This document shows, piece after piece, positions 1 to 46,199 of a stretch of 46,199 bases of DNA. The position numbers and the translations under genes were made by a program. Positions within the stretch are counted from its first letter, which is position 1. Every line of letters begins with the position of its first letter. The DNA comes from Lachnospiraceae bacterium. GTDB lineage: Bacteria > Bacillota > Clostridia > Lachnospirales > Lachnospiraceae. The stretch is taken from contig SVEA01000150.1 of assembly GCA_015057615.1 (NCBI GenBank), forward strand, positions 1 to 46,199, given 5' to 3'. Below the pieces are notes generated by a model. The model ran no database searches. It was not told the origin of the DNA and worked only from the letters and a program-made list of their open reading frames with translations.

Positions 1-6
1 CCATTA

Positions 7-41
7 TGCGCAAAAAACCGCGCAGAAATGAGGATAAAATG
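7..41 (+). repeat. Hairpin/ribosome-site/ATG repeat before tlyA
   Basis: A 5-bp stem (TGCGC 7-11, GCGCA 20-24) closes an 8-nt loop and is followed by GAAATGAGG (25-33) and the tlyA ATG at 39. The same layout recurs before spoIVB (13741-13776) and tsaD (43719-43754). Seen directly in the sequence; its role is unknown. Confidence 0.7.
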
Positions 42-881
42 AAACAGAGATTAGATGTACTTTTGGTTAACCGTAATCTGGCGGAGTCCAGGGAGAAGGC
101 AAAGGCGATTATCATGTCCGGGGATGTATTTGTGAATGGGCAGAGAGAGGATAAGGCCGGAAGTGCTTTCCGTGAGGATGTACAGATTGAAATAAAGGGA
201 TCGCCGCTAAAGTATGTCAGCAGAGGTGGTCTGAAGCTGGAGAAAGCTATGGAACGGTATCCGATTTCATTAGAGAGAAAGGTGTGTATGGATGTCGGAT
301 CCTCTACCGGGGGCTTTACAGACTGCATGCTGCAAAATGGTGCGGCTAAGGTATATGCTGTCGATGTCGGAACAAATCAGCTTGCCTGGAAGCTCCGGCA
401 GGATGAGCGGGTAGTATCCATGGAGAAAACCAACATCCGTTATCTTACTTCGGAGCAAATCGACGATACGATTGCATTTGCTTCCATTGATGTGGCATTT
501 ATTTCTCTCACCAAGGTTCTACTACCGGTTAGAAATTTGTTGGATACGGAAGGCGAAGTGGTCTGCCTGATCAAGCCGCAATTTGAAGCGGGCAGGGAAC
601 AGGTTGGAAAAAAAGGCGTGGTCAGGGATCCGAAGGTTCACATTGAAGTTATCACGCAGGTTGTCAGACATGCGGTTTCCATTGGTTTTGACTGCCTGGA
701 TCTGGACTATTCTCCGATCAAGGGACCGGAGGGGAATATTGAATATTTATTATATATGAAAAAGCACCTGCGCCTCGATGAGAACGAGGAAGTGATCGCT
801 GGAATACCAATCGAAGAAATGAACATAAATCGCACGGTAGAAGAAGCTCATCGTCATTTTATAGAAGATGACGGAAAGTAA
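39..881 (+). CDS. tlyA: TlyA-family rRNA 2'-O-methyltransferase
   Basis: Predicted 280-aa S4-domain plus FtsJ-like methyltransferase of the TlyA/YqxC family, which 2'-O-methylates rRNA using S-adenosylmethionine. The N-terminus (MKQRLDVLLV, then ESREKAKAIIMSGDVFVNG) is a typical S4 RNA-binding domain of about 60 residues. The SAM site is the DVGSSTGGFTDC stretch near residue 87, followed by the family's LIKPQFEAGR and KGPEGNIEYLL blocks. An in-frame ATG at 6 would add 11 residues, but the ATG at 39 matches the family N-terminus and sits 5 nt after a GAGG ribosome site. It is the first gene of the tlyA-nadK-argR run; dxs, often found just upstream in clostridia, would lie outside the window. 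Confidence 0.93.
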   Translation: MKQRLDVLLVNRNLAESREKAKAIIMSGDVFVNGQREDKAGSAFREDVQIEIKGSPLKYVSRGGLKLEKAMERYPISLERKVCMDVGSSTGGFTDCMLQNGAAKVYAVDVGTNQLAWKLRQDERVVSMEKTNIRYLTSEQIDDTIAFASIDVAFISLTKVLLPVRNLLDTEGEVVCLIKPQFEAGREQVGKKGVVRDPKVHIEVITQVVRHAVSIGFDCLDLDYSPIKGPEGNIEYLLYMKKHLRLDENEEVIAGIPIEEMNINRTVEEAHRHFIEDDGK

Positions 882-899
882 ACCGGATTTTTACTATTA

Positions 900-927
900 T
901 TGCATAATTATTCTGACAAAGTATAAT
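900..927 (+). promoter_or_regulatory. Putative sigma-A promoter before nadK
   Basis: TTGCAT (900-905) and TATAAT (922-927) are spaced by 16 bp in the 159-bp tlyA-nadK gap. It would give a leader of about 105 nt. Consensus match only. Confidence 0.5.
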
Positions 928-1040
928 ATTATGCTTAAATATAAGCAAGATGTCTTGAAACTAATGGAATTCTATGATAAACTTAAACAGTGTGTGAAGA
1001 TTTCATAGGATACAGTGCAATTTGGGAGAGTTGTTGACGA

Positions 1041-1910
1041 ATGGATCGTTTTTTAATAATAACAAACACAGAGAAGGATAAAGATTTATCCTTAACAAAG
1101 AGAATCGCGTCTTATATTCAAGAGGCGGGAAAGCAGGCAGCTTTCTTCCGGTTATCTTCGATTCAGGAAAGAGCTACCCCGCAGAATATTCCGGAGGATA
1201 TCGAATGTGCTGTCGTACTAGGCGGTGACGGAACGATTATTAAGACTGCGAATGATTTAATTCCCTATGATATACCGATTCTTGGAGTGAATCTGGGTAC
1301 GATCGGTTTCCTTGCTGAAATTGAGGAGCATCATGTTGCGGAAGCACTGGATTGCCTGTTTCAGGATGATTATCATGTGGAAAGCCGTTTGATGATAAGC
1401 GGTGAGGTAATTTATAACCGCTCTAATCTTATAAAAACAACCGAAAATACTAGCAATGCACTCAATGATATTGTCATTACAAGAAAAGGGCTGTCTCGAA
1501 TTATTCGTCTTGGAATCTATGTGAATGACCAGCTTGTTGATAATTTCCGTGGAGACGGTGTTATAATTTCTACACCGACGGGTTCCACTGCATATAATTT
1601 ATCTGCCGGAGGCCCCATTGTAATATCGCAGGCAAATGTTATGGTAATCACTCCGATTTGCCCGCATTCCCTCAGCCCGAGAAGCCTTGTTGTATCGGCA
1701 GAGGATACGGTTAAAGTGGTGGTCGGAAAAAGTAAGAAAACACAGGATGCGGAAGCAATTGTTTCGTTTGACGGAAATAAAGAGATGGAACTTCGTACCG
1801 ATGATATTATTTATATAAAGAAGGCGCAGTATGATACGAAATTGATTAAATTAAATCATACCGGTATTTATGAAATTCTTCAATCAAAATTAAATAATAA
1901 AATAATTTAG
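1041..1910 (+). CDS. nadK: NAD kinase
   Basis: ATP-dependent NAD kinase of 289 aa that makes NADP. The GGDGT catalytic motif is at residues 61-65, followed by LGTIGFLAE, the NAD-binding RGDGVIISTPTGSTAYNLSAGG block and the C-terminal ITPICPHSLSPR segment, all diagnostic of the PpnK/NadK family. Length is normal for the family. The ATG at 1041 follows a modest GGGAGAG site. It lies between tlyA and argR, the conserved order in Firmicutes, and probably shares transcripts with argR 34 nt downstream. Confidence 0.95.
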   Translation: MDRFLIITNTEKDKDLSLTKRIASYIQEAGKQAAFFRLSSIQERATPQNIPEDIECAVVLGGDGTIIKTANDLIPYDIPILGVNLGTIGFLAEIEEHHVAEALDCLFQDDYHVESRLMISGEVIYNRSNLIKTTENTSNALNDIVITRKGLSRIIRLGIYVNDQLVDNFRGDGVIISTPTGSTAYNLSAGGPIVISQANVMVITPICPHSLSPRSLVVSAEDTVKVVVGKSKKTQDAEAIVSFDGNKEMELRTDDIIYIKKAQYDTKLIKLNHTGIYEILQSKLNNKII

Positions 1911-1944
1911 AATTAATATAATTAGAAAGGCACTGGTGTGAGAG

Positions 1945-2403
1945 ATGAAAATCAGCAGGCAGGCTAAGATAATTGAATTAATCAATAAATATGATATTGA
2001 GACGCAGGAAGAGCTGGCAGAACGGTTGATGCGGGACGGATATAATGTGACGCAGGCAACGGTATCCAGGGATATCAGGGAGCTTAAGCTTAGCAAGATC
2101 GCACTGGATGATGGCAGGCAGAAATATATCGTTCTCCAGCAGACGGAGCCTGGCTTGAGTGAAAAATATGCCCGTGTATTACGGGAAGGCTTTGTTTCTA
2201 TGGAAATGGCGCAGAATATCTTAGTCGTGAAGACGATTTCCGGAATGGCGATGGCGGTCGCTGCTGCTTTGGATGCACTTCAGATTAGCAGTATTGTCGG
2301 ATGTATTGCCGGTGATGATACGATCATGTGCGCGATCCGATCGAAAGAAGAAACGATTTCTGTTATGGAGAAATTAAGTAAAATCATTAATACGATAGAA
2401 TAA
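1945..2403 (+). CDS. argR: Arginine repressor ArgR/AhrC
   Basis: Arginine-responsive transcription factor of 152 aa. The N-terminal winged helix (about residues 1-70) contains the recognition segment ATVSRDIRELKLSK. The C-terminal oligomerisation and arginine-binding domain ends with the GDDTIMCAIRS motif that carries the effector-binding Asp pair. Length fits the family. In most clostridia argR is followed at once by recN; here recN begins 9.3 kb downstream, with yebC and other genes in between. It should repress arginine synthesis and activate catabolism as a hexamer when arginine is bound. Confidence 0.94.
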   Translation: MKISRQAKIIELINKYDIETQEELAERLMRDGYNVTQATVSRDIRELKLSKIALDDGRQKYIVLQQTEPGLSEKYARVLREGFVSMEMAQNILVVKTISGMAMAVAAALDALQISSIVGCIAGDDTIMCAIRSKEETISVMEKLSKIINTIE

Positions 2404-2451
2404 TGGCAGGTTCTCAAAAAACAAAAAGGCATTCACAGTTATTGGAGATAT

Positions 2452-2485
2452 TTGACTTGCCGGATGAATAAAACAGTGTTACAAT
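2452..2485 (+). promoter_or_regulatory. Possible promoter for yebC
   Basis: A TACAAT -10 box lies at 2480-2485. The usable -35 is TTGCCG (2458-2463, 16-bp spacer); the better-looking TTGACT at 2452 would leave a 22-bp spacer. Weak call. Confidence 0.3.
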
Positions 2486-2611
2486 AAATAAAGTTAGAAT
2501 ATACGGGTATCGAGAGAGGAATGACAACACAGAGCCGGCATCGCCGGTGATTTTTGTTGCCATAATTTGCGTATTCAGATCAGAAATAGATTTAGATAAG
2601 GAGATTGCAAA

Positions 2612-3340
2612 ATGTCAGGACATTCTAAGTTTGCGAATATCAAACATAAGAAAGAAAAAAATGATGCAGTAAAGGGTAAGATTTTTACAAAGATCGGACG
2701 TGAGATTGCGGTTGCAGTAAAGGCAGGCGGACCGGACCCGAACAATAATAGCACGTTAAAAGATGTTGTTGCAAAGGCGAAAGCGAATAACATGCCAAAT
2801 GACACCATAGACCGGAGTATTAAAAAAGCATTTGGTGATGCGAATGCGGTAAATTATGAGGCAGTTACTTATGAAGGCTATGGCCCAAGCGGAATCGCGA
2901 TCATTGTAGATGCTCTTACGGATAATAAAAACAGAACGGCAGCAAATGTTCGAAATGCATTTACAAAGGGAAACGGTAATGTTGGAACCCAGGGCTGCGT
3001 ATCGTTTCAATTTGATAAAAAGGGTCAGATTCTTGTGGATAAAGAGGAATATAACGGAACGGCGGATGATTTGATGATGCTTGCACTTGATGCGGGAGCA
3101 GAGGACTTCGCAGAAGAGGACGATAGTTTTGAGATTCTTACTGAGCCGGAAACCTTCAGCAGCGTAAGAGAAAACCTTGAAAAAGCCGGCATTCCTATGG
3201 CGCAGGCAGAGGTTACGATGCTGCCTCAGACCTGGGTGGAGCTTTCGGAGGAACAGGACATCAAAAATATGCAGAAAATCCTAGATCTTCTTGACGAGGA
3301 CGATGATGTTCAGGAAGTATATCATAACTGGGATGAGTAA
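2612..3340 (+). CDS. YebC/PmpR-family protein (TACO1-like)
   Basis: 242-aa YebC-family protein. The opening [27 protein letters not shown] and the internal [19 protein letters not shown] block are family hallmarks, and the length is standard. Members have been described both as DNA-binding regulators (PmpR) and as translation factors that help ribosomes at polyproline-type stalls; the sequence cannot decide between these. It sits alone between argR and an AraC-type regulator, with its own putative promoter and a terminator just downstream, so it is probably monocistronic. The ATG at 2612 follows AAGGAG by about 8 nt. Confidence 0.93.
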
Positions 3341-3396
3341 GTTAGAAGTGGATGTTATATAATGGTATTTTTGTAAATAATAGTATATAAAGGAAA

Positions 3397-3438
3397 AGAG
3401 GAAGCTAACAGGTTCTGGTCTGTAGGCTTCCTCTCTTT
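3397..3438 (+). terminator. Terminator after yebC
   Basis: A 9-bp perfect stem (AGAGGAAGC 3397-3405 with GCTTCCTCT 3426-3434) is followed by a short T-rich stretch (CTTTATT). Confidence 0.7.
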
Positions 3439-3534
3439 ATTGCTAGTACAATGCCTGACAGAACCGGATTATTTAAGACAGGAATAATAACTCTTCTAGG
3501 TATATAATGTAATTACCAATTGAGGAGGAATGAC

Positions 3535-4548
3535 ATGCCAAAGAAATTAGAAAAAGATAATAATTCTGGTGTTACGATCAATACGGTACAGAATATCATT
3601 GATTATATGGAAGAAAATCTTTATGAAGAGTTAACGCCCAATAGGATTGCGGCGCAATTTTTTTTGAGCATTTCTGCTATGAACAGCATGTTTAAGATTG
3701 TATGCAATATGACGATCATGGAATATGTACGAAACAGGCGTCTTTCCCTTGCAGGTCAAGAGCTTATTCGGTCGAATGTACGTGTGATTGATGTTGCATT
3801 TAAGTACGGTTATGAAACTCCGGAAGCATTTGCTAAGGCATTTACACGTTTCCATGGATATCCGCCAAGCTTTATCAGAAGAATCTATCCTAAAATAAAA
3901 ATGTTCAATCCGGTTCAGATTAAGATGGAAATAAGCGGTGGATGGGAAGAAAATATTTTATCGGATAAGCAGTTGTCATTTCCGACAAAACCAAGTTATC
4001 CGGAACAGGATAAAAGCCTCTTTTATTGCTATGATGATACTACCAAATATAAAGGAGGAGTACCGATGGATAAAGAAAGGTATGAACATCGAATTAGTGT
4101 CAATGGCATGAAGCAGAAGGAGAATTGGCGTATACTGCTATTATTAGCTAGGAAGCTCGATGAAAATGGCATTAAATTTAAAGTTGATGGAAAAACAATG
4201 ATTTTTGCACACGGGCTGGAATTTAAACTTGAAAAAATCTGCTTAACATTTAAATGGAAAGAAGAACAGAGAATTTTAGATTTTTTTGGCTATGATGGTA
4301 AGGCGAAAAGCAGTTTTGAAAGTTTTAAATATTTTGATACAATGTTTGAAGGCATGAAAATCCGATGTATGTTTTATAGAGATTGTCAGGACGACGATAG
4401 CGACGATTTTCTGTTTCGAAATGCGGAACCCGTGATGGTGGATGGACAGATTATTTATGTGCAGACATTGGAATTTTATATCGAAAATTCAGAGCCGGAT
4501 AATAAGTACTACAAAATGGTGAACGATTGGCTGAAACTAAGGGGCTAG
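3535..4548 (+). CDS. AraC-type regulator with N-terminal DNA-binding domain
   Basis: 337-aa predicted transcription factor. Residues of about 10-115 form an AraC/XylS double helix-turn-helix (ending IDVAFKYGYETPEAFAKAFTRFHGYPPSFIRR). The C-terminal two thirds (about residues 150-337) is charged and matches no domain I can name. Most AraC regulators carry the DNA-binding domain at the C-terminus, so this order is Rob/SoxS-like. A TTG start at 3520 is possible in frame, but AGGAGG (3523-3528) then ATG at 3535 clearly sets the start. A SAM methyltransferase follows 52 nt downstream and may be co-transcribed. The effector is unknown. Confidence 0.85.
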   Translation: MPKKLEKDNNSGVTINTVQNIIDYMEENLYEELTPNRIAAQFFLSISAMNSMFKIVCNMTIMEYVRNRRLSLAGQELIRSNVRVIDVAFKYGYETPEAFAKAFTRFHGYPPSFIRRIYPKIKMFNPVQIKMEISGGWEENILSDKQLSFPTKPSYPEQDKSLFYCYDDTTKYKGGVPMDKERYEHRISVNGMKQKENWRILLLLARKLDENGIKFKVDGKTMIFAHGLEFKLEKICLTFKWKEEQRILDFFGYDGKAKSSFESFKYFDTMFEGMKIRCMFYRDCQDDDSDDFLFRNAEPVMVDGQIIYVQTLEFYIENSEPDNKYYKMVNDWLKLRG

Positions 4549-4600
4549 AGCTTGATGCCTATCTATATTCAGAGGAATAAATCGGGAGGTAAAAGGTATC

Positions 4601-5212
4601 ATGGATGACAGTGAATTTGTAAGTGTAAGTACACATTATGATATGCTGATAGAGGAAGAGAATGATCCGGTATATGATCCAAAACCGTTGCAGGAATATA
4701 TGGATCAATCGGATGGACCGTATTTTATTCATTGCCTTAACCTCACACCGATGAAAGATGTCTTAGAAATTGGTGTCGGTACCGGCAGATTGGCGGTCAG
4801 GGTAGCGGGAAAATGTAAGACATTCTGTGGAATTGATATCTCTGAAAAGACCGTTGTCCGCGCCAGAAGAAATCTGAAAGAATTTGATAATGTATCTATC
4901 ATATTAGGGGATTTTTTAGAGTATTCTTTTGATGCACTGTATGATGTTATTTATTCTTCGCAAGTTTTCTGGCATATCCGCGATAAGCAAAATGCGATTG
5001 CAAAAATAGCAGGTTTATTAAAGAAGGACGGAATATTCGTGCTCTCAATCGATAAAGTTCAGCCCGAAGTCACGGATTACGGTACAAGAAAGATAAAAAT
5101 GTTCCCGGATGATAAGGAGAAAATTCTAAAATTTATGGAACATGCAGGGCTATGCCTTCAACAGGTAGGAGAGACGGAAAAAGCATATGTTATCGTAACA
5201 TATAAGAGCTAA
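4601..5212 (+). CDS. Class I SAM-dependent methyltransferase
   Basis: 203-aa soluble protein with a Rossmann methyltransferase core. Motif I is VLEIGVGTGRLAVRVAG (near residue 50), an acidic residue follows in FCGIDIS, and YDVIYSSQVFWHI resembles motif IV. It belongs to the broad Methyltransf_11/25 group whose substrates range from small metabolites to lipids; I cannot assign one. A GGGAGG ribosome site precedes the ATG. Proximity to the AraC-type gene suggests shared control, but that is inference. Confidence 0.8.
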   Translation: MDDSEFVSVSTHYDMLIEEENDPVYDPKPLQEYMDQSDGPYFIHCLNLTPMKDVLEIGVGTGRLAVRVAGKCKTFCGIDISEKTVVRARRNLKEFDNVSIILGDFLEYSFDALYDVIYSSQVFWHIRDKQNAIAKIAGLLKKDGIFVLSIDKVQPEVTDYGTRKIKMFPDDKEKILKFMEHAGLCLQQVGETEKAYVIVTYKS

Positions 5213-5276
5213 TGATTCCGGATGGGCTGCTCCCTTTTTGGTATATAAAAAATATTTTTCCCATACAATACAAATA

Positions 5277-5305
5277 TTGAACGTTTCTTATCGTGATGAT
5301 ATAAT
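5277..5305 (+). promoter_or_regulatory. Strong sigma-A promoter before 64-aa gene
   Basis: TTGAAC (5277-5282), 17-bp spacer, TATAAT (5300-5305). The start of transcription would be near 5312, so the leader is only about 15 nt and consists almost entirely of the ribosome site. Confidence 0.8.
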
Positions 5306-5326
5306 ATAGTTATGGAGGTGGTTTGC

Positions 5327-5521
5327 ATGCCAAAAAAAGATGATAAATTAAATAAGACAGCAAAAAGTTCATTTACGAAAAAAATGAAGAAAATATCTTA
5401 TGATGAACATTTTACAAGAGCCACTGATTCAGTTGATTTAATGAAAAGTTCTAAGCTGGCGGATATCGGGGACGGGATAACGCCGAAAAAAGAAAGTGAA
5501 TATGATAGATATACAAGATAA
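5327..5521 (+). CDS. Small basic protein of unknown function
   Basis: 64-aa, lysine-rich, hydrophilic protein (MPKKDDKLNKTAKSSFTKKM...). It has no membrane segment, signal peptide, Cys/His cluster or family I recognise. An ATG at 5312 is in frame, but that triplet merges with the ribosome site GGAGGTGG (5314-5321); the ATG at 5327 is 5 nt behind it and is the likely start. It has a near-consensus promoter upstream and a 12-bp-stem terminator just downstream, so it is a self-contained, probably well expressed gene rather than a chance ORF. Confidence 0.7.
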   Translation: MPKKDDKLNKTAKSSFTKKMKKISYDEHFTRATDSVDLMKSSKLADIGDGITPKKESEYDRYTR

Positions 5522-5531
5522 TTAATGAAGC

Positions 5532-5575
5532 TTCCTTCTATTCGTTCCTGACCGGATGAATAGAAGGAATTTTTG
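5532..5575 (+). terminator. Terminator after 64-aa gene
   Basis: Perfect 12-bp stem (5532-5543 with 5558-5569), 14-nt loop, then TTTTT. Confidence 0.9.
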
Positions 5576-5610
5576 ATTATTGTGGCGTTCCAATACAAGC
5601 TTAGCTACCG

Positions 5611-5639
5611 TTGACACAAATTATTTTTAATGATAGAAT
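5611..5639 (+). promoter_or_regulatory. Consensus promoter in the gap before the MATE gene
   Basis: TTGACA (5611-5616), 17-bp spacer, TAGAAT (5634-5639). It reads toward the MATE gene but meets a hairpin and T-run about 30 nt after the expected start site. Confidence 0.75.
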
Positions 5640-5670
5640 TGACATCAGAGAGAATAATGTCGATTTTTAT

Positions 5671-5704
5671 GGGGCATCCTGCGTAAACAGGAAGTCCCCT
5701 TTTA
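5671..5704 (+). terminator. Hairpin with T-run: attenuator or small-RNA terminator
   Basis: GGGG (5671-5674) pairs with CCCC (5696-5699) and CCTG (5678-5681) with CAGG (5688-5691) around an internal loop; TTTT follows at 5700. With the promoter at 5611 this defines a transcript of about 60 nt. Confidence 0.6.
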
Positions 5705-5723
5705 TGTTGTTATCACAACAAAA

Positions 5724-5990
5724 AATATGAGTGGCAAAAGCCGATTTATAAACCATCTTCACCAATTTGCATAATTTATGTATTGAAAAGTAATATGAAA
5801 CAAATTTTATTCGCAACACATGGTCTCACAAGGCTCTGCATAAAACGCAGTACTTGGATTGAAGTACGTAATGATATGTGCCAACGACTTCAAACAGTTG
5901 CGCATTAAATATTGTTTCCTATTATTTAAGATTTTCCTTAGTGCAAATTGATGAAGACGATTTGTTAAGAAAGCTTTCGGCACTCATATC
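5724..5990. mobile_element. Foldback MITE-like element, copy A
   Basis: Non-coding element of about 267 bp. Its ends are inverted repeats (ATATGAGTG at 5725-5733 and CACTCATAT at 5981-5989). The interior arms mirror each other (left CACCAATTTGCATAA-type arm, right GCAAATTGATGAAG arm). It is clearly related to the copies at 16603, 23264, 25714 and 36566. No clean target duplication was seen, so it may be older. It separates the MATE gene from the promoter/terminator pair at 5611-5704. Confidence 0.8.
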
Positions 5991-6045
5991 AACCGATGAA
6001 TAACATAAGAAATTGATACGAATTAAAAACGGAGAGGGGAACAAC

Positions 6046-7371
6046 ATGTTTACGAGAAGAGATTTGATTAAGTTAATCATCCCACTAATTATTGAACAGA
6101 TCCTTGCTGTTACCGTTGGAATGGCGGATGGTATGATGGTTGCCCGTGTAGGTGAAGCAGCGGTATCCGGAGTTTCTTTGGTTGACAGCATTAATGTATT
6201 ACTGATGGGATTATTTGGTGCACTGGCGACGGGGGGAGCGGTTGTTACATCGCAGTACCTTGGTCGTAAGGATGAGAAAAGTGCTTGTACTTCAGCAGAG
6301 CAGCTGCTTGCATCAACTTTGGCATTATCCTTTATCGTTATGATGGTTGCTTTAGTGTTTCGCAAACCGCTCTTAACCTTGGTTTTCGGACATGTGGAGC
6401 AGGAGGTCATGGCACATTCCGTTACATATATGTTCTGGACGTCTCTTTCCTTTCCGTTTCTGGCAGGGTATAATGCCTGTGCGGCACTGTTCCGATCCAT
6501 GGGTAATTCCAAGGTCTCCATGATTATTTCATTTATAATGAATATGATTAATATTGTAGGAAATGCCATACTGATTTTTGGATATGGTATGGGGGTTGCC
6601 GGAGCAGCGATTTCCACCCTGATATCCAGAGCTTTTGCGGCAGTTGTATTGTATATTCTATTAAGAAGTAAGAGGAATGTTATTCATGTGGATACCCTGC
6701 GTTCCTTCCGGGTCAATTTTCCTATGATCAAAAAGATACTTCGGATCGGTGTTCCGAATGGTATGGAAAACAGCGTATTTCAATTAGGTAAGCTGCTAGT
6801 GCAGGGAATTATTGCGGGACTTGGAACCTCAGCAATCACGGCAAATGCGATCGCCGGTAACATCGGCGGATTGGGAATACTTCCCGGTTCTGCAATGAGC
6901 TTGGCATTAATCACCGTCATCGGACAGTGCGTAGGCGCTGCGGACTACGACGGTGTGAAATACTATACCCGCAAATTGTTAAAGGTTACGTATGCCATCA
7001 TGATCGCATTAAATATTGCTTTAATCTTTCTGATTCCTGTAATTGTTAAGCTATACAATTTAACGGACCAAACGGCAGAGCTTGCGCAGCAGCTAATGAC
7101 CTATCATGCGTTTCTTGCGATATTTATCTGGCCGACCTCGTTCTCCTTACCGAATGTATTACGGGCGGCTAACGATGTTAAATTTACGATGGTGATTTCC
7201 ATGATCTCCATGTGGGTATGGAGGATCGGTTTTAGTATCCTTATGGTAAATGTTTTCCATTTGGGAGTTCTCGGTGTGTGGATTGCAATGACGATTGATT
7301 GGTTATTCCGTTCCATCTGCTTTGTCATTCGATTTCGACAGGAAAAATATAAAACATTGTCAACACTGTAA
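6046..7371 (+). CDS. MATE-family multidrug exporter
   Basis: 441-aa polytopic membrane protein with about 12 hydrophobic segments and the two-bundle layout of MATE exporters. The opening MFTRRDLIKLIIPLIIEQILAVTVGMADGMMVARVGEAAVSGV is a standard MATE helix-1 region; the second half repeats the pattern at VPNGMENSVFQLGKLLVQG. Members extrude cationic drugs or metabolites using Na+ or H+ gradients. A TTG at 6013 is in frame, but GGAGAGGGG before the ATG at 6046 sets the start. No adjacent regulator is obvious. The upstream foldback element probably lies within its leader or has replaced its promoter. Substrate unknown. Confidence 0.92.
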   Translation: MFTRRDLIKLIIPLIIEQILAVTVGMADGMMVARVGEAAVSGVSLVDSINVLLMGLFGALATGGAVVTSQYLGRKDEKSACTSAEQLLASTLALSFIVMMVALVFRKPLLTLVFGHVEQEVMAHSVTYMFWTSLSFPFLAGYNACAALFRSMGNSKVSMIISFIMNMINIVGNAILIFGYGMGVAGAAISTLISRAFAAVVLYILLRSKRNVIHVDTLRSFRVNFPMIKKILRIGVPNGMENSVFQLGKLLVQGIIAGLGTSAITANAIAGNIGGLGILPGSAMSLALITVIGQCVGAADYDGVKYYTRKLLKVTYAIMIALNIALIFLIPVIVKLYNLTDQTAELAQQLMTYHAFLAIFIWPTSFSLPNVLRAANDVKFTMVISMISMWVWRIGFSILMVNVFHLGVLGVWIAMTIDWLFRSICFVIRFRQEKYKTLSTL

Positions 7372-7572
7372 AACAGGAGAAAAGGCAGCTTTCTCTGGTG
7401 TCAGAAGAAATCCAGTAGGACAAAGGGGCTATTACTACCAATATGACACAAATCTGCCAAATATTACACATACAATTTCCTTAAATATATAAGCAATCGG
7501 ATTAATTATGCCGATATATTAGGATGTAGAATGATTTACTATAAGATAAGGCTTCTGGGAGGTAGTTCATTT

Positions 7573-10500
7573 ATGAAAAAAATAGGAACTGGTATAAAAC
7601 TGTTTGTATGCCTGCTGTTTACCGCTGTGATCGTATATTCCAACGGGGGAAAAGCTTTTGCAGCGGAATTTGATCCGGCTTCATATAGTATGAAGATTGA
7701 TGATAAAAAAATAACAGATAATACCGTATATGACCTGGGTTCCTCCAGTGTTAAGATTAAAATCGCCGATAAAGAGGATAATGCTCCGGACACAGAGCAA
7801 GTCGATATTACCTGGGAAACTTCCGTTCCGAATGTGGTATCGATAAAAGCGGAAGCTAAGAAATCCGAGGTAACATTAAAAAGAGAGGCACCGGGGTATT
7901 CGACTATAACAGCAACATTAAAAGAAAGCGGAACGGAGACCATACTTGGCACCTACCGCTGTAAGGTTAAGATAGATTTTGCAATTGATTACGACGCTAT
8001 GGGTATTGATAAAGACGGAATCCTTGTATTAGATAAGAACAGTACAAAACAGGTCCAGTTAAAATATACCGATAACGTGGGTACGGCAATACCTGTTTCT
8101 ATCTATGCGGATGCATTCCTTTGGAATACGGACAACGTTTTGGCGGCTTCTGTGAATACCGCTGCGGATGCAGGAAAAGTAACTGCCGTTGGTGGAGGCT
8201 TTGCGAAGGTGAATGTCAAAGCCGCAAATGGTGATCAGGATATGATTAAATCACTAAAAGTAGCAGTGAAGCCGAGCTTTGCATTAATTGGGCAAGGTGT
8301 AGCAGGAGATTCTACATCTCTGGAAGATCCTGTTTTTTCCTATCCAGATCCGATAAGTGTACCATTATCAGAATTTTATATTGATCCCAATACGAGTAAT
8401 GTTGATAATTTACATTGGGTGGTAAAAGAGGGAATGACAGGGGAGGTCATCTATTCTTCCGCGTCCAGTAGCAACAGCAATCGGATGAAGGTTAAGCCAA
8501 GCGACGGCGGAAGCCGATTGTTTTTCTCCTCTGTGAAAGCAGGAACTTATGATATTATTGCATATGCGGATAAAAGCCTAGAAGGTACAACCGGTATGCC
8601 ATATGCATATATGAGAATCCTTGTTCCAATTGCTTTTCATAGCTATGACATTGTGATGTCAGTAAATGATGTCTATAAGATTATGGATAACTCGAATATA
8701 CCGTCTCTTTCTGTTCTTGATACGGATAGCCTTGAGGACCCAAATCCGAAGAAGATTTTAAAATACTATTCAGCAGATGGTTCCTATAAAGCAATGTTAA
8801 AGGGAGTAACAACACTTCATCTTGAATATAATGAGTTCCCTTCGCTCTATCCGGCTCCGTATAATAGTACAGTTCCGAAGCAATTTGATATTAAAGTTAC
8901 CGTTATTGATAAGATTGCTTTAAATAGAACCTCGGCAGCCATCTATGAAGACGGAACCCTGCTGCTGGATGCAATCGTATCGGATGAGAAGCTGTCTGTG
9001 GAATGGTATAGCTCGGATGAAACCCTGGCGACCGTTGCACCAGCGGAGGAAGGTAATGATAAAAGAGCGGTTGTTACGGCATTAAAACCAACCAAAGCCG
9101 GAGAACCGGTTATTATAACAGCAAAATTAATGGATGACCACGGAGTTGTAAAATCAGTCACCTGTGAGGTCACCATCAAGCGCGCAGTATCCAGTATCGT
9201 AATTGATCCAAGCTCCGTCGTTTTACACGTAGGCGATACGGAAGTATTGGATGCGGTGATTACACCGGCAGAACTCAATGGGATAACGCCTCTTCATTGG
9301 GAAAGCTCCGATGAAAGTATTGTCTCACTTACAAAATACAATAATTCCTCGGTAAAGATCACAGGTAAAAAGGCAGGACGAGCAACGATAACGGCAATCG
9401 ATCAGAATAATGTTGTTGTAGGTTACTGTCAGGTTATCGTATATGAGCCGGTAGTGAGTATCGAGTTATCCGAGAAGGAGATTGTAACCGATCTTTCAAC
9501 GAAGTATTTGCAGCTGAAAACGGTCTTTACACCGGCAAATGCTACGAATCAGGAGGTCACCTGGTTCTCGACGAATGAGAAGATAGCTACGGTAGATAAG
9601 TATGGTGTGGTATCGATTAAAGCGGCAGGTAAGGTTTCCATTGTAGCAACCTCTGTGGATAACCCGTCAGCGAAAGCAATCTGTAATATTACGATCGATA
9701 CACCCGCTATGTCCCTTACAATGGAGGAGACAGAGAAGACAATGAAGGTCGGAGAGACCGCGCAGCTTTCCTATGTACTCCTGCCGATGAATGCAACCAA
9801 TCAATCGGTAGTATGGGCTTCGTCGAATCCATCCATTGTTGAGGTAGATGCTAAGGGTAAGGTTACCGCCAAAGGAAAAGGGACGGCGGTGATCATTTTA
9901 AAGTCCATGGATTACGGACTGAGTGCCTACTGTACCATTAAGGTTGATCAGACCTCTGCAAAGGATGCAGGATATAAGTTTGATGTAACTGAGCTGCAGC
10001 TTAAGACCGGGGATACGTATGAGATCAAAGTGACCTTTCAGGACAGTGATCTGGAGATGACGGATCTAAGATGGGAGTCCACGGATACCGGAGTAGCCTC
10101 CGTGGATCACTATGGCAAGGTGAAAGCGAAGAATCCCGGTGTGGTTACTATTTCAGCGCGGGTCGAATCCGGAGCAAAGGTGACTTGTAAGGTTACTGTA
10201 GTTAAACCGGTTGAAAATATATTATTGAATTTTACCGAGAAAGCAATTCGAATTGGTGATAAGTTTGACCTGGATGCGTCCGTATCACCAAGTGATGCAA
10301 CAAATCAGAAGATTACCTGGGTAAGCTCCAATCCTGACATTGCCACGGTAAATAAAAATGGTTTAGTGGAAGGTCTGACAGCAGGTATTGCGAAGATTAC
10401 TGCAAAAGTTGAGGGAGAGACAATTACGGCAACCTGCGTGGTAACGGTAAACGAGGATGCGACCGGATTGGAAATCAATCATATAAATTACCGCCTCGGC

Positions 10501-11445
10501 TTAGGAGATAAGGTAACTTTAAAGGCAATCATAACCCCGGAATATGCAAGCAAGAATGTGAAATGGACTTCCAGTAATGAAAAGGTAGCATCCGTTAACT
10601 CCAAGGGTAAGGTGGTCGGAATTTCCTATGGCTTTGCTACGATAAAGGCAATAACGAAGGACGGAACCGAGCTGGAGGCAAGCTGTGAGATTGAGGTGGT
10701 TAAGCCGGTACAGCGGGTATTATTAGACAAAGGCTCCATTTCGATGATGGCAGGGGAAAGCAAGAAGCTAAAGGCTACCATATCACCAAAGAATGCAACC
10801 TACAATACAATCAATTGGACCTCCAGTGATGATAGTATTGCAATGGTGGATGAAAATGGTGTCGTTACGGCATTAAAGGCGGGTAAAGTCAGCATCTCGG
10901 CATCCGCAGAGGATGGCAGCAGCAAGAAAGCAGTATGCATTGTGAATATCCGCGCAGGTATTCCCGCAACCGGAGTTACTGCGATGAACAAGAAGATAAC
11001 CATGGTACCCGGTGAGAAGAAGACCGTTAAGGTTGTATTAAACCCGGTTAATTCAACGGACGGAATAACCTGGAGCAGCGACAATTCTTCCGTGGCTTCC
11101 GTGGATCGTAAGACCGGTAGCATTACCGCTCGTGCGACAGGTACCGCCAATATAACTGTAATGACGGATAACGGTAAAACTGCAATTGTTGAAGTGAATG
11201 TAATCGGTTTGAATTTTACCGATCTTACCATAGAACAGTATACGAACTATGACAGCTATCTAATTGTGGAAGGAACCTCCTCGAAGGTAAACTGGAGTAT
11301 TGATAATCCATCCATCGCGAGAATTACGAAGGTCGGTAACAGCAGCCTTCGAATCAGCTCCAGAGCGATTGGAAAAGCGACGATTACCGCAACCGTTGAT
11401 GGCAGAAAATTGAAATGCAGAATAACCGTAAAGGCGATTCGGTAA
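7573..11445 (+). CDS. Secreted multi-domain bacterial Ig-like (Big2) protein
   Basis: 1290-aa exported protein. Residues 1-31 are a signal peptide (MKKIG..., hydrophobic core LFVCLLFTAVIVY, AFAA cleavage region). The C-terminal two thirds, from about residue 445 to the end, is a chain of about nine or ten Big2-like domains of roughly 80 residues, each with the W.SSN..IA.V...G.V.....G...I pattern. One or two degenerate domains precede it. No LPXTG motif, SLH domain, transmembrane anchor or choline-binding repeat is visible, so how it is retained is unclear. GGGAGGT (7557-7563) sets the ATG at 7573, 14 codons inside the longest frame. A single-gene unit with a strong terminator. Likely cell-surface adhesion or matrix role (inference). 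Confidence 0.87.
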   Translation: MKKIGTGIKLFVCLLFTAVIVYSNGGKAFAAEFDPASYSMKIDDKKITDNTVYDLGSSSVKIKIADKEDNAPDTEQVDITWETSVPNVVSIKAEAKKSEVTLKREAPGYSTITATLKESGTETILGTYRCKVKIDFAIDYDAMGIDKDGILVLDKNSTKQVQLKYTDNVGTAIPVSIYADAFLWNTDNVLAASVNTAADAGKVTAVGGGFAKVNVKAANGDQDMIKSLKVAVKPSFALIGQGVAGDSTSLEDPVFSYPDPISVPLSEFYIDPNTSNVDNLHWVVKEGMTGEVIYSSASSSNSNRMKVKPSDGGSRLFFSSVKAGTYDIIAYADKSLEGTTGMPYAYMRILVPIAFHSYDIVMSVNDVYKIMDNSNIPSLSVLDTDSLEDPNPKKILKYYSADGSYKAMLKGVTTLHLEYNEFPSLYPAPYNSTVPKQFDIKVTVIDKIALNRTSAAIYEDGTLLLDAIVSDEKLSVEWYSSDETLATVAPAEEGNDKRAVVTALKPTKAGEPVIITAKLMDDHGVVKSVTCEVTIKRAVSSIVIDPSSVVLHVGDTEVLDAVITPAELNGITPLHWESSDESIVSLTKYNNSSVKITGKKAGRATITAIDQNNVVVGYCQVIVYEPVVSIELSEKEIVTDLSTKYLQLKTVFTPANATNQEVTWFSTNEKIATVDKYGVVSIKAAGKVSIVATSVDNPSAKAICNITIDTPAMSLTMEETEKTMKVGETAQLSYVLLPMNATNQSVVWASSNPSIVEVDAKGKVTAKGKGTAVIILKSMDYGLSAYCTIKVDQTSAKDAGYKFDVTELQLKTGDTYEIKVTFQDSDLEMTDLRWESTDTGVASVDHYGKVKAKNPGVVTISARVESGAKVTCKVTVVKPVENILLNFTEKAIRIGDKFDLDASVSPSDATNQKITWVSSNPDIATVNKNGLVEGLTAGIAKITAKVEGETITATCVVTVNEDATGLEINHINYRLGLGDKVTLKAIITPEYASKNVKWTSSNEKVASVNSKGKVVGISYGFATIKAITKDGTELEASCEIEVVKPVQRVLLDKGSISMMAGESKKLKATISPKNATYNTINWTSSDDSIAMVDENGVVTALKAGKVSISASAEDGSSKKAVCIVNIRAGIPATGVTAMNKKITMVPGEKKTVKVVLNPVNSTDGITWSSDNSSVASVDRKTGSITARATGTANITVMTDNGKTAIVEVNVIGLNFTDLTIEQYTNYDSYLIVEGTSSKVNWSIDNPSIARITKVGNSSLRISSRAIGKATITATVDGRKLKCRITVKAIR

Positions 11446-11457
11446 AGAATATATCGG

Positions 11458-11494
11458 AAAAAGAAGCAGAGACGAATAGAATCTGCTTCTTTTT
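11458..11494 (+). terminator. Terminator after the Big2 gene
   Basis: A 13-bp stem (11458-11470 with 11482-11494), its right arm ending in TTTTT. Confidence 0.9.
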
Positions 11495-11662
11495 CGATTC
11501 GATATTTCGAACCCTTTTACCATATTGAATAATAAAATGTAATTTTTTTGTTGGTTCCGACGAGATTATTAAGAAAAGATTGATTCCAGGGTTCCAATAT
11601 GCTACAATTATTCCAGAACATATGTTTCCAGAGCATTACATAAGAAAGCGGAGGGATAGCAA

Positions 11663-13348
11663 TTGTTAGTAAGTCTGCACGTCAAAGATTTTGCAATTAT
11701 TGATGAAGTTGAAGTATATTTTAAAGATCACTTGAATATCCTGACCGGTGAAACGGGTGCGGGTAAATCAATTATTATCGGTTCCATTAATGCTGCACTC
11801 GGTGCAAAGGTAAGCAGGGATATTCTTAGAAGCGGTGCAGATTATGCTTTAGTAGAGCTTGTTTTTCAGACGAAGGACGAGGAAATACATAGAGTTATAG
11901 CGGAGATGGATCTTCCGTGGGAGGATGGAATGATTATTATCTCCAGAAAAATTATGCCAGGCAGAAGTATTTTTAAAATTAATGGGGAGAATGTTACTGC
12001 ATCGGCAGTGTCGCGAATCGCTGGTTATCTCATTGATATCCATGGGCAGCATGAGCATCAGTCTCTTCTTAATAAAGCAAAGCATTTAGAGATTGTAGAC
12101 CGTTTTGCCAAGGAAGAGATCGGATCACTCAAAGAGGAATTGGAACTTTGCTACAAAGCTTATATGGAAATAAAGCAGGAATATGACCGGGCGGGAATCG
12201 ATGAAGAAAAGCGCCTGCGTGAAATTTCATTTTTAGAATATGAGGTAAATGAAATTAGAAATGCCCAGCTTGTTATAGGCGAAGATGAAGAGCTGGAGCT
12301 CTCCTATAAGAAATTGTCCAATGCGAATACAATTGCCGAGGGATTACAAGCCGTATACCGAATGACCGGATATGAAACATCGGCGGCAGGAGATACTGTG
12401 GGACGTGCCCTTCGGCAGCTGGCGAAGCTGGCGGAATATGATGAAAAGATTCATTCCTTTTTAAATCAGGCGAAGGATATCGAAGATTTAATGAATGATT
12501 TTAATCGGGATCTATCCGAATATATCTCCGATATGGAGAATCCGGAGGAAGAACTCGATGAAGTAGCAAAGCGCCTGGATTTTATTAATCATTTAAAATC
12601 AAAATATGGCAGTTCCATGGAGCAGATTATCCACTATGGTGAGGAATGCGAAAGAAAGTTAGAGAAGTATAAGGATTATGATGCCTATATGCAAAAGCTT
12701 GGGAAATCCTTGACGGATGCAGAGACAAAGTTAAAAAATATGTGCGAAAAATTATCGCAGATCCGCAGAAGGCAAGCGAAGATACTTACGGATAATATAA
12801 GGAAAGCTCTGATTTCCTTAAACTTCTTGGATGTTAAGTTTGAGATGACCTTTCGGCAGACGAAGCATTACTTTGCAAACGGCTACGATGATGCTGAATT
12901 TATCCTATCAACCAATCCGGGGGAAGCGCTGCGGCCGTTATCCAAGGTTGCATCCGGAGGTGAATTATCCAGAATCATGTTAGGTATAAAATCCGTACTT
13001 GCACAGAAGGACGATATTGAAACGATGATTTTTGATGAGATTGATACCGGAATCAGCGGAAGGACTGCGCAGAAGGTTTCCGAACAACTTGCTGGTATTG
13101 CGGGAGATCATCAGATTATCTGCATTACGCACTTAGCACAAATCGCCGCGATGGCGGATTCGCATTACCTTATTGAAAAGCAGACAGACGGAAGAACGAC
13201 GCAGACAACGATCGATGAGCTAAGTCCAGAGGAATCAATTGATGAATTATCCAGAATCCTTGGTGGTGCGGAAATTACGGATCGTGTCAGGGAAAGTGCA
13301 AAAGAAATGAAAGAATTGGCAGAAACTGCAAAAAAACACAAACGTTAA
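11663..13348 (+). CDS. recN: DNA repair protein RecN
   Basis: 561-aa SMC-like ATPase acting early in double-strand-break repair. Walker A GETGAGKS is at residues 29-36, then IDIHGQHEHQSLL. A long coiled-coil middle (about residues 150-370) follows, then the signature VASGGELSRIML, Walker B MIFDEIDTGISG and the THLAQIAAMADSH switch region. Length is standard. The start is TTG at 11663, 7 nt after GGAGGG. It is the first gene of the usual recN-spoIVB-spo0A run, but it is parted from argR by 9.3 kb. Confidence 0.96.
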   Translation: MLVSLHVKDFAIIDEVEVYFKDHLNILTGETGAGKSIIIGSINAALGAKVSRDILRSGADYALVELVFQTKDEEIHRVIAEMDLPWEDGMIIISRKIMPGRSIFKINGENVTASAVSRIAGYLIDIHGQHEHQSLLNKAKHLEIVDRFAKEEIGSLKEELELCYKAYMEIKQEYDRAGIDEEKRLREISFLEYEVNEIRNAQLVIGEDEELELSYKKLSNANTIAEGLQAVYRMTGYETSAAGDTVGRALRQLAKLAEYDEKIHSFLNQAKDIEDLMNDFNRDLSEYISDMENPEEELDEVAKRLDFINHLKSKYGSSMEQIIHYGEECERKLEKYKDYDAYMQKLGKSLTDAETKLKNMCEKLSQIRRRQAKILTDNIRKALISLNFLDVKFEMTFRQTKHYFANGYDDAEFILSTNPGEALRPLSKVASGGELSRIMLGIKSVLAQKDDIETMIFDEIDTGISGRTAQKVSEQLAGIAGDHQIICITHLAQIAAMADSHYLIEKQTDGRTTQTTIDELSPEESIDELSRILGGAEITDRVRESAKEMKELAETAKKHKR

Positions 13349-13377
13349 AACTGCAAAAAAACGAATACTTAAGGTGA

Positions 13378-13407
13378 GGATATACAATACTATGTATATC
13401 CTTTTTT
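13378..13407 (+). terminator. Terminator after recN
   Basis: A 9-bp stem (GGATATACA with TGTATATCC), 6-nt loop, then TTTTTT. Confidence 0.88.
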
Positions 13408-13596
13408 GATTCATTTTTATATGTACGGATAAAAAATCGTTAAGCATAGATCATATTTATCAAATATAATGGGCAATTGTCCAGTTCAAATACTTACAAT
13501 CAACCTTACAATTATCACATCTCTAGGGCAAGGTATGCGCTTTTATCATGTGACATATGGGTGAATCTTAACGCATTAATACGAAAAAGGAGAAGG

Positions 13597-13701
13597 TTGA
13601 AAGAAAATACTTTCAAAAGTTGAAAGAATTACACTTTCAAAAGTTGAAAGAATTACACTTTCAACTACAAATTTGTGCCTGCGAAATCCACGGCACAAAT
13701 T
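13597..13701 (+). repeat. Alternating hairpin array between recN and spoIVB
   Basis: TTGAAAG occurs at 13597, 13620 and 13644. CTTTCAA, its complement, occurs at 13610, 13634 and 13658. Each can pair with either neighbour, giving several competing hairpins. A perfect 10-bp stem follows (AATTTGTGCC 13670-13679 with GGCACAAATT 13692-13701). The rest of the 464-bp gap shows nothing else clear apart from the recN terminator and the hairpin/ATG repeat at 13741. Confidence 0.75.
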
Positions 13702-13740
13702 CGGATGCATGAAATCATGTGCAGGAATTACAGAAAAGAG

Positions 13741-13776
13741 TGTGCAAAAGGCAGCGCAGAAATGTGGTGAATTATG
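13741..13776 (+). repeat. Hairpin/ribosome-site/ATG repeat upstream of spoIVB
   Basis: TGTGC (13741-13745) pairs with GCGCA (13754-13758) through one G-T pair around an 8-nt loop. GAAATGTGG (13759-13767) and an ATG at 13774 follow. Nineteen bases from AAAAGG to AAATG are identical to the tsaD copy at 43724. Confidence 0.75.
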
Positions 13777-13803
13777 CGTAAAATGGACAGAATTGGGGCA
13801 TGA
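13774..13803 (+). CDS. Candidate 9-codon upstream ORF before spoIVB
   Basis: ATG to TGA encodes MRKMDRIGA. The ATG lies 6 nt after a GTGG ribosome-like site provided by the hairpin repeat, and the TGA falls 9 nt before the spoIVB ATG, abutting its ribosome site. This arrangement would suit translational coupling or control. Only the reading frame is seen; expression is unproven. Confidence 0.35.
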   Translation: MRKMDRIGA

Positions 13804-13812
13804 GGTGAAAGG

Positions 13813-15102
13813 ATGAGAAGTAAGAAAATTTATAGAAGGGCTTTGCTTCTTCTACTGATTTTTAATATAATTGGAATGGGCTTATTTATATATTTTAAAA
13901 TTATAAAAAAGATACCGGATGAAATTAAAATATTAGTAGGAAAAGAAGAGAGTTTTGATTTTAAAATGCCGATTAAGGCGAATATCGTTACAGAGGAGGA
14001 GGATATCGGTGTAATCAGTGTCAATGACCTGAGGGTTCCGGATAATCAAATCAGTATTGACATGAATAAGCCCTTTACCTTGGGATCCACAAAAACAGGA
14101 AAGTATAATATCAATCTAAAACTGTTTGGTTTGTTCGATTTTAAGAACATATCCCTGGATGTTATTGAGAAGGTCGAATTAATTCCGTGTGGTATCCCAA
14201 TTGGTATCTATGTGGAAACGGATGGTATTCTGGTTCTTGGAAGCGGAAGAATAACTGGCGCGGACGGGCTGAACTATGAACCGATTACCAATAAATTAAA
14301 ATCCGGAGATTATATCCTCGAAATCAACGGAGAAAAAGTAAAGGATAAGGAAGAGTTAATTGAAGAGATACAAAATAGTAATGGCAATGATATTAAATTA
14401 TTGGTCAGACGAAATGAAGAGAAAATTGCAATTCGTATCACGCCGGTTAAGGCAACGGACGGAAAATACAAGATAGGGGCATGGATTCGGGATAATACCC
14501 AGGGCATAGGTACTTTAACTTTCGCTTCAACGAAAGGGGATTTTGGAGCACTGGGACATGGAATTACGGATATCGATACCGGATTATTAATGGAAATCTC
14601 CGAGGGAAGTGTGTATGATGCAGATATTATGTCAATCATCCGCGGGAAAGAGGGAGAGCCGGGAGAACTAATTGGTATGATAAGGCAGAGTAAGAAATAT
14701 AAGATCGGGAAAATAAAGCAAAATACCCTACAGGGAATCTTTGGTACCATCGATAATAATTACAATTGGCTTCTAAAGCAGGAACCGCTTGATATCGGAC
14801 TAAAGCAGGAGGTGCAAAAGGGAGCAGCGAAGATTCTATGTACGGTACAGGATAAGGTGGAGGAATTTGATATCCAAATTGAGAGTATTGATATCAGCAA
14901 TAGTAACCACAGTAAGGGCATCGTAATTCGAATTACGGATGAGAGGCTTCTTGATATGACGGGAGGAATTGTACAGGGAATGAGCGGTAGCCCGATCATA
15001 CAAAATAATAAGATAATTGGTGCGGTTACGCATGTCTTTATACAGGATTCAACGAAAGGCTATGGTACATTTATTGAAAACATGGTAAATAATTTAGAAT
15101 AA
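13813..15102 (+). CDS. spoIVB: SpoIVB signalling serine peptidase
   Basis: 429-aa sporulation peptidase of family S55. An N-terminal membrane anchor (about residues 9-30) is followed by a PDZ domain (about 120-210, with LKSGDYILEINGEKV). The catalytic domain contains FGALGHGITDID (His249) and the GMSGSP serine motif near residue 391. In Bacillus, SpoIVB is secreted from the forespore and cleaves SpoIVFA to trigger sigma-K activation; whether the same circuit exists here cannot be seen. GAGGTG precedes the ATG at 13813. It sits before spo0A, as in other spore formers. The leader is unusual, with an alternating hairpin array and a candidate upstream ORF. Confidence 0.95.
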   Translation: MRSKKIYRRALLLLLIFNIIGMGLFIYFKIIKKIPDEIKILVGKEESFDFKMPIKANIVTEEEDIGVISVNDLRVPDNQISIDMNKPFTLGSTKTGKYNINLKLFGLFDFKNISLDVIEKVELIPCGIPIGIYVETDGILVLGSGRITGADGLNYEPITNKLKSGDYILEINGEKVKDKEELIEEIQNSNGNDIKLLVRRNEEKIAIRITPVKATDGKYKIGAWIRDNTQGIGTLTFASTKGDFGALGHGITDIDTGLLMEISEGSVYDADIMSIIRGKEGEPGELIGMIRQSKKYKIGKIKQNTLQGIFGTIDNNYNWLLKQEPLDIGLKQEVQKGAAKILCTVQDKVEEFDIQIESIDISNSNHSKGIVIRITDERLLDMTGGIVQGMSGSPIIQNNKIIGAVTHVFIQDSTKGYGTFIENMVNNLE

Positions 15103-15294
15103 GGAAGTCTTTTGTTTACGCTCCGAGAGCGCTGGCGAAGAGTGAGGTCTCTTGTTACAAAAAATAAATCGACGAAAAGTTATAAAAAATAAGAATTAAT
15201 GGTGTGATTTAACATCATAATAATTCCTAAATATTTACAATCATACAAAATGTTGTGGTTTATTTTTTTCTGCCCATATTATGGGTAAATGCAC

Positions 15295-15313
15295 TGTCGA
15301 ATGGTGCGACAAG
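15295..15313 (+). promoter_or_regulatory. Putative 0A box pair upstream of spo0A
   Basis: TGTCGAA (15295-15301) matches the Spo0A box core. A second, inverted TGTCG-like half lies at 15307-15311 (CGACA), making a 5-bp inverted repeat. It sits directly upstream of the promoter at 15320. Confidence 0.55.
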
Positions 15314-15319
15314 AAACAA

Positions 15320-15348
15320 TTGATTGTTTGAAAAGTTCTATATATAAT
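15320..15348 (+). promoter_or_regulatory. Upstream promoter P1 of spo0A region
   Basis: TTGATT (15320-15325), 17-bp spacer, TATAAT (15343-15348). It overlaps the palindrome AAACAATTGATTGTTT. It may be controlled by the adjacent 0A boxes. Confidence 0.55.
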
Positions 15349-15533
15349 TTCATTATGGTAAATATTTACAAACACAATGCGCATTTTTCTATTATTTAAT
15401 TATTTTTCTACTATTTTATAAACTGTAGAATTTTTGGTTATGTTGTAGAGTATTAGCTAAATATGTAAAATATGAATAATATAAGTAAGATAATGTTACC
15501 TATATTTTGTTAAATTTGCTAATACCATATTTG

Positions 15534-15562
15534 TTGACGGATAATCATGGACGTTGTATAAT
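15534..15562 (+). promoter_or_regulatory. Proximal promoter P2 of spo0A
   Basis: TTGACG (15534-15539), 17-bp spacer, TATAAT (15557-15562); leader of about 160 nt. The rest of the 625-bp AT-rich spoIVB-spo0A gap shows only small palindromes and no gene. Confidence 0.75.
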
Positions 15563-15727
15563 ATATTAACATACAACATGGAAACAAAAACTCTGCATTA
15601 AACATCACGAAAAGCGAAGATGCAATATTAACAACCCACTAACATAAGAACTCAAGATACGTATGGGAACAGTATAAGGAACCATTTGATTGTAGAAACA
15701 GAATAATGTAATGGAGGTTGGGAAGTA

Positions 15728-16528
15728 ATGAGTAAGATTAATGTAGCTATTGTTGATGACAATGAAAGGATGGTTAATCTACTGGAAGATATTCTGAAGG
15801 AGGATGCGGATATCGAAGTAGTAGGTAAATCTGAAAATGGTATTGATGCTTTAGATATGATTAAAGAGAAGAAACCGGATGTTGTATTATTGGACTTAAT
15901 TATGCCAAAACTTGACGGTCTGGGCGTAATGGAGAAGGTAAGAAGGGATTCCGAGTTCAAAAAGAACCCTTCTTTTATTGTAATAACTGCCATCGGCCAG
16001 GAAGGAGTTACAGAAAGTGCATTTGAACTGGGTGCAAACTACTATATTATGAAGCCGTTCGATAACAATGTGGTTCTATCCCGTATTAAGCAGTTGAAGG
16101 GGGATTACCATAACAAGCTGATCGATAATCATAGGGTAAGCACTTATGAGAACAAGAGTACTTATATGGAAAGAAACTTGGAATCCGATGTAACCAATAT
16201 CATTCATGAAATTGGTGTACCAGCACATATCAAAGGCTATCAGTACTTACGTGATGCAATCATGATGTCCGTGAACGATGCAGAAATGCTGAATTCCATA
16301 ACGAAACTGCTTTATCCCTCGATAGCGAAGCGTCATAAGACGACTCCCAGCAGGGTGGAAAGAGCAATTCGGCATGCGATTGAGGTTGCCTGGAGCAGAG
16401 GTAAGATGGATACAATTGATGAACTATTCGGTTATACCGTTAGTAATGGCAAAGGAAAACCAACGAATTCAGAGTTCGTAGCATTAATTGCAGATAAAAT
16501 AAGATTGGAGTATAAATTAAGATCATAG
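15728..16528 (+). CDS. spo0A: Sporulation master regulator Spo0A
   Basis: 266-aa response regulator that commits cells to sporulation when phosphorylated. The receiver domain has the acidic pair Asp10/Asp11, phospho-acceptor Asp56 ([14 protein letters not shown]) and the conserved Lys in YYIMKPF. The C-terminal DNA-binding domain (about residues 145-266) has the Spo0A-specific [19 protein letters not shown] and [17 protein letters not shown] helices, the latter including the recognition helix. Length is that of clostridial orthologues. Its long leader contains two promoters and 0A-like boxes, consistent with autoregulation. A GGAGG site precedes the ATG. Confidence 0.98.
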
Positions 16529-16551
16529 ACGTAATAGAAAAAGATTTTATC

Positions 16552-16592
16552 AGAGTTTGTCTCAGAGTTTGATTTGGGACAAACTCTTTTTT
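16552..16592 (+). terminator. Terminator after spo0A
   Basis: A 10-bp stem (AGAGTTTGTC with GACAAACTCT) and a TTTTTT tail. Confidence 0.9.
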
Positions 16593-16595
16593 GTC

Positions 16596-16900
16596 GTATA
16601 GGATTTGAGTGTCAAAAGCTATCCGAACAAATCAGCTTCGTCAATTTGCACAAATCAATGGAATATTTAAGTAATAGGAAACAATATTTTAGTAGTCAAC
16701 TGTTTAAAGTCGTTGGTACTTAAACCCACGTATTTTGTGGTCTTATGTACCACTTCAATCCAAGTATTGCGTTTTTTGCAATGCTTTGCGGAACTGCGTG
16801 TTGCAAATGAAATTTGTTTCATATTACTTATCAATGCACAAATTGTGCAAATTGATGAAGTTAGTTTTATAAATAGGATTTTGACTTAAATCGGTATAGG
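16596..16900. mobile_element. Foldback MITE-like element, copy B (inverted)
   Basis: An element of about 290 bp (roughly 16603-16892) lying in the opposite orientation to the other copies. Its termini read ATTTGAGTGTCAAAAGC and, inverted, TTTTGACTTAAAT. It is flanked by the direct repeat GTATAGG (16596-16602 and 16894-16900), a likely target duplication. It lies just past the spo0A terminator and carries no ORF. Confidence 0.85.
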
Positions 16901-17018
16901 AAATTTGCGTCCTATATGGCAAAAAAAGTGTTTTTACTTCTTTGGCAAATCTATGAATATCTTTCTGTGATATTTGAAATAATAGGCTTTGTATAACAAA
17001 ACATAAGGAGGGTTTTTT

Positions 17019-17204
17019 ATGGCAAATCTAAATGAGATGGAGCTTCAAAATGTTCGGCATTTGTTGCAATTCGGCGAATCAAGCTTAGAGAAGTACAATA
17101 GCTATGCGCAGGATGCGAATAATCAGAACGTGAAGCAGTTTTTCCAGAAGTCGGTACAATCCTGTACCCAGAATAAGCAGACAATTATGAAGTTTTTACA
17201 ATAG
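17019..17204 (+). CDS. CotF-like coat protein, N-terminal half as a separate gene
   Basis: 61-aa mostly helical protein (MANLNEMELQNVRHLL...QTIMKFLQ) with the helix-turn-helix pattern of the first half of the CotF/ferritin-like spore coat family. The second half is encoded by the next gene 12 nt downstream, so the fold appears split over two polypeptides. An AAGGAGGG site lies 6 nt before the ATG. Probably made late in sporulation, but I could not identify a convincing sigma-E, -G or -K promoter in the 120 bp before it. Confidence 0.65.
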   Translation: MANLNEMELQNVRHLLQFGESSLEKYNSYAQDANNQNVKQFFQKSVQSCTQNKQTIMKFLQ

Positions 17205-17216
17205 GAGGCTATCAAT

Positions 17217-17870
17217 ATGATGCAAGAAAAAGCAATGGTATCGGATGCATTAAACTCAATTAATTCGGATTTGAAATCTTTGGCAGATATGATATCGCAG
17301 ACCGAAAACCAGGAATTGAGAAGTATACTACAGCAGATGAGAAATGAATCAGAAAAATCACAACTTGAACTATACAATCTTGCAAAAAGTTTAAATTATT
17401 ATGCACCTTCACAGAAAGCATCACAGAATGCGATTGATCAAGTGAAATCCCAATTTGCACAAAGCTCCGGAATGAGTGGCGGCTCTGGAATGAGTGGAAG
17501 CTCCGGAATGAGCGGAAGCTCTGGAATGAGTGGAAGCTCCGGAATGAGCGGAAACTCTGGAATGAGTGGAAGCTCCGGAATGAGTGGAAATTCTGGAATG
17601 AATAGCAGCTCTGGAATGAGTGGAAGTTCTGGAATGAGCGGTGGCTCCGGAATGAGTGGAAGCTCTGGAATGAGTGGCGGCTCTGGAATGAGCGGTGGCT
17701 CCGGAATGAGTGGCGGCTCTGGAATGAGTGGCGGCTCTGGAATGAGCGGTGGCTCCGGAATGAGTGGCAGCTCTAGAATGAGCGGAAATTCTGGAATGAG
17801 TGGAAGTTCTAGAATGAGCGGTGGCTCTGGAATGAATGGAAATTCCCAGAAGAATAAAAATCAAAAATAG
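17217..17870 (+). CDS. CotF-like coat protein with 21 hexapeptide repeats
   Basis: 217-aa protein. Residues 1-82 form a helical CotF-like domain (EKAMVSDALNSINSDLKSLA, then LYNLAKSLNYYAPSQKA). Residues 83-208 are 21 tandem copies of a six-residue unit, consensus S-S/G-G-M-S-G, and the tail is NSQKNKNQK. The repeat tract is rich in Gly, Ser and Met, low in complexity and likely flexible. AGGAGG lies 8 nt before the ATG. It is co-transcribed with the 61-aa gene. The tract invites length variation between strains. The coat role is inferred from family resemblance. Confidence 0.72.
   Translation: MMQEKAMVSDALNSINSDLKSLADMISQTENQELRSILQQMRNESEKSQLELYNLAKSLNYYAPSQKASQNAIDQVKSQFAQSSGMSGGSGMSGSSGMSGSSGMSGSSGMSGNSGMSGSSGMSGNSGMNSSSGMSGSSGMSGGSGMSGSSGMSGGSGMSGGSGMSGGSGMSGGSGMSGGSGMSGSSRMSGNSGMSGSSRMSGGSGMNGNSQKNKNQK
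17463..17840 (+). repeat. 18-bp tandem repeat, 21 copies, inside the coat gene
   Basis: In-frame 18-bp units with the core GGAATGAGTGG and third-position variation. Copies 13-17 are the most uniform, and two copies carry a Gly-to-Arg change (SSRMSG). Confidence 0.93.
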
Positions 17871-17890
17871 TTAACGTTCCTATAAAAATA

Positions 17891-17931
17891 AATCCCGGTG
17901 AGTAAAGAAAGTTCTCTTTGCCACCGGGATT
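17891..17931. terminator. Hairpin after the coat gene pair
   Basis: A 10-bp stem (AATCCCGGTG with CACCGGGATT). The T-rich tail appears on the minus strand (ATTTATTTTTAT), so intrinsic termination of the plus-strand coat transcript is less certain. Confidence 0.55.
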
Positions 17932-17956
17932 AAGTATCTGTGGAAGAAGTGAGCTA

Positions 17957-17993
17957 TGTAAAATGTATGTAATGAATGTAAAATGTATGTAAA
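17957..17993 (+). promoter_or_regulatory. Four TGTAAA direct repeats, Pho-box-like operator
   Basis: TGTAAA, TGTAAT, TGTAAA and TGTAAA start at 17957, 17968, 17977 and 17988 (steps of 11, 9 and 11 bp). The complement reads TTTACA/ATTACA, close to the TT(A/T)ACA direct repeats bound by PhoP in Bacillus. They end 5 bp before the -35 box of the Na/Pi symporter promoter. Confidence 0.6.
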
Positions 17994-17998
17994 GTGGA

Positions 17999-18027
17999 TT
18001 TACCTGTCGTAAAGAGTGTGTTAAAAT
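17999..18027 (+). promoter_or_regulatory. Promoter of the Na/Pi symporter gene
   Basis: TTTACC (17999-18004), 17-bp spacer, TAAAAT (18022-18027). The weak -35 fits a gene that needs an activator. Confidence 0.6.
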
Positions 18028-18081
18028 TGGTCTGTTGCGAATTTTTATACATATTAATCTAACTTAATTTACGGAGGCAAT

Positions 18082-19746
18082 ATGAATACAATCGAAATTC
18101 TAGAGCTGATTTTTGTATTTGCCGGTGGGCTGGGAATGTTTCTATACGGCATGAACTTGATGGGGGACGGGCTTCAAAAATCCGCCGGAAATAAGATGAA
18201 GCAATTATTAGAATATTTGACAAATAACCGTTTTGTAGCAGTTTTAGTAGGTACTGTGGTTACTGGTATCATTCAAAGCTCTTCTGCAACGACGGTCATG
18301 GTTGTCGGTTTTGTCAATGCAGGCATTATGAATCTAAATCAGGCAGTCGGCGTTATTATGGGTGCGAATATCGGTACAACAGTAACCGCATGGTTGGTAT
18401 CCATGAATGAATGGGGTGCCATGTTTAAGCCTGATTTTTTTGCTCCTGTGCTTGTTGCAATTGGGGCATTCATGGTGATTATGTCGAAGGATCAAAAGAA
18501 GAGAGATATCGCTGAAATCCTATTAGGATTTGGCATATTGTTTGTCGGTTTAAACTTTATGTCCAATGTGATAAAGCCCTATAGCAATTCTCCGGTTTTT
18601 GTCAGCGCATTCCGGATGCTGGGAAGAAATCCGTTCCTTGGAATTCTGGTTGGTGCAATTGTAACCGCGGTTATCCAAAGCTCCTCTGCTTCGGTCGGAA
18701 TTCTTCAGACGCTGGCGATGTCCAGTACAGTGACCTGGGGCTCTGCGATTTTTATAACACTTGGACAAAATATCGGAACCTGCATTACAGCGCTTCTGTC
18801 TAGTATCGGAGCGAGTAAGACAGCGAAACGGGCTGCAGTGATTCATCTTTCCTTTAATGTAATCGGTACGATATTTTTTGGTACTTTAATGTATGTTTTA
18901 TTTAGGGTCAACCCGGCTTTTGCGAACAGTAGCATAAATAGTGTGGAAATATCGATTTTCCATACGGTATTTAATCTGACCAATACGATCCTTCTGTTCC
19001 CGTTTGCCAATGGACTGGTTAAATTATCCGGCTTCTTCATTGATGATTCGAAGGTAGAGGCTGCGGTGGATGAAACGCATGTTACCTTGAGCCATCTGGA
19101 TGACAGAATATTAGAGACCCCCACCTTTGCCGTTGCCAATTCTATAAAAGAAGTTGTTCATATGGGGCAAATTACATTAGAAAATACGAGAAATGCGATA
19201 GAGGCTTTGCTCAAAAACGATAAGGAAAAGGCGAAAAAGGTTCTGGAGGTTGAGAAGGTAATTGATGCCCATCAGAAGATCATTACAGAATATCTAATTA
19301 AAATTAATAATTTATCCTTAACGGAGAAGCAGCATTATGTGGTAAATGATTTGTTCTATACGATTACCAATATCGAACGGGTTGGTGATCACGCGGAGAA
19401 TCTTGCGGAACTTGCATTGGAGAAGATCAAGGATGATATCTATCTATCGGAGGAAGCTTATCGTGAGCTGGAAGGAATCTCAAATGATGCAGTCAATTCG
19501 TTTGACTATGCAATCCGTGCAAGAGATACCGAGGAGATAAAATACATCCGTGAGGTAGAAAAATTAGAAAAGAAAGTAGATATATCAAAGGACAAGCTCC
19601 GGCAGAAGCATATTGACCGCTTGTCAAAAAGGATATGTACACCGGAAAATGGGGTTATCTTTATTGATGCTTTGATCAATCTGGAAAGAATATCGGATCA
19701 CTCGCTGAATATCGTGAATTTTGTTGAAAATGAATTAAAATTCTGA
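18082..19746 (+). CDS. Na+/phosphate cotransporter with PhoU-like domain
   Basis: 554-aa membrane protein of the PNaS/NptA (YjbB-like) family. Two inverted transport repeats carry the signature QSSSAT (about residue 65) and QSSSAS (about residue 200) motifs, with GANIGTT and GQNIGTC partners. The cytoplasmic C-terminal region (about 345-554) is helical and PhoU-like (NIERVGDHAENLAEL and NLERISDHSLNIV). Imports, or possibly exports, inorganic phosphate with sodium. A GGAGG site precedes the ATG. It stands alone behind a promoter preceded by four PhoP-type direct repeats, consistent with phosphate-starvation control. Confidence 0.92.
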   Translation: MNTIEILELIFVFAGGLGMFLYGMNLMGDGLQKSAGNKMKQLLEYLTNNRFVAVLVGTVVTGIIQSSSATTVMVVGFVNAGIMNLNQAVGVIMGANIGTTVTAWLVSMNEWGAMFKPDFFAPVLVAIGAFMVIMSKDQKKRDIAEILLGFGILFVGLNFMSNVIKPYSNSPVFVSAFRMLGRNPFLGILVGAIVTAVIQSSSASVGILQTLAMSSTVTWGSAIFITLGQNIGTCITALLSSIGASKTAKRAAVIHLSFNVIGTIFFGTLMYVLFRVNPAFANSSINSVEISIFHTVFNLTNTILLFPFANGLVKLSGFFIDDSKVEAAVDETHVTLSHLDDRILETPTFAVANSIKEVVHMGQITLENTRNAIEALLKNDKEKAKKVLEVEKVIDAHQKIITEYLIKINNLSLTEKQHYVVNDLFYTITNIERVGDHAENLAELALEKIKDDIYLSEEAYRELEGISNDAVNSFDYAIRARDTEEIKYIREVEKLEKKVDISKDKLRQKHIDRLSKRICTPENGVIFIDALINLERISDHSLNIVNFVENELKF

Positions 19747-19899
19747 GTTTTAATCACATCGAAGGGATAAGTTTTTAAGAACGTTTTTTGGGGTCAGAAC
19801 AGGGGAAAATTAATCGGTTTAAAAATTGCACAAAAATAATTGCGCTGCTGAATTAATAATAAACATATTCATCATATTTTATTAAATTTGAATAAGCCC

Positions 19900-19928
19900 T
19901 TGATATTTTTTTTCAAATTAGGTAAAAT
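19900..19928 (+). promoter_or_regulatory. Promoter of the glycolytic cluster (gap)
   Basis: TTGATA (19900-19905), 17-bp spacer, TAAAAT (19923-19928). The leader of about 100 nt contains a small hairpin, CTGTC-gctat-GACAG. No CggR gene is nearby. Confidence 0.7.
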
Positions 19929-20032
19929 GAACATGGATTGAGAAAAATTTGTCAATCTGCACAAATGTTTTTAATTAATTGCTGTCGCTATGACAGTAAA
20001 TTATAAATAATATTTATTAGGAGGAATTAATC

Positions 20033-21040
20033 ATGGCAGTAAAAGTAGCAATTAATGGCTTCGGACGTATTGGCCGCCTTGCTTTCAGACAGATGTTTGG
20101 CGCAGAAGGCTATGAGATCGTGGCAATCAACGATTTAACAGACGCTAAGATGTTAGCACATTTATTAAAATACGATTCATCTCAAGGTAGATATGGCAAG
20201 GAAGTTGTAGCAAAAGAGAACTCCATCGTTGTAGACGGTAAGGAGATCACCATCTATGCTAAGGCGAATGCAGCTGAATTACCTTGGGGAGAGCTTGGTG
20301 TAGACGTAGTACTGGAATGTACTGGTTTCTATACATCGAAAGCAAAATCTCAGGCACATATTGATGCAGGTGCTAAGAAAGTTGTTATTTCTGCTCCGGC
20401 TGGTAAAGATCTTCCGACCGTTGTATTCGGTGTAAATGAGAATGTATTAAAAGCTAGTGATACAATCATTTCCGCAGCTTCTTGTACAACAAACTGCTTA
20501 GCTCCTATGGCTGATACTTTAAATAAATTAGCTCCAATCGAAAAAGCTTACATGATGACGATCCATGCTTACACTGGTGATCAGATGACACTGGATGGTC
20601 CTCATAGAAAAGGCGACTTAAGAAGAGCTCGTGCTGCAGCTGTGAATATTGTACCAAACTCCACTGGTGCTGCAAAAGCAATCGGTCTTGTAATTCCTGA
20701 ATTAGCAGGTAAATTAGACGGTGCTGCACAGAGAGTTCCGGTTCCTACAGGTTCCACAACAATCTTAACATCTGTTGTGAACAAGAAAGTAACGGAAGAA
20801 GAAGTTAATGCAGCAATGAAAGCAGCAGCAAACGCTTCCTATGGTTACACAGAGGACGAGATCGTTTCTTCTGATATTGTAGGTATTACTTATGGTTCTT
20901 TATTCGACGCTACACAGACCAAGGTTATGGATCTGGAGAATGGTAAGACTTTAGTTAAGACCGTTTCTTGGTACGATAACGAGAACTCCTATACAAGTCA
21001 GATGGTAAGAACAATTAAATACTTTGCTGAATTAGCATAA
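20033..21040 (+). CDS. gap: Glyceraldehyde-3-phosphate dehydrogenase
   Basis: 335-aa NAD-dependent glycolytic enzyme converting glyceraldehyde-3-phosphate to 1,3-bisphosphoglycerate. The NAD-binding GFGRIGR is at residues 9-15, the catalytic Cys151 lies in [12 protein letters not shown], and His follows in [11 protein letters not shown]. The C-terminal [12 protein letters not shown] is typical. An AGGAGG site lies 9 nt before the ATG. Codon use looks smoother than in its neighbours, as expected for high expression. First gene of gap-pgk-tpiA-gpmI, but a strong terminator follows, so gap may be made in excess of the rest. Confidence 0.98.
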
Positions 21041-21079
21041 TAATTGAAATATCATAATATGCTTAATTGATCCATCATG

Positions 21080-21112
21080 GGTCCGGTCTTCTTTGGACCG
21101 GACTCTTTTTTT
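21080..21112 (+). terminator. Terminator between gap and pgk
   Basis: An 8-bp GC-rich stem (GTCCGGTC 21081-21088 with GACCGGAC 21096-21103), then a run of seven T. Confidence 0.88.
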
Positions 21113-21183
21113 CAAATGCGATGAATCCAACTTAAAAGTTTCGAATTACCTATGTATTGCTTCATTATGAAAGGAGAAATTGT

Positions 21184-22377
21184 ATGTTAAATAAAAAATC
21201 TGTTGATGATATTAATGTAAAAGGAAAAAAAGTATTGGTTCGCTGCGATTTCAACGTTCCTCTTCAGGATGGGAAAATCACCGATGAAAATCGTCTCGTA
21301 GCGGCGCTTCCTACGGTCAAAAAGCTGGTTAAAGACGGCGGAAAGGTGATTCTTTGCTCCCACTTAGGAAAGCCGAAGGGAGAGCCGAAGCCGGAATTAT
21401 CTTTAGCACCGGTAGCAGCAAGACTTACCGAATTATTAGGACAGGAAGTGAAATTTGCAAAGGATAATGAAGTTGTTGGACCGAATGCGAAAGCAGCGGT
21501 TGCAGCAATGAAAGATGGCGATATCATACTCCTTGAAAATACACGCTATCGTGCAGAAGAAACAAAGAACATAGATACATTCAGTAAAGATCTTGCTTCC
21601 CTTTGCGATGTATTTGTAAACGATGCATTTGGTACCGCACATAGAGCGCATTGCTCCAACGTTGGTGTAACCAAGTATGTGGAGACTTCCGTTGTCGGCT
21701 ATCTGATGCAGAAGGAGATCGAATTCCTTGGTAATGCAGTGAATAATCCGAAGAGACCGTTCGTTGCTATTCTTGGCGGTTCCAAGGTATCTAGTAAAAT
21801 CTCCGTAATCAATAACCTTCTTGATAAGGTAGATACACTTATCATCGGCGGTGGTATGGCTTATACCTTCATGAAGGCATCCGGCGAAGAGGTTGGTAAT
21901 TCCTTACTTGAAGAGGATTACTTAGATTACGCGAAGGAAATGATGGCAAAAGCGAAAGAAAAAGACGTTAACCTATTAATTCCTGTGGACACCGTTGTCG
22001 GTAAAGAATTCTCAAACGATACGGAATTTAAGACTGTGGGACGCGGACAGATCGAACCGGGCTGGGAAGGCATGGATATCGGCGAAAAGACCTGTAAGCT
22101 TTATGCAGATGCAGTTAAGGATGCTAAGACGGTTGTATGGAATGGACCGATGGGCGTATTCGAGTTCCCGAACTTCGCAAAAGGTACGAATGCAGTAGCA
22201 AAGGCATTATCAGAAATTGATGGTACAACGATAATCGGTGGCGGCGATTCTGCTGCAGCTGTTAATATCTTAGGCTATGGTGATAAGATGACTCATATCT
22301 CCACTGGCGGCGGAGCATCCTTAGAGTTCCTGGAAGGAAAAGAGCTTCCCGGAGTTGCAGCAGCAAACGATAAATAA
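21184..22377 (+). CDS. pgk: Phosphoglycerate kinase
   Basis: 397-aa monomeric enzyme transferring phosphate from 1,3-bisphosphoglycerate to ADP. The N-terminal substrate block [25 protein letters not shown] and [12 protein letters not shown] are visible. The C-terminal nucleotide domain has [21 protein letters not shown] and the GGGDSAAA loop. The longest frame begins at a TTG at 21157, but AAGGAG (21171-21176) and the ATG at 21184 fit the family start. No clear promoter is seen in the 70 bp after the gap terminator, so it may depend on read-through. Confidence 0.98.
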
Positions 22378-22446
22378 AAAATGTAGAAAGATCTGTGAGG
22401 ATGAAGATCTTCATAGGAACCATCCGGAAGCAGGCATTCGTAATTA

Positions 22447-22480
22447 GGAGGCAGAGATTTGTGCTATGCACAAAGTCTCC
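22447..22480 (+). repeat. Stable hairpin in the pgk-tpiA spacer
   Basis: TTTGTGC (22458-22464) pairs with GCACAAA (22468-22474) around a 3-nt loop; AGAG and CTCT-type flanks extend it past a one-base bulge to about 11 bp. It has no T-tail, so it may be an RNA-processing or stability element. It lies just upstream of the tpiA ribosome site. Confidence 0.55.
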
Positions 22481-22508
22481 AGACTTTGAAAGGAGCATGA
22501 TTATAGTT

Positions 22509-23258
22509 ATGCGTAAAAAAATTATTGCAGGAAACTGGAAGATGAACAAGACTCCCAGTGAGACTGTAGCTTTATTAAATGAATTGAAACCACTTGTAGC
22601 AACCGAGGAAGCAGATGTTGTTTTCTGCGTACCGGCAGTATCCCTGATCCCGGCAATCGATACGGTAAAAGGAACCAATATTGCCATCGGAGCAGAAAAT
22701 ATGTATTTTGAAGAAAGCGGCGCTTATACCGGAGAAATCGCTCCGAATATGCTCACCGATATCGGTGTAAAATATGTTATTATCGGACATTCGGAAAGAA
22801 GAGAATATTTCTCAGAAACGGATGAAACCGTTAATAAAAAGGTGTTAAAAGCATTTGAACATGACATTACCCCGATCATCTGCTGTGGTGAAACCTTAAC
22901 ACAGAGAGAACAGGGCGTTACGATCGACTTTATCCGTCAGCAGATTAAGATAGCGTTCTTAAGCGTAACCGCAGAGCAGGCGAAGAAAGCAGTAATCGCT
23001 TACGAGCCAATCTGGGCGATTGGTACCGGTAAGGTAGCAACCTCTGCACAGGCACAGGAGGTTTGCAAAGCAATCCGTGATTGTATTGCAGAAATTTACG
23101 ATAGAGAAACCGCAGATACCATCCGTATTCAGTACGGCGGCAGTGTATCCGCAGCCAGCGCGGCAGAGCTTTTCTCCCAGCCGGATATTGACGGCGGATT
23201 AGTCGGCGGAGCAAGCTTAAAGGTTGATTTTGGCAAGATCGTTAATTATAATAAGTAA
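22509..23258 (+). CDS. tpiA: Triose-phosphate isomerase
   Basis: 249-aa TIM-barrel enzyme interconverting DHAP and glyceraldehyde-3-phosphate. It starts [15 protein letters not shown] (Asn and Lys of the active site). The catalytic His lies in [11 protein letters not shown], the catalytic Glu in [14 protein letters not shown], and the phosphate-binding YGGSV follows. An ATG at 22497 is in frame but only 1 nt after AGGAG (22491-22495); the ATG at 22509 matches the family, although its spacing to that site (13 nt) is long. The stop codon lies inside the direct repeat flanking a foldback element. Confidence 0.97.
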
Positions 23259-23565
23259 ATAGGATTAGAGTATCAAAAGCCGATATATAAACCAACTTCG
23301 TCAATTTGTATAATTTATGTGTTGACATGTAATATGAAACAAATTTCATTTGCAACACATGTTCCCCAAAGCATTGCACAAAACGCAATCCTTGGATTGA
23401 AGTACGTAGTGGTACATAAGACCACAAAATACGTGGTCTAAGTGCCAACGACTTCAAACAGTTGCGAAATTAAAATATTGTTTCCTATTACTTGAGTTTT
23501 ACCTTGATTTGTACAAATTGATGAAGACGATTTGTTAAGAAGGCTTTTGATCGGTAAATAGGATT
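23255..23565. mobile_element. Foldback MITE-like element, copy C, at the tpiA stop codon
   Basis: An element of about 290 bp (from roughly 23264 to 23553) flanked by the 12-bp direct repeat GTAAATAGGATT (23255-23266 and 23554-23565). The left repeat contains the tpiA TAA. The central hairpin pairs GTGGTACATAAGACCAC with CGTGGTCTAAGTGCC. It separates tpiA from gpmI. Confidence 0.85.
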
Positions 23566-23574
23566 GATTACCTT

Positions 23575-23743
23575 GGGCAGGATGCATAATCCTGCCTGAG
23601 GATTCGTGGAAGCATACGATCGGCTTTCACTAAAAGCAACGTAGCAACATTTTTAAGATACAATAAAGGCGTAGTGAGCATATGCAAGCTTGCTTGCAAT
23701 ATGCGATCGGAGCCAAAAATCATGGGTGTTTTCTACTCATGAT
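23575..23743 (+). other. Series of hairpins upstream of gpmI
   Basis: Three clear stems follow the foldback element. GGCAGGAT (23576-23583) pairs with ATCCTGCC (23589-23596). GCATAT-GCAAGC (23678-23689) pairs with GCTTGC-a-ATATGC (23692-23704). ATCATGGGT (23719-23727) pairs with ACTCATGAT (23735-23743). None has a T-tail. TACAAT boxes at about 23660 and 23743-23748 lack good -35 partners. No gene is seen here. Confidence 0.5.
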
Positions 23744-23787
23744 ACAATAATAGAAGCACAAACGGATATAAAAAGGAGCATATAGAT

Positions 23788-25329
23788 ATGAGTAAAAAAC
23801 CTACTGTTTTAATGATATTAGATGGATATGGCTTAAATGAAAAAAAAGAGGCAAATGCAATTGCAGAAGCCAATACACCAGTCATGGACCGGCTGATGGC
23901 AGAGTATCCTTTTACAAGAGGAAATGCAAGCGGTCTGGCAGTCGGACTGCCGGAAGGACAGATGGGCAATTCGGAGGTAGGTCATATTAACATGGGTGCC
24001 GGAAGAATTGTATACCAGGAATTGACGAGAATAACGAAGGAGATCGAGGATGGTACCTTCTTTACGAATGCGGCGTTAATGGCAGCAATTGATAATTGCA
24101 AGAGAAATCATTCGAATCTTCACCTATACGGATTGGTATCCGATGGCGGCGTTCACAGCCATAATACACATTTGTACGGATTATTACGATTAGCGAAAAA
24201 AGAAGGGCTTACGAACGTCTATGTACATGCTTTCTTAGACGGAAGAGATACGGCTCCGACCTCTGGTAAAGGATTTATCGAGGAGCTTGACGAGCAGATG
24301 AAGATTATCGGTGTCGGTAAGATCGCTTCTGTCATGGGACGCTACTATGCGATGGACCGGGATAACCGCTGGGATCGTGTGGAGAAGGCTTATCGTGCTA
24401 TTGCATATGGAGAAGGCGTGCAGGCGGAAAATGCAGTAAATGCGGTACAGGATTCCTATGATGCTGAGAAATACGATGAATTTGTAATCCCAACCGTTAT
24501 CATGGAGAATGGTAAGCCGATTGCTACCGTGAAAGAGAATGATTCCATCATCTTCTTTAACTTCCGCCCGGATCGTGCGAGAGAAATCACGAAAGCGTTC
24601 TGCAATGATGACTTTGACGGATTTGCCAGAGAAAAGCGCATGAATCTGACCTATGTATGCTTTACCGAATATGATATTACCATTCCGAATAAATTAGTAG
24701 CATTCCATAAGGTTACGATCAACAACACCTTTGGACAATTCCTTGCGAAAAATCACAAGACACAGCTTCGTCTTGCAGAGACAGAGAAATACGCACATGT
24801 TACCTTCTTCTTTAATGCTGGAGTCGAGGTTCCGAATGAAGGGGAGGAGCGTATCCTTGTTAATTCACCGAAGGTTGCAACCTACGACCTTCAGCCGGAA
24901 ATGAGTGCATATCAGGTTGCAGATCATCTGGTAAAGGCAATCAAATCCTTAAAATATGATGTGATTGTTGTCAACTTTGCGAATCCGGATATGGTAGGGC
25001 ATACGGGAGTCGAAGGTGCGGCAATTAAAGCGATAGAGACCGTTGATGAGTGTGTCGGCAAGGCGGTAGAAGCCTTATTAGAAGTTGACGGACAGATGTT
25101 TATCTGCGCGGATCATGGGAATGCGGAGCAGCTGGTGGATTATGAAACCGGAGAACCGTTCACAGCACATACGATCAATCAGGTACCTTTTATCCTGGTG
25201 AACTATGATAATAATTATAAGCTGGCAGAAGGCGGACGCTTAGCGGATATCATTCCTACGCTGATCGAAATGATGGGTATGGTAAAACCGGATGAGATGA
25301 CAGGAAAATCTCTATTAATCAAAAAATAG
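23788..25329 (+). CDS. gpmI: 2,3-bisphosphoglycerate-independent phosphoglycerate mutase
   Basis: 513-aa Mn-dependent enzyme converting 3- to 2-phosphoglycerate. The N-terminal metal site is in MILDGYG, and the phosphorylated Ser lies in GQMGNSEVGHINMGAGR. FLDGRDTAPTSG, RYYAMDRDNRWDR and the C-terminal metal ligands in NPDMVGHTG and CADHGNAEQ are all present. Length is standard. AAGGAG precedes the ATG. Last gene of the gap-pgk-tpiA-gpmI cluster, now parted from tpiA by a foldback element and hairpins. The window carries a second, ApgM-type mutase homologue at 31454, which bears on that protein's function. Confidence 0.97.
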   Translation: MSKKPTVLMILDGYGLNEKKEANAIAEANTPVMDRLMAEYPFTRGNASGLAVGLPEGQMGNSEVGHINMGAGRIVYQELTRITKEIEDGTFFTNAALMAAIDNCKRNHSNLHLYGLVSDGGVHSHNTHLYGLLRLAKKEGLTNVYVHAFLDGRDTAPTSGKGFIEELDEQMKIIGVGKIASVMGRYYAMDRDNRWDRVEKAYRAIAYGEGVQAENAVNAVQDSYDAEKYDEFVIPTVIMENGKPIATVKENDSIIFFNFRPDRAREITKAFCNDDFDGFAREKRMNLTYVCFTEYDITIPNKLVAFHKVTINNTFGQFLAKNHKTQLRLAETEKYAHVTFFFNAGVEVPNEGEERILVNSPKVATYDLQPEMSAYQVADHLVKAIKSLKYDVIVVNFANPDMVGHTGVEGAAIKAIETVDECVGKAVEALLEVDGQMFICADHGNAEQLVDYETGEPFTAHTINQVPFILVNYDNNYKLAEGGRLADIIPTLIEMMGMVKPDEMTGKSLLIKK

Positions 25330-25366
25330 TCCCCACACGCGACATTTTTACGGAAAAATATAAATG

Positions 25367-25395
25367 TTGAAATAATTCCTATAGTATGGTAGAAT
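25367..25395 (+). promoter_or_regulatory. Promoter of secG
   Basis: TTGAAA (25367-25372), 17-bp spacer, TAGAAT (25390-25395). Confidence 0.8.
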
Positions 25396-25421
25396 AGGCG
25401 TAGTTTTAGGAGGTGTGAGCA

Positions 25422-25658
25422 GTGGACATTTTGAAAGTTACCGTTCAAATCATATATATCCTGATTTGTATTGTCTTAACTGTAATCGTATTAAAGCAAG
25501 AAGGAAAATCAGAGGGCTTATCCGGTGCACTAACAGGTGTTTCCGATTCTTATTGGAGTAAAAACAAAGGCCGCTCAAAGGAAGGCTTATTAGATAACAC
25601 TACGAAGATATTGGGTGTATTATTTATCGTGCTTTCCGTAGTACTTAATCTTTTTTAA
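25422..25658 (+). CDS. secG: Preprotein translocase subunit SecG
   Basis: 78-aa two-helix membrane protein. TM1 is about residues 4-24 (VTVQIIYILICIVLTVIVL) and TM2 about 58-78. The loop LKQEGKSEGLSGALTG is the conserved SecG signature. It assists SecYE during export. The start is GTG at 25422, 6 nt after AGGAGGTG. Its position after the glycolytic genes is usual for Firmicutes, but it has its own promoter and terminator here. Confidence 0.95.
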   Translation: MDILKVTVQIIYILICIVLTVIVLKQEGKSEGLSGALTGVSDSYWSKNKGRSKEGLLDNTTKILGVLFIVLSVVLNLF

Positions 25659-25672
25659 TGAATATGAATTCT

Positions 25673-25703
25673 AAAAACACTCTGCGCGGTCAGAGTGTTT
25701 TTT
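25673..25703 (+). terminator. Terminator after secG
   Basis: A 12-bp perfect stem (AAAAACACTCTG with CAGAGTGTTTTT) ending in six T. Confidence 0.92.
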
Positions 25704-25707
25704 ATGC

Positions 25708-26015
25708 TATAGGATTTGAGTATCAAAAGCCAATTTATAAACCACCTTCGTCAATTTGCATAATTTATGTATTGATAAGTAATATGAAACAAATTTCATT
25801 CGCAACACGTGTTCCCCAAAGTATTGCAAAAAACGCAATCCTTGGGTTGAAGTACGTAATGGTACGTGAGATCACAAAATACGTGATCTAAATACCAATG
25901 ACTTCAAACAGTTGAGCATTAAATATTGTTTTCTATTACTTAAGTTTTTTCTTGGTTTATGCAAATTAACGAAGGTGGTTTGTTTAGAAGGCTCTTGAAC
26001 TTGAGTTGTTATAGG
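25708..26015. mobile_element. Foldback MITE-like element, copy D
   Basis: An element of about 296 bp (25714-26009) with left terminus ATTTGAGTATCAAAAGCC and a diverged right terminus. It is flanked by TATAGG (25708-25713 and 26010-26015). It sits just past the secG terminator and abuts the multi-hairpin repeat at 26008. A 77-codon frame inside it (25658-25891) is not credible as a gene. Confidence 0.8.
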
Positions 26016-26141
26016 GAAGTTCTCCGAACTTCCCTATAACATAGAAAGCACTCCGTGCAGGATGCGCACTCGCACGTTAGGTATATGCTGGTTTTGCCAA
26101 CTGCGCTCGGTGCGAGAATGTGCCAAGGCACATTCTTTTTC
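26008..26141 (+). repeat. Multi-hairpin element R1, candidate structured RNA
   Basis: H1 is a 15-bp perfect stem with a 3-nt loop (26008-26022, 26026-26040). A conserved block GATGCGCACTCGCACGTTAG (26061-26080) follows, then GTAT. A long-range helix pairs CTCGCAC (26069-26075) with GTGCGAG (26110-26116). H3 is AGAATGTGCC (26115-26124) with GGCACATTCT (26127-26136), ending in TTTTT. A second copy at 41907 keeps the same helices with changed sequence. Confidence 0.7.
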
Positions 26142-26186
26142 ACTTTATAGGAAAATGCTCCATTCACCGTAACCCATAATTATAAG

Positions 26187-26214
26187 CGCCTGCACAGGTG
26201 CAGGCGCTTGAAGT
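26187..26214. repeat. Hairpin near the 3' end of the IS91-like element
   Basis: AAGCGCCTGCAC and GTGCAGGCGCTT form a nearly perfect stem. It lies downstream of the transposase and its accessory ORF, where IS91-family elements carry a hairpin at their origin end. Assignment as the element end is inference. Confidence 0.45.
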
Positions 26215-26227
26215 AGACGATGGCAGA

Positions 26228-26404
26228 TTAGAAGATATAAAAGCCTTCTTCTCCGATATCGTCATCAAGGTCATCGTCTTCATGAAGAAAATAATCCATG
26301 TCCAGAAGGTCGTTATCACTCATGCTTCTTACATCATCAGCAGTCATTCCTTCAGGAGGATTTTGAATATATTTATTTCTAATTTCCTCTGTATGATTGT
26401 TCAT
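26228..26404 (-). CDS. Small acidic accessory protein of the IS91-like element
   Basis: 58-aa acidic protein (MNNHTEEIRNKYIQNPPEGM..., C-terminus rich in Asp and Glu). GGAGG lies 9 nt before the ATG at 26404 on the minus strand, and the gene begins 58 nt after the transposase stop. The longer frame to 26536 runs back into the transposase gene and is unlikely. The strong ribosome site and position suggest a true passenger gene. No family recognised; a DNA-mimic or regulatory role would be speculation. Confidence 0.6.
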   Translation of the reverse strand: MNNHTEEIRNKYIQNPPEGMTADDVRSMSDNDLLDMDYFLHEDDDLDDDIGEEGFYIF

Positions 26405-26462
26405 ATAGTTGTCCTCCGTTTTTGATTTCATTTTACCACAGACGGAGTAACTGTGAAAGAAT

Positions 26463-27620
26463 TTATGCAGAAGCAGGAGAACGGCAGCCTTTGGCTTTTG
26501 CCATAACCTTCTTATACATTTCATCCAGAGGAACACGCTTGTGATTATAATAGAGTTCTAATAAACTCATAGTATTACCACAACAGGGACATTTGAGAGG
26601 GTCATAACCAAAGGAGGTTAAGATACATTCCCTCCATTTGTTAAAGGAAAGATAAATGCCATGCTTTTCTTTTGCAATAGCATGATTAAGTTTTTTATCA
26701 GATTCACGATGTCTAGCATATAGACCATAGTAACGTATCATTTTGAAATGTTTTTCAGGAATGTGTTGGATAAGACGCTTTATGAATTCGAGAACAGGAA
26801 TGGTTTCGACAACAAGTTCTTCATCCTCATGACGGTTGTAGTGAAAGGTAACATTTTCCCCATCATAGTTGTCAATACGAGAGGAGGCAATAACCGGTCT
26901 TCCAAGGTAACGACCAATGTATTTAATCACAGCACCGGGTTTACATTTATTTGGTTTTGCATAGACATAGAATCCATTTTTATGATTTTTATATATAGAG
27001 GATTTTACTTTTTTAAAGGAAGTGTCTAGATATTTTTGTAATTCATTAAGGAGTGCTGTTTGGAAGGCATCACGCATGAATCTGTAGTTGAAATGAGTCT
27101 TGTTTCGCCAGAGGCCACTATTACCTAAGCCTCCCTCTGAAAGAAGGCAATGAATATGAGGATTCCACTTTAGGTCTCTTCCAAATGTATGAAGGACACA
27201 TATAAATCCTGGTGTAAATGCTTCGCGTTTATTATTCTTGTAAAACATGCGATGAATAACGCTGTTGACAGCAGAAAACAAACAGTTTAGAAGACTGCGA
27301 TCTTGAAGAAAGAAGGGTCGAAGTTCTTCTGCAATAGTAAAAACACAGTGACGATGCTGAACATTAATAATTTTAAAAGACATGGAGGTGGTACGGTCAA
27401 TGGAATATTTATTTCCACAGGTAGGACAGAATCTACTATGGCAACGAAAAGGAACAAACTTTAGGTTACCACATTTTGTACAACCGTACATGGCACCACC
27501 GTAAGAAGGGTCACCACAATTAAGCATCTTCTCTACATTTTCAACAACAGAACTTCGAGGATGCAAAATATATAACATTTCTTCGTAATGGTTATTAAAA
27601 ATCTTTTGTAATATGTTCAT
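26463..27620 (-). CDS. IS91-family transposase (HUH, Y2 type)
   Basis: About 385-aa rolling-circle transposase. The N-terminal zinc-binding region has CTKCGN and HSRFCPTCGNKYS. The HUH metal motif is in WNPHIHCLLSEGG. The two catalytic tyrosines lie in KYIGRYLGRPVI, spaced by four residues. A further CPCCG pair is near the C-terminus. All are hallmarks of IS91/IS801-type Y2 enzymes. An upstream TTG at 27638 is in frame, but the ATG at 27620 is the more likely start; neither has a strong ribosome site. The reading frame is intact, so the element may be active. Confidence 0.9.
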   Translation of the reverse strand: MNILQKIFNNHYEEMLYILHPRSSVVENVEKMLNCGDPSYGGAMYGCTKCGNLKFVPFRCHSRFCPTCGNKYSIDRTTSMSFKIINVQHRHCVFTIAEELRPFFLQDRSLLNCLFSAVNSVIHRMFYKNNKREAFTPGFICVLHTFGRDLKWNPHIHCLLSEGGLGNSGLWRNKTHFNYRFMRDAFQTALLNELQKYLDTSFKKVKSSIYKNHKNGFYVYAKPNKCKPGAVIKYIGRYLGRPVIASSRIDNYDGENVTFHYNRHEDEELVVETIPVLEFIKRLIQHIPEKHFKMIRYYGLYARHRESDKKLNHAIAKEKHGIYLSFNKWRECILTSFGYDPLKCPCCGNTMSLLELYYNHKRVPLDEMYKKVMAKAKGCRSPASA

Positions 27621-27664
27621 AATACCATTATGAAACAAAGAGGCACAAAAATAAACCCCTAATT

Positions 27665-27715
27665 CCCCTCATGAATGAGGGGCAAGGGGAGTTGAAGTGT
27701 CGAAGACACTTTTTT
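27665..27715. terminator. Hairpin pair upstream of the IS91 transposase
   Basis: CCCCTCAT with ATGAGGGG (27665-27672, 27675-27682), then AAGTGTC with GACACTT (27695-27701, 27705-27711) and a T-run to 27715. The second reads as a plus-strand terminator and could shield the transposase side of the element. Confidence 0.5.
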
Positions 27716-27826
27716 ATGATAAATATCATTTATATAGAAGAAGTAAAGGTTGGAAAGTTCTACATTCGATTGTATATTTTGGATTTCGCATCATAACAAT
27801 ATAGACTAGACGGAAAATATTATTAT

Positions 27827-27913
27827 TCATAGATGATAAGAGTGTCAAAAGCCTTCCTGACAAATGGATGAAGTTGGTTTATAAATCGGATTTTGACACT
27901 TGAATCATAGATG
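27827..27913. mobile_element. 69-bp mini foldback element, copy E
   Basis: Only the two termini remain. The left reads ATAAGAGTGTCAAAAGCC and the right ends GGATTTTGACACTTGAA (27836-27904). A 9-bp direct repeat TCATAGATG flanks it (27827-27835 and 27905-27913). It is an internally deleted relative of the 290-bp elements, inserted 30 bp before the ABC permease ribosome site. Confidence 0.85.
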
Positions 27914-27942
27914 CGGATGAATAAGAGGCAGGAGGTAATAAA

Positions 27943-28641
27943 TTGAATTGGGCAGAGAAATTATATCAATCCTTTTATAATGCCATCATACCGGATCAAC
28001 GTTATCTAGCCTATTTGGAAGGCTTGAAGGTAACGCTGTTAATTTCGTTTTTTGCGATTCTTCTCGGTATTGCAATTGGCATTCTGGTTGCGGTTTTGAG
28101 TGTAACTGCGGCGAATTATAAAATGAAATGGCTGAATATCCTATGCGGTATTTATATAAATGTGATCCGCGGAACCCCTTTGATGGTACAGCTATTAATT
28201 ATATATAATCTGATTTTCACATCGAGAAATACGAATGAGCTTGTTGTAGGTGCGGTTTGTTTTGGTATTAACTCTGGAGCATACGTATCCGAAATCATCC
28301 GGGCGGGGATTGAATCCATCGACTGCGGACAGATGGAAGCCGGAAGATCGTTAGGACTTGATTATCTACAGACCATGCGTCTGATTGTTTTACCCCAGGC
28401 GGTTAAGAATATTCTGCCTGCACTGGGCAACGAATTTATTACACTGATCAAAGAGACCTCCGTTGCAAGTGTTATCGCAGTTACGGATTTAACGAAGGCA
28501 GCGCAATACATCGGTTCCAGAACGTGGGATATTCTTCCACCACTGCTGATCGCGGCTGCCTGCTATTTAATTATGGTGCTGGGATTTTCCAAGCTGTTAT
28601 CTGTTTTTGAGAGGAGGTTATCAAAAGGTGATCGTCATTAA
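27943..28641 (+). CDS. Polar amino-acid ABC transporter permease
   Basis: 232-aa inner-membrane permease of the HisMQ/GlnP type, with about five membrane segments. The EAA loop that contacts the ATPase is seen as [39 protein letters not shown]. The N-terminal [15 protein letters not shown] is typical. It starts at TTG 27943, 7 nt after GGAGG. It overlaps the ATPase gene by 14 nt. No solute-binding protein gene lies next to it, so the substrate (often glutamine, cystine or arginine) cannot be named. Confidence 0.92.
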
Positions 28642-29350
28642 AAATCTGAAAAAATCCTTTGGGGATCATATGGTCTTAAATGGAATCAATGAAACGATCC
28701 AAAAGGGGGAGAAGGTTGTTGTAATCGGCCCGTCCGGATCGGGAAAATCAACCTTTTTACGCTGCCTTAATCTGTTAGAAATACCGACCGAAGGTGACAT
28801 CTGGTTTGAAGATAAAAATATTACGGATAAGAAGACAAACATCAATCTTCTCCGCCGAAAGATGGGTATGGTATTTCAGCAGTTTAACCTATTTCCGCAT
28901 TTGACCGTGAAGGAGAACATAACCCTGTCCCCGGTTAAGTTAGGTCTTATGACAAAGGAAGAGGCAAATCGCAAAGCATTGGAGCTATTAGACAGAATCG
29001 GGCTAACCGAGAAAGCCGATGCTTATCCGAACCAATTATCCGGCGGGCAGAAGCAGAGAATAGCAATCATCCGGGCATTGGCTATGAATCCGGATATGAT
29101 GCTGTTTGATGAGCCTACCTCCGCATTGGATCCGGAAATGGTTGGAGAAGTGTTAGATCTCATGACCCAGCTTGCCGAAGAAGGGATGACCATGGTTGTT
29201 GTGACACATGAGATGCAATTTGCGAAGAAGGTAGCTACCAGAGTTTTATTTATGGATGAGGGAAGGATCGTTGAGCAGAATTCACCCCAGGAATTTTTTG
29301 AAAGCCCCACCAATCCGCGTCTTCAGGAATTCCTCTCCAAGGTGCTATAA
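28628..29350 (+). CDS. Polar amino-acid ABC transporter ATPase
   Basis: 240-aa ATPase of the GlnQ/HisP class. Walker [11 protein letters not shown]-loop [12 protein letters not shown], signature LSGGQKQR, Walker [15 protein letters not shown] and the switch His in VVVTHEMQF are intact. The longest frame begins at a TTG at 28607, but AGGAGGT (28612-28618) and the GTG at 28628 fit the family start ([12 protein letters not shown]). It is translationally coupled to the permease by overlap. Two hairpins at 29422-29442 and 29510-29542 end the unit. Confidence 0.95.
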
Positions 29351-29421
29351 TATTCACCCTGCGTGAAACTCATAAAGGTCTTGCGATTGCATATCGTTCT
29401 TTCATAAAGCTCTGGATAATG

Positions 29422-29446
29422 GGATGCTTTCTGAACGCATCCTTTA
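29422..29446 (+). terminator. Weak terminator after the ABC genes
   Basis: GGATGC (29422-29427) with GCATCC (29437-29442), followed by TTTATAAT. Confidence 0.45.
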
Positions 29447-29509
29447 TAATAATCGTTATATGATAAAGGTGAGCTTAATGTATAGGGAAACCATTTTTGA
29501 TGAGAAACG

Positions 29510-29542
29510 GCTGCCGCAGCATGATGTGTGGCAGCTTTTTTT
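29510..29542 (+). terminator. Terminator upstream of the aspartate-family operon
   Basis: GCTGCC (29510-29515) with GGCAGC (29530-29535), then seven T. Confidence 0.8.
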
Positions 29543-29569
29543 GCAAGGTGCTTTTGCTTCTATAATTTT

Positions 29570-29592
29570 GATTTAAGTTTGACACTCAAATC
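29570..29592. repeat. Foldback-element remnant (fused termini)
   Basis: GATTTAAG directly abuts TTTGACACTCAAATC, so only the outermost bases of both MITE ends are left. Confidence 0.55.
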
Positions 29593-29612
29593 AATTATGA
29601 ACAATTTTTCGG

Positions 29613-29641
29613 TTGCAAATTGTAGAAAGATGTGGTAGTAT
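29613..29641 (+). promoter_or_regulatory. Promoter of the ACT-hom operon, overlapping a palindrome
   Basis: TTGCAA (29613-29618), 17-bp spacer, TAGTAT (29636-29641). An 8-bp inverted repeat, AGAAAGAT with ATCTTTCT, spans the -10 box and could be an operator. Confidence 0.65.
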
Positions 29642-29711
29642 ATCTTTCTATGAAAGACAGGTGTGCTTGTGATACATACAAACAAGGGGCAAATTATCGG
29701 AGGTAATCTAA

Positions 29712-30152
29712 ATGGATGGAGATAAGTATTTTATTGTGAAAGGAAAGGCACTCCCTGAGGTGCTTCTTAAGGTTGTAGAAGCAAAGAGACTTCTGGATTC
29801 GGAACGGGCTATGACGGTGCAGGAAGCAACGGATGCCGTGGAGATCAGCAGAAGCTCCTTTTATAAATACCGGGATGAGATTTTCCCGTTTCATGAAAAC
29901 ACGAGAGGGAAAACAATAACGATTATGCTTCAAATGGATGATGAGCCCGGACTGCTATCCAGGGTTTTAAGCCAGGTGGCAAAAAATGAAGCTAATATTC
30001 TTACGATACATCAAACTATTCCGGTCAACGGAATTGCGCTCGTGACGTTAAGTATGGAGATTGATGCCAAGACCGGCAGCACCTCCACATTAATGGAGGA
30101 AATCGAATCGGAGGATGGCATTCATTTTGTCAAAATCGTTTCCAGAGAGTAA
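29712..30152 (+). CDS. ACT-domain protein of the UPF0735/PheB family
   Basis: 146-aa protein. An N-terminal helical, helix-turn-helix-like part (about residues 25-60, TVQEATDAVEISRSSFYKYRD) is followed by a C-terminal ACT domain (about 70-146, MDDEPGLLSRVLSQVAKNEANILTIHQ). ACT domains bind amino acids. The family is usually annotated UPF0735/PheB and often sits before hom, as here. It may sense threonine or another aspartate-family product and regulate the operon (inference). CGGAGG lies before the ATG. Confidence 0.88.
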   Translation: MDGDKYFIVKGKALPEVLLKVVEAKRLLDSERAMTVQEATDAVEISRSSFYKYRDEIFPFHENTRGKTITIMLQMDDEPGLLSRVLSQVAKNEANILTIHQTIPVNGIALVTLSMEIDAKTGSTSTLMEEIESEDGIHFVKIVSRE

Positions 30153-30215
30153 TATAGGCATAGGAATAAAGACAAAAAACTAGATCGCTAGACAAGAAAT
30201 GGAGGAACAATCATC

Positions 30216-31436
30216 ATGATAAATATTGCAGTCTTAGGATATGGCACGATCGGCAGTGGTGTTGTAGAAGTGTTAAATACCAATGGCGATAGTATAGCCA
30301 AACGAGCCGGGGATCAGATACAGGTGAAATACGTTTTGGACAGAAAGGAATTTCCCGGAGATCCTATTATGGAGAAACTGGTTTCGGACGTTCAGGTGAT
30401 CTTAGATGATCCGGAGGTAAAAATTGTTGTAGAAGTGATGGGTGGAGTAGAACCTGCTTTTACTTTTGTGAAATCAGCTCTGCTAAAGGGTAAGAGTGTA
30501 GTGACTTCCAATAAGGAGCTGGTTGCAAAGCACGGTGCCAAGCTGCTTAATATGGCAAAGGAAAGAAACCTAAACTTCTTATTTGAAGCCAGCGTAGGCG
30601 GGGGTATTCCGATTATCCGACCATTAAATCAATCTCTGACTGCAGATGAAATCGTTGAAATAACTGGTATCTTGAATGGAACGACGAACTACATCCTATC
30701 GAAGATGAGTGATGAGGGGCTGGAATTTGATACGGCATTAAAGGATGCACAGGATCGGGGCTATGCGGAGCGCAATCCGGCTGCGGATATCGAAGGCTAT
30801 GATTCTTGCAGAAAGATTGCCATTTTATCCTCCCTTGCGTATGGGATGCAGGTGGATTTTGAGGATATCTATACGGAAGGAATTACGCAGATTACCGATA
30901 CGGATATAAAATATGCCAAGGCAATGGGGGCAAGAGTAAAGCTGTTTGCAACGAGTGTCCGTGAAAATGAGGATCATGTCTATGCAATGGTGGCTCCCAT
31001 GATGATCAAAGCTGACCATCCGCTGTTTAGCGTAAACGATGTGTTTAACGGCATCTTTGTCCGGGGAAATGTGATCGGCGATGTGATGTTCTATGGAAGC
31101 GGAGCAGGAAAGCTTCCCACAGCCAGCGCAGTCGTAGCGGATGTCGTGGATGCCGCAAAGCATATGAATAAGAATATATGGACGATTTGGAGCAGTAAGA
31201 AATTAGAGCTTGCGGATATCAATCAGGTAAAACACAGATTCTTTGTCCGTGTGGAAGGAAACAGCGATTCGATAAAGAAGAAAGTCAAAGATTTATTCGG
31301 AGGCATAAAAGAAGTTACAGCCGATCATATTGAAAATGAATATGCATTCCTGACCTCACTACTGGAGGAGCAGGAGATGAAGGACCTAAGAGAAAAACTT
31401 CCTGAGATTCGTAGCACAATCCGGGTAAGGTTTTAG
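30216..31436 (+). CDS. hom: Homoserine dehydrogenase
   Basis: 406-aa enzyme reducing aspartate semialdehyde to homoserine. The NAD(P)-binding GYGTIGSGVVEVL starts near residue 8. SNKELVAKHG, the catalytic EASVGGGIPIIRPL and NGTTNYIL, and the DVEG-like ADIEGYDSCRKIAILS segment follow. A C-terminal ACT domain (about 335-406) probably gives threonine feedback. GGAGG lies before the ATG. It is 63 nt after the ACT regulator gene and 17 nt before the ApgM-like gene, so clearly operonic. Confidence 0.97.
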   Translation: MINIAVLGYGTIGSGVVEVLNTNGDSIAKRAGDQIQVKYVLDRKEFPGDPIMEKLVSDVQVILDDPEVKIVVEVMGGVEPAFTFVKSALLKGKSVVTSNKELVAKHGAKLLNMAKERNLNFLFEASVGGGIPIIRPLNQSLTADEIVEITGILNGTTNYILSKMSDEGLEFDTALKDAQDRGYAERNPAADIEGYDSCRKIAILSSLAYGMQVDFEDIYTEGITQITDTDIKYAKAMGARVKLFATSVRENEDHVYAMVAPMMIKADHPLFSVNDVFNGIFVRGNVIGDVMFYGSGAGKLPTASAVVADVVDAAKHMNKNIWTIWSSKKLELADINQVKHRFFVRVEGNSDSIKKKVKDLFGGIKEVTADHIENEYAFLTSLLEEQEMKDLREKLPEIRSTIRVRF

Positions 31437-31453
31437 GGAAAGGATTTGATGAT

Positions 31454-32686
31454 ATGAAATATATCGTAATTCTCGGAGACGGTATGGCGGATGAACCCCT
31501 GGCGGAGCTTGCGAATCAAACGCCATTAATGGCTGCAAAAACCCCATGCATGGATTTTCTTGCACCTAAATCCGAAGTTGGTCTTGCCTATACCATTCCG
31601 GAGGGAATGAAGCCCGGTAGTGATACGGCGAACCTGTCGGTGATGGGATACAATCCAAGAAAATACTATACCGGAAGGTCGCCCTTGGAGGCGTTAAGTG
31701 TCGGGGTCGATATGAAAGCCACCGATATCGCTCTTCGCTGCAATATGGTAACATTATCGGAGGAGGAGCTTCCTTACGAAAGCAGGACCATCCTCGATCA
31801 TAGCTCCGGTGAAATAGAAACAGAGGATGCGGCCATTCTGCTGGATGCGGTAAAAAAGGAGCTGGAAAATGACCTTTATAAATTCTATGTCGGAACCAGC
31901 TACCGCCATCTAACGATATGGGATAAGGGCAGTGTGATCGATCTGGTGCCGCCACATGATATCCTTGGGAGGGTGATCGGAGAGTATCTGCCGGAGGATC
32001 GCATCTTAAGAGACATGATGAAGAAAAGTTATGATATTCTTAACAATCATCCGCTCAATTTGAAGCGGAAAGAGGAAGGGCTTCATAAGGCGAATTCCCT
32101 ATGGTTCTGGGGAGCCGGTACAAGGCCTGCCTTAGATCTCTTTGAAGAGAAGAATCATAAGAAAGGTGCCATGATTTCCGCTGTTGATCTTTTAAAGGGC
32201 ATCGCCGTAGGAGCGGGCATGAAGGTGGTTACCGTACCGGGTGCCAACGGAACCCTGCATACGAATTACGAAGGTAAGGCTATGGCAGCGGTGAACGTAC
32301 TTTTGGAAGAGAATTATGACTTTGTATATGTTCATGTAGAGGCACCGGATGAGATGGGACATCAGGGAAATATCAAAAATAAGATTCTATCGATAGAAAA
32401 TCTGGATCAAAGGGTCATTAAAGTTATTATGCAGGAAATGCAGAAGGCAGGAGCAGAATACCGAATGCTTATCATGCCGGATCATCCGACTCCGATTCGA
32501 TGCAGAACCCATACAAGCGATCCGGTTCCGTACATGCTCTACGACAGTACAAGCTCCGTGATGCACAAAAAGGCGCACGAAAATGAGGTTAAAAATGTAC
32601 GAAAATATAATGAGGCTGATGTAAAATTAAGTGGCAATGTAGTAAAGGAAGGATATACTATTATTGATAAGTTATTCGAACGATAA
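31454..32686 (+). CDS. ApgM-like protein, candidate homoserine kinase
   Basis: 410-aa alkaline-phosphatase-superfamily protein of the cofactor-independent mutase group (ApgM, COG3635). It has the metal-site opening VILGDGMADEPL, GSDTANLSVMGYNP with its active-site Ser/Thr, VHVEAPDEMGHQG and MPDHPTPI. Archaeal relatives are true phosphoglycerate mutases. In many clostridia this paralogue lies in threonine operons that lack thrB and has been proposed as an alternative homoserine kinase. The position between hom and lysC, plus a separate GpmI at 23788, favours that role here (inference). A weak GGAAAGG site precedes the ATG. Confidence 0.82.
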   Translation: MKYIVILGDGMADEPLAELANQTPLMAAKTPCMDFLAPKSEVGLAYTIPEGMKPGSDTANLSVMGYNPRKYYTGRSPLEALSVGVDMKATDIALRCNMVTLSEEELPYESRTILDHSSGEIETEDAAILLDAVKKELENDLYKFYVGTSYRHLTIWDKGSVIDLVPPHDILGRVIGEYLPEDRILRDMMKKSYDILNNHPLNLKRKEEGLHKANSLWFWGAGTRPALDLFEEKNHKKGAMISAVDLLKGIAVGAGMKVVTVPGANGTLHTNYEGKAMAAVNVLLEENYDFVYVHVEAPDEMGHQGNIKNKILSIENLDQRVIKVIMQEMQKAGAEYRMLIMPDHPTPIRCRTHTSDPVPYMLYDSTSSVMHKKAHENEVKNVRKYNEADVKLSGNVVKEGYTIIDKLFER

Positions 32687-32706
32687 CTGACTTTTACTTA
32701 TTCTTG

Positions 32707-32775
32707 TACCAAAGCAGCAGAGCTTGAGAAATAAGCGATAAGCAGCTTAATCCTGCTTAAGAAATTAAGTTGGTA
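32707..32775 (+). promoter_or_regulatory. Structured leader before lysC
   Basis: An outer helix TACCAA (32707-32712) with TTGGTA (32770-32775) encloses two hairpins: GCTT (32722-32725) with AAGC (32733-32736), and AAGCAG (32740-32745) with CTGCTT (32753-32758). An alternative pairing of GCTTAAT with ATTAAGT competes. It is too small and lacks the conserved core of the lysine riboswitch. No terminator is seen. Confidence 0.4.
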
Positions 32776-32806
32776 TGCACATAATCTAAAGTATTAGGAG
32801 GCAGCT

Positions 32807-34021
32807 ATGTTAATAGTAAAGAAATTTGGTGGCACATCCGTCGCTGACAAAGAGAGGATTTTTAATGTTGCGAGGCGGATTGCTGAGGACTATAAAAAGG
32901 GTAACGAGATTGTGGTTGTTCTGTCAGCTATGGGGAAGCAGACGGATGTATTACTTGAAATGGCAAGAAATATTAACCCGAAAGCATCCAAGAGAGAAAT
33001 CGATATGCTTCTAACAACCGGGGAGCAGACTTCCGTCGCATTAATGGCAATGGCGCTCAATGCCTTGGACATTCCGGCGGTTTCTTTGAATGCATTTCAA
33101 GTTGCTATGCATACAACCTCTGCATATGGAAATTCTCGTTTAAAGCGAATTGATACGGAAAGAATATCTGTAGAATTAGAAAATAAACGAGTTGTCGTAG
33201 TTACCGGTTTTCAGGGTGTTAACAAAATGGACGATTACACAACGCTCGGACGGGGTGGGTCGGATACAACAGCAGTTGCTTTGGCTGCAGCATTACATGC
33301 AGATACCTGTGAAATATATACGGATGTGGAAGGGGTATATACCGCGGATCCCAGGCTTGTCAGCGACGCCAGAAAACTAAAGGAGATCACCTATGATGAA
33401 ATGCTGGAGATGGCATCCCTTGGTGCCGGTGTGCTGCATAACCGGTCGGTAGAAATGGCGAAAAAATATGGTGTACAGCTTGTGGTTCGTTCAAGCTTAA
33501 ATAATTCGGAAGGTACATTAGTTAAGGAGGAAGTAAAAATGGAAAAAATGCTGGTAAGTGGTGTGGCATCGGATAGAAATACAGCGCGTATTTCAGTTAT
33601 CGGTTTGGAAGATCAACCTGGCGTTGCCTTTAAACTGTTCAATCATTTGGCAAGACATGATGTTAACGTAGATATTATTTTGCAGTCGGTTGGGAGAGAT
33701 GGCACAAAGGATATCAGCTTCACGGTGAATGAGGATGATTTGGAGGAAGCGGTAGCGACCTTAGAAAGACATAGACAGGGCAGTTTAAAGTGCCAGAAAA
33801 TCGATGTGGAAAAAGAGGTGGCAAAGGTCTCCGTTGTCGGTGCTGGAATGATGTCCCATGCCGGTGTAGCGGCTAAGATGTTTGAAGCATTGTATGATGT
33901 AGGGGTCAATATTAAAATGATCTCAACCTCCGAGATCCGGGTTACCGTATTAATTGACGATATCCATGTGGAAAAAGCGATGAATGCCGTGCATGAAAAA
34001 TTCTTCGCTTCACAATTATAA
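32807..34021 (+). CDS. lysC: Aspartokinase
   Basis: 404-aa enzyme making aspartyl phosphate, the first step to lysine, threonine and methionine. The kinase domain begins VKKFGGTSVAD and has LTTGEQTSVALMAMAL, LGRGGSDTTAVALAAAL and the substrate loop YTDVEGVYTADPR. Two C-terminal ACT domains (about residues 265-335 and 345-404, the second starting VSVVGAGMMSHAGV) indicate feedback control. A TAGGAGG site lies before the ATG. It shares the aspartate-family operon with hom, 120 nt after the ApgM-like gene, and a terminator follows. Confidence 0.97.
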   Translation: MLIVKKFGGTSVADKERIFNVARRIAEDYKKGNEIVVVLSAMGKQTDVLLEMARNINPKASKREIDMLLTTGEQTSVALMAMALNALDIPAVSLNAFQVAMHTTSAYGNSRLKRIDTERISVELENKRVVVVTGFQGVNKMDDYTTLGRGGSDTTAVALAAALHADTCEIYTDVEGVYTADPRLVSDARKLKEITYDEMLEMASLGAGVLHNRSVEMAKKYGVQLVVRSSLNNSEGTLVKEEVKMEKMLVSGVASDRNTARISVIGLEDQPGVAFKLFNHLARHDVNVDIILQSVGRDGTKDISFTVNEDDLEEAVATLERHRQGSLKCQKIDVEKEVAKVSVVGAGMMSHAGVAAKMFEALYDVGVNIKMISTSEIRVTVLIDDIHVEKAMNAVHEKFFASQL

Positions 34022-34043
34022 AATAGAATGTCGGTTACGAAAA

Positions 34044-34077
34044 GGGGGGCTGTTCATTTTGAAACAGCCTCTTTTTT
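34044..34077 (+). terminator. Terminator after lysC
   Basis: GGCTGTT (34048-34054) with AACAGCC (34063-34069), then six T. Confidence 0.85.
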
Positions 34078-34121
34078 CGTGATGCAAATGGGCTGTAACA
34101 ACGATTTACCTAGGGTTAACG

Positions 34122-34150
34122 TTGATTTTCGCCGCTTAAAATGATATAAT
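34122..34150 (+). promoter_or_regulatory. Promoter of tex
   Basis: TTGATT (34122-34127), 17-bp spacer, TATAAT (34145-34150). Confidence 0.8.
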
Positions 34151-34195
34151 ATAGAATATTGTAAAAGGTCTATTTACGAACAAAGGAGCTATGTT

Positions 34196-36544
34196 ATGGA
34201 TATTTTAAAACAGATAAAAGAGGAATTAGGCATACGGCTGGAGCAGGTCGAAGCGGCTGTAAAACTAATCGATGAAGGTAATACCATACCGTTTATTGCA
34301 AGATATCGTAAGGAAGCAACCGGATCCTTAGACGACGAGCAATTAAGAAATCTGTATGAAAGACTGCAATACCTAAGAAATTTGGAAGATAAAAAAGTAC
34401 AGGTGATCAAAGCGATCGAGGAGCAGGGAAAGCTGACCGAAGAGCTGAAAGCGCAGATTACTGCTGCCGACACGTTAGTTGTTGTTGAGGATTTATACCG
34501 CCCGTATCGTCCAAAGCGAAGAACCAGAGCAACCATAGCAAGGGAAAAAGGTCTGGAAGGATTGGCAGAAATCATCCGGATGCAGGAAACGGATCAGCCC
34601 ATTGTGGTACTGGCAGAAGGCTATCTTTCCGAAGAGAAGGAAGTAAGCACAGTAGACGACGCGATTACCGGAGCGATGGATATCCTTGCAGAGGAAATAT
34701 CGGATGAAGCCTCCTATCGTAGTTATATCCGCGAATTAACCGCGAAGGAAGGAATGCTTGTATCTACGGCAAAGGATGAGAAGCAGGAATCGGTTTATGA
34801 GATGTACTACGATTTCGAAGAGGGCGTAGAGAAAATTGCTGGTCATAGAATATTGGCGATTAACCGCGGGGAAAAAGAGAAGTTCTTAACGGTTAAAGTT
34901 ACCGCGCCAGAGGAACGTATCCTAAGATACCTTGAGAAAAAGGTCATCCTCCAGGACAATCAGCATACCAATGATATCTTAAAGGCAGTCATTGAAGACA
35001 GCTATAAGCGTTTGATTGCACCCGCTATTGAAAGGGAGATACGAACCGGTCTGACGGAGCGTGCAGAAGACGGCGCAATTAAAGTATTTGCCAAAAATCT
35101 GGAGCAGCTTCTTATGCAGCCACCGATTGCCGGACAAGTTGTTCTTGGCTGGGACCCGGCTTTTCGAACCGGCTGTAAGCTGGCTGTGGTGGACAGTACC
35201 GGTAAGGTCCTGGATACGATCGTAATTTATCCGACCGCACCGCAGAATAAGGTATCTGAAGCAAAGCAGATATTAAGAAAGATGATAGAAAAATACAATA
35301 TTACCCTGATTTCGTTAGGAAATGGTACCGCTTCCCGTGAATCAGAGATGGTTATTGTGGAACTATTAAAAGAGATTAAGAAACCGCTGCATTATGTTAT
35401 CGTAAATGAAGCCGGTGCATCGGTTTATTCGGCAAGTAAATTAGCCACGGAAGAATTTCCGAACTTTGATGTCGGACAAAGAAGTGCTGCCTCCATTGCA
35501 AGACGATTACAGGATCCACTGGCAGAGCTAGTTAAGATTGATCCGCAATCGATCGGGGTCGGACAATATCAGCATGATATGAATCAGAAAAAGCTCGGTG
35601 AGGTTCTCTCTGGTGTTGTGGAAGACTGTGTGAACAAGGTCGGTGTGAATTTAAATACCGCGTCGGCTTCTCTGCTAGAGCATATTTCCGGTATTACCAA
35701 AACGACAGCAAAGAACATCGTGGCATACCGGGAGGCAAACGGCCGTTTCCATAGCCGTAAGGAACTTTTGAAGGTTCCTAAGCTGGGTCCCAAAGCCTTT
35801 GAGCAAAGTGCGGGATTTTTAAGGATACAAAACGGTGAAAATCCATTGGACGCTACTGGTGTCCATCCGGAATCCTATGATGCTACGAAGGTTCTCTTAG
35901 ATAAATTAGGCTTAACGATGGAAGATATCAAAGAGATTCAGGCAAAAGCAGCTAAGAACAAGGGGATGGGAACACAGAAAACGGAGGACCGTCAGCCGTC
36001 TCGAAGGCAGAAGAAGAAACCTGGCATTGTGGTGAAGAATCAAAACACGGTATTTGCACAGGCTCTAGCAGCAGCCGTAAGCTCTGCGGATACCGCTGTT
36101 TTAGAAGAACCGTTACCAGACAATAGTGTTAGCGGGAATGCGAATCCCTCCATGATCGGCAGGAAGATCCAGAATAAGGGAAAGATGGCGGAGGAGTTAG
36201 GAATCGGTGAGATTACCCTAACCGATATTGTAAAGGAGCTGGAGAAACCCGGCAGGGATCCCAGAGATGAGATGCCAAAGCCGATCCTTCGAACGGATGT
36301 ATTGGAAATGAAGGATTTGACCGAGGGCATGATTCTAAAGGGAACCGTACGAAATGTCATTGATTTTGGAGCCTTTGTGGATATTGGCGTGCATCAAGAC
36401 GGTTTGGTTCATATTTCTGAATTATCCAGTAAAAAATTTGTTAAGCATCCGCTGGAGGTCGTCAGTGTTGGTGACATTGTAGATGTCAAGGTATTAAGTG
36501 TGGATATTGCAAAGAAAAGAATACAATTAACGATGAAGCTGTAG
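34196..36544 (+). CDS. Tex-family S1 RNA-binding protein
   Basis: 782-aa protein of the Tex/YhgF family, linked to transcription regulation and stress tolerance. The N-terminal helical Tex domain starts GIRLEQVEAAVKLIDEGNTIPFIARYRKE. A YqgF/RuvC-like domain (about 320-450) contains LGWDPAFRTGCKLAVVD. Helix-hairpin-helix motifs (about 490-570) include LNTASASLLEHISGITKTTAKNIV. The C-terminal S1 domain (about 705-780) has GTVRNVIDFGAFVDIGVHQDGLVHISELS. A linker of about 100 residues (roughly 585-690) between the helical part and S1 is longer and more variable than in typical 720-aa homologues. An AAGGAG site precedes the ATG. Monocistronic; its terminator is displaced by a foldback element. Confidence 0.94.
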   Translation: MDILKQIKEELGIRLEQVEAAVKLIDEGNTIPFIARYRKEATGSLDDEQLRNLYERLQYLRNLEDKKVQVIKAIEEQGKLTEELKAQITAADTLVVVEDLYRPYRPKRRTRATIAREKGLEGLAEIIRMQETDQPIVVLAEGYLSEEKEVSTVDDAITGAMDILAEEISDEASYRSYIRELTAKEGMLVSTAKDEKQESVYEMYYDFEEGVEKIAGHRILAINRGEKEKFLTVKVTAPEERILRYLEKKVILQDNQHTNDILKAVIEDSYKRLIAPAIEREIRTGLTERAEDGAIKVFAKNLEQLLMQPPIAGQVVLGWDPAFRTGCKLAVVDSTGKVLDTIVIYPTAPQNKVSEAKQILRKMIEKYNITLISLGNGTASRESEMVIVELLKEIKKPLHYVIVNEAGASVYSASKLATEEFPNFDVGQRSAASIARRLQDPLAELVKIDPQSIGVGQYQHDMNQKKLGEVLSGVVEDCVNKVGVNLNTASASLLEHISGITKTTAKNIVAYREANGRFHSRKELLKVPKLGPKAFEQSAGFLRIQNGENPLDATGVHPESYDATKVLLDKLGLTMEDIKEIQAKAAKNKGMGTQKTEDRQPSRRQKKKPGIVVKNQNTVFAQALAAAVSSADTAVLEEPLPDNSVSGNANPSMIGRKIQNKGKMAEELGIGEITLTDIVKELEKPGRDPRDEMPKPILRTDVLEMKDLTEGMILKGTVRNVIDFGAFVDIGVHQDGLVHISELSSKKFVKHPLEVVSVGDIVDVKVLSVDIAKKRIQLTMKL

Positions 36545-36558
36545 AAATAAAATTGACT

Positions 36559-36869
36559 AATAGAAGATTTAAGTGTCAAAAGCCTATTTATAAAACTAAC
36601 TTCATCAATTTGCACAATTTATGCATTGATAATAATATGAAACAAATTTCATTCGCAACACGCAGTTCCGCAAAGTATTGCAAAACGCAATACTTGCATT
36701 GAAGTACGTAATGGTACATAAGACCACAAAATACGTGGGTCTAAGTACCAACGACTTCAAACAGTTGCGTATTAAAATATTATTTCCTATTATTTAAGTA
36801 TTCCATTGATTTGTGAAAATTGACGAAGCTGATTTGTTAGGATAGCTTTTGACATTCAAATCAATAGAA
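36559..36869. mobile_element. Foldback MITE-like element, copy F
   Basis: 297-bp element (36566-36862) with termini GATTTAAGTGTCAAAAGCC and AGCTTTTGACATTCAAATC. It is flanked by the direct repeat AATAGAA (36559-36565 and 36863-36869). The arms pair along most of the length around a central GGTACATAAGACCAC / GTGGGTCTAAGTACC hairpin. It is the best-preserved copy, inserted between tex and its terminator. Confidence 0.88.
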
Positions 36870-36878
36870 ATTTTATCA

Positions 36879-36947
36879 AGAGAAACGTAGGAAGGATAAA
36901 ATTCTGGTATTACCAGAGCAAAGGTCCTTCTTGTGTATTCTCTTTTT
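36879..36947 (+). terminator. Large terminator beyond copy F (probably for tex)
   Basis: Three stacked stems: AGAGAA with TTCTCT (36879-36884, 36938-36943), GAAGGA with TCCTTC (36891-36896, 36925-36930), and TCTGGT with ACCAGA (36903-36908, 36912-36917). TTTTT follows. Confidence 0.7.
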
Positions 36948-37014
36948 CTATGACAAGCGTTATCGTGCAAAGACGGGAGTTCATTCCTTTCCTGATAATT
37001 TTACCGATTTTTAT

Positions 37015-37043
37015 TTGACAAGCTTATAGGAGAGGTCTATAAT
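37015..37043 (+). promoter_or_regulatory. Full-consensus promoter of the PII-antiporter operon
   Basis: TTGACA (37015-37020), 17-bp spacer, TATAAT (37038-37043): a perfect sigma-A match. Confidence 0.9.
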
Positions 37044-37100
37044 AAATAACCGTTAGAAGGAAAGGTTTATGAATATAATTTTGGAAAGGATGAGAAAAGG

Positions 37101-37439
37101 ATGCAGTTATTGGTATTAATTCTAAAAAAGGTAGAATTAATAGAAAAACTCATAAAAGAGCTTGCTGAATGCGGTGTCACTGGCGGTACGATACTCGATG
37201 GCACGGGTATGGCAAAAGCATTGGTCAACATGGAAGATCTACCGATCTTTGGTGTGTTGAGACAGCTTTTAAGTGACGAAGAAAAAGAAGTATGTAAGGT
37301 AATGATGTTTGTATTAAAGGACGAACAAGTAATGACAACAAGGAAAACAATAAAAAAAGTGATTGGTGATTTAAAGGAACCCAATACCGGAATTATGTTT
37401 GCAATACCCATTACCTACGTGGAAGGACTTGGTGAATAA
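37101..37439 (+). CDS. PII-like signalling protein
   Basis: 112-aa protein with the GlnB-like alternating pattern (MQLLVLILKKVELIEKLIKELAECGVTGGTILDGTGMAKAL...). It lacks the canonical GlnB T-loop tyrosine region and PROSITE-type signatures, so it belongs to the divergent PII-like group rather than true GlnB/GlnK. Such proteins often bind nucleotides and act on a neighbouring transporter. The stop codon is 2 nt before the GTG of a CPA2 antiporter, which makes that the likely partner (inference). GGAAAGGA lies 10 nt before the ATG. Confidence 0.7.
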   Translation: MQLLVLILKKVELIEKLIKELAECGVTGGTILDGTGMAKALVNMEDLPIFGVLRQLLSDEEKEVCKVMMFVLKDEQVMTTRKTIKKVIGDLKEPNTGIMFAIPITYVEGLGE

Positions 37440-37441
37440 AA

Positions 37442-38623
37442 GTGGGAGACTTGAATCTTTATACTAGTTTGGCGATTGCAATGCTGCTTGCTCTATTATC
37501 GAGTAAGCTGATGAAGAAGATAAAGCTTCCGAATGTTACGGGATATCTGATTATTGGTCTTTTGGCGGGGCCGTATTGCTTGAAAATATTATCCAAGGAT
37601 GTCATCGATCAGCTCTCTATAATACCGGATATTGCCTTGGGATTTATTGCTTTTTCTATCGGAGCGGAATTTAAGCTTTCTTACCTGGAACAGGTTGGGA
37701 AAGCTCCGGTGATAATAGCATTTACCGAAGGCTTCGGAGCCACACTGGCGGTGGATCTCATTTTAATTGCATTAGGAAATGATGTATCCTTTTCTATCGT
37801 TTTAGGCTCCATAGCTGCTGCGACTGCTCCTGCCGCTACTTTGATGGTGGTACGTCAATACAAAGCAAAGGGACCGGTAACGGATATGCTGCTTCCGGTT
37901 GTTGCAATTGATGATGCGGTAGCAATTATAGCGTTTGGTTTATCGGTAGCGATAGCAAAAGCAATCAATTCCACCGAAAGCGTATCCTTAGCAGCAACTA
38001 TACTAGATCCGGTGCTGGAAATCCTCGGGGCATTACTTTTCGGAGCTCTCCTGGGTGTTATACTGAAATTTTTGACCAAATGGTTTACCGGGCGAGGGAA
38101 TCGGCTTTCTGCTGCCATTGCAATGATCCTTGTCTGCATTGGAGTTTCCAATATGCTGGGACTCTCCCCATTGATGGCATGTATGGCAATGAGCGCAATC
38201 TTTGTTAATCTCTCCAGCGTTAGTGATAAGGTGTTTGAACAGGTGGACCGTTTTACACCGCCGGTCTTTATGCTGTTCTTCTTTGTATCCGGTGCGGATC
38301 TGAACATCAATATCCTGCCATCGGTAGGAGTGATCGGTTTACTTTATGTGATCTTCCGTGTAGTTGGTAAGGTTGCTGGTGCGGCATTGGGAGCAAAGAT
38401 ATCCAACGTAGAGGCTGTTGTTAAAAAATATTTGGGATATACATTAATTCCGCAGGCAGGTGTAGCAATTGGCTTGACCTCGGTTGCGATGGAGGTTGTC
38501 CCGGAATACGGCACCAAAATTCGTACGATCGTTCTATGCGGTACGGTGATTTATGAATTGATCGGACCGGTTGTGACAAAGCTGGCACTAAAGAAGGCAG
38601 GAGAAATCCAATCCGTCGCATAA
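37442..38623 (+). CDS. CPA2-family cation:proton antiporter (Kef-type)
   Basis: 393-aa membrane protein with about 12-13 hydrophobic segments. The N-terminal LPNVTGYLIIGLLAGPY is the CPA2/KefB hallmark, with AFSIGAEFKLSYLEQVGKAP and the ion-site region AIDDAVAIIAFGL (Asp pair) present. No C-terminal RCK/TrkA-N domain is present, unlike full KefB/KefC, so gating may fall to the PII-like protein. It starts at GTG 37442, 2 nt after the upstream stop. The stop codon runs straight into a foldback-element fragment (38623-38660). Confidence 0.9.
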   Translation: MGDLNLYTSLAIAMLLALLSSKLMKKIKLPNVTGYLIIGLLAGPYCLKILSKDVIDQLSIIPDIALGFIAFSIGAEFKLSYLEQVGKAPVIIAFTEGFGATLAVDLILIALGNDVSFSIVLGSIAAATAPAATLMVVRQYKAKGPVTDMLLPVVAIDDAVAIIAFGLSVAIAKAINSTESVSLAATILDPVLEILGALLFGALLGVILKFLTKWFTGRGNRLSAAIAMILVCIGVSNMLGLSPLMACMAMSAIFVNLSSVSDKVFEQVDRFTPPVFMLFFFVSGADLNINILPSVGVIGLLYVIFRVVGKVAGAALGAKISNVEAVVKKYLGYTLIPQAGVAIGLTSVAMEVVPEYGTKIRTIVLCGTVIYELIGPVVTKLALKKAGEIQSVA

Positions 38624-38660
38624 AACCAACGTCATTAATTTGCACAATTTATGCATGATA
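38623..38660. repeat. Foldback-element left-arm fragment at the antiporter stop
   Basis: AAACCAACGTCATTAATTTG and the following CACAATTTATGCAT match the left arm of copies C, D and F. No terminus is kept. Confidence 0.6.
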
Positions 38661-38689
38661 AAATTCACATAGATTTTTTTGTAAATGGA

Positions 38690-38718
38690 TTGACAATTCG
38701 AGTGTTATGATATATTAT
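38690..38718 (+). promoter_or_regulatory. Promoter of the FMN riboswitch-ribU unit
   Basis: TTGACA (38690-38695), 17-bp spacer, TATTAT (38713-38718). Confidence 0.7.
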
Positions 38719-38746
38719 TGCAGTGTAGAAATAATTAAAAAAGGTA

Positions 38747-38884
38747 ATTCTTCGGGGCAGGGTGAAATTCCCGACCGGCGGTATAGTCCGCGACTCTGAG
38801 ATAGGTAGGAGAGATCTTATGTATCATAGATTGATTTGGTGAGATTCCAAAACCGACAGTAAAGTCTGGATGAAAGAAGAGCAG
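38747..38884 (+). promoter_or_regulatory. FMN riboswitch (RFN element)
   Basis: The conserved blocks are present in order: TCTTCGGGGCAGGGTGAAAT, CCCGACCGGCGGT, GTCCGCGA, TTGATTTGGTGAGATTCCAA, ACCGACAGTAAAGTCTGGAT and the closing GAAAGAAGA. It binds FMN and should lower expression of the downstream riboflavin transporter when flavin is plentiful. Confidence 0.96.
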
Positions 38885-38906
38885 TGAGATACGATAGATT
38901 TTTTGG

Positions 38907-38937
38907 CCCCCGATTATATGTAATCGGGGTTTTTTTA
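38907..38937 (+). terminator. Riboswitch-controlled terminator
   Basis: CCCCGATTA (38908-38916) with TAATCGGGG (38921-38929), then eight T; the expression platform between the FMN aptamer and ribU. Confidence 0.9.
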
Positions 38938-39004
38938 TTGAATAAAATTGGCATCCTGCTGCAAACCCAAAGTTTTCCCTTGGAACAAAAAAGGAGAGAA
39001 TGTG

Positions 39005-39646
39005 ATGAATAAGATGAATAACACACAAACCATGGCAGAGAACACGAAGGTTGGGCTATTGTCCGTAAGAGGATTAACTACGATAGCGATGTTATCCGCA
39101 CTATCCGTAATATTAATGCTTTTTGAAATCCCATTATGGTTTGCACCAAGCTTCTATGAGATTGATCTAAGCGAGGTTCCGGTATTGATCGGAGCGTTTG
39201 CCTTAGGACCGGTAGCAGGCGTTGTGATTGAATTTATTAAAATACTGCTGAATTTCATTATTAATGGAACCATAACCGCAGGTATCGGAGAGTTTGCAAA
39301 CTTCCTGATCGGATGCGCACTGGTAGTACCTGCTGCTATGTTGTACCAAGCAAGAAAAACAAGAAATTCCGCAGCGCTTGGTTTAGGCATCGGAACAATT
39401 TGTCTTGTCGTCGCAGGAAGCGTATTGAATGCGTATCTGATTCTTCCGATATATGCAAAGGCATTTCATATGCCGATGGAAGCACTGATCGGAATGGGAA
39501 CGGCAATCAACCCGAGGATCAACAGCTTAACAAGCTTCATCCTGTTGGCGGTAGTACCGTTTAATCTTATCAAAGGAATTCTGGTTTCTCTGATCACCTT
39601 GCTTTTGTATAAAAGAGTCAGCTGGGTTATAAAAGGATATCATTAA
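39005..39646 (+). CDS. ribU: Riboflavin ECF transporter S component RibU
   Basis: 213-aa, six-helix integral membrane protein that captures riboflavin and works with the shared ECF module (EcfT and two ATPases, encoded elsewhere). LSALSVILMLFEIPLWFAPSFYEIDLSEVPVLIGAFALGP is the standard RibU helix 1-2 region with the substrate-contacting loop; EFIKILLNFIINGTITAGIGEFANFLIG follows. The longest frame starts at 38948, but AGGAG and the ATG at 39005 are the real start. Its position behind an FMN riboswitch confirms the substrate. Confidence 0.95.
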   Translation: MNKMNNTQTMAENTKVGLLSVRGLTTIAMLSALSVILMLFEIPLWFAPSFYEIDLSEVPVLIGAFALGPVAGVVIEFIKILLNFIINGTITAGIGEFANFLIGCALVVPAAMLYQARKTRNSAALGLGIGTICLVVAGSVLNAYLILPIYAKAFHMPMEALIGMGTAINPRINSLTSFILLAVVPFNLIKGILVSLITLLLYKRVSWVIKGYH

Positions 39647-39651
39647 AAGAT

Positions 39652-39691
39652 AAGATAGAGTTTCGAGCTTTAAAGAAACTCTATCTTTTTT
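39652..39691 (+). terminator. Terminator after ribU
   Basis: A 13-bp perfect stem (AAGATAGAGTTTC with GAAACTCTATCTT), then TTTT. Confidence 0.92.
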
Positions 39692-39727
39692 AATTTACTT
39701 CTGCTATAATAATTCCGAAATAAGCAG

Positions 39728-39766
39728 CACAATTTATTCGTAAGGAAGGCTTTTGACACTCAAATC
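39728..39766. repeat. Foldback-element right-terminus remnant
   Basis: It ends GGAAGGCTTTTGACACTCAA then ATC, the intact right terminus of the MITE family; no left half or flanking duplication was found. Confidence 0.65.
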
Positions 39767-39780
39767 AGTGTTGATAAAAT
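39753..39780 (+). promoter_or_regulatory. Hybrid promoter of the tsaE operon, -35 from a MITE end
   Basis: TTGACA (39753-39758) lies inside the MITE terminus. TAAAAT (39775-39780) lies in flanking DNA, 16 bp away. Confidence 0.6.
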
Positions 39781-39791
39781 GGAAAGAGGAG

Positions 39792-39875
39792 AGAGTGAAA
39801 GAATTTAAAATTCTTTCACTCGGAAAGAACCCGCAAGCGGCTTCTTTCATCAGATTTTATGCCGCTGTTGGCGGC
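39792..39875 (+). other. Hairpin-rich leader of tsaE
   Basis: A 13-bp perfect stem with a 3-nt loop (GAGTGAAAGAATT / AATTCTTTCACTC, about 39794-39822) is followed by GAAAGAA pairing with TTCTTTC, and GCCGC with GCGGC just before the tsaE ribosome site. The layout resembles R1 and R2, but the conserved blocks are missing. Confidence 0.45.
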
Positions 39876-39891
39876 GGAATACGAGGGAAGT

Positions 39892-40323
39892 ATGAAAATA
39901 GACAGTTTTTGTTCGGAGGATACTTACCAATTGGGAATTACCATGGGAAAGCAGGCGAAGAAGGGTGATATCTATTGCTTAGACGGAGATCTGGGAGTTG
40001 GTAAAACGGTATTTACACAGGGATTTGCAAAAGGTCTTGGAATTGAGGAACCGGTAAGCAGTCCGACCTTTACCATACTTCAGGAATATGAAGGCAGTCA
40101 TTTGCCGTTGTACCATTTTGATGTATATCGGATCGCGGATGTTCTGGAGATGGAAGAGGTCGGCTATGATGATTATTTTTACGGAGACGGCGTCTGCCTG
40201 ATCGAATGGGCGGAACGTATTAAAGAGATCCTTCCGATGAATTATAAAACAATCACAATTAAAAAGGATTTAGAAAAAGGTTTTGACTATAGGGAAATCA
40301 CGATATCAAATGCTCCTTTATAG
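39892..40323 (+). CDS. tsaE: tRNA t6A synthesis ATPase TsaE
   Basis: 143-aa P-loop protein needed for threonylcarbamoyl-adenosine (t6A) formation at tRNA position 37, acting with TsaB and TsaD. Walker A is in GDLGVGKTVFTQGFAKGLG. SPTFTILQEYEG, the HFDVYR motif and IEWAERI are family signatures. An in-frame ATG at 39859 would add 11 residues; the ATG at 39892 (MKIDSFCSEDT) with GAGGGAAG just before it fits the family length. First gene of tsaE-tsaB-rimI. Confidence 0.93.
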   Translation: MKIDSFCSEDTYQLGITMGKQAKKGDIYCLDGDLGVGKTVFTQGFAKGLGIEEPVSSPTFTILQEYEGSHLPLYHFDVYRIADVLEMEEVGYDDYFYGDGVCLIEWAERIKEILPMNYKTITIKKDLEKGFDYREITISNAPL

Positions 40324-40353
40324 AAGGGTTCCCATTAGAGAGGAAGAAATATA

Positions 40354-41064
40354 ATGACATTATTAGCGTTAGACAGTTCTGGATTGGTTGCTTCTGTGGC
40401 GATTGTAGCAGAGGATGCTGTATTAGCGGAATATACAGTAAATTATAAGAAGACACATTCGCAGACATTGCTGCCGATGCTGGATGAAATTGTAAATATG
40501 GTGGAACTTGACCTTGCGAAGGTGGACGGGATTGCGGTTGCAGCAGGTCCTGGGTCATTTACCGGCTTAAGAATCGGATCTGCTACGGCAAAGGGCTTAG
40601 GACTTGCACTTAGCAAACCGATCATTCCGATCCCGACGTTAGAGGGACTTGCCTATAATTTGTTTGGAACAGACCAGTTGATCTGCCCAATGATGGATGC
40701 CAGAAGAAATCAGGTGTATACCGGATTATATGAATGCAATCAAGAGGGATTGCATACGATTTCCGAGCAGAAGGCAGCAGCCATTGAGGACATTATTGAT
40801 GAAATTAATCAGATCGGCAGAAGTGTCATCTATCTTGGGGATGGGACAAGCGTTAATGAAGCGCTCATAAGAGAAAAAACAAAAGTGGATTATCACTTTG
40901 CACCTGCTCATCTAAGCAGGCAGAGGGCAGCATCCATCGGTGGTCTTGGGATTTTATATATGAAGCAGAACAAAGTTGAAACGGCAGCAGAGCATGCACC
41001 GGTTTATCTAAGACTTTCTCAGGCAGAGCGGGAGCGTGCGGAGAAATTAAAAGAAGAAGCGTAA
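40354..41064 (+). CDS. tsaB: tRNA t6A synthesis protein TsaB
   Basis: 236-aa inactive paralogue of TsaD that scaffolds the t6A complex. LLALDSSGLVASVAIV, then KKTHSQTLLPMLDEIV and the VAAGPGSFTGLRIGSATAKGL block are diagnostic. GAGAGGAAG precedes the ATG. It lies 30 nt after tsaE and 8 nt before rimI, a standard Firmicute arrangement. Confidence 0.95.
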   Translation: MTLLALDSSGLVASVAIVAEDAVLAEYTVNYKKTHSQTLLPMLDEIVNMVELDLAKVDGIAVAAGPGSFTGLRIGSATAKGLGLALSKPIIPIPTLEGLAYNLFGTDQLICPMMDARRNQVYTGLYECNQEGLHTISEQKAAAIEDIIDEINQIGRSVIYLGDGTSVNEALIREKTKVDYHFAPAHLSRQRAASIGGLGILYMKQNKVETAAEHAPVYLRLSQAERERAEKLKEEA

Positions 41065-41072
41065 AAGGCGGA

Positions 41073-41519
41073 ATGGATATGTTGCTTCGAAAAATGGAAG
41101 AATTGGATTTGGTGCAGGTATGCGCGATAGAAAAGGAAATATTTTCAGAGCCCTGGGGAGAGGAAGACTTCCGTAAAGCCATGCAGGATAGCCATAACGG
41201 CTATCTAGTGGCGGAAGAGCAGGGGACAATTGCCGGATACTGTGGTTATTGGGGAGTTCCTCCAGAAGGCTATCTCTATAACGTAGCAGTACGAAAGGAG
41301 TATCGCAGGCTGCAGATCGGTTATCACTTGCTTTGCAAACTGATTGAGGATGCGAAGGGGAAAAAAATTGACGCTCTGACCCTGGAGGTGCGTTGCTCGA
41401 ACACCCCGGCGATAAGTTTGTATAAACGGCTGGGATTTACTGAGGCAGGGCTTCGAAAGGACTTTTATTCCAAGCCGAATGAGGATGCGGTTATCATGTG
41501 GCTAAAGCCGATACAGTAA
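41073..41519 (+). CDS. rimI: Ribosomal protein N-acetyltransferase RimI
   Basis: 148-aa GNAT acetyltransferase, the family that acetylates the N-terminal alanine of ribosomal protein S18 and similar targets. IEKEIFSEPWGEEDFRKA, YLYNVAVRKEYRRLQIGYHLL (acetyl-CoA loop, normally R-x-x-G-I-G; here RRLQIG) and LEVRCSNTPAISLYKRLGF are the usual motifs. The start could be the ATG at 41073 or at 41079, as the AAGGCGG site is very close to the first. Co-transcribed with tsaB. Confidence 0.92.
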   Translation: MDMLLRKMEELDLVQVCAIEKEIFSEPWGEEDFRKAMQDSHNGYLVAEEQGTIAGYCGYWGVPPEGYLYNVAVRKEYRRLQIGYHLLCKLIEDAKGKKIDALTLEVRCSNTPAISLYKRLGFTEAGLRKDFYSKPNEDAVIMWLKPIQ

Positions 41520-41597
41520 TTACCACTGTAAATAATTTGTCTTAGGGATTATAATGATAACACGGTAGGTTGTTCATTAATCAGGAGGGGATAAAAC

Positions 41598-41846
41598 GTG
41601 AAAAGAGCAGGTAGCCATAAGATGGAAAGTAATGTTCCGCTACTTTGTAACTGTTGCGGGAGGAGTATTAAAAGGGAAAACGGAATCTTAAAGGAAGATG
41701 CATTTGAGGCGACCAAGGAATGGGGGTATTTCTCGGGCAAAGATATGGAAGTGCATCACTTTAACCTATGTGAAGAATGCTATGAGAGATTAATTTCTGA
41801 ATTTAAAATTCCGGTGGAGGTCAGAAAGAAGCTGGAAGTTTTATAA
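41598..41846 (+). CDS. Small protein with two Cys pairs (possible zinc ribbon)
   Basis: 82-aa protein with CNCCG near residue 17 and CEEC near residue 58, suggesting a four-cysteine zinc site. The region between (EDAFEATKEWGYFSGKDMEVHHF) is reminiscent of small conserved clostridial proteins near the t6A genes. It starts at GTG 41598, 8 nt after AGGAGGGG. A strong terminator follows. Function not known to me. Confidence 0.7.
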   Translation: MKRAGSHKMESNVPLLCNCCGRSIKRENGILKEDAFEATKEWGYFSGKDMEVHHFNLCEECYERLISEFKIPVEVRKKLEVL

Positions 41847-41882
41847 AAAAGGCATCTTTGAGCGGAATTAACAAGGCAAAGA

Positions 41883-41910
41883 AGAGTTGGGCGGAGTCCA
41901 ACTCTTTTTT
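41883..41910 (+). terminator. Terminator after the zinc-ribbon-like gene
   Basis: AGAGTTGG (41883-41890) with CCAACTCT (41898-41905), then six T. Confidence 0.9.
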
Positions 41911-42060
41911 CATCGTATAGGCGTCCTATACGATGAAAACCTCCATGCGAACATAGTTGGCATTGGGATGACGCACTTGCGCGTAAGGTATTTATCTGCC
42001 TGTGGCAGAACGCGCTCGGCGCGAGAGTTTGCCTTAGCAAACTCTTTGCTACTGGAGGTT
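41907..42060 (+). repeat. Multi-hairpin element R2, candidate structured RNA
   Basis: H1 is a 15-bp stem with a 3-nt loop (41907-41921, 41925-41939). An outer helix pairs AACCTCCA (41938-41945) with TGGAGGTT (42053-42060). The conserved block GATGACGCACTTGCGCGTAA then GGTAT follows. A long-range helix pairs CTTGCGC (41976-41982) with GCGCGAG (42019-42025). H2 is TCTGCC with GGCAGA (41995-42000, 42004-42009). H3 is AGAGTTTGC with GCAAACTCT (42024-42032, 42037-42045). Same architecture as R1 at 26008 with compensating changes. Confidence 0.72.
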
Positions 42061-42079
42061 ACCTTTATTAACAAATATT

Positions 42080-42108
42080 TTGACGGAGATTGAAATTGCT
42101 GTTAAAAT
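42080..42108 (+). promoter_or_regulatory. Promoter of rnz
   Basis: TTGACG (42080-42085), 17-bp spacer, TAAAAT (42103-42108). Confidence 0.7.
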
Positions 42109-42184
42109 AATAAAAACTACTTATATTATATATAAAATGTGGTAAAATGATTAGGAAATAGTAATAGGAAGGCATGGACAAGAA

Positions 42185-43099
42185 ATGTTAGATGTATGTT
42201 TATTAGGGACAAGCGGAATGATGCCGCTGCCAGGCAGGTGGCTGACCGCTTTAATGACAAGATATAATGGAAGCAGTTTATTGATTGATTGCGGAGAAGG
42301 CACCCAGATTTCAATTCGGGAAAAAGGCTGGACCTTTCATTCCATAGATACGATATGTTTTACGCACTATCACGGAGATCATATTAGTGGGTTACCGGGA
42401 TTGCTGCTTTCCATGGGGAATGCAGACCGGGTGAAACCAGTGACCCTCATTGGTCCGCGGGGATTAGAGCGGGTAGTAAATTCTTTGCGGGTAATTGCAC
42501 CGGAGCTGCCATTTCCGCTAAAGTTCATGGAACTTACGGAGGCAGAAGAAACCATTCAGATAAATGGTTATGAAATAACTGCTTTTCAGGTAAAACACAA
42601 TGTTATCTGCTATGGGTACAGCATTCGGGTCCGGCGGGGCGGCAGATTTTTCCCAGAGAAAGCATTGGAGCATCAGGTTCCTCAAAAGTTCTGGAACCGG
42701 CTGCAAAAGGGGGAAATGATTACGGAAGGGGGCAAAAGTTATACACCGGATATGGTCATTGGTCCGGAGAGAAAAGGCATTAAGCTGACCTATTGTACGG
42801 ATAGCAGACCAGTAAAGGCAATTGCAGAGAGTGCAAAGGGATCGGATCTGTTTATTTGTGAGGGGATGTATGGAGAAAAAGACCGGGATTCAAAAGCCAA
42901 AGAATATAAACATATGACTTTTTATGAAGCGGCACAGTTAGCAAAAGATGCCGGGGTAAATGAATTATGGCTTACGCATTACAGTCCGTCCCTTGTACGC
43001 CCGGAGGATTTTATCGGTGATGCCAGAAAAATATTTTCCAATACAAAATTGGGGAAGGACAGAAAGAGCATTGTCCTGGAATTTGACAAAAACGAATAA
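42185..43099 (+). CDS. rnz: Ribonuclease Z
   Basis: 304-aa metallo-beta-lactamase-fold endonuclease that trims tRNA precursors at the 3' end. The zinc motif FTHYHGDHISGLPGLLLSMG is present, with the later ligands in KLTYCTDSRP and LWLTHYSPSL. The N-terminus MLDVCLLGTSGMMPLPGRWLTA is standard. The exosite and lid region near FFPEKALEHQVP is also seen. The ribosome site AGGAAGG is 12 nt from the ATG, longer than ideal. It has its own promoter just past R2. Confidence 0.94.
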   Translation: MLDVCLLGTSGMMPLPGRWLTALMTRYNGSSLLIDCGEGTQISIREKGWTFHSIDTICFTHYHGDHISGLPGLLLSMGNADRVKPVTLIGPRGLERVVNSLRVIAPELPFPLKFMELTEAEETIQINGYEITAFQVKHNVICYGYSIRVRRGGRFFPEKALEHQVPQKFWNRLQKGEMITEGGKSYTPDMVIGPERKGIKLTYCTDSRPVKAIAESAKGSDLFICEGMYGEKDRDSKAKEYKHMTFYEAAQLAKDAGVNELWLTHYSPSLVRPEDFIGDARKIFSNTKLGKDRKSIVLEFDKNE

Positions 43100-43149
43100 G
43101 AAAAGCGAAGGAATAAAAACGAATGAGAAAAGTGCAAGGAGGAAGCGGT

Positions 43150-43713
43150 ATGAGAAAGTCGAAGCAGAGGACCGTAGTTACGATATTAACGATGAGCTTA
43201 ATCGCTGTAATGCTCATTGCTTTGTATTACTATCTGACGAAACAGACCAAACCGGTCGAGAAGCTTTCGGAGGCAGAGGTGCTGCTAAGCAAAGATCTAA
43301 AGCTGTATTACCCGGCAACTCCAAAGGAAGTGGTTAAGCTGTACAGTAGTATACTACAGACTCTTTATACCGATTTGGAGGATGATGAAACCAAAGCCCT
43401 TGCCCTTAAAATCAGAGAATTATATGACAAGGAATTATTAGAGAAAAATCCGGAAGAGGATTATTTGACCAATATCTATTCGGAAATCATTGAATGGAAA
43501 AAAGCAAAACGTACCATAACGGACTTCTCCTTTGTTCATGAGGAGGATTATGTGACGGATAACATTGATGGAATAGAATATACAACCGTTCATGTGATAT
43601 ATACATTTGAAGAAAAAACAAAGCATTTGGAAGAATGGAGGTTCCTGTTACGGAGAGATGATGAGAACCACTGGAAGATACTTGGCTGGAATTACCTCCC
43701 CGGAGAAGAATAG
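43150..43713 (+). CDS. Single-pass membrane or secreted protein of unknown function
   Basis: 187-aa protein with one N-terminal hydrophobic segment ([21 protein letters not shown], about residues 9-30) and a hydrophilic extracytoplasmic region that looks like a small helical/SnoaL-like fold ([17 protein letters not shown]..., ending [24 protein letters not shown]). It resembles a group of Lachnospiraceae-specific proteins of unknown function, possibly DUF6715; I am unsure. An in-frame ATG at 43123 is less likely than the ATG at 43150, which follows AAGGAGG by 7 nt. Located between rnz and tsaD. Confidence 0.65.
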
Positions 43714-43718
43714 GAGTA

Positions 43719-43754
43719 TGCGCAAAAGGCAGCGCAGAAATGAGGTTAATCATG
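43719..43754 (+). repeat. Hairpin/ribosome-site/ATG repeat before tsaD
   Basis: TGCGC (43719-43723) pairs with GCGCA (43732-43736) around the 8-nt loop AAAAGGCA. GAAATGAGG (43737-43745) and the tsaD ATG (43752) follow. Third copy of the tlyA/spoIVB motif. Confidence 0.75.
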
Positions 43755-44774
43755 ACAAAGGATACATTAATTTTAGGTATAGAATCATCCTGTGACGAGA
43801 CAGCGGCAGCCGTCGTAAAAAACGGAAGAGAGGTATTGTCCAATATTATTTCATCTCAGATTGAGCTGCATAAGCTGTATGGCGGAGTTGTACCAGAAAT
43901 CGCATCAAGAAAGCATATCGAAAAAATAAATCAGGTAATCGAAGAAGCATTAAATACAGCAAATGTAACGCTGCAGGATGTCGATGCAATCGGTGTGACC
44001 TATGGACCGGGGCTGGTGGGAGCACTTCTCGTTGGGGTGGCTGAGGCAAAAGCAATCAGCTTCGCAACGGGAAAGCCCTTAGTGGGAGTGCATCACATTG
44101 AAGGACATGTTTCGGCAAATTATATTGAACATAAAGATTTGGAGCCGCCATTTTTATGTCTGATCGTATCCGGAGGACATACCCATATTGTTTTAGTTAA
44201 GGAATACGGCAAATATGAAATCATAGGCTATACACATGATGATGCAGCGGGGGAAGCTTTCGATAAGGTAGCAAGAGCCATCGGACTTGGCTATCCCGGC
44301 GGACCCAAAATAGATAAGCTTGCGAGGGAAGGAAGAAAGGATGCCATAGCTTTTCCAAGAGCCCATATCGAGGACGCTCCCTATGATTTCAGCTTTAGCG
44401 GGTTGAAATCGGCGGTACTCAACTATATTAATTCCTGTAAAATGAAGAAGGAAGAGGTGAACCGGGCGGATGTCGCAGCTTCCTTCCAGGAAGCGGTGGT
44501 AGATGTCCTGGTGACAAGGACCATTTTGGCAGCAAAGGATCATGGGATGAAGAAGGTGGCGATTGCAGGAGGAGTTGCCGCAAATTCTTCTCTTCGGGAG
44601 GCAATGGAAAAAGCCTGCAAAAAAAATGGGCTCTCTCTTTATTATCCATCCCCGATCTACTGTACCGATAACGCGGTAATGATAGCATCTGCAGCCTATT
44701 ATGAATATTTAAAAGGTTTTAGAAGCGGACTGGATCTAAATGCAGTACCGAATCTAAAGATCGGACAGAGATGA
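43752..44774 (+). CDS. tsaD: tRNA N6-adenosine threonylcarbamoyltransferase TsaD
   Basis: 340-aa catalytic subunit of the t6A complex. [17 protein letters not shown] opens the ASKHA fold. Metal-binding His115 and His119 lie in [22 protein letters not shown] binds nucleotide, and [15 protein letters not shown] with [10 protein letters not shown] closes the site. An ATG at 43740 is in frame but lies inside the ribosome site; the ATG at 43752, 6 nt after GAGG, is the start. tsaE and tsaB are 3.5 kb upstream. Confidence 0.97.
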
Positions 44775-44860
44775 GATTTTGCTTAAGATAAAAGGAGAAC
44801 TCTATTCCGGGCATTTGGGTATGGATAATCAAAGAGGGGAAATTATTACAGGAGCTATCT

Positions 44861-45571
44861 ATGGGAAATAAAAAAGTAACTGCAATTGTATTGGCTGCAG
44901 GTAAGGGAAATCGAATGAATACCTCTGTGGCAAAGCAATTTTTAATGCTGGGTGGTAAGCCGGTTGTGTATTATGCATTGAAGGCAATGGAAGACAGCAG
45001 CGTGGATGAAATTATTCTGGTTACAGGGAGAGATCAGAAGGACTATTGCAGAGATCATATCGTAAAGCCCTATCATATGAATAAGGTTACGCAAATTATT
45101 GAGGGCGGCAAAGAGCGGTACGATTCGGTGTACCGGGGATTGCTAAGTATCTGTGAGACCGATTATGTTCTGATTCATGATGGGGCAAGACCCTTTATCA
45201 CAAAGGAGCAGATTGAGAATATAATACATGGAGTCATAGAATATAATGCTTGCATCCTTGGCGTTCCAGTAAAGGAAACGATAAAAATGGTTGCTTCCAA
45301 TGGATATATTACGTCGACACCTGACCGAAATAAGCTATGGGCTGCACAGACCCCGCAGGCATTTGCATATGAAGCAATCAAAAAAGCTTACACGATTTTT
45401 TGGCAGGAGTCGGATAACACGAAGGCAGCGATAACGGATGATGCGATGGTATATGAAGCCTATCTTGGAAATTCGGTTAAGGTAATCGCGGGTGATTACA
45501 GCAATATAAAGATTACAACACCGGAGGATTTGGTGGCAGCAGAGGTCTTGCTGAATACGATAACATTTTAA
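44861..45571 (+). CDS. ispD: 2-C-methyl-D-erythritol 4-phosphate cytidylyltransferase
   Basis: 236-aa enzyme of the MEP isoprenoid pathway, joining MEP and CTP. The nucleotide loop VLAAGKGNRMNTSVAKQFLMLGGKPV is at the N-terminus. GGKERYDSVYRGL, VLIHDGARPFITKEQIE, TPQAFAYE and the C-terminal ITTPEDLVAAEVLL are all family motifs. Length is normal. A CAGGAGC site precedes the ATG. It is 86 nt after tsaD. No ispF follows; tRNA genes do. Confidence 0.95.
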   Translation: MGNKKVTAIVLAAGKGNRMNTSVAKQFLMLGGKPVVYYALKAMEDSSVDEIILVTGRDQKDYCRDHIVKPYHMNKVTQIIEGGKERYDSVYRGLLSICETDYVLIHDGARPFITKEQIENIIHGVIEYNACILGVPVKETIKMVASNGYITSTPDRNKLWAAQTPQAFAYEAIKKAYTIFWQESDNTKAAITDDAMVYEAYLGNSVKVIAGDYSNIKITTPEDLVAAEVLLNTITF

Positions 45572-45627
45572 TTTGTTTTAATACAATATAATAAACAAAC
45601 AATTCCGAGAAAAAGATAAAAAACCAC

Positions 45628-45656
45628 TTGACACTTCTTTCTTGCGATGCTATACT
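45628..45656 (+). promoter_or_regulatory. Promoter of the serine tRNA genes
   Basis: TTGACA (45628-45633), 17-bp spacer, TATACT (45651-45656). The start would fall about 8 bp before the first tRNA. Confidence 0.85.
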
Positions 45657-45671
45657 AGCTTAGCGATGTTT

Positions 45672-45757
45672 GGAGAGATGTCCGAGTGGTTTAAGGAGCT
45701 GGTCTTGAAAACCAGTGATCCCGCAAGGGACCGTGGGTTCGAATCCCACTCTCTCCG
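45672..45757 (+). tRNA. tRNA-Ser (anticodon TGA)
   Basis: 86-nt class II tRNA. The acceptor stem is GGAGAGA with TCTCTCC. The anticodon loop CTTGAAA within CTGGT...ACCAG gives TGA. It has a long variable arm typical of serine and the T-arm GTGGG-TTCGAAT-CCCAC. No encoded CCA. Confidence 0.95.
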
Positions 45758-45848
45758 CTCAATATCAACGCTGCAGTGGTGATTGGTTTTACTATCTGCA
45801 ACAAAGCAGAAGAATATCTCATTTTATAGAAACAGCCAATTGTAATTT

Positions 45849-45937
45849 GGAGAAATACCCAAGAGGCTGAAGGGGCTCCCCTGGAAAGGGAGTAGGTCGT
45901 TAATAGCGGCGCGAGGGTTCAAATCCCTCTTTCTCCG
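45849..45937 (+). tRNA. tRNA-Ser (anticodon GGA)
   Basis: 89-nt class II tRNA. The acceptor stem is GGAGAAA with TTTCTCC. The anticodon arm CTCCC-CTGGAAA-GGGAG gives GGA. It has a long variable arm and the T-arm GAGGG-TTCAAAT-CCCTC. CCA is not encoded. Confidence 0.95.
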
Positions 45938-45997
45938 TTCTGATTTTTTCGAAAATATGCAAACAAAAAAATCAGTAAAAAAAATTAAAAAAAGTAG

Positions 45998-46026
45998 TTG
46001 ACAAGAGCTTAAATGCATGATAAGAT
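45998..46026 (+). promoter_or_regulatory. Ribosomal RNA operon promoter
   Basis: TTGACA (45998-46003), 17-bp spacer, TAAGAT (46021-46026), preceded by an A-rich stretch like an UP element. Confidence 0.85.
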
Positions 46027-46199
46027 AAACAAGCTGTCGTCGAGAAAACACAGCAAACAAGAGCATTTGAGAGATTATGAACCTTGATAATTGAACAGTG
46101 AAACAACCCTGAAAATTCTAAAATTATGAGACTTACACATGGGTCTCAAAAATAGAAGTTTCAAGCGATTGACTTGATCAATCGTACGATGTTATAAAA
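46027..46199 (+). other. Leader of a ribosomal RNA operon
   Basis: The stretch AACCTTGATAATTGAACAGTG at 46080-46100 is the conserved phrase found before 16S genes and after 23S genes in clostridial rrn operons. No gene is seen up to the window end, so the 16S gene should start just beyond it. Confidence 0.8.

Follow-up and report, generated by a model that had tools for sequence, protein, structure and literature searches.

The two multi-hairpin sequences R1 and R2, which lie in the window (that is, the whole 46,199-nt stretch of DNA analyzed here), raise the question of whether we are dealing with a structured RNA or with DNA of a mobile element that folds as a single strand, as proposed in the first-pass annotation. 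Both are present where that annotation placed them (26008-26141 for R1 and 41907-42060 for R2), with the common order of parts it described (Table 1), and both fold markedly better than shuffled sequence, with z-scores of -5.69 and -6.31 and none of 200 dinucleotide shuffles folding as well, for stretches that include some flank. Its statement that the elements belong to no known Rfam class also holds: in our Rfam 15 search of the window, nothing over R1 or R2 reaches the gathering threshold, and the only matches that do, an FMN riboswitch (RF00050, 112.9 bits, at 38744-38885) and two tRNAs, all lie elsewhere. Near R1 and R2, the Rfam matches are at chance level only, and no match at the gathering threshold is given by six loci that carry copies in other genomes, such that a riboswitch or other Rfam class was rejected.

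Table 1. Positions of R1, R2, their parts, and adjoining features in the window.
Feature	Position	Strand	Basis
R1, whole element, H1 to end of T-rich tail; right end set from where other copies end, ~8 nt beyond the final hairpin	26008..26143	+	family alignment
R1, outer hairpin H1, arms GTTATAGGGAAGTTC / GAACTTCCCTATAAC	26007..26041	+	self-complementary match, folding
R1, conserved block GGATGCGCACTCGCACGTTAGGTAT	26060..26084	+	core pattern, copy alignment
R1, local hairpin GCGC-ACTC-GCAC, imperfect, inside conserved block	26064-26075	+	
R1, small hairpin P3, imperfect	26087..26101	+	by eye; stems present in relatives
R1, local hairpin GCGC-TCG-GTGC	26103..26113	+	covariation in copies
R1, terminator-like hairpin P4 (26116-26135) and T-rich tail	26116..26143	+	folding, covariation
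Long inverted repeat, distinct from R1 and ending shortly before it, with arms of 25 nt	25739..25981	.	similar sequence before other copies
R2, target, an intrinsic terminator: hairpin 41884-41904, T-run 41905-41910	41884..41910	+	
R2, whole element	41907..42052	+	family alignment, boundary analysis
R2, outer hairpin H1	41907..41939	+	folding, pairing with target
R2, conserved block	41965..41991	+	core pattern
R2, local hairpin ACGC-ACTT-GCGC, imperfect, in conserved block	41971-41982	+	
R2, hairpin P3, TCTGCC/GGCAGA	41995..42009	+	
R2, local hairpin GCGC-TCG-GCGC	42012..42022	+	
R2, terminator-like hairpin P4 (42025-42044) and tail TTTGCTAC	42025..42052	+	

R1 and R2 are members of a dispersed repeat family, far above chance. 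In their own genome (4.07 Mb in 215 contigs), a BLAST search with R1 as the query gives 49 matches, and the core pattern with up to three mismatches occurs at 78 places, compared to none for a reversed control pattern. A covariance model built from 37 copies gives 131 matches at E ≤ 0.01, the weakest of which include partial matches and reverse-strand matches to the palindrome. The first-pass annotation had proposed such a model as a probe of other genomes, and its use on the genomes of relatives did uncover a large dispersed family, with matches at E ≤ 0.001 in 24 of 61 genomes (own included), all from one family, and in none of 24 genomes from other families of the order. A wider search within the family, with a model from 37 diverse copies, gave matches at E ≤ 1e-6 in 96 of 348 genomes (own included) and 94 of 333 genera; since no more than 12 candidates were scored per genome, the copy numbers from this search are lower bounds. 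Copies are abundant in several of the relatives, with 45 matches, many of them nearly identical, in Butyrivibrio sp. SIG348 (G070), and 43, 26, 19, 17, and 10 in G071, G066, G068, G064, and G062, respectively. An exact pattern scan of named genomes returned 27 stretches, from Butyrivibrio, Lachnospiraceae assemblies, and Agathobacter ruminis, together with one Elusimicrobiota match (L161) that has no element around the pattern and that we take to be due to chance. From these named carriers, and from a family member in which the A. ruminis matches recur with identical coordinates, we infer that the sampled family is Lachnospiraceae. Carriage by phages or plasmids was considered and rejected, as two exact patterns have no match in viral contigs, and two queries, R2 and one Butyrivibrio copy, have none in plasmids.

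By eye, the copies are modular: H1 comes in three main types and the block preceding the core in two versions, and these are combined in various ways with several types of core and tail. At 26 own-genome loci (for example, L197, L204, L220, L221, L223-L226, L231, L242, and L244-L246), the conserved block of the copies contains an additional hairpin, ACGAATACTTGAAACATGTATTCG. One common internal deletion, in which TTTTGCCAGCG is joined to AAACTC, is found in six own-genome stretches (L005, L245, L260, L261, L263, and L264), and would reflect either a short form that is itself mobile or repeated deletion at microhomology. At three loci of G070 (L421, L426, and L428), another palindromic repeat (ACTGGGGACGTATCA.. 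/ ..TGATACGTCCCCAGT) stands in the place of H1.

The copies show a preference for one kind of site, immediately behind the T-run of an intrinsic terminator. The fetched loci gave 114 matches, including partial ones and ones to the reverse palindrome; leaving out 11 without an H1 anchor and 1 that was duplicated or short of flank, we were able to anchor 102 own-genome copies. A T-run of at least 4 nt lies directly upstream of 80 of these 102 copies, compared to 7 of 102 when the same position is read 100 nt further up, and a T-run combined with a 40-nt fold of ≤ -8 kcal mol–1 precedes 41 copies compared to 1 control. The copies tend to be oriented as the terminator they follow. We note that 22 of the 102 have no T-run of at least 4 nt, and that 61 lack the combination of T-run and fold, a count to be read in light of the fact that a 40-nt window misses long terminator stems. 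The same placement is seen elsewhere: the T-run and the fold occur together before 23 of 31 copies in G070 and G071, before 12 of 17 copies drawn from 15 genomes in other genera, and before none of the controls. A control window is present for every copy counted, and copies without an anchor (8 from G070/G071 and 4 from the other genera), as well as 1 near a contig end, were left out. In a further count without a control, both features precede 26 of 43 copies outside the own genome, excluding copies scoring <30 and 5 without an anchor. R2, which adjoins an RNase Z-like gene (from a reading of its translation), is a typical case of this placement, unlike R1, which is atypical in having no T-run before it and in lying directly behind the inverted repeat listed in Table 1. 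The arms of this repeat (AAACCACCTTCGT..) are separated by 193 nt, and similar sequence precedes the copies at L004, L010, and L015. A family with no Rfam entry, and with matches in 94 of 333 sampled genera, marks the 3' ends of many genes, which it may also modify.

Such a distribution could, in principle, belong to a sequence that does not move at all, namely, a structured RNA or 3'-UTR/terminator module used by the host, multiplied by ordinary duplication and kept for its function. The core is strongly conserved across genera, and the sense-oriented preference for sites behind terminators would suit such a module equally well; however, the presence of the element is patchy (the 24 of 61 genomes given above), and orthologous terminators can be empty. 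Specifically, by eye, an R2-type terminator without the element stands upstream of the RNase Z-like gene in four relatives (loci L120, L121, L123, and L125, with genomes G017, G030, G002, and G015), and a fifth locus, L122 of G012, has an element of a different subfamily inside the same T-run as that of R2; 29 relatives' loci were compared for this purpose, most of the others being too diverged to align. A second own-genome copy also lies behind a terminator whose equivalent in G017 is empty (by eye). In addition, an 88-nt core identical to the consensus occurs in 14 copies from 11 named genomes, an identity for which the 20-nt selection of the named-genome scan accounts only in part. Upstream flanks are readable for 12 of these 14 copies and differ in all 12, and 8 of the 12 have both the T-run and the fold before them. 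Empty sites and identical cores in unlike upstream flanks, in different named genomes, imply that the element is mobile, making a host module that stays in place very improbable. We therefore consider it likely, from these comparisons of sequence, that the R1/R2 family is a mobile element that inserts behind terminators. Tandem arrangements also occur, with every copy placed in the tail of the one it follows (L005, L240, and L413).

No autonomous relative carrying a gene was found. By eye, two 5'-truncated copies at L239 flank a gene without transposase-like features, and no autonomous copy is seen among 80 starts in the fetched loci of the own genome that resemble H1 but lack a core. Upstream of the RNase Z-like gene at L144 (G001), we observed a different, longer intergenic insert that starts with ATAGGAAATTGCG and ends with a complementary stretch (by eye), and which may be a further element with ends of this type.

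At the right end of the element, information drops toward background 8-9 nt after P4 in three subfamilies, with tails that differ by lineage (TTTGCTAC, TTTCTTG, and TTTTTTAT). In G070, 12 copies without a mismatch in the 88-nt body have tails that match the consensus over 3-8 nt, where one of the two shortest matches is due to a single substitution, and this variation among identical bodies shows that the right junction is inexact. On the left, the sequence common to 13 Butyrivibrio copies starts at the T-run itself, which makes the exact left boundary ambiguous. Near-identical G070 copies have no terminal inverted repeats by eye (left ATATCATAGG.., right ..CATTCTTTGTTCT), and no target site duplication was seen by eye among copies whose T-rich ends merge with the T-run, with no closely alignable two-sided empty site.

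Turning to structure, the long-range helix CTCGCAC/GTGCGAG, on which the first-pass annotation relied, is not supported by the comparison of further copies. It is fully paired in 14 of 37 diverse copies, with a covariation of 0.070 compared to 0.076 in shuffles, and in a set of 46 copies its covariation is slightly above that of shuffles, 28 of 500 of which reach its score and 50 of 500 its percentage paired. With the smaller set no better than shuffles and the larger one marginal, we dropped this helix. In contrast, the number of cells with changes on both sides is 93 for a local model consisting of GCGC-ACTC-GCGC, GCGC-TCG-GCGC, and the terminal hairpin, compared to 28.3 in shuffles, with none of 500 reaching this number; related sequences can beat such shuffles even without structure, but versions of the model slid along the alignment do not, giving 3-10 such cells. 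The terminal hairpin carries most of this signal, although the two short hairpins alone still have 7 changes on both sides compared to 0.9 in shuffles (0 of 500). The first of them is fully paired in just 19 of 37 copies. At L411 and L413, the loops of the short hairpins vary in length while the stems are kept, which favors local pairing. The first loop may also contact the strand that follows the second hairpin, through a nearly invariant CTC/GAG pairing. In this comparison, the terminal hairpin and the two short local hairpins are maintained by paired changes.

Taking these results into account, the annotation's expectation that the helices would be maintained in more copies is borne out for the terminal and two local hairpins, while its long-range helix falls away, and its choice of a structured RNA or folded single-stranded DNA of a mobile element retains mobility and the local helices. 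Its description of H1 and H3 as perfectly paired is supported for H1, which pairs copy by copy, but not for H3 of R1 (our P3), where a C·A mismatch and a T·G pair are seen by eye; the P3 stem has at least 5 pairs in 26 of 37 copies. Finally, its step from compensating change to function calls for caution in view of H1, whose changes follow the adjoining target DNA.

In R2, the outer pairs of H1 are formed between the T-run plus the C behind it (TTTTC) and GAAAA. Among own-genome copies, 29 of 106 non-T letters in the T-run part of the H1 5' arm are paired, compared to 12.7 expected from within-class permutations (0 of 2000 reach the observed value). Among 22 near-identical copies (21 from G070 and 1 from G071), we counted three cells in which target and element both vary and match each other, 2 in which the target alone varies, none in which only the element does, and 127 without variation on either side (Fisher test, 2.7e-5, from small numbers). 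By eye, L351 has a further target match outside the six positions counted, and at L060 and L077 the paired tract extends past the T-run. As the letters of H1 follow each target, its covariation may be mutational, and we give an even chance to the explanation that paired changes in H1 arise by template-switch correction of a quasi-palindrome, without selection for an RNA helix, which is compatible with mobility. Such correction has been documented in E. coli (passages of PMC7202029), and would account both for 3'-arm letters that track private letters of the target (R2, L072, L077, L060, and L231) and for tracts that run beyond the T-run. However, H1 is kept among copies, also across genera (by inspection), and among the matched G070 copies the 88-nt body is free of mismatches in L360 and L415 and has a single one in L423, which points to changes coupled to insertion and not to a slow correction made afterwards. 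Either way, covariation in a long palindrome may stem from DNA template switching and, by itself, is a trap rather than proof of RNA structure.

Based on these data, we propose that R1 and R2 are copies of a small non-autonomous mobile element of about 135-150 bp, with a strong outer hairpin on the left and a terminator-like hairpin and T-rich tail on the right. The element inserts with a single orientation and prefers the position immediately after the T-run of an intrinsic terminator, where an insertion probably does little harm, and its own last hairpin can then receive the next copy. The machinery involved would recognize folded single-stranded DNA, in the form of the element ends and the terminator hairpin.

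The anatomy of the element resembles that expected for single-strand transposition, with hairpins at both ends, no inverted ends, and a fixed orientation behind a hairpin and T-run, and among the possible enzymes we tentatively favor a transposase of the HUH/Y1 (IS200-like) type, supplied in trans, as the one that would move it. Y1_Tnp matches are found in 13 of 14 tested element-carrying genomes, although the own-genome match is partial (profile positions 65-121 only), and those of G064, G066, and G074 are weakly scoring and RAYT-like. Across relatives, Y1_Tnp is present in 29 of 61 genomes and does not track the element, as G030, G017, and G035 have copies but no Y1_Tnp, and several other genomes have Y1_Tnp but no copies. 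Among the Y1_Tnp loci examined, which are only part of all such matches (L176-L187 and L381-L394, with ~1.5 kb flanks where the contig allowed), the element occurs in L383 (G063) alone, with a copy at 2098-2188, ~240 bp behind an IS200-type Y1 transposase gene; the three RAYT-like loci, L389-L391, have no flanking copies. By eye, the ends of IS200-type genes are recognizable at 4 of 8 relatives' loci (L181, L182, L184, and L185) and are unlike those of the element, a comparison drawn from relatives, the own-genome match being partial. At L184 and L185, the IS200-type genes have their left flank behind a terminator-like hairpin and T-run (by eye). With Y1_Tnp untracked, ends that differ, and RAYT-like loci unflanked, IS200/RAYT was rejected as a proven mobilizer, and the inexact right ends also count against a DNA transposase, which would not predict them.

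In intrinsic termination, the expected transcript end is where the right end of the element falls. An inexact right end at this terminator-like position would agree with an RNA intermediate, in which a SINE-like transcript would end at its own terminator, its U-rich 3' end would anneal to the A-run of the target, and a reverse transcriptase would copy it in. We consider this unlikely, although it would fit the right end, with its tail agreement over 3-8 nt among the 12 G070 copies with mismatch-free bodies, as well as the choice of a T-run as target and the shuffling of modules between subfamilies. There is also a precedent in the group IIC introns, whose target is a stem-loop and T's, and which, in the part of PMC10190682 drawn on here, attack this DNA through an A-rich EBS1. 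On the other hand, RVT_1 is found in just 7 of 14 element-carrying genomes, being missing from G071, G066, G068, G064, and G062 in spite of 10-43 matches each (several of these are drafts or metagenome assemblies), as well as from G012 and G030, and 5'-truncated copies are few (by eye). With RVT_1 missing from half of these 14 genomes, reverse transcriptase was rejected as a proven mobilizer. A more elaborate version, a structured SINE-like RNA with its own terminator whose U-rich end and internal A-run pair with the target, and whose outer hairpin is re-templated at insertion, is in our estimate improbable; if true, the element would spread through and between Lachnospiraceae without any gene of its own.

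We return, therefore, to the small mobile element proposed above, and to how it compares with known systems. It differs from MITEs in having no terminal inverted repeats. IS200/IS605 elements have hairpins at both ends, an orientation-specific target, and no inverted ends. The present element is like them in all of these respects, and in the Y1_Tnp matches of its carriers, but there is no transposase inside it, and its ends are unlike those of the IS200 copies at the four loci mentioned above. REP/REPIN sequences with their RAYTs are likewise small, hairpin-bearing intergenic repeats in dozens to hundreds of copies per genome, and RAYT-like Y1 genes are found in some element-carrying genomes; the element is, however, longer (~140 bp, with several hairpins) and inserted behind terminators. 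In addition, RAYTs are always flanked by two REPs, according to the portion of PMC2817692 used here, whereas the three RAYT-like genes of this study are not flanked by copies. The GTAG/GTGG head at the foot of the hairpin that the same portion (PMC2817692) describes for REPs is absent, as the tails differ by lineage and only TTTGCTAC reads GTAG on the other strand.

The pneumococcal BOX, RUP, and SPRITE repeats, as presented in passages of PMC3049150, are short, hairpin-rich, and enriched behind genes, in all of which they are like the present element, with BOX being modular and SPRITE terminator-like. Compared by description only, they differ in having inverted ends and, for BOX and RUP, target duplications, and precise targeting of the terminators of other genes is not described in those passages (PMC3049150). 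Group IIC introns share the target, a DNA stem-loop followed by T's, recognized by an A-run (in the part of PMC10190682 considered), but the element, at ~140 nt, has no group II match. A group II intron remnant was rejected in that there is no domain V or core match in the window or at six loci, while this search does recover group II introns from these genomes.

Among the titles listed in our survey of the open-access literature, which did not extend to subscription papers and supplementary tables, we recognized none as describing the element, while the set of 3161 candidate RNAs reported in the portion of PMC8040213 consulted, the tables of which lay outside this scope, may hold a model of it. 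Among small non-autonomous interspersed repeats, the element stands out by its terminator targeting and its target-adapted outer stem, and it offers a natural system in which to study the means by which mobile DNA locates intrinsic terminators, and the way in which a hairpin comes to match the site of its insertion.
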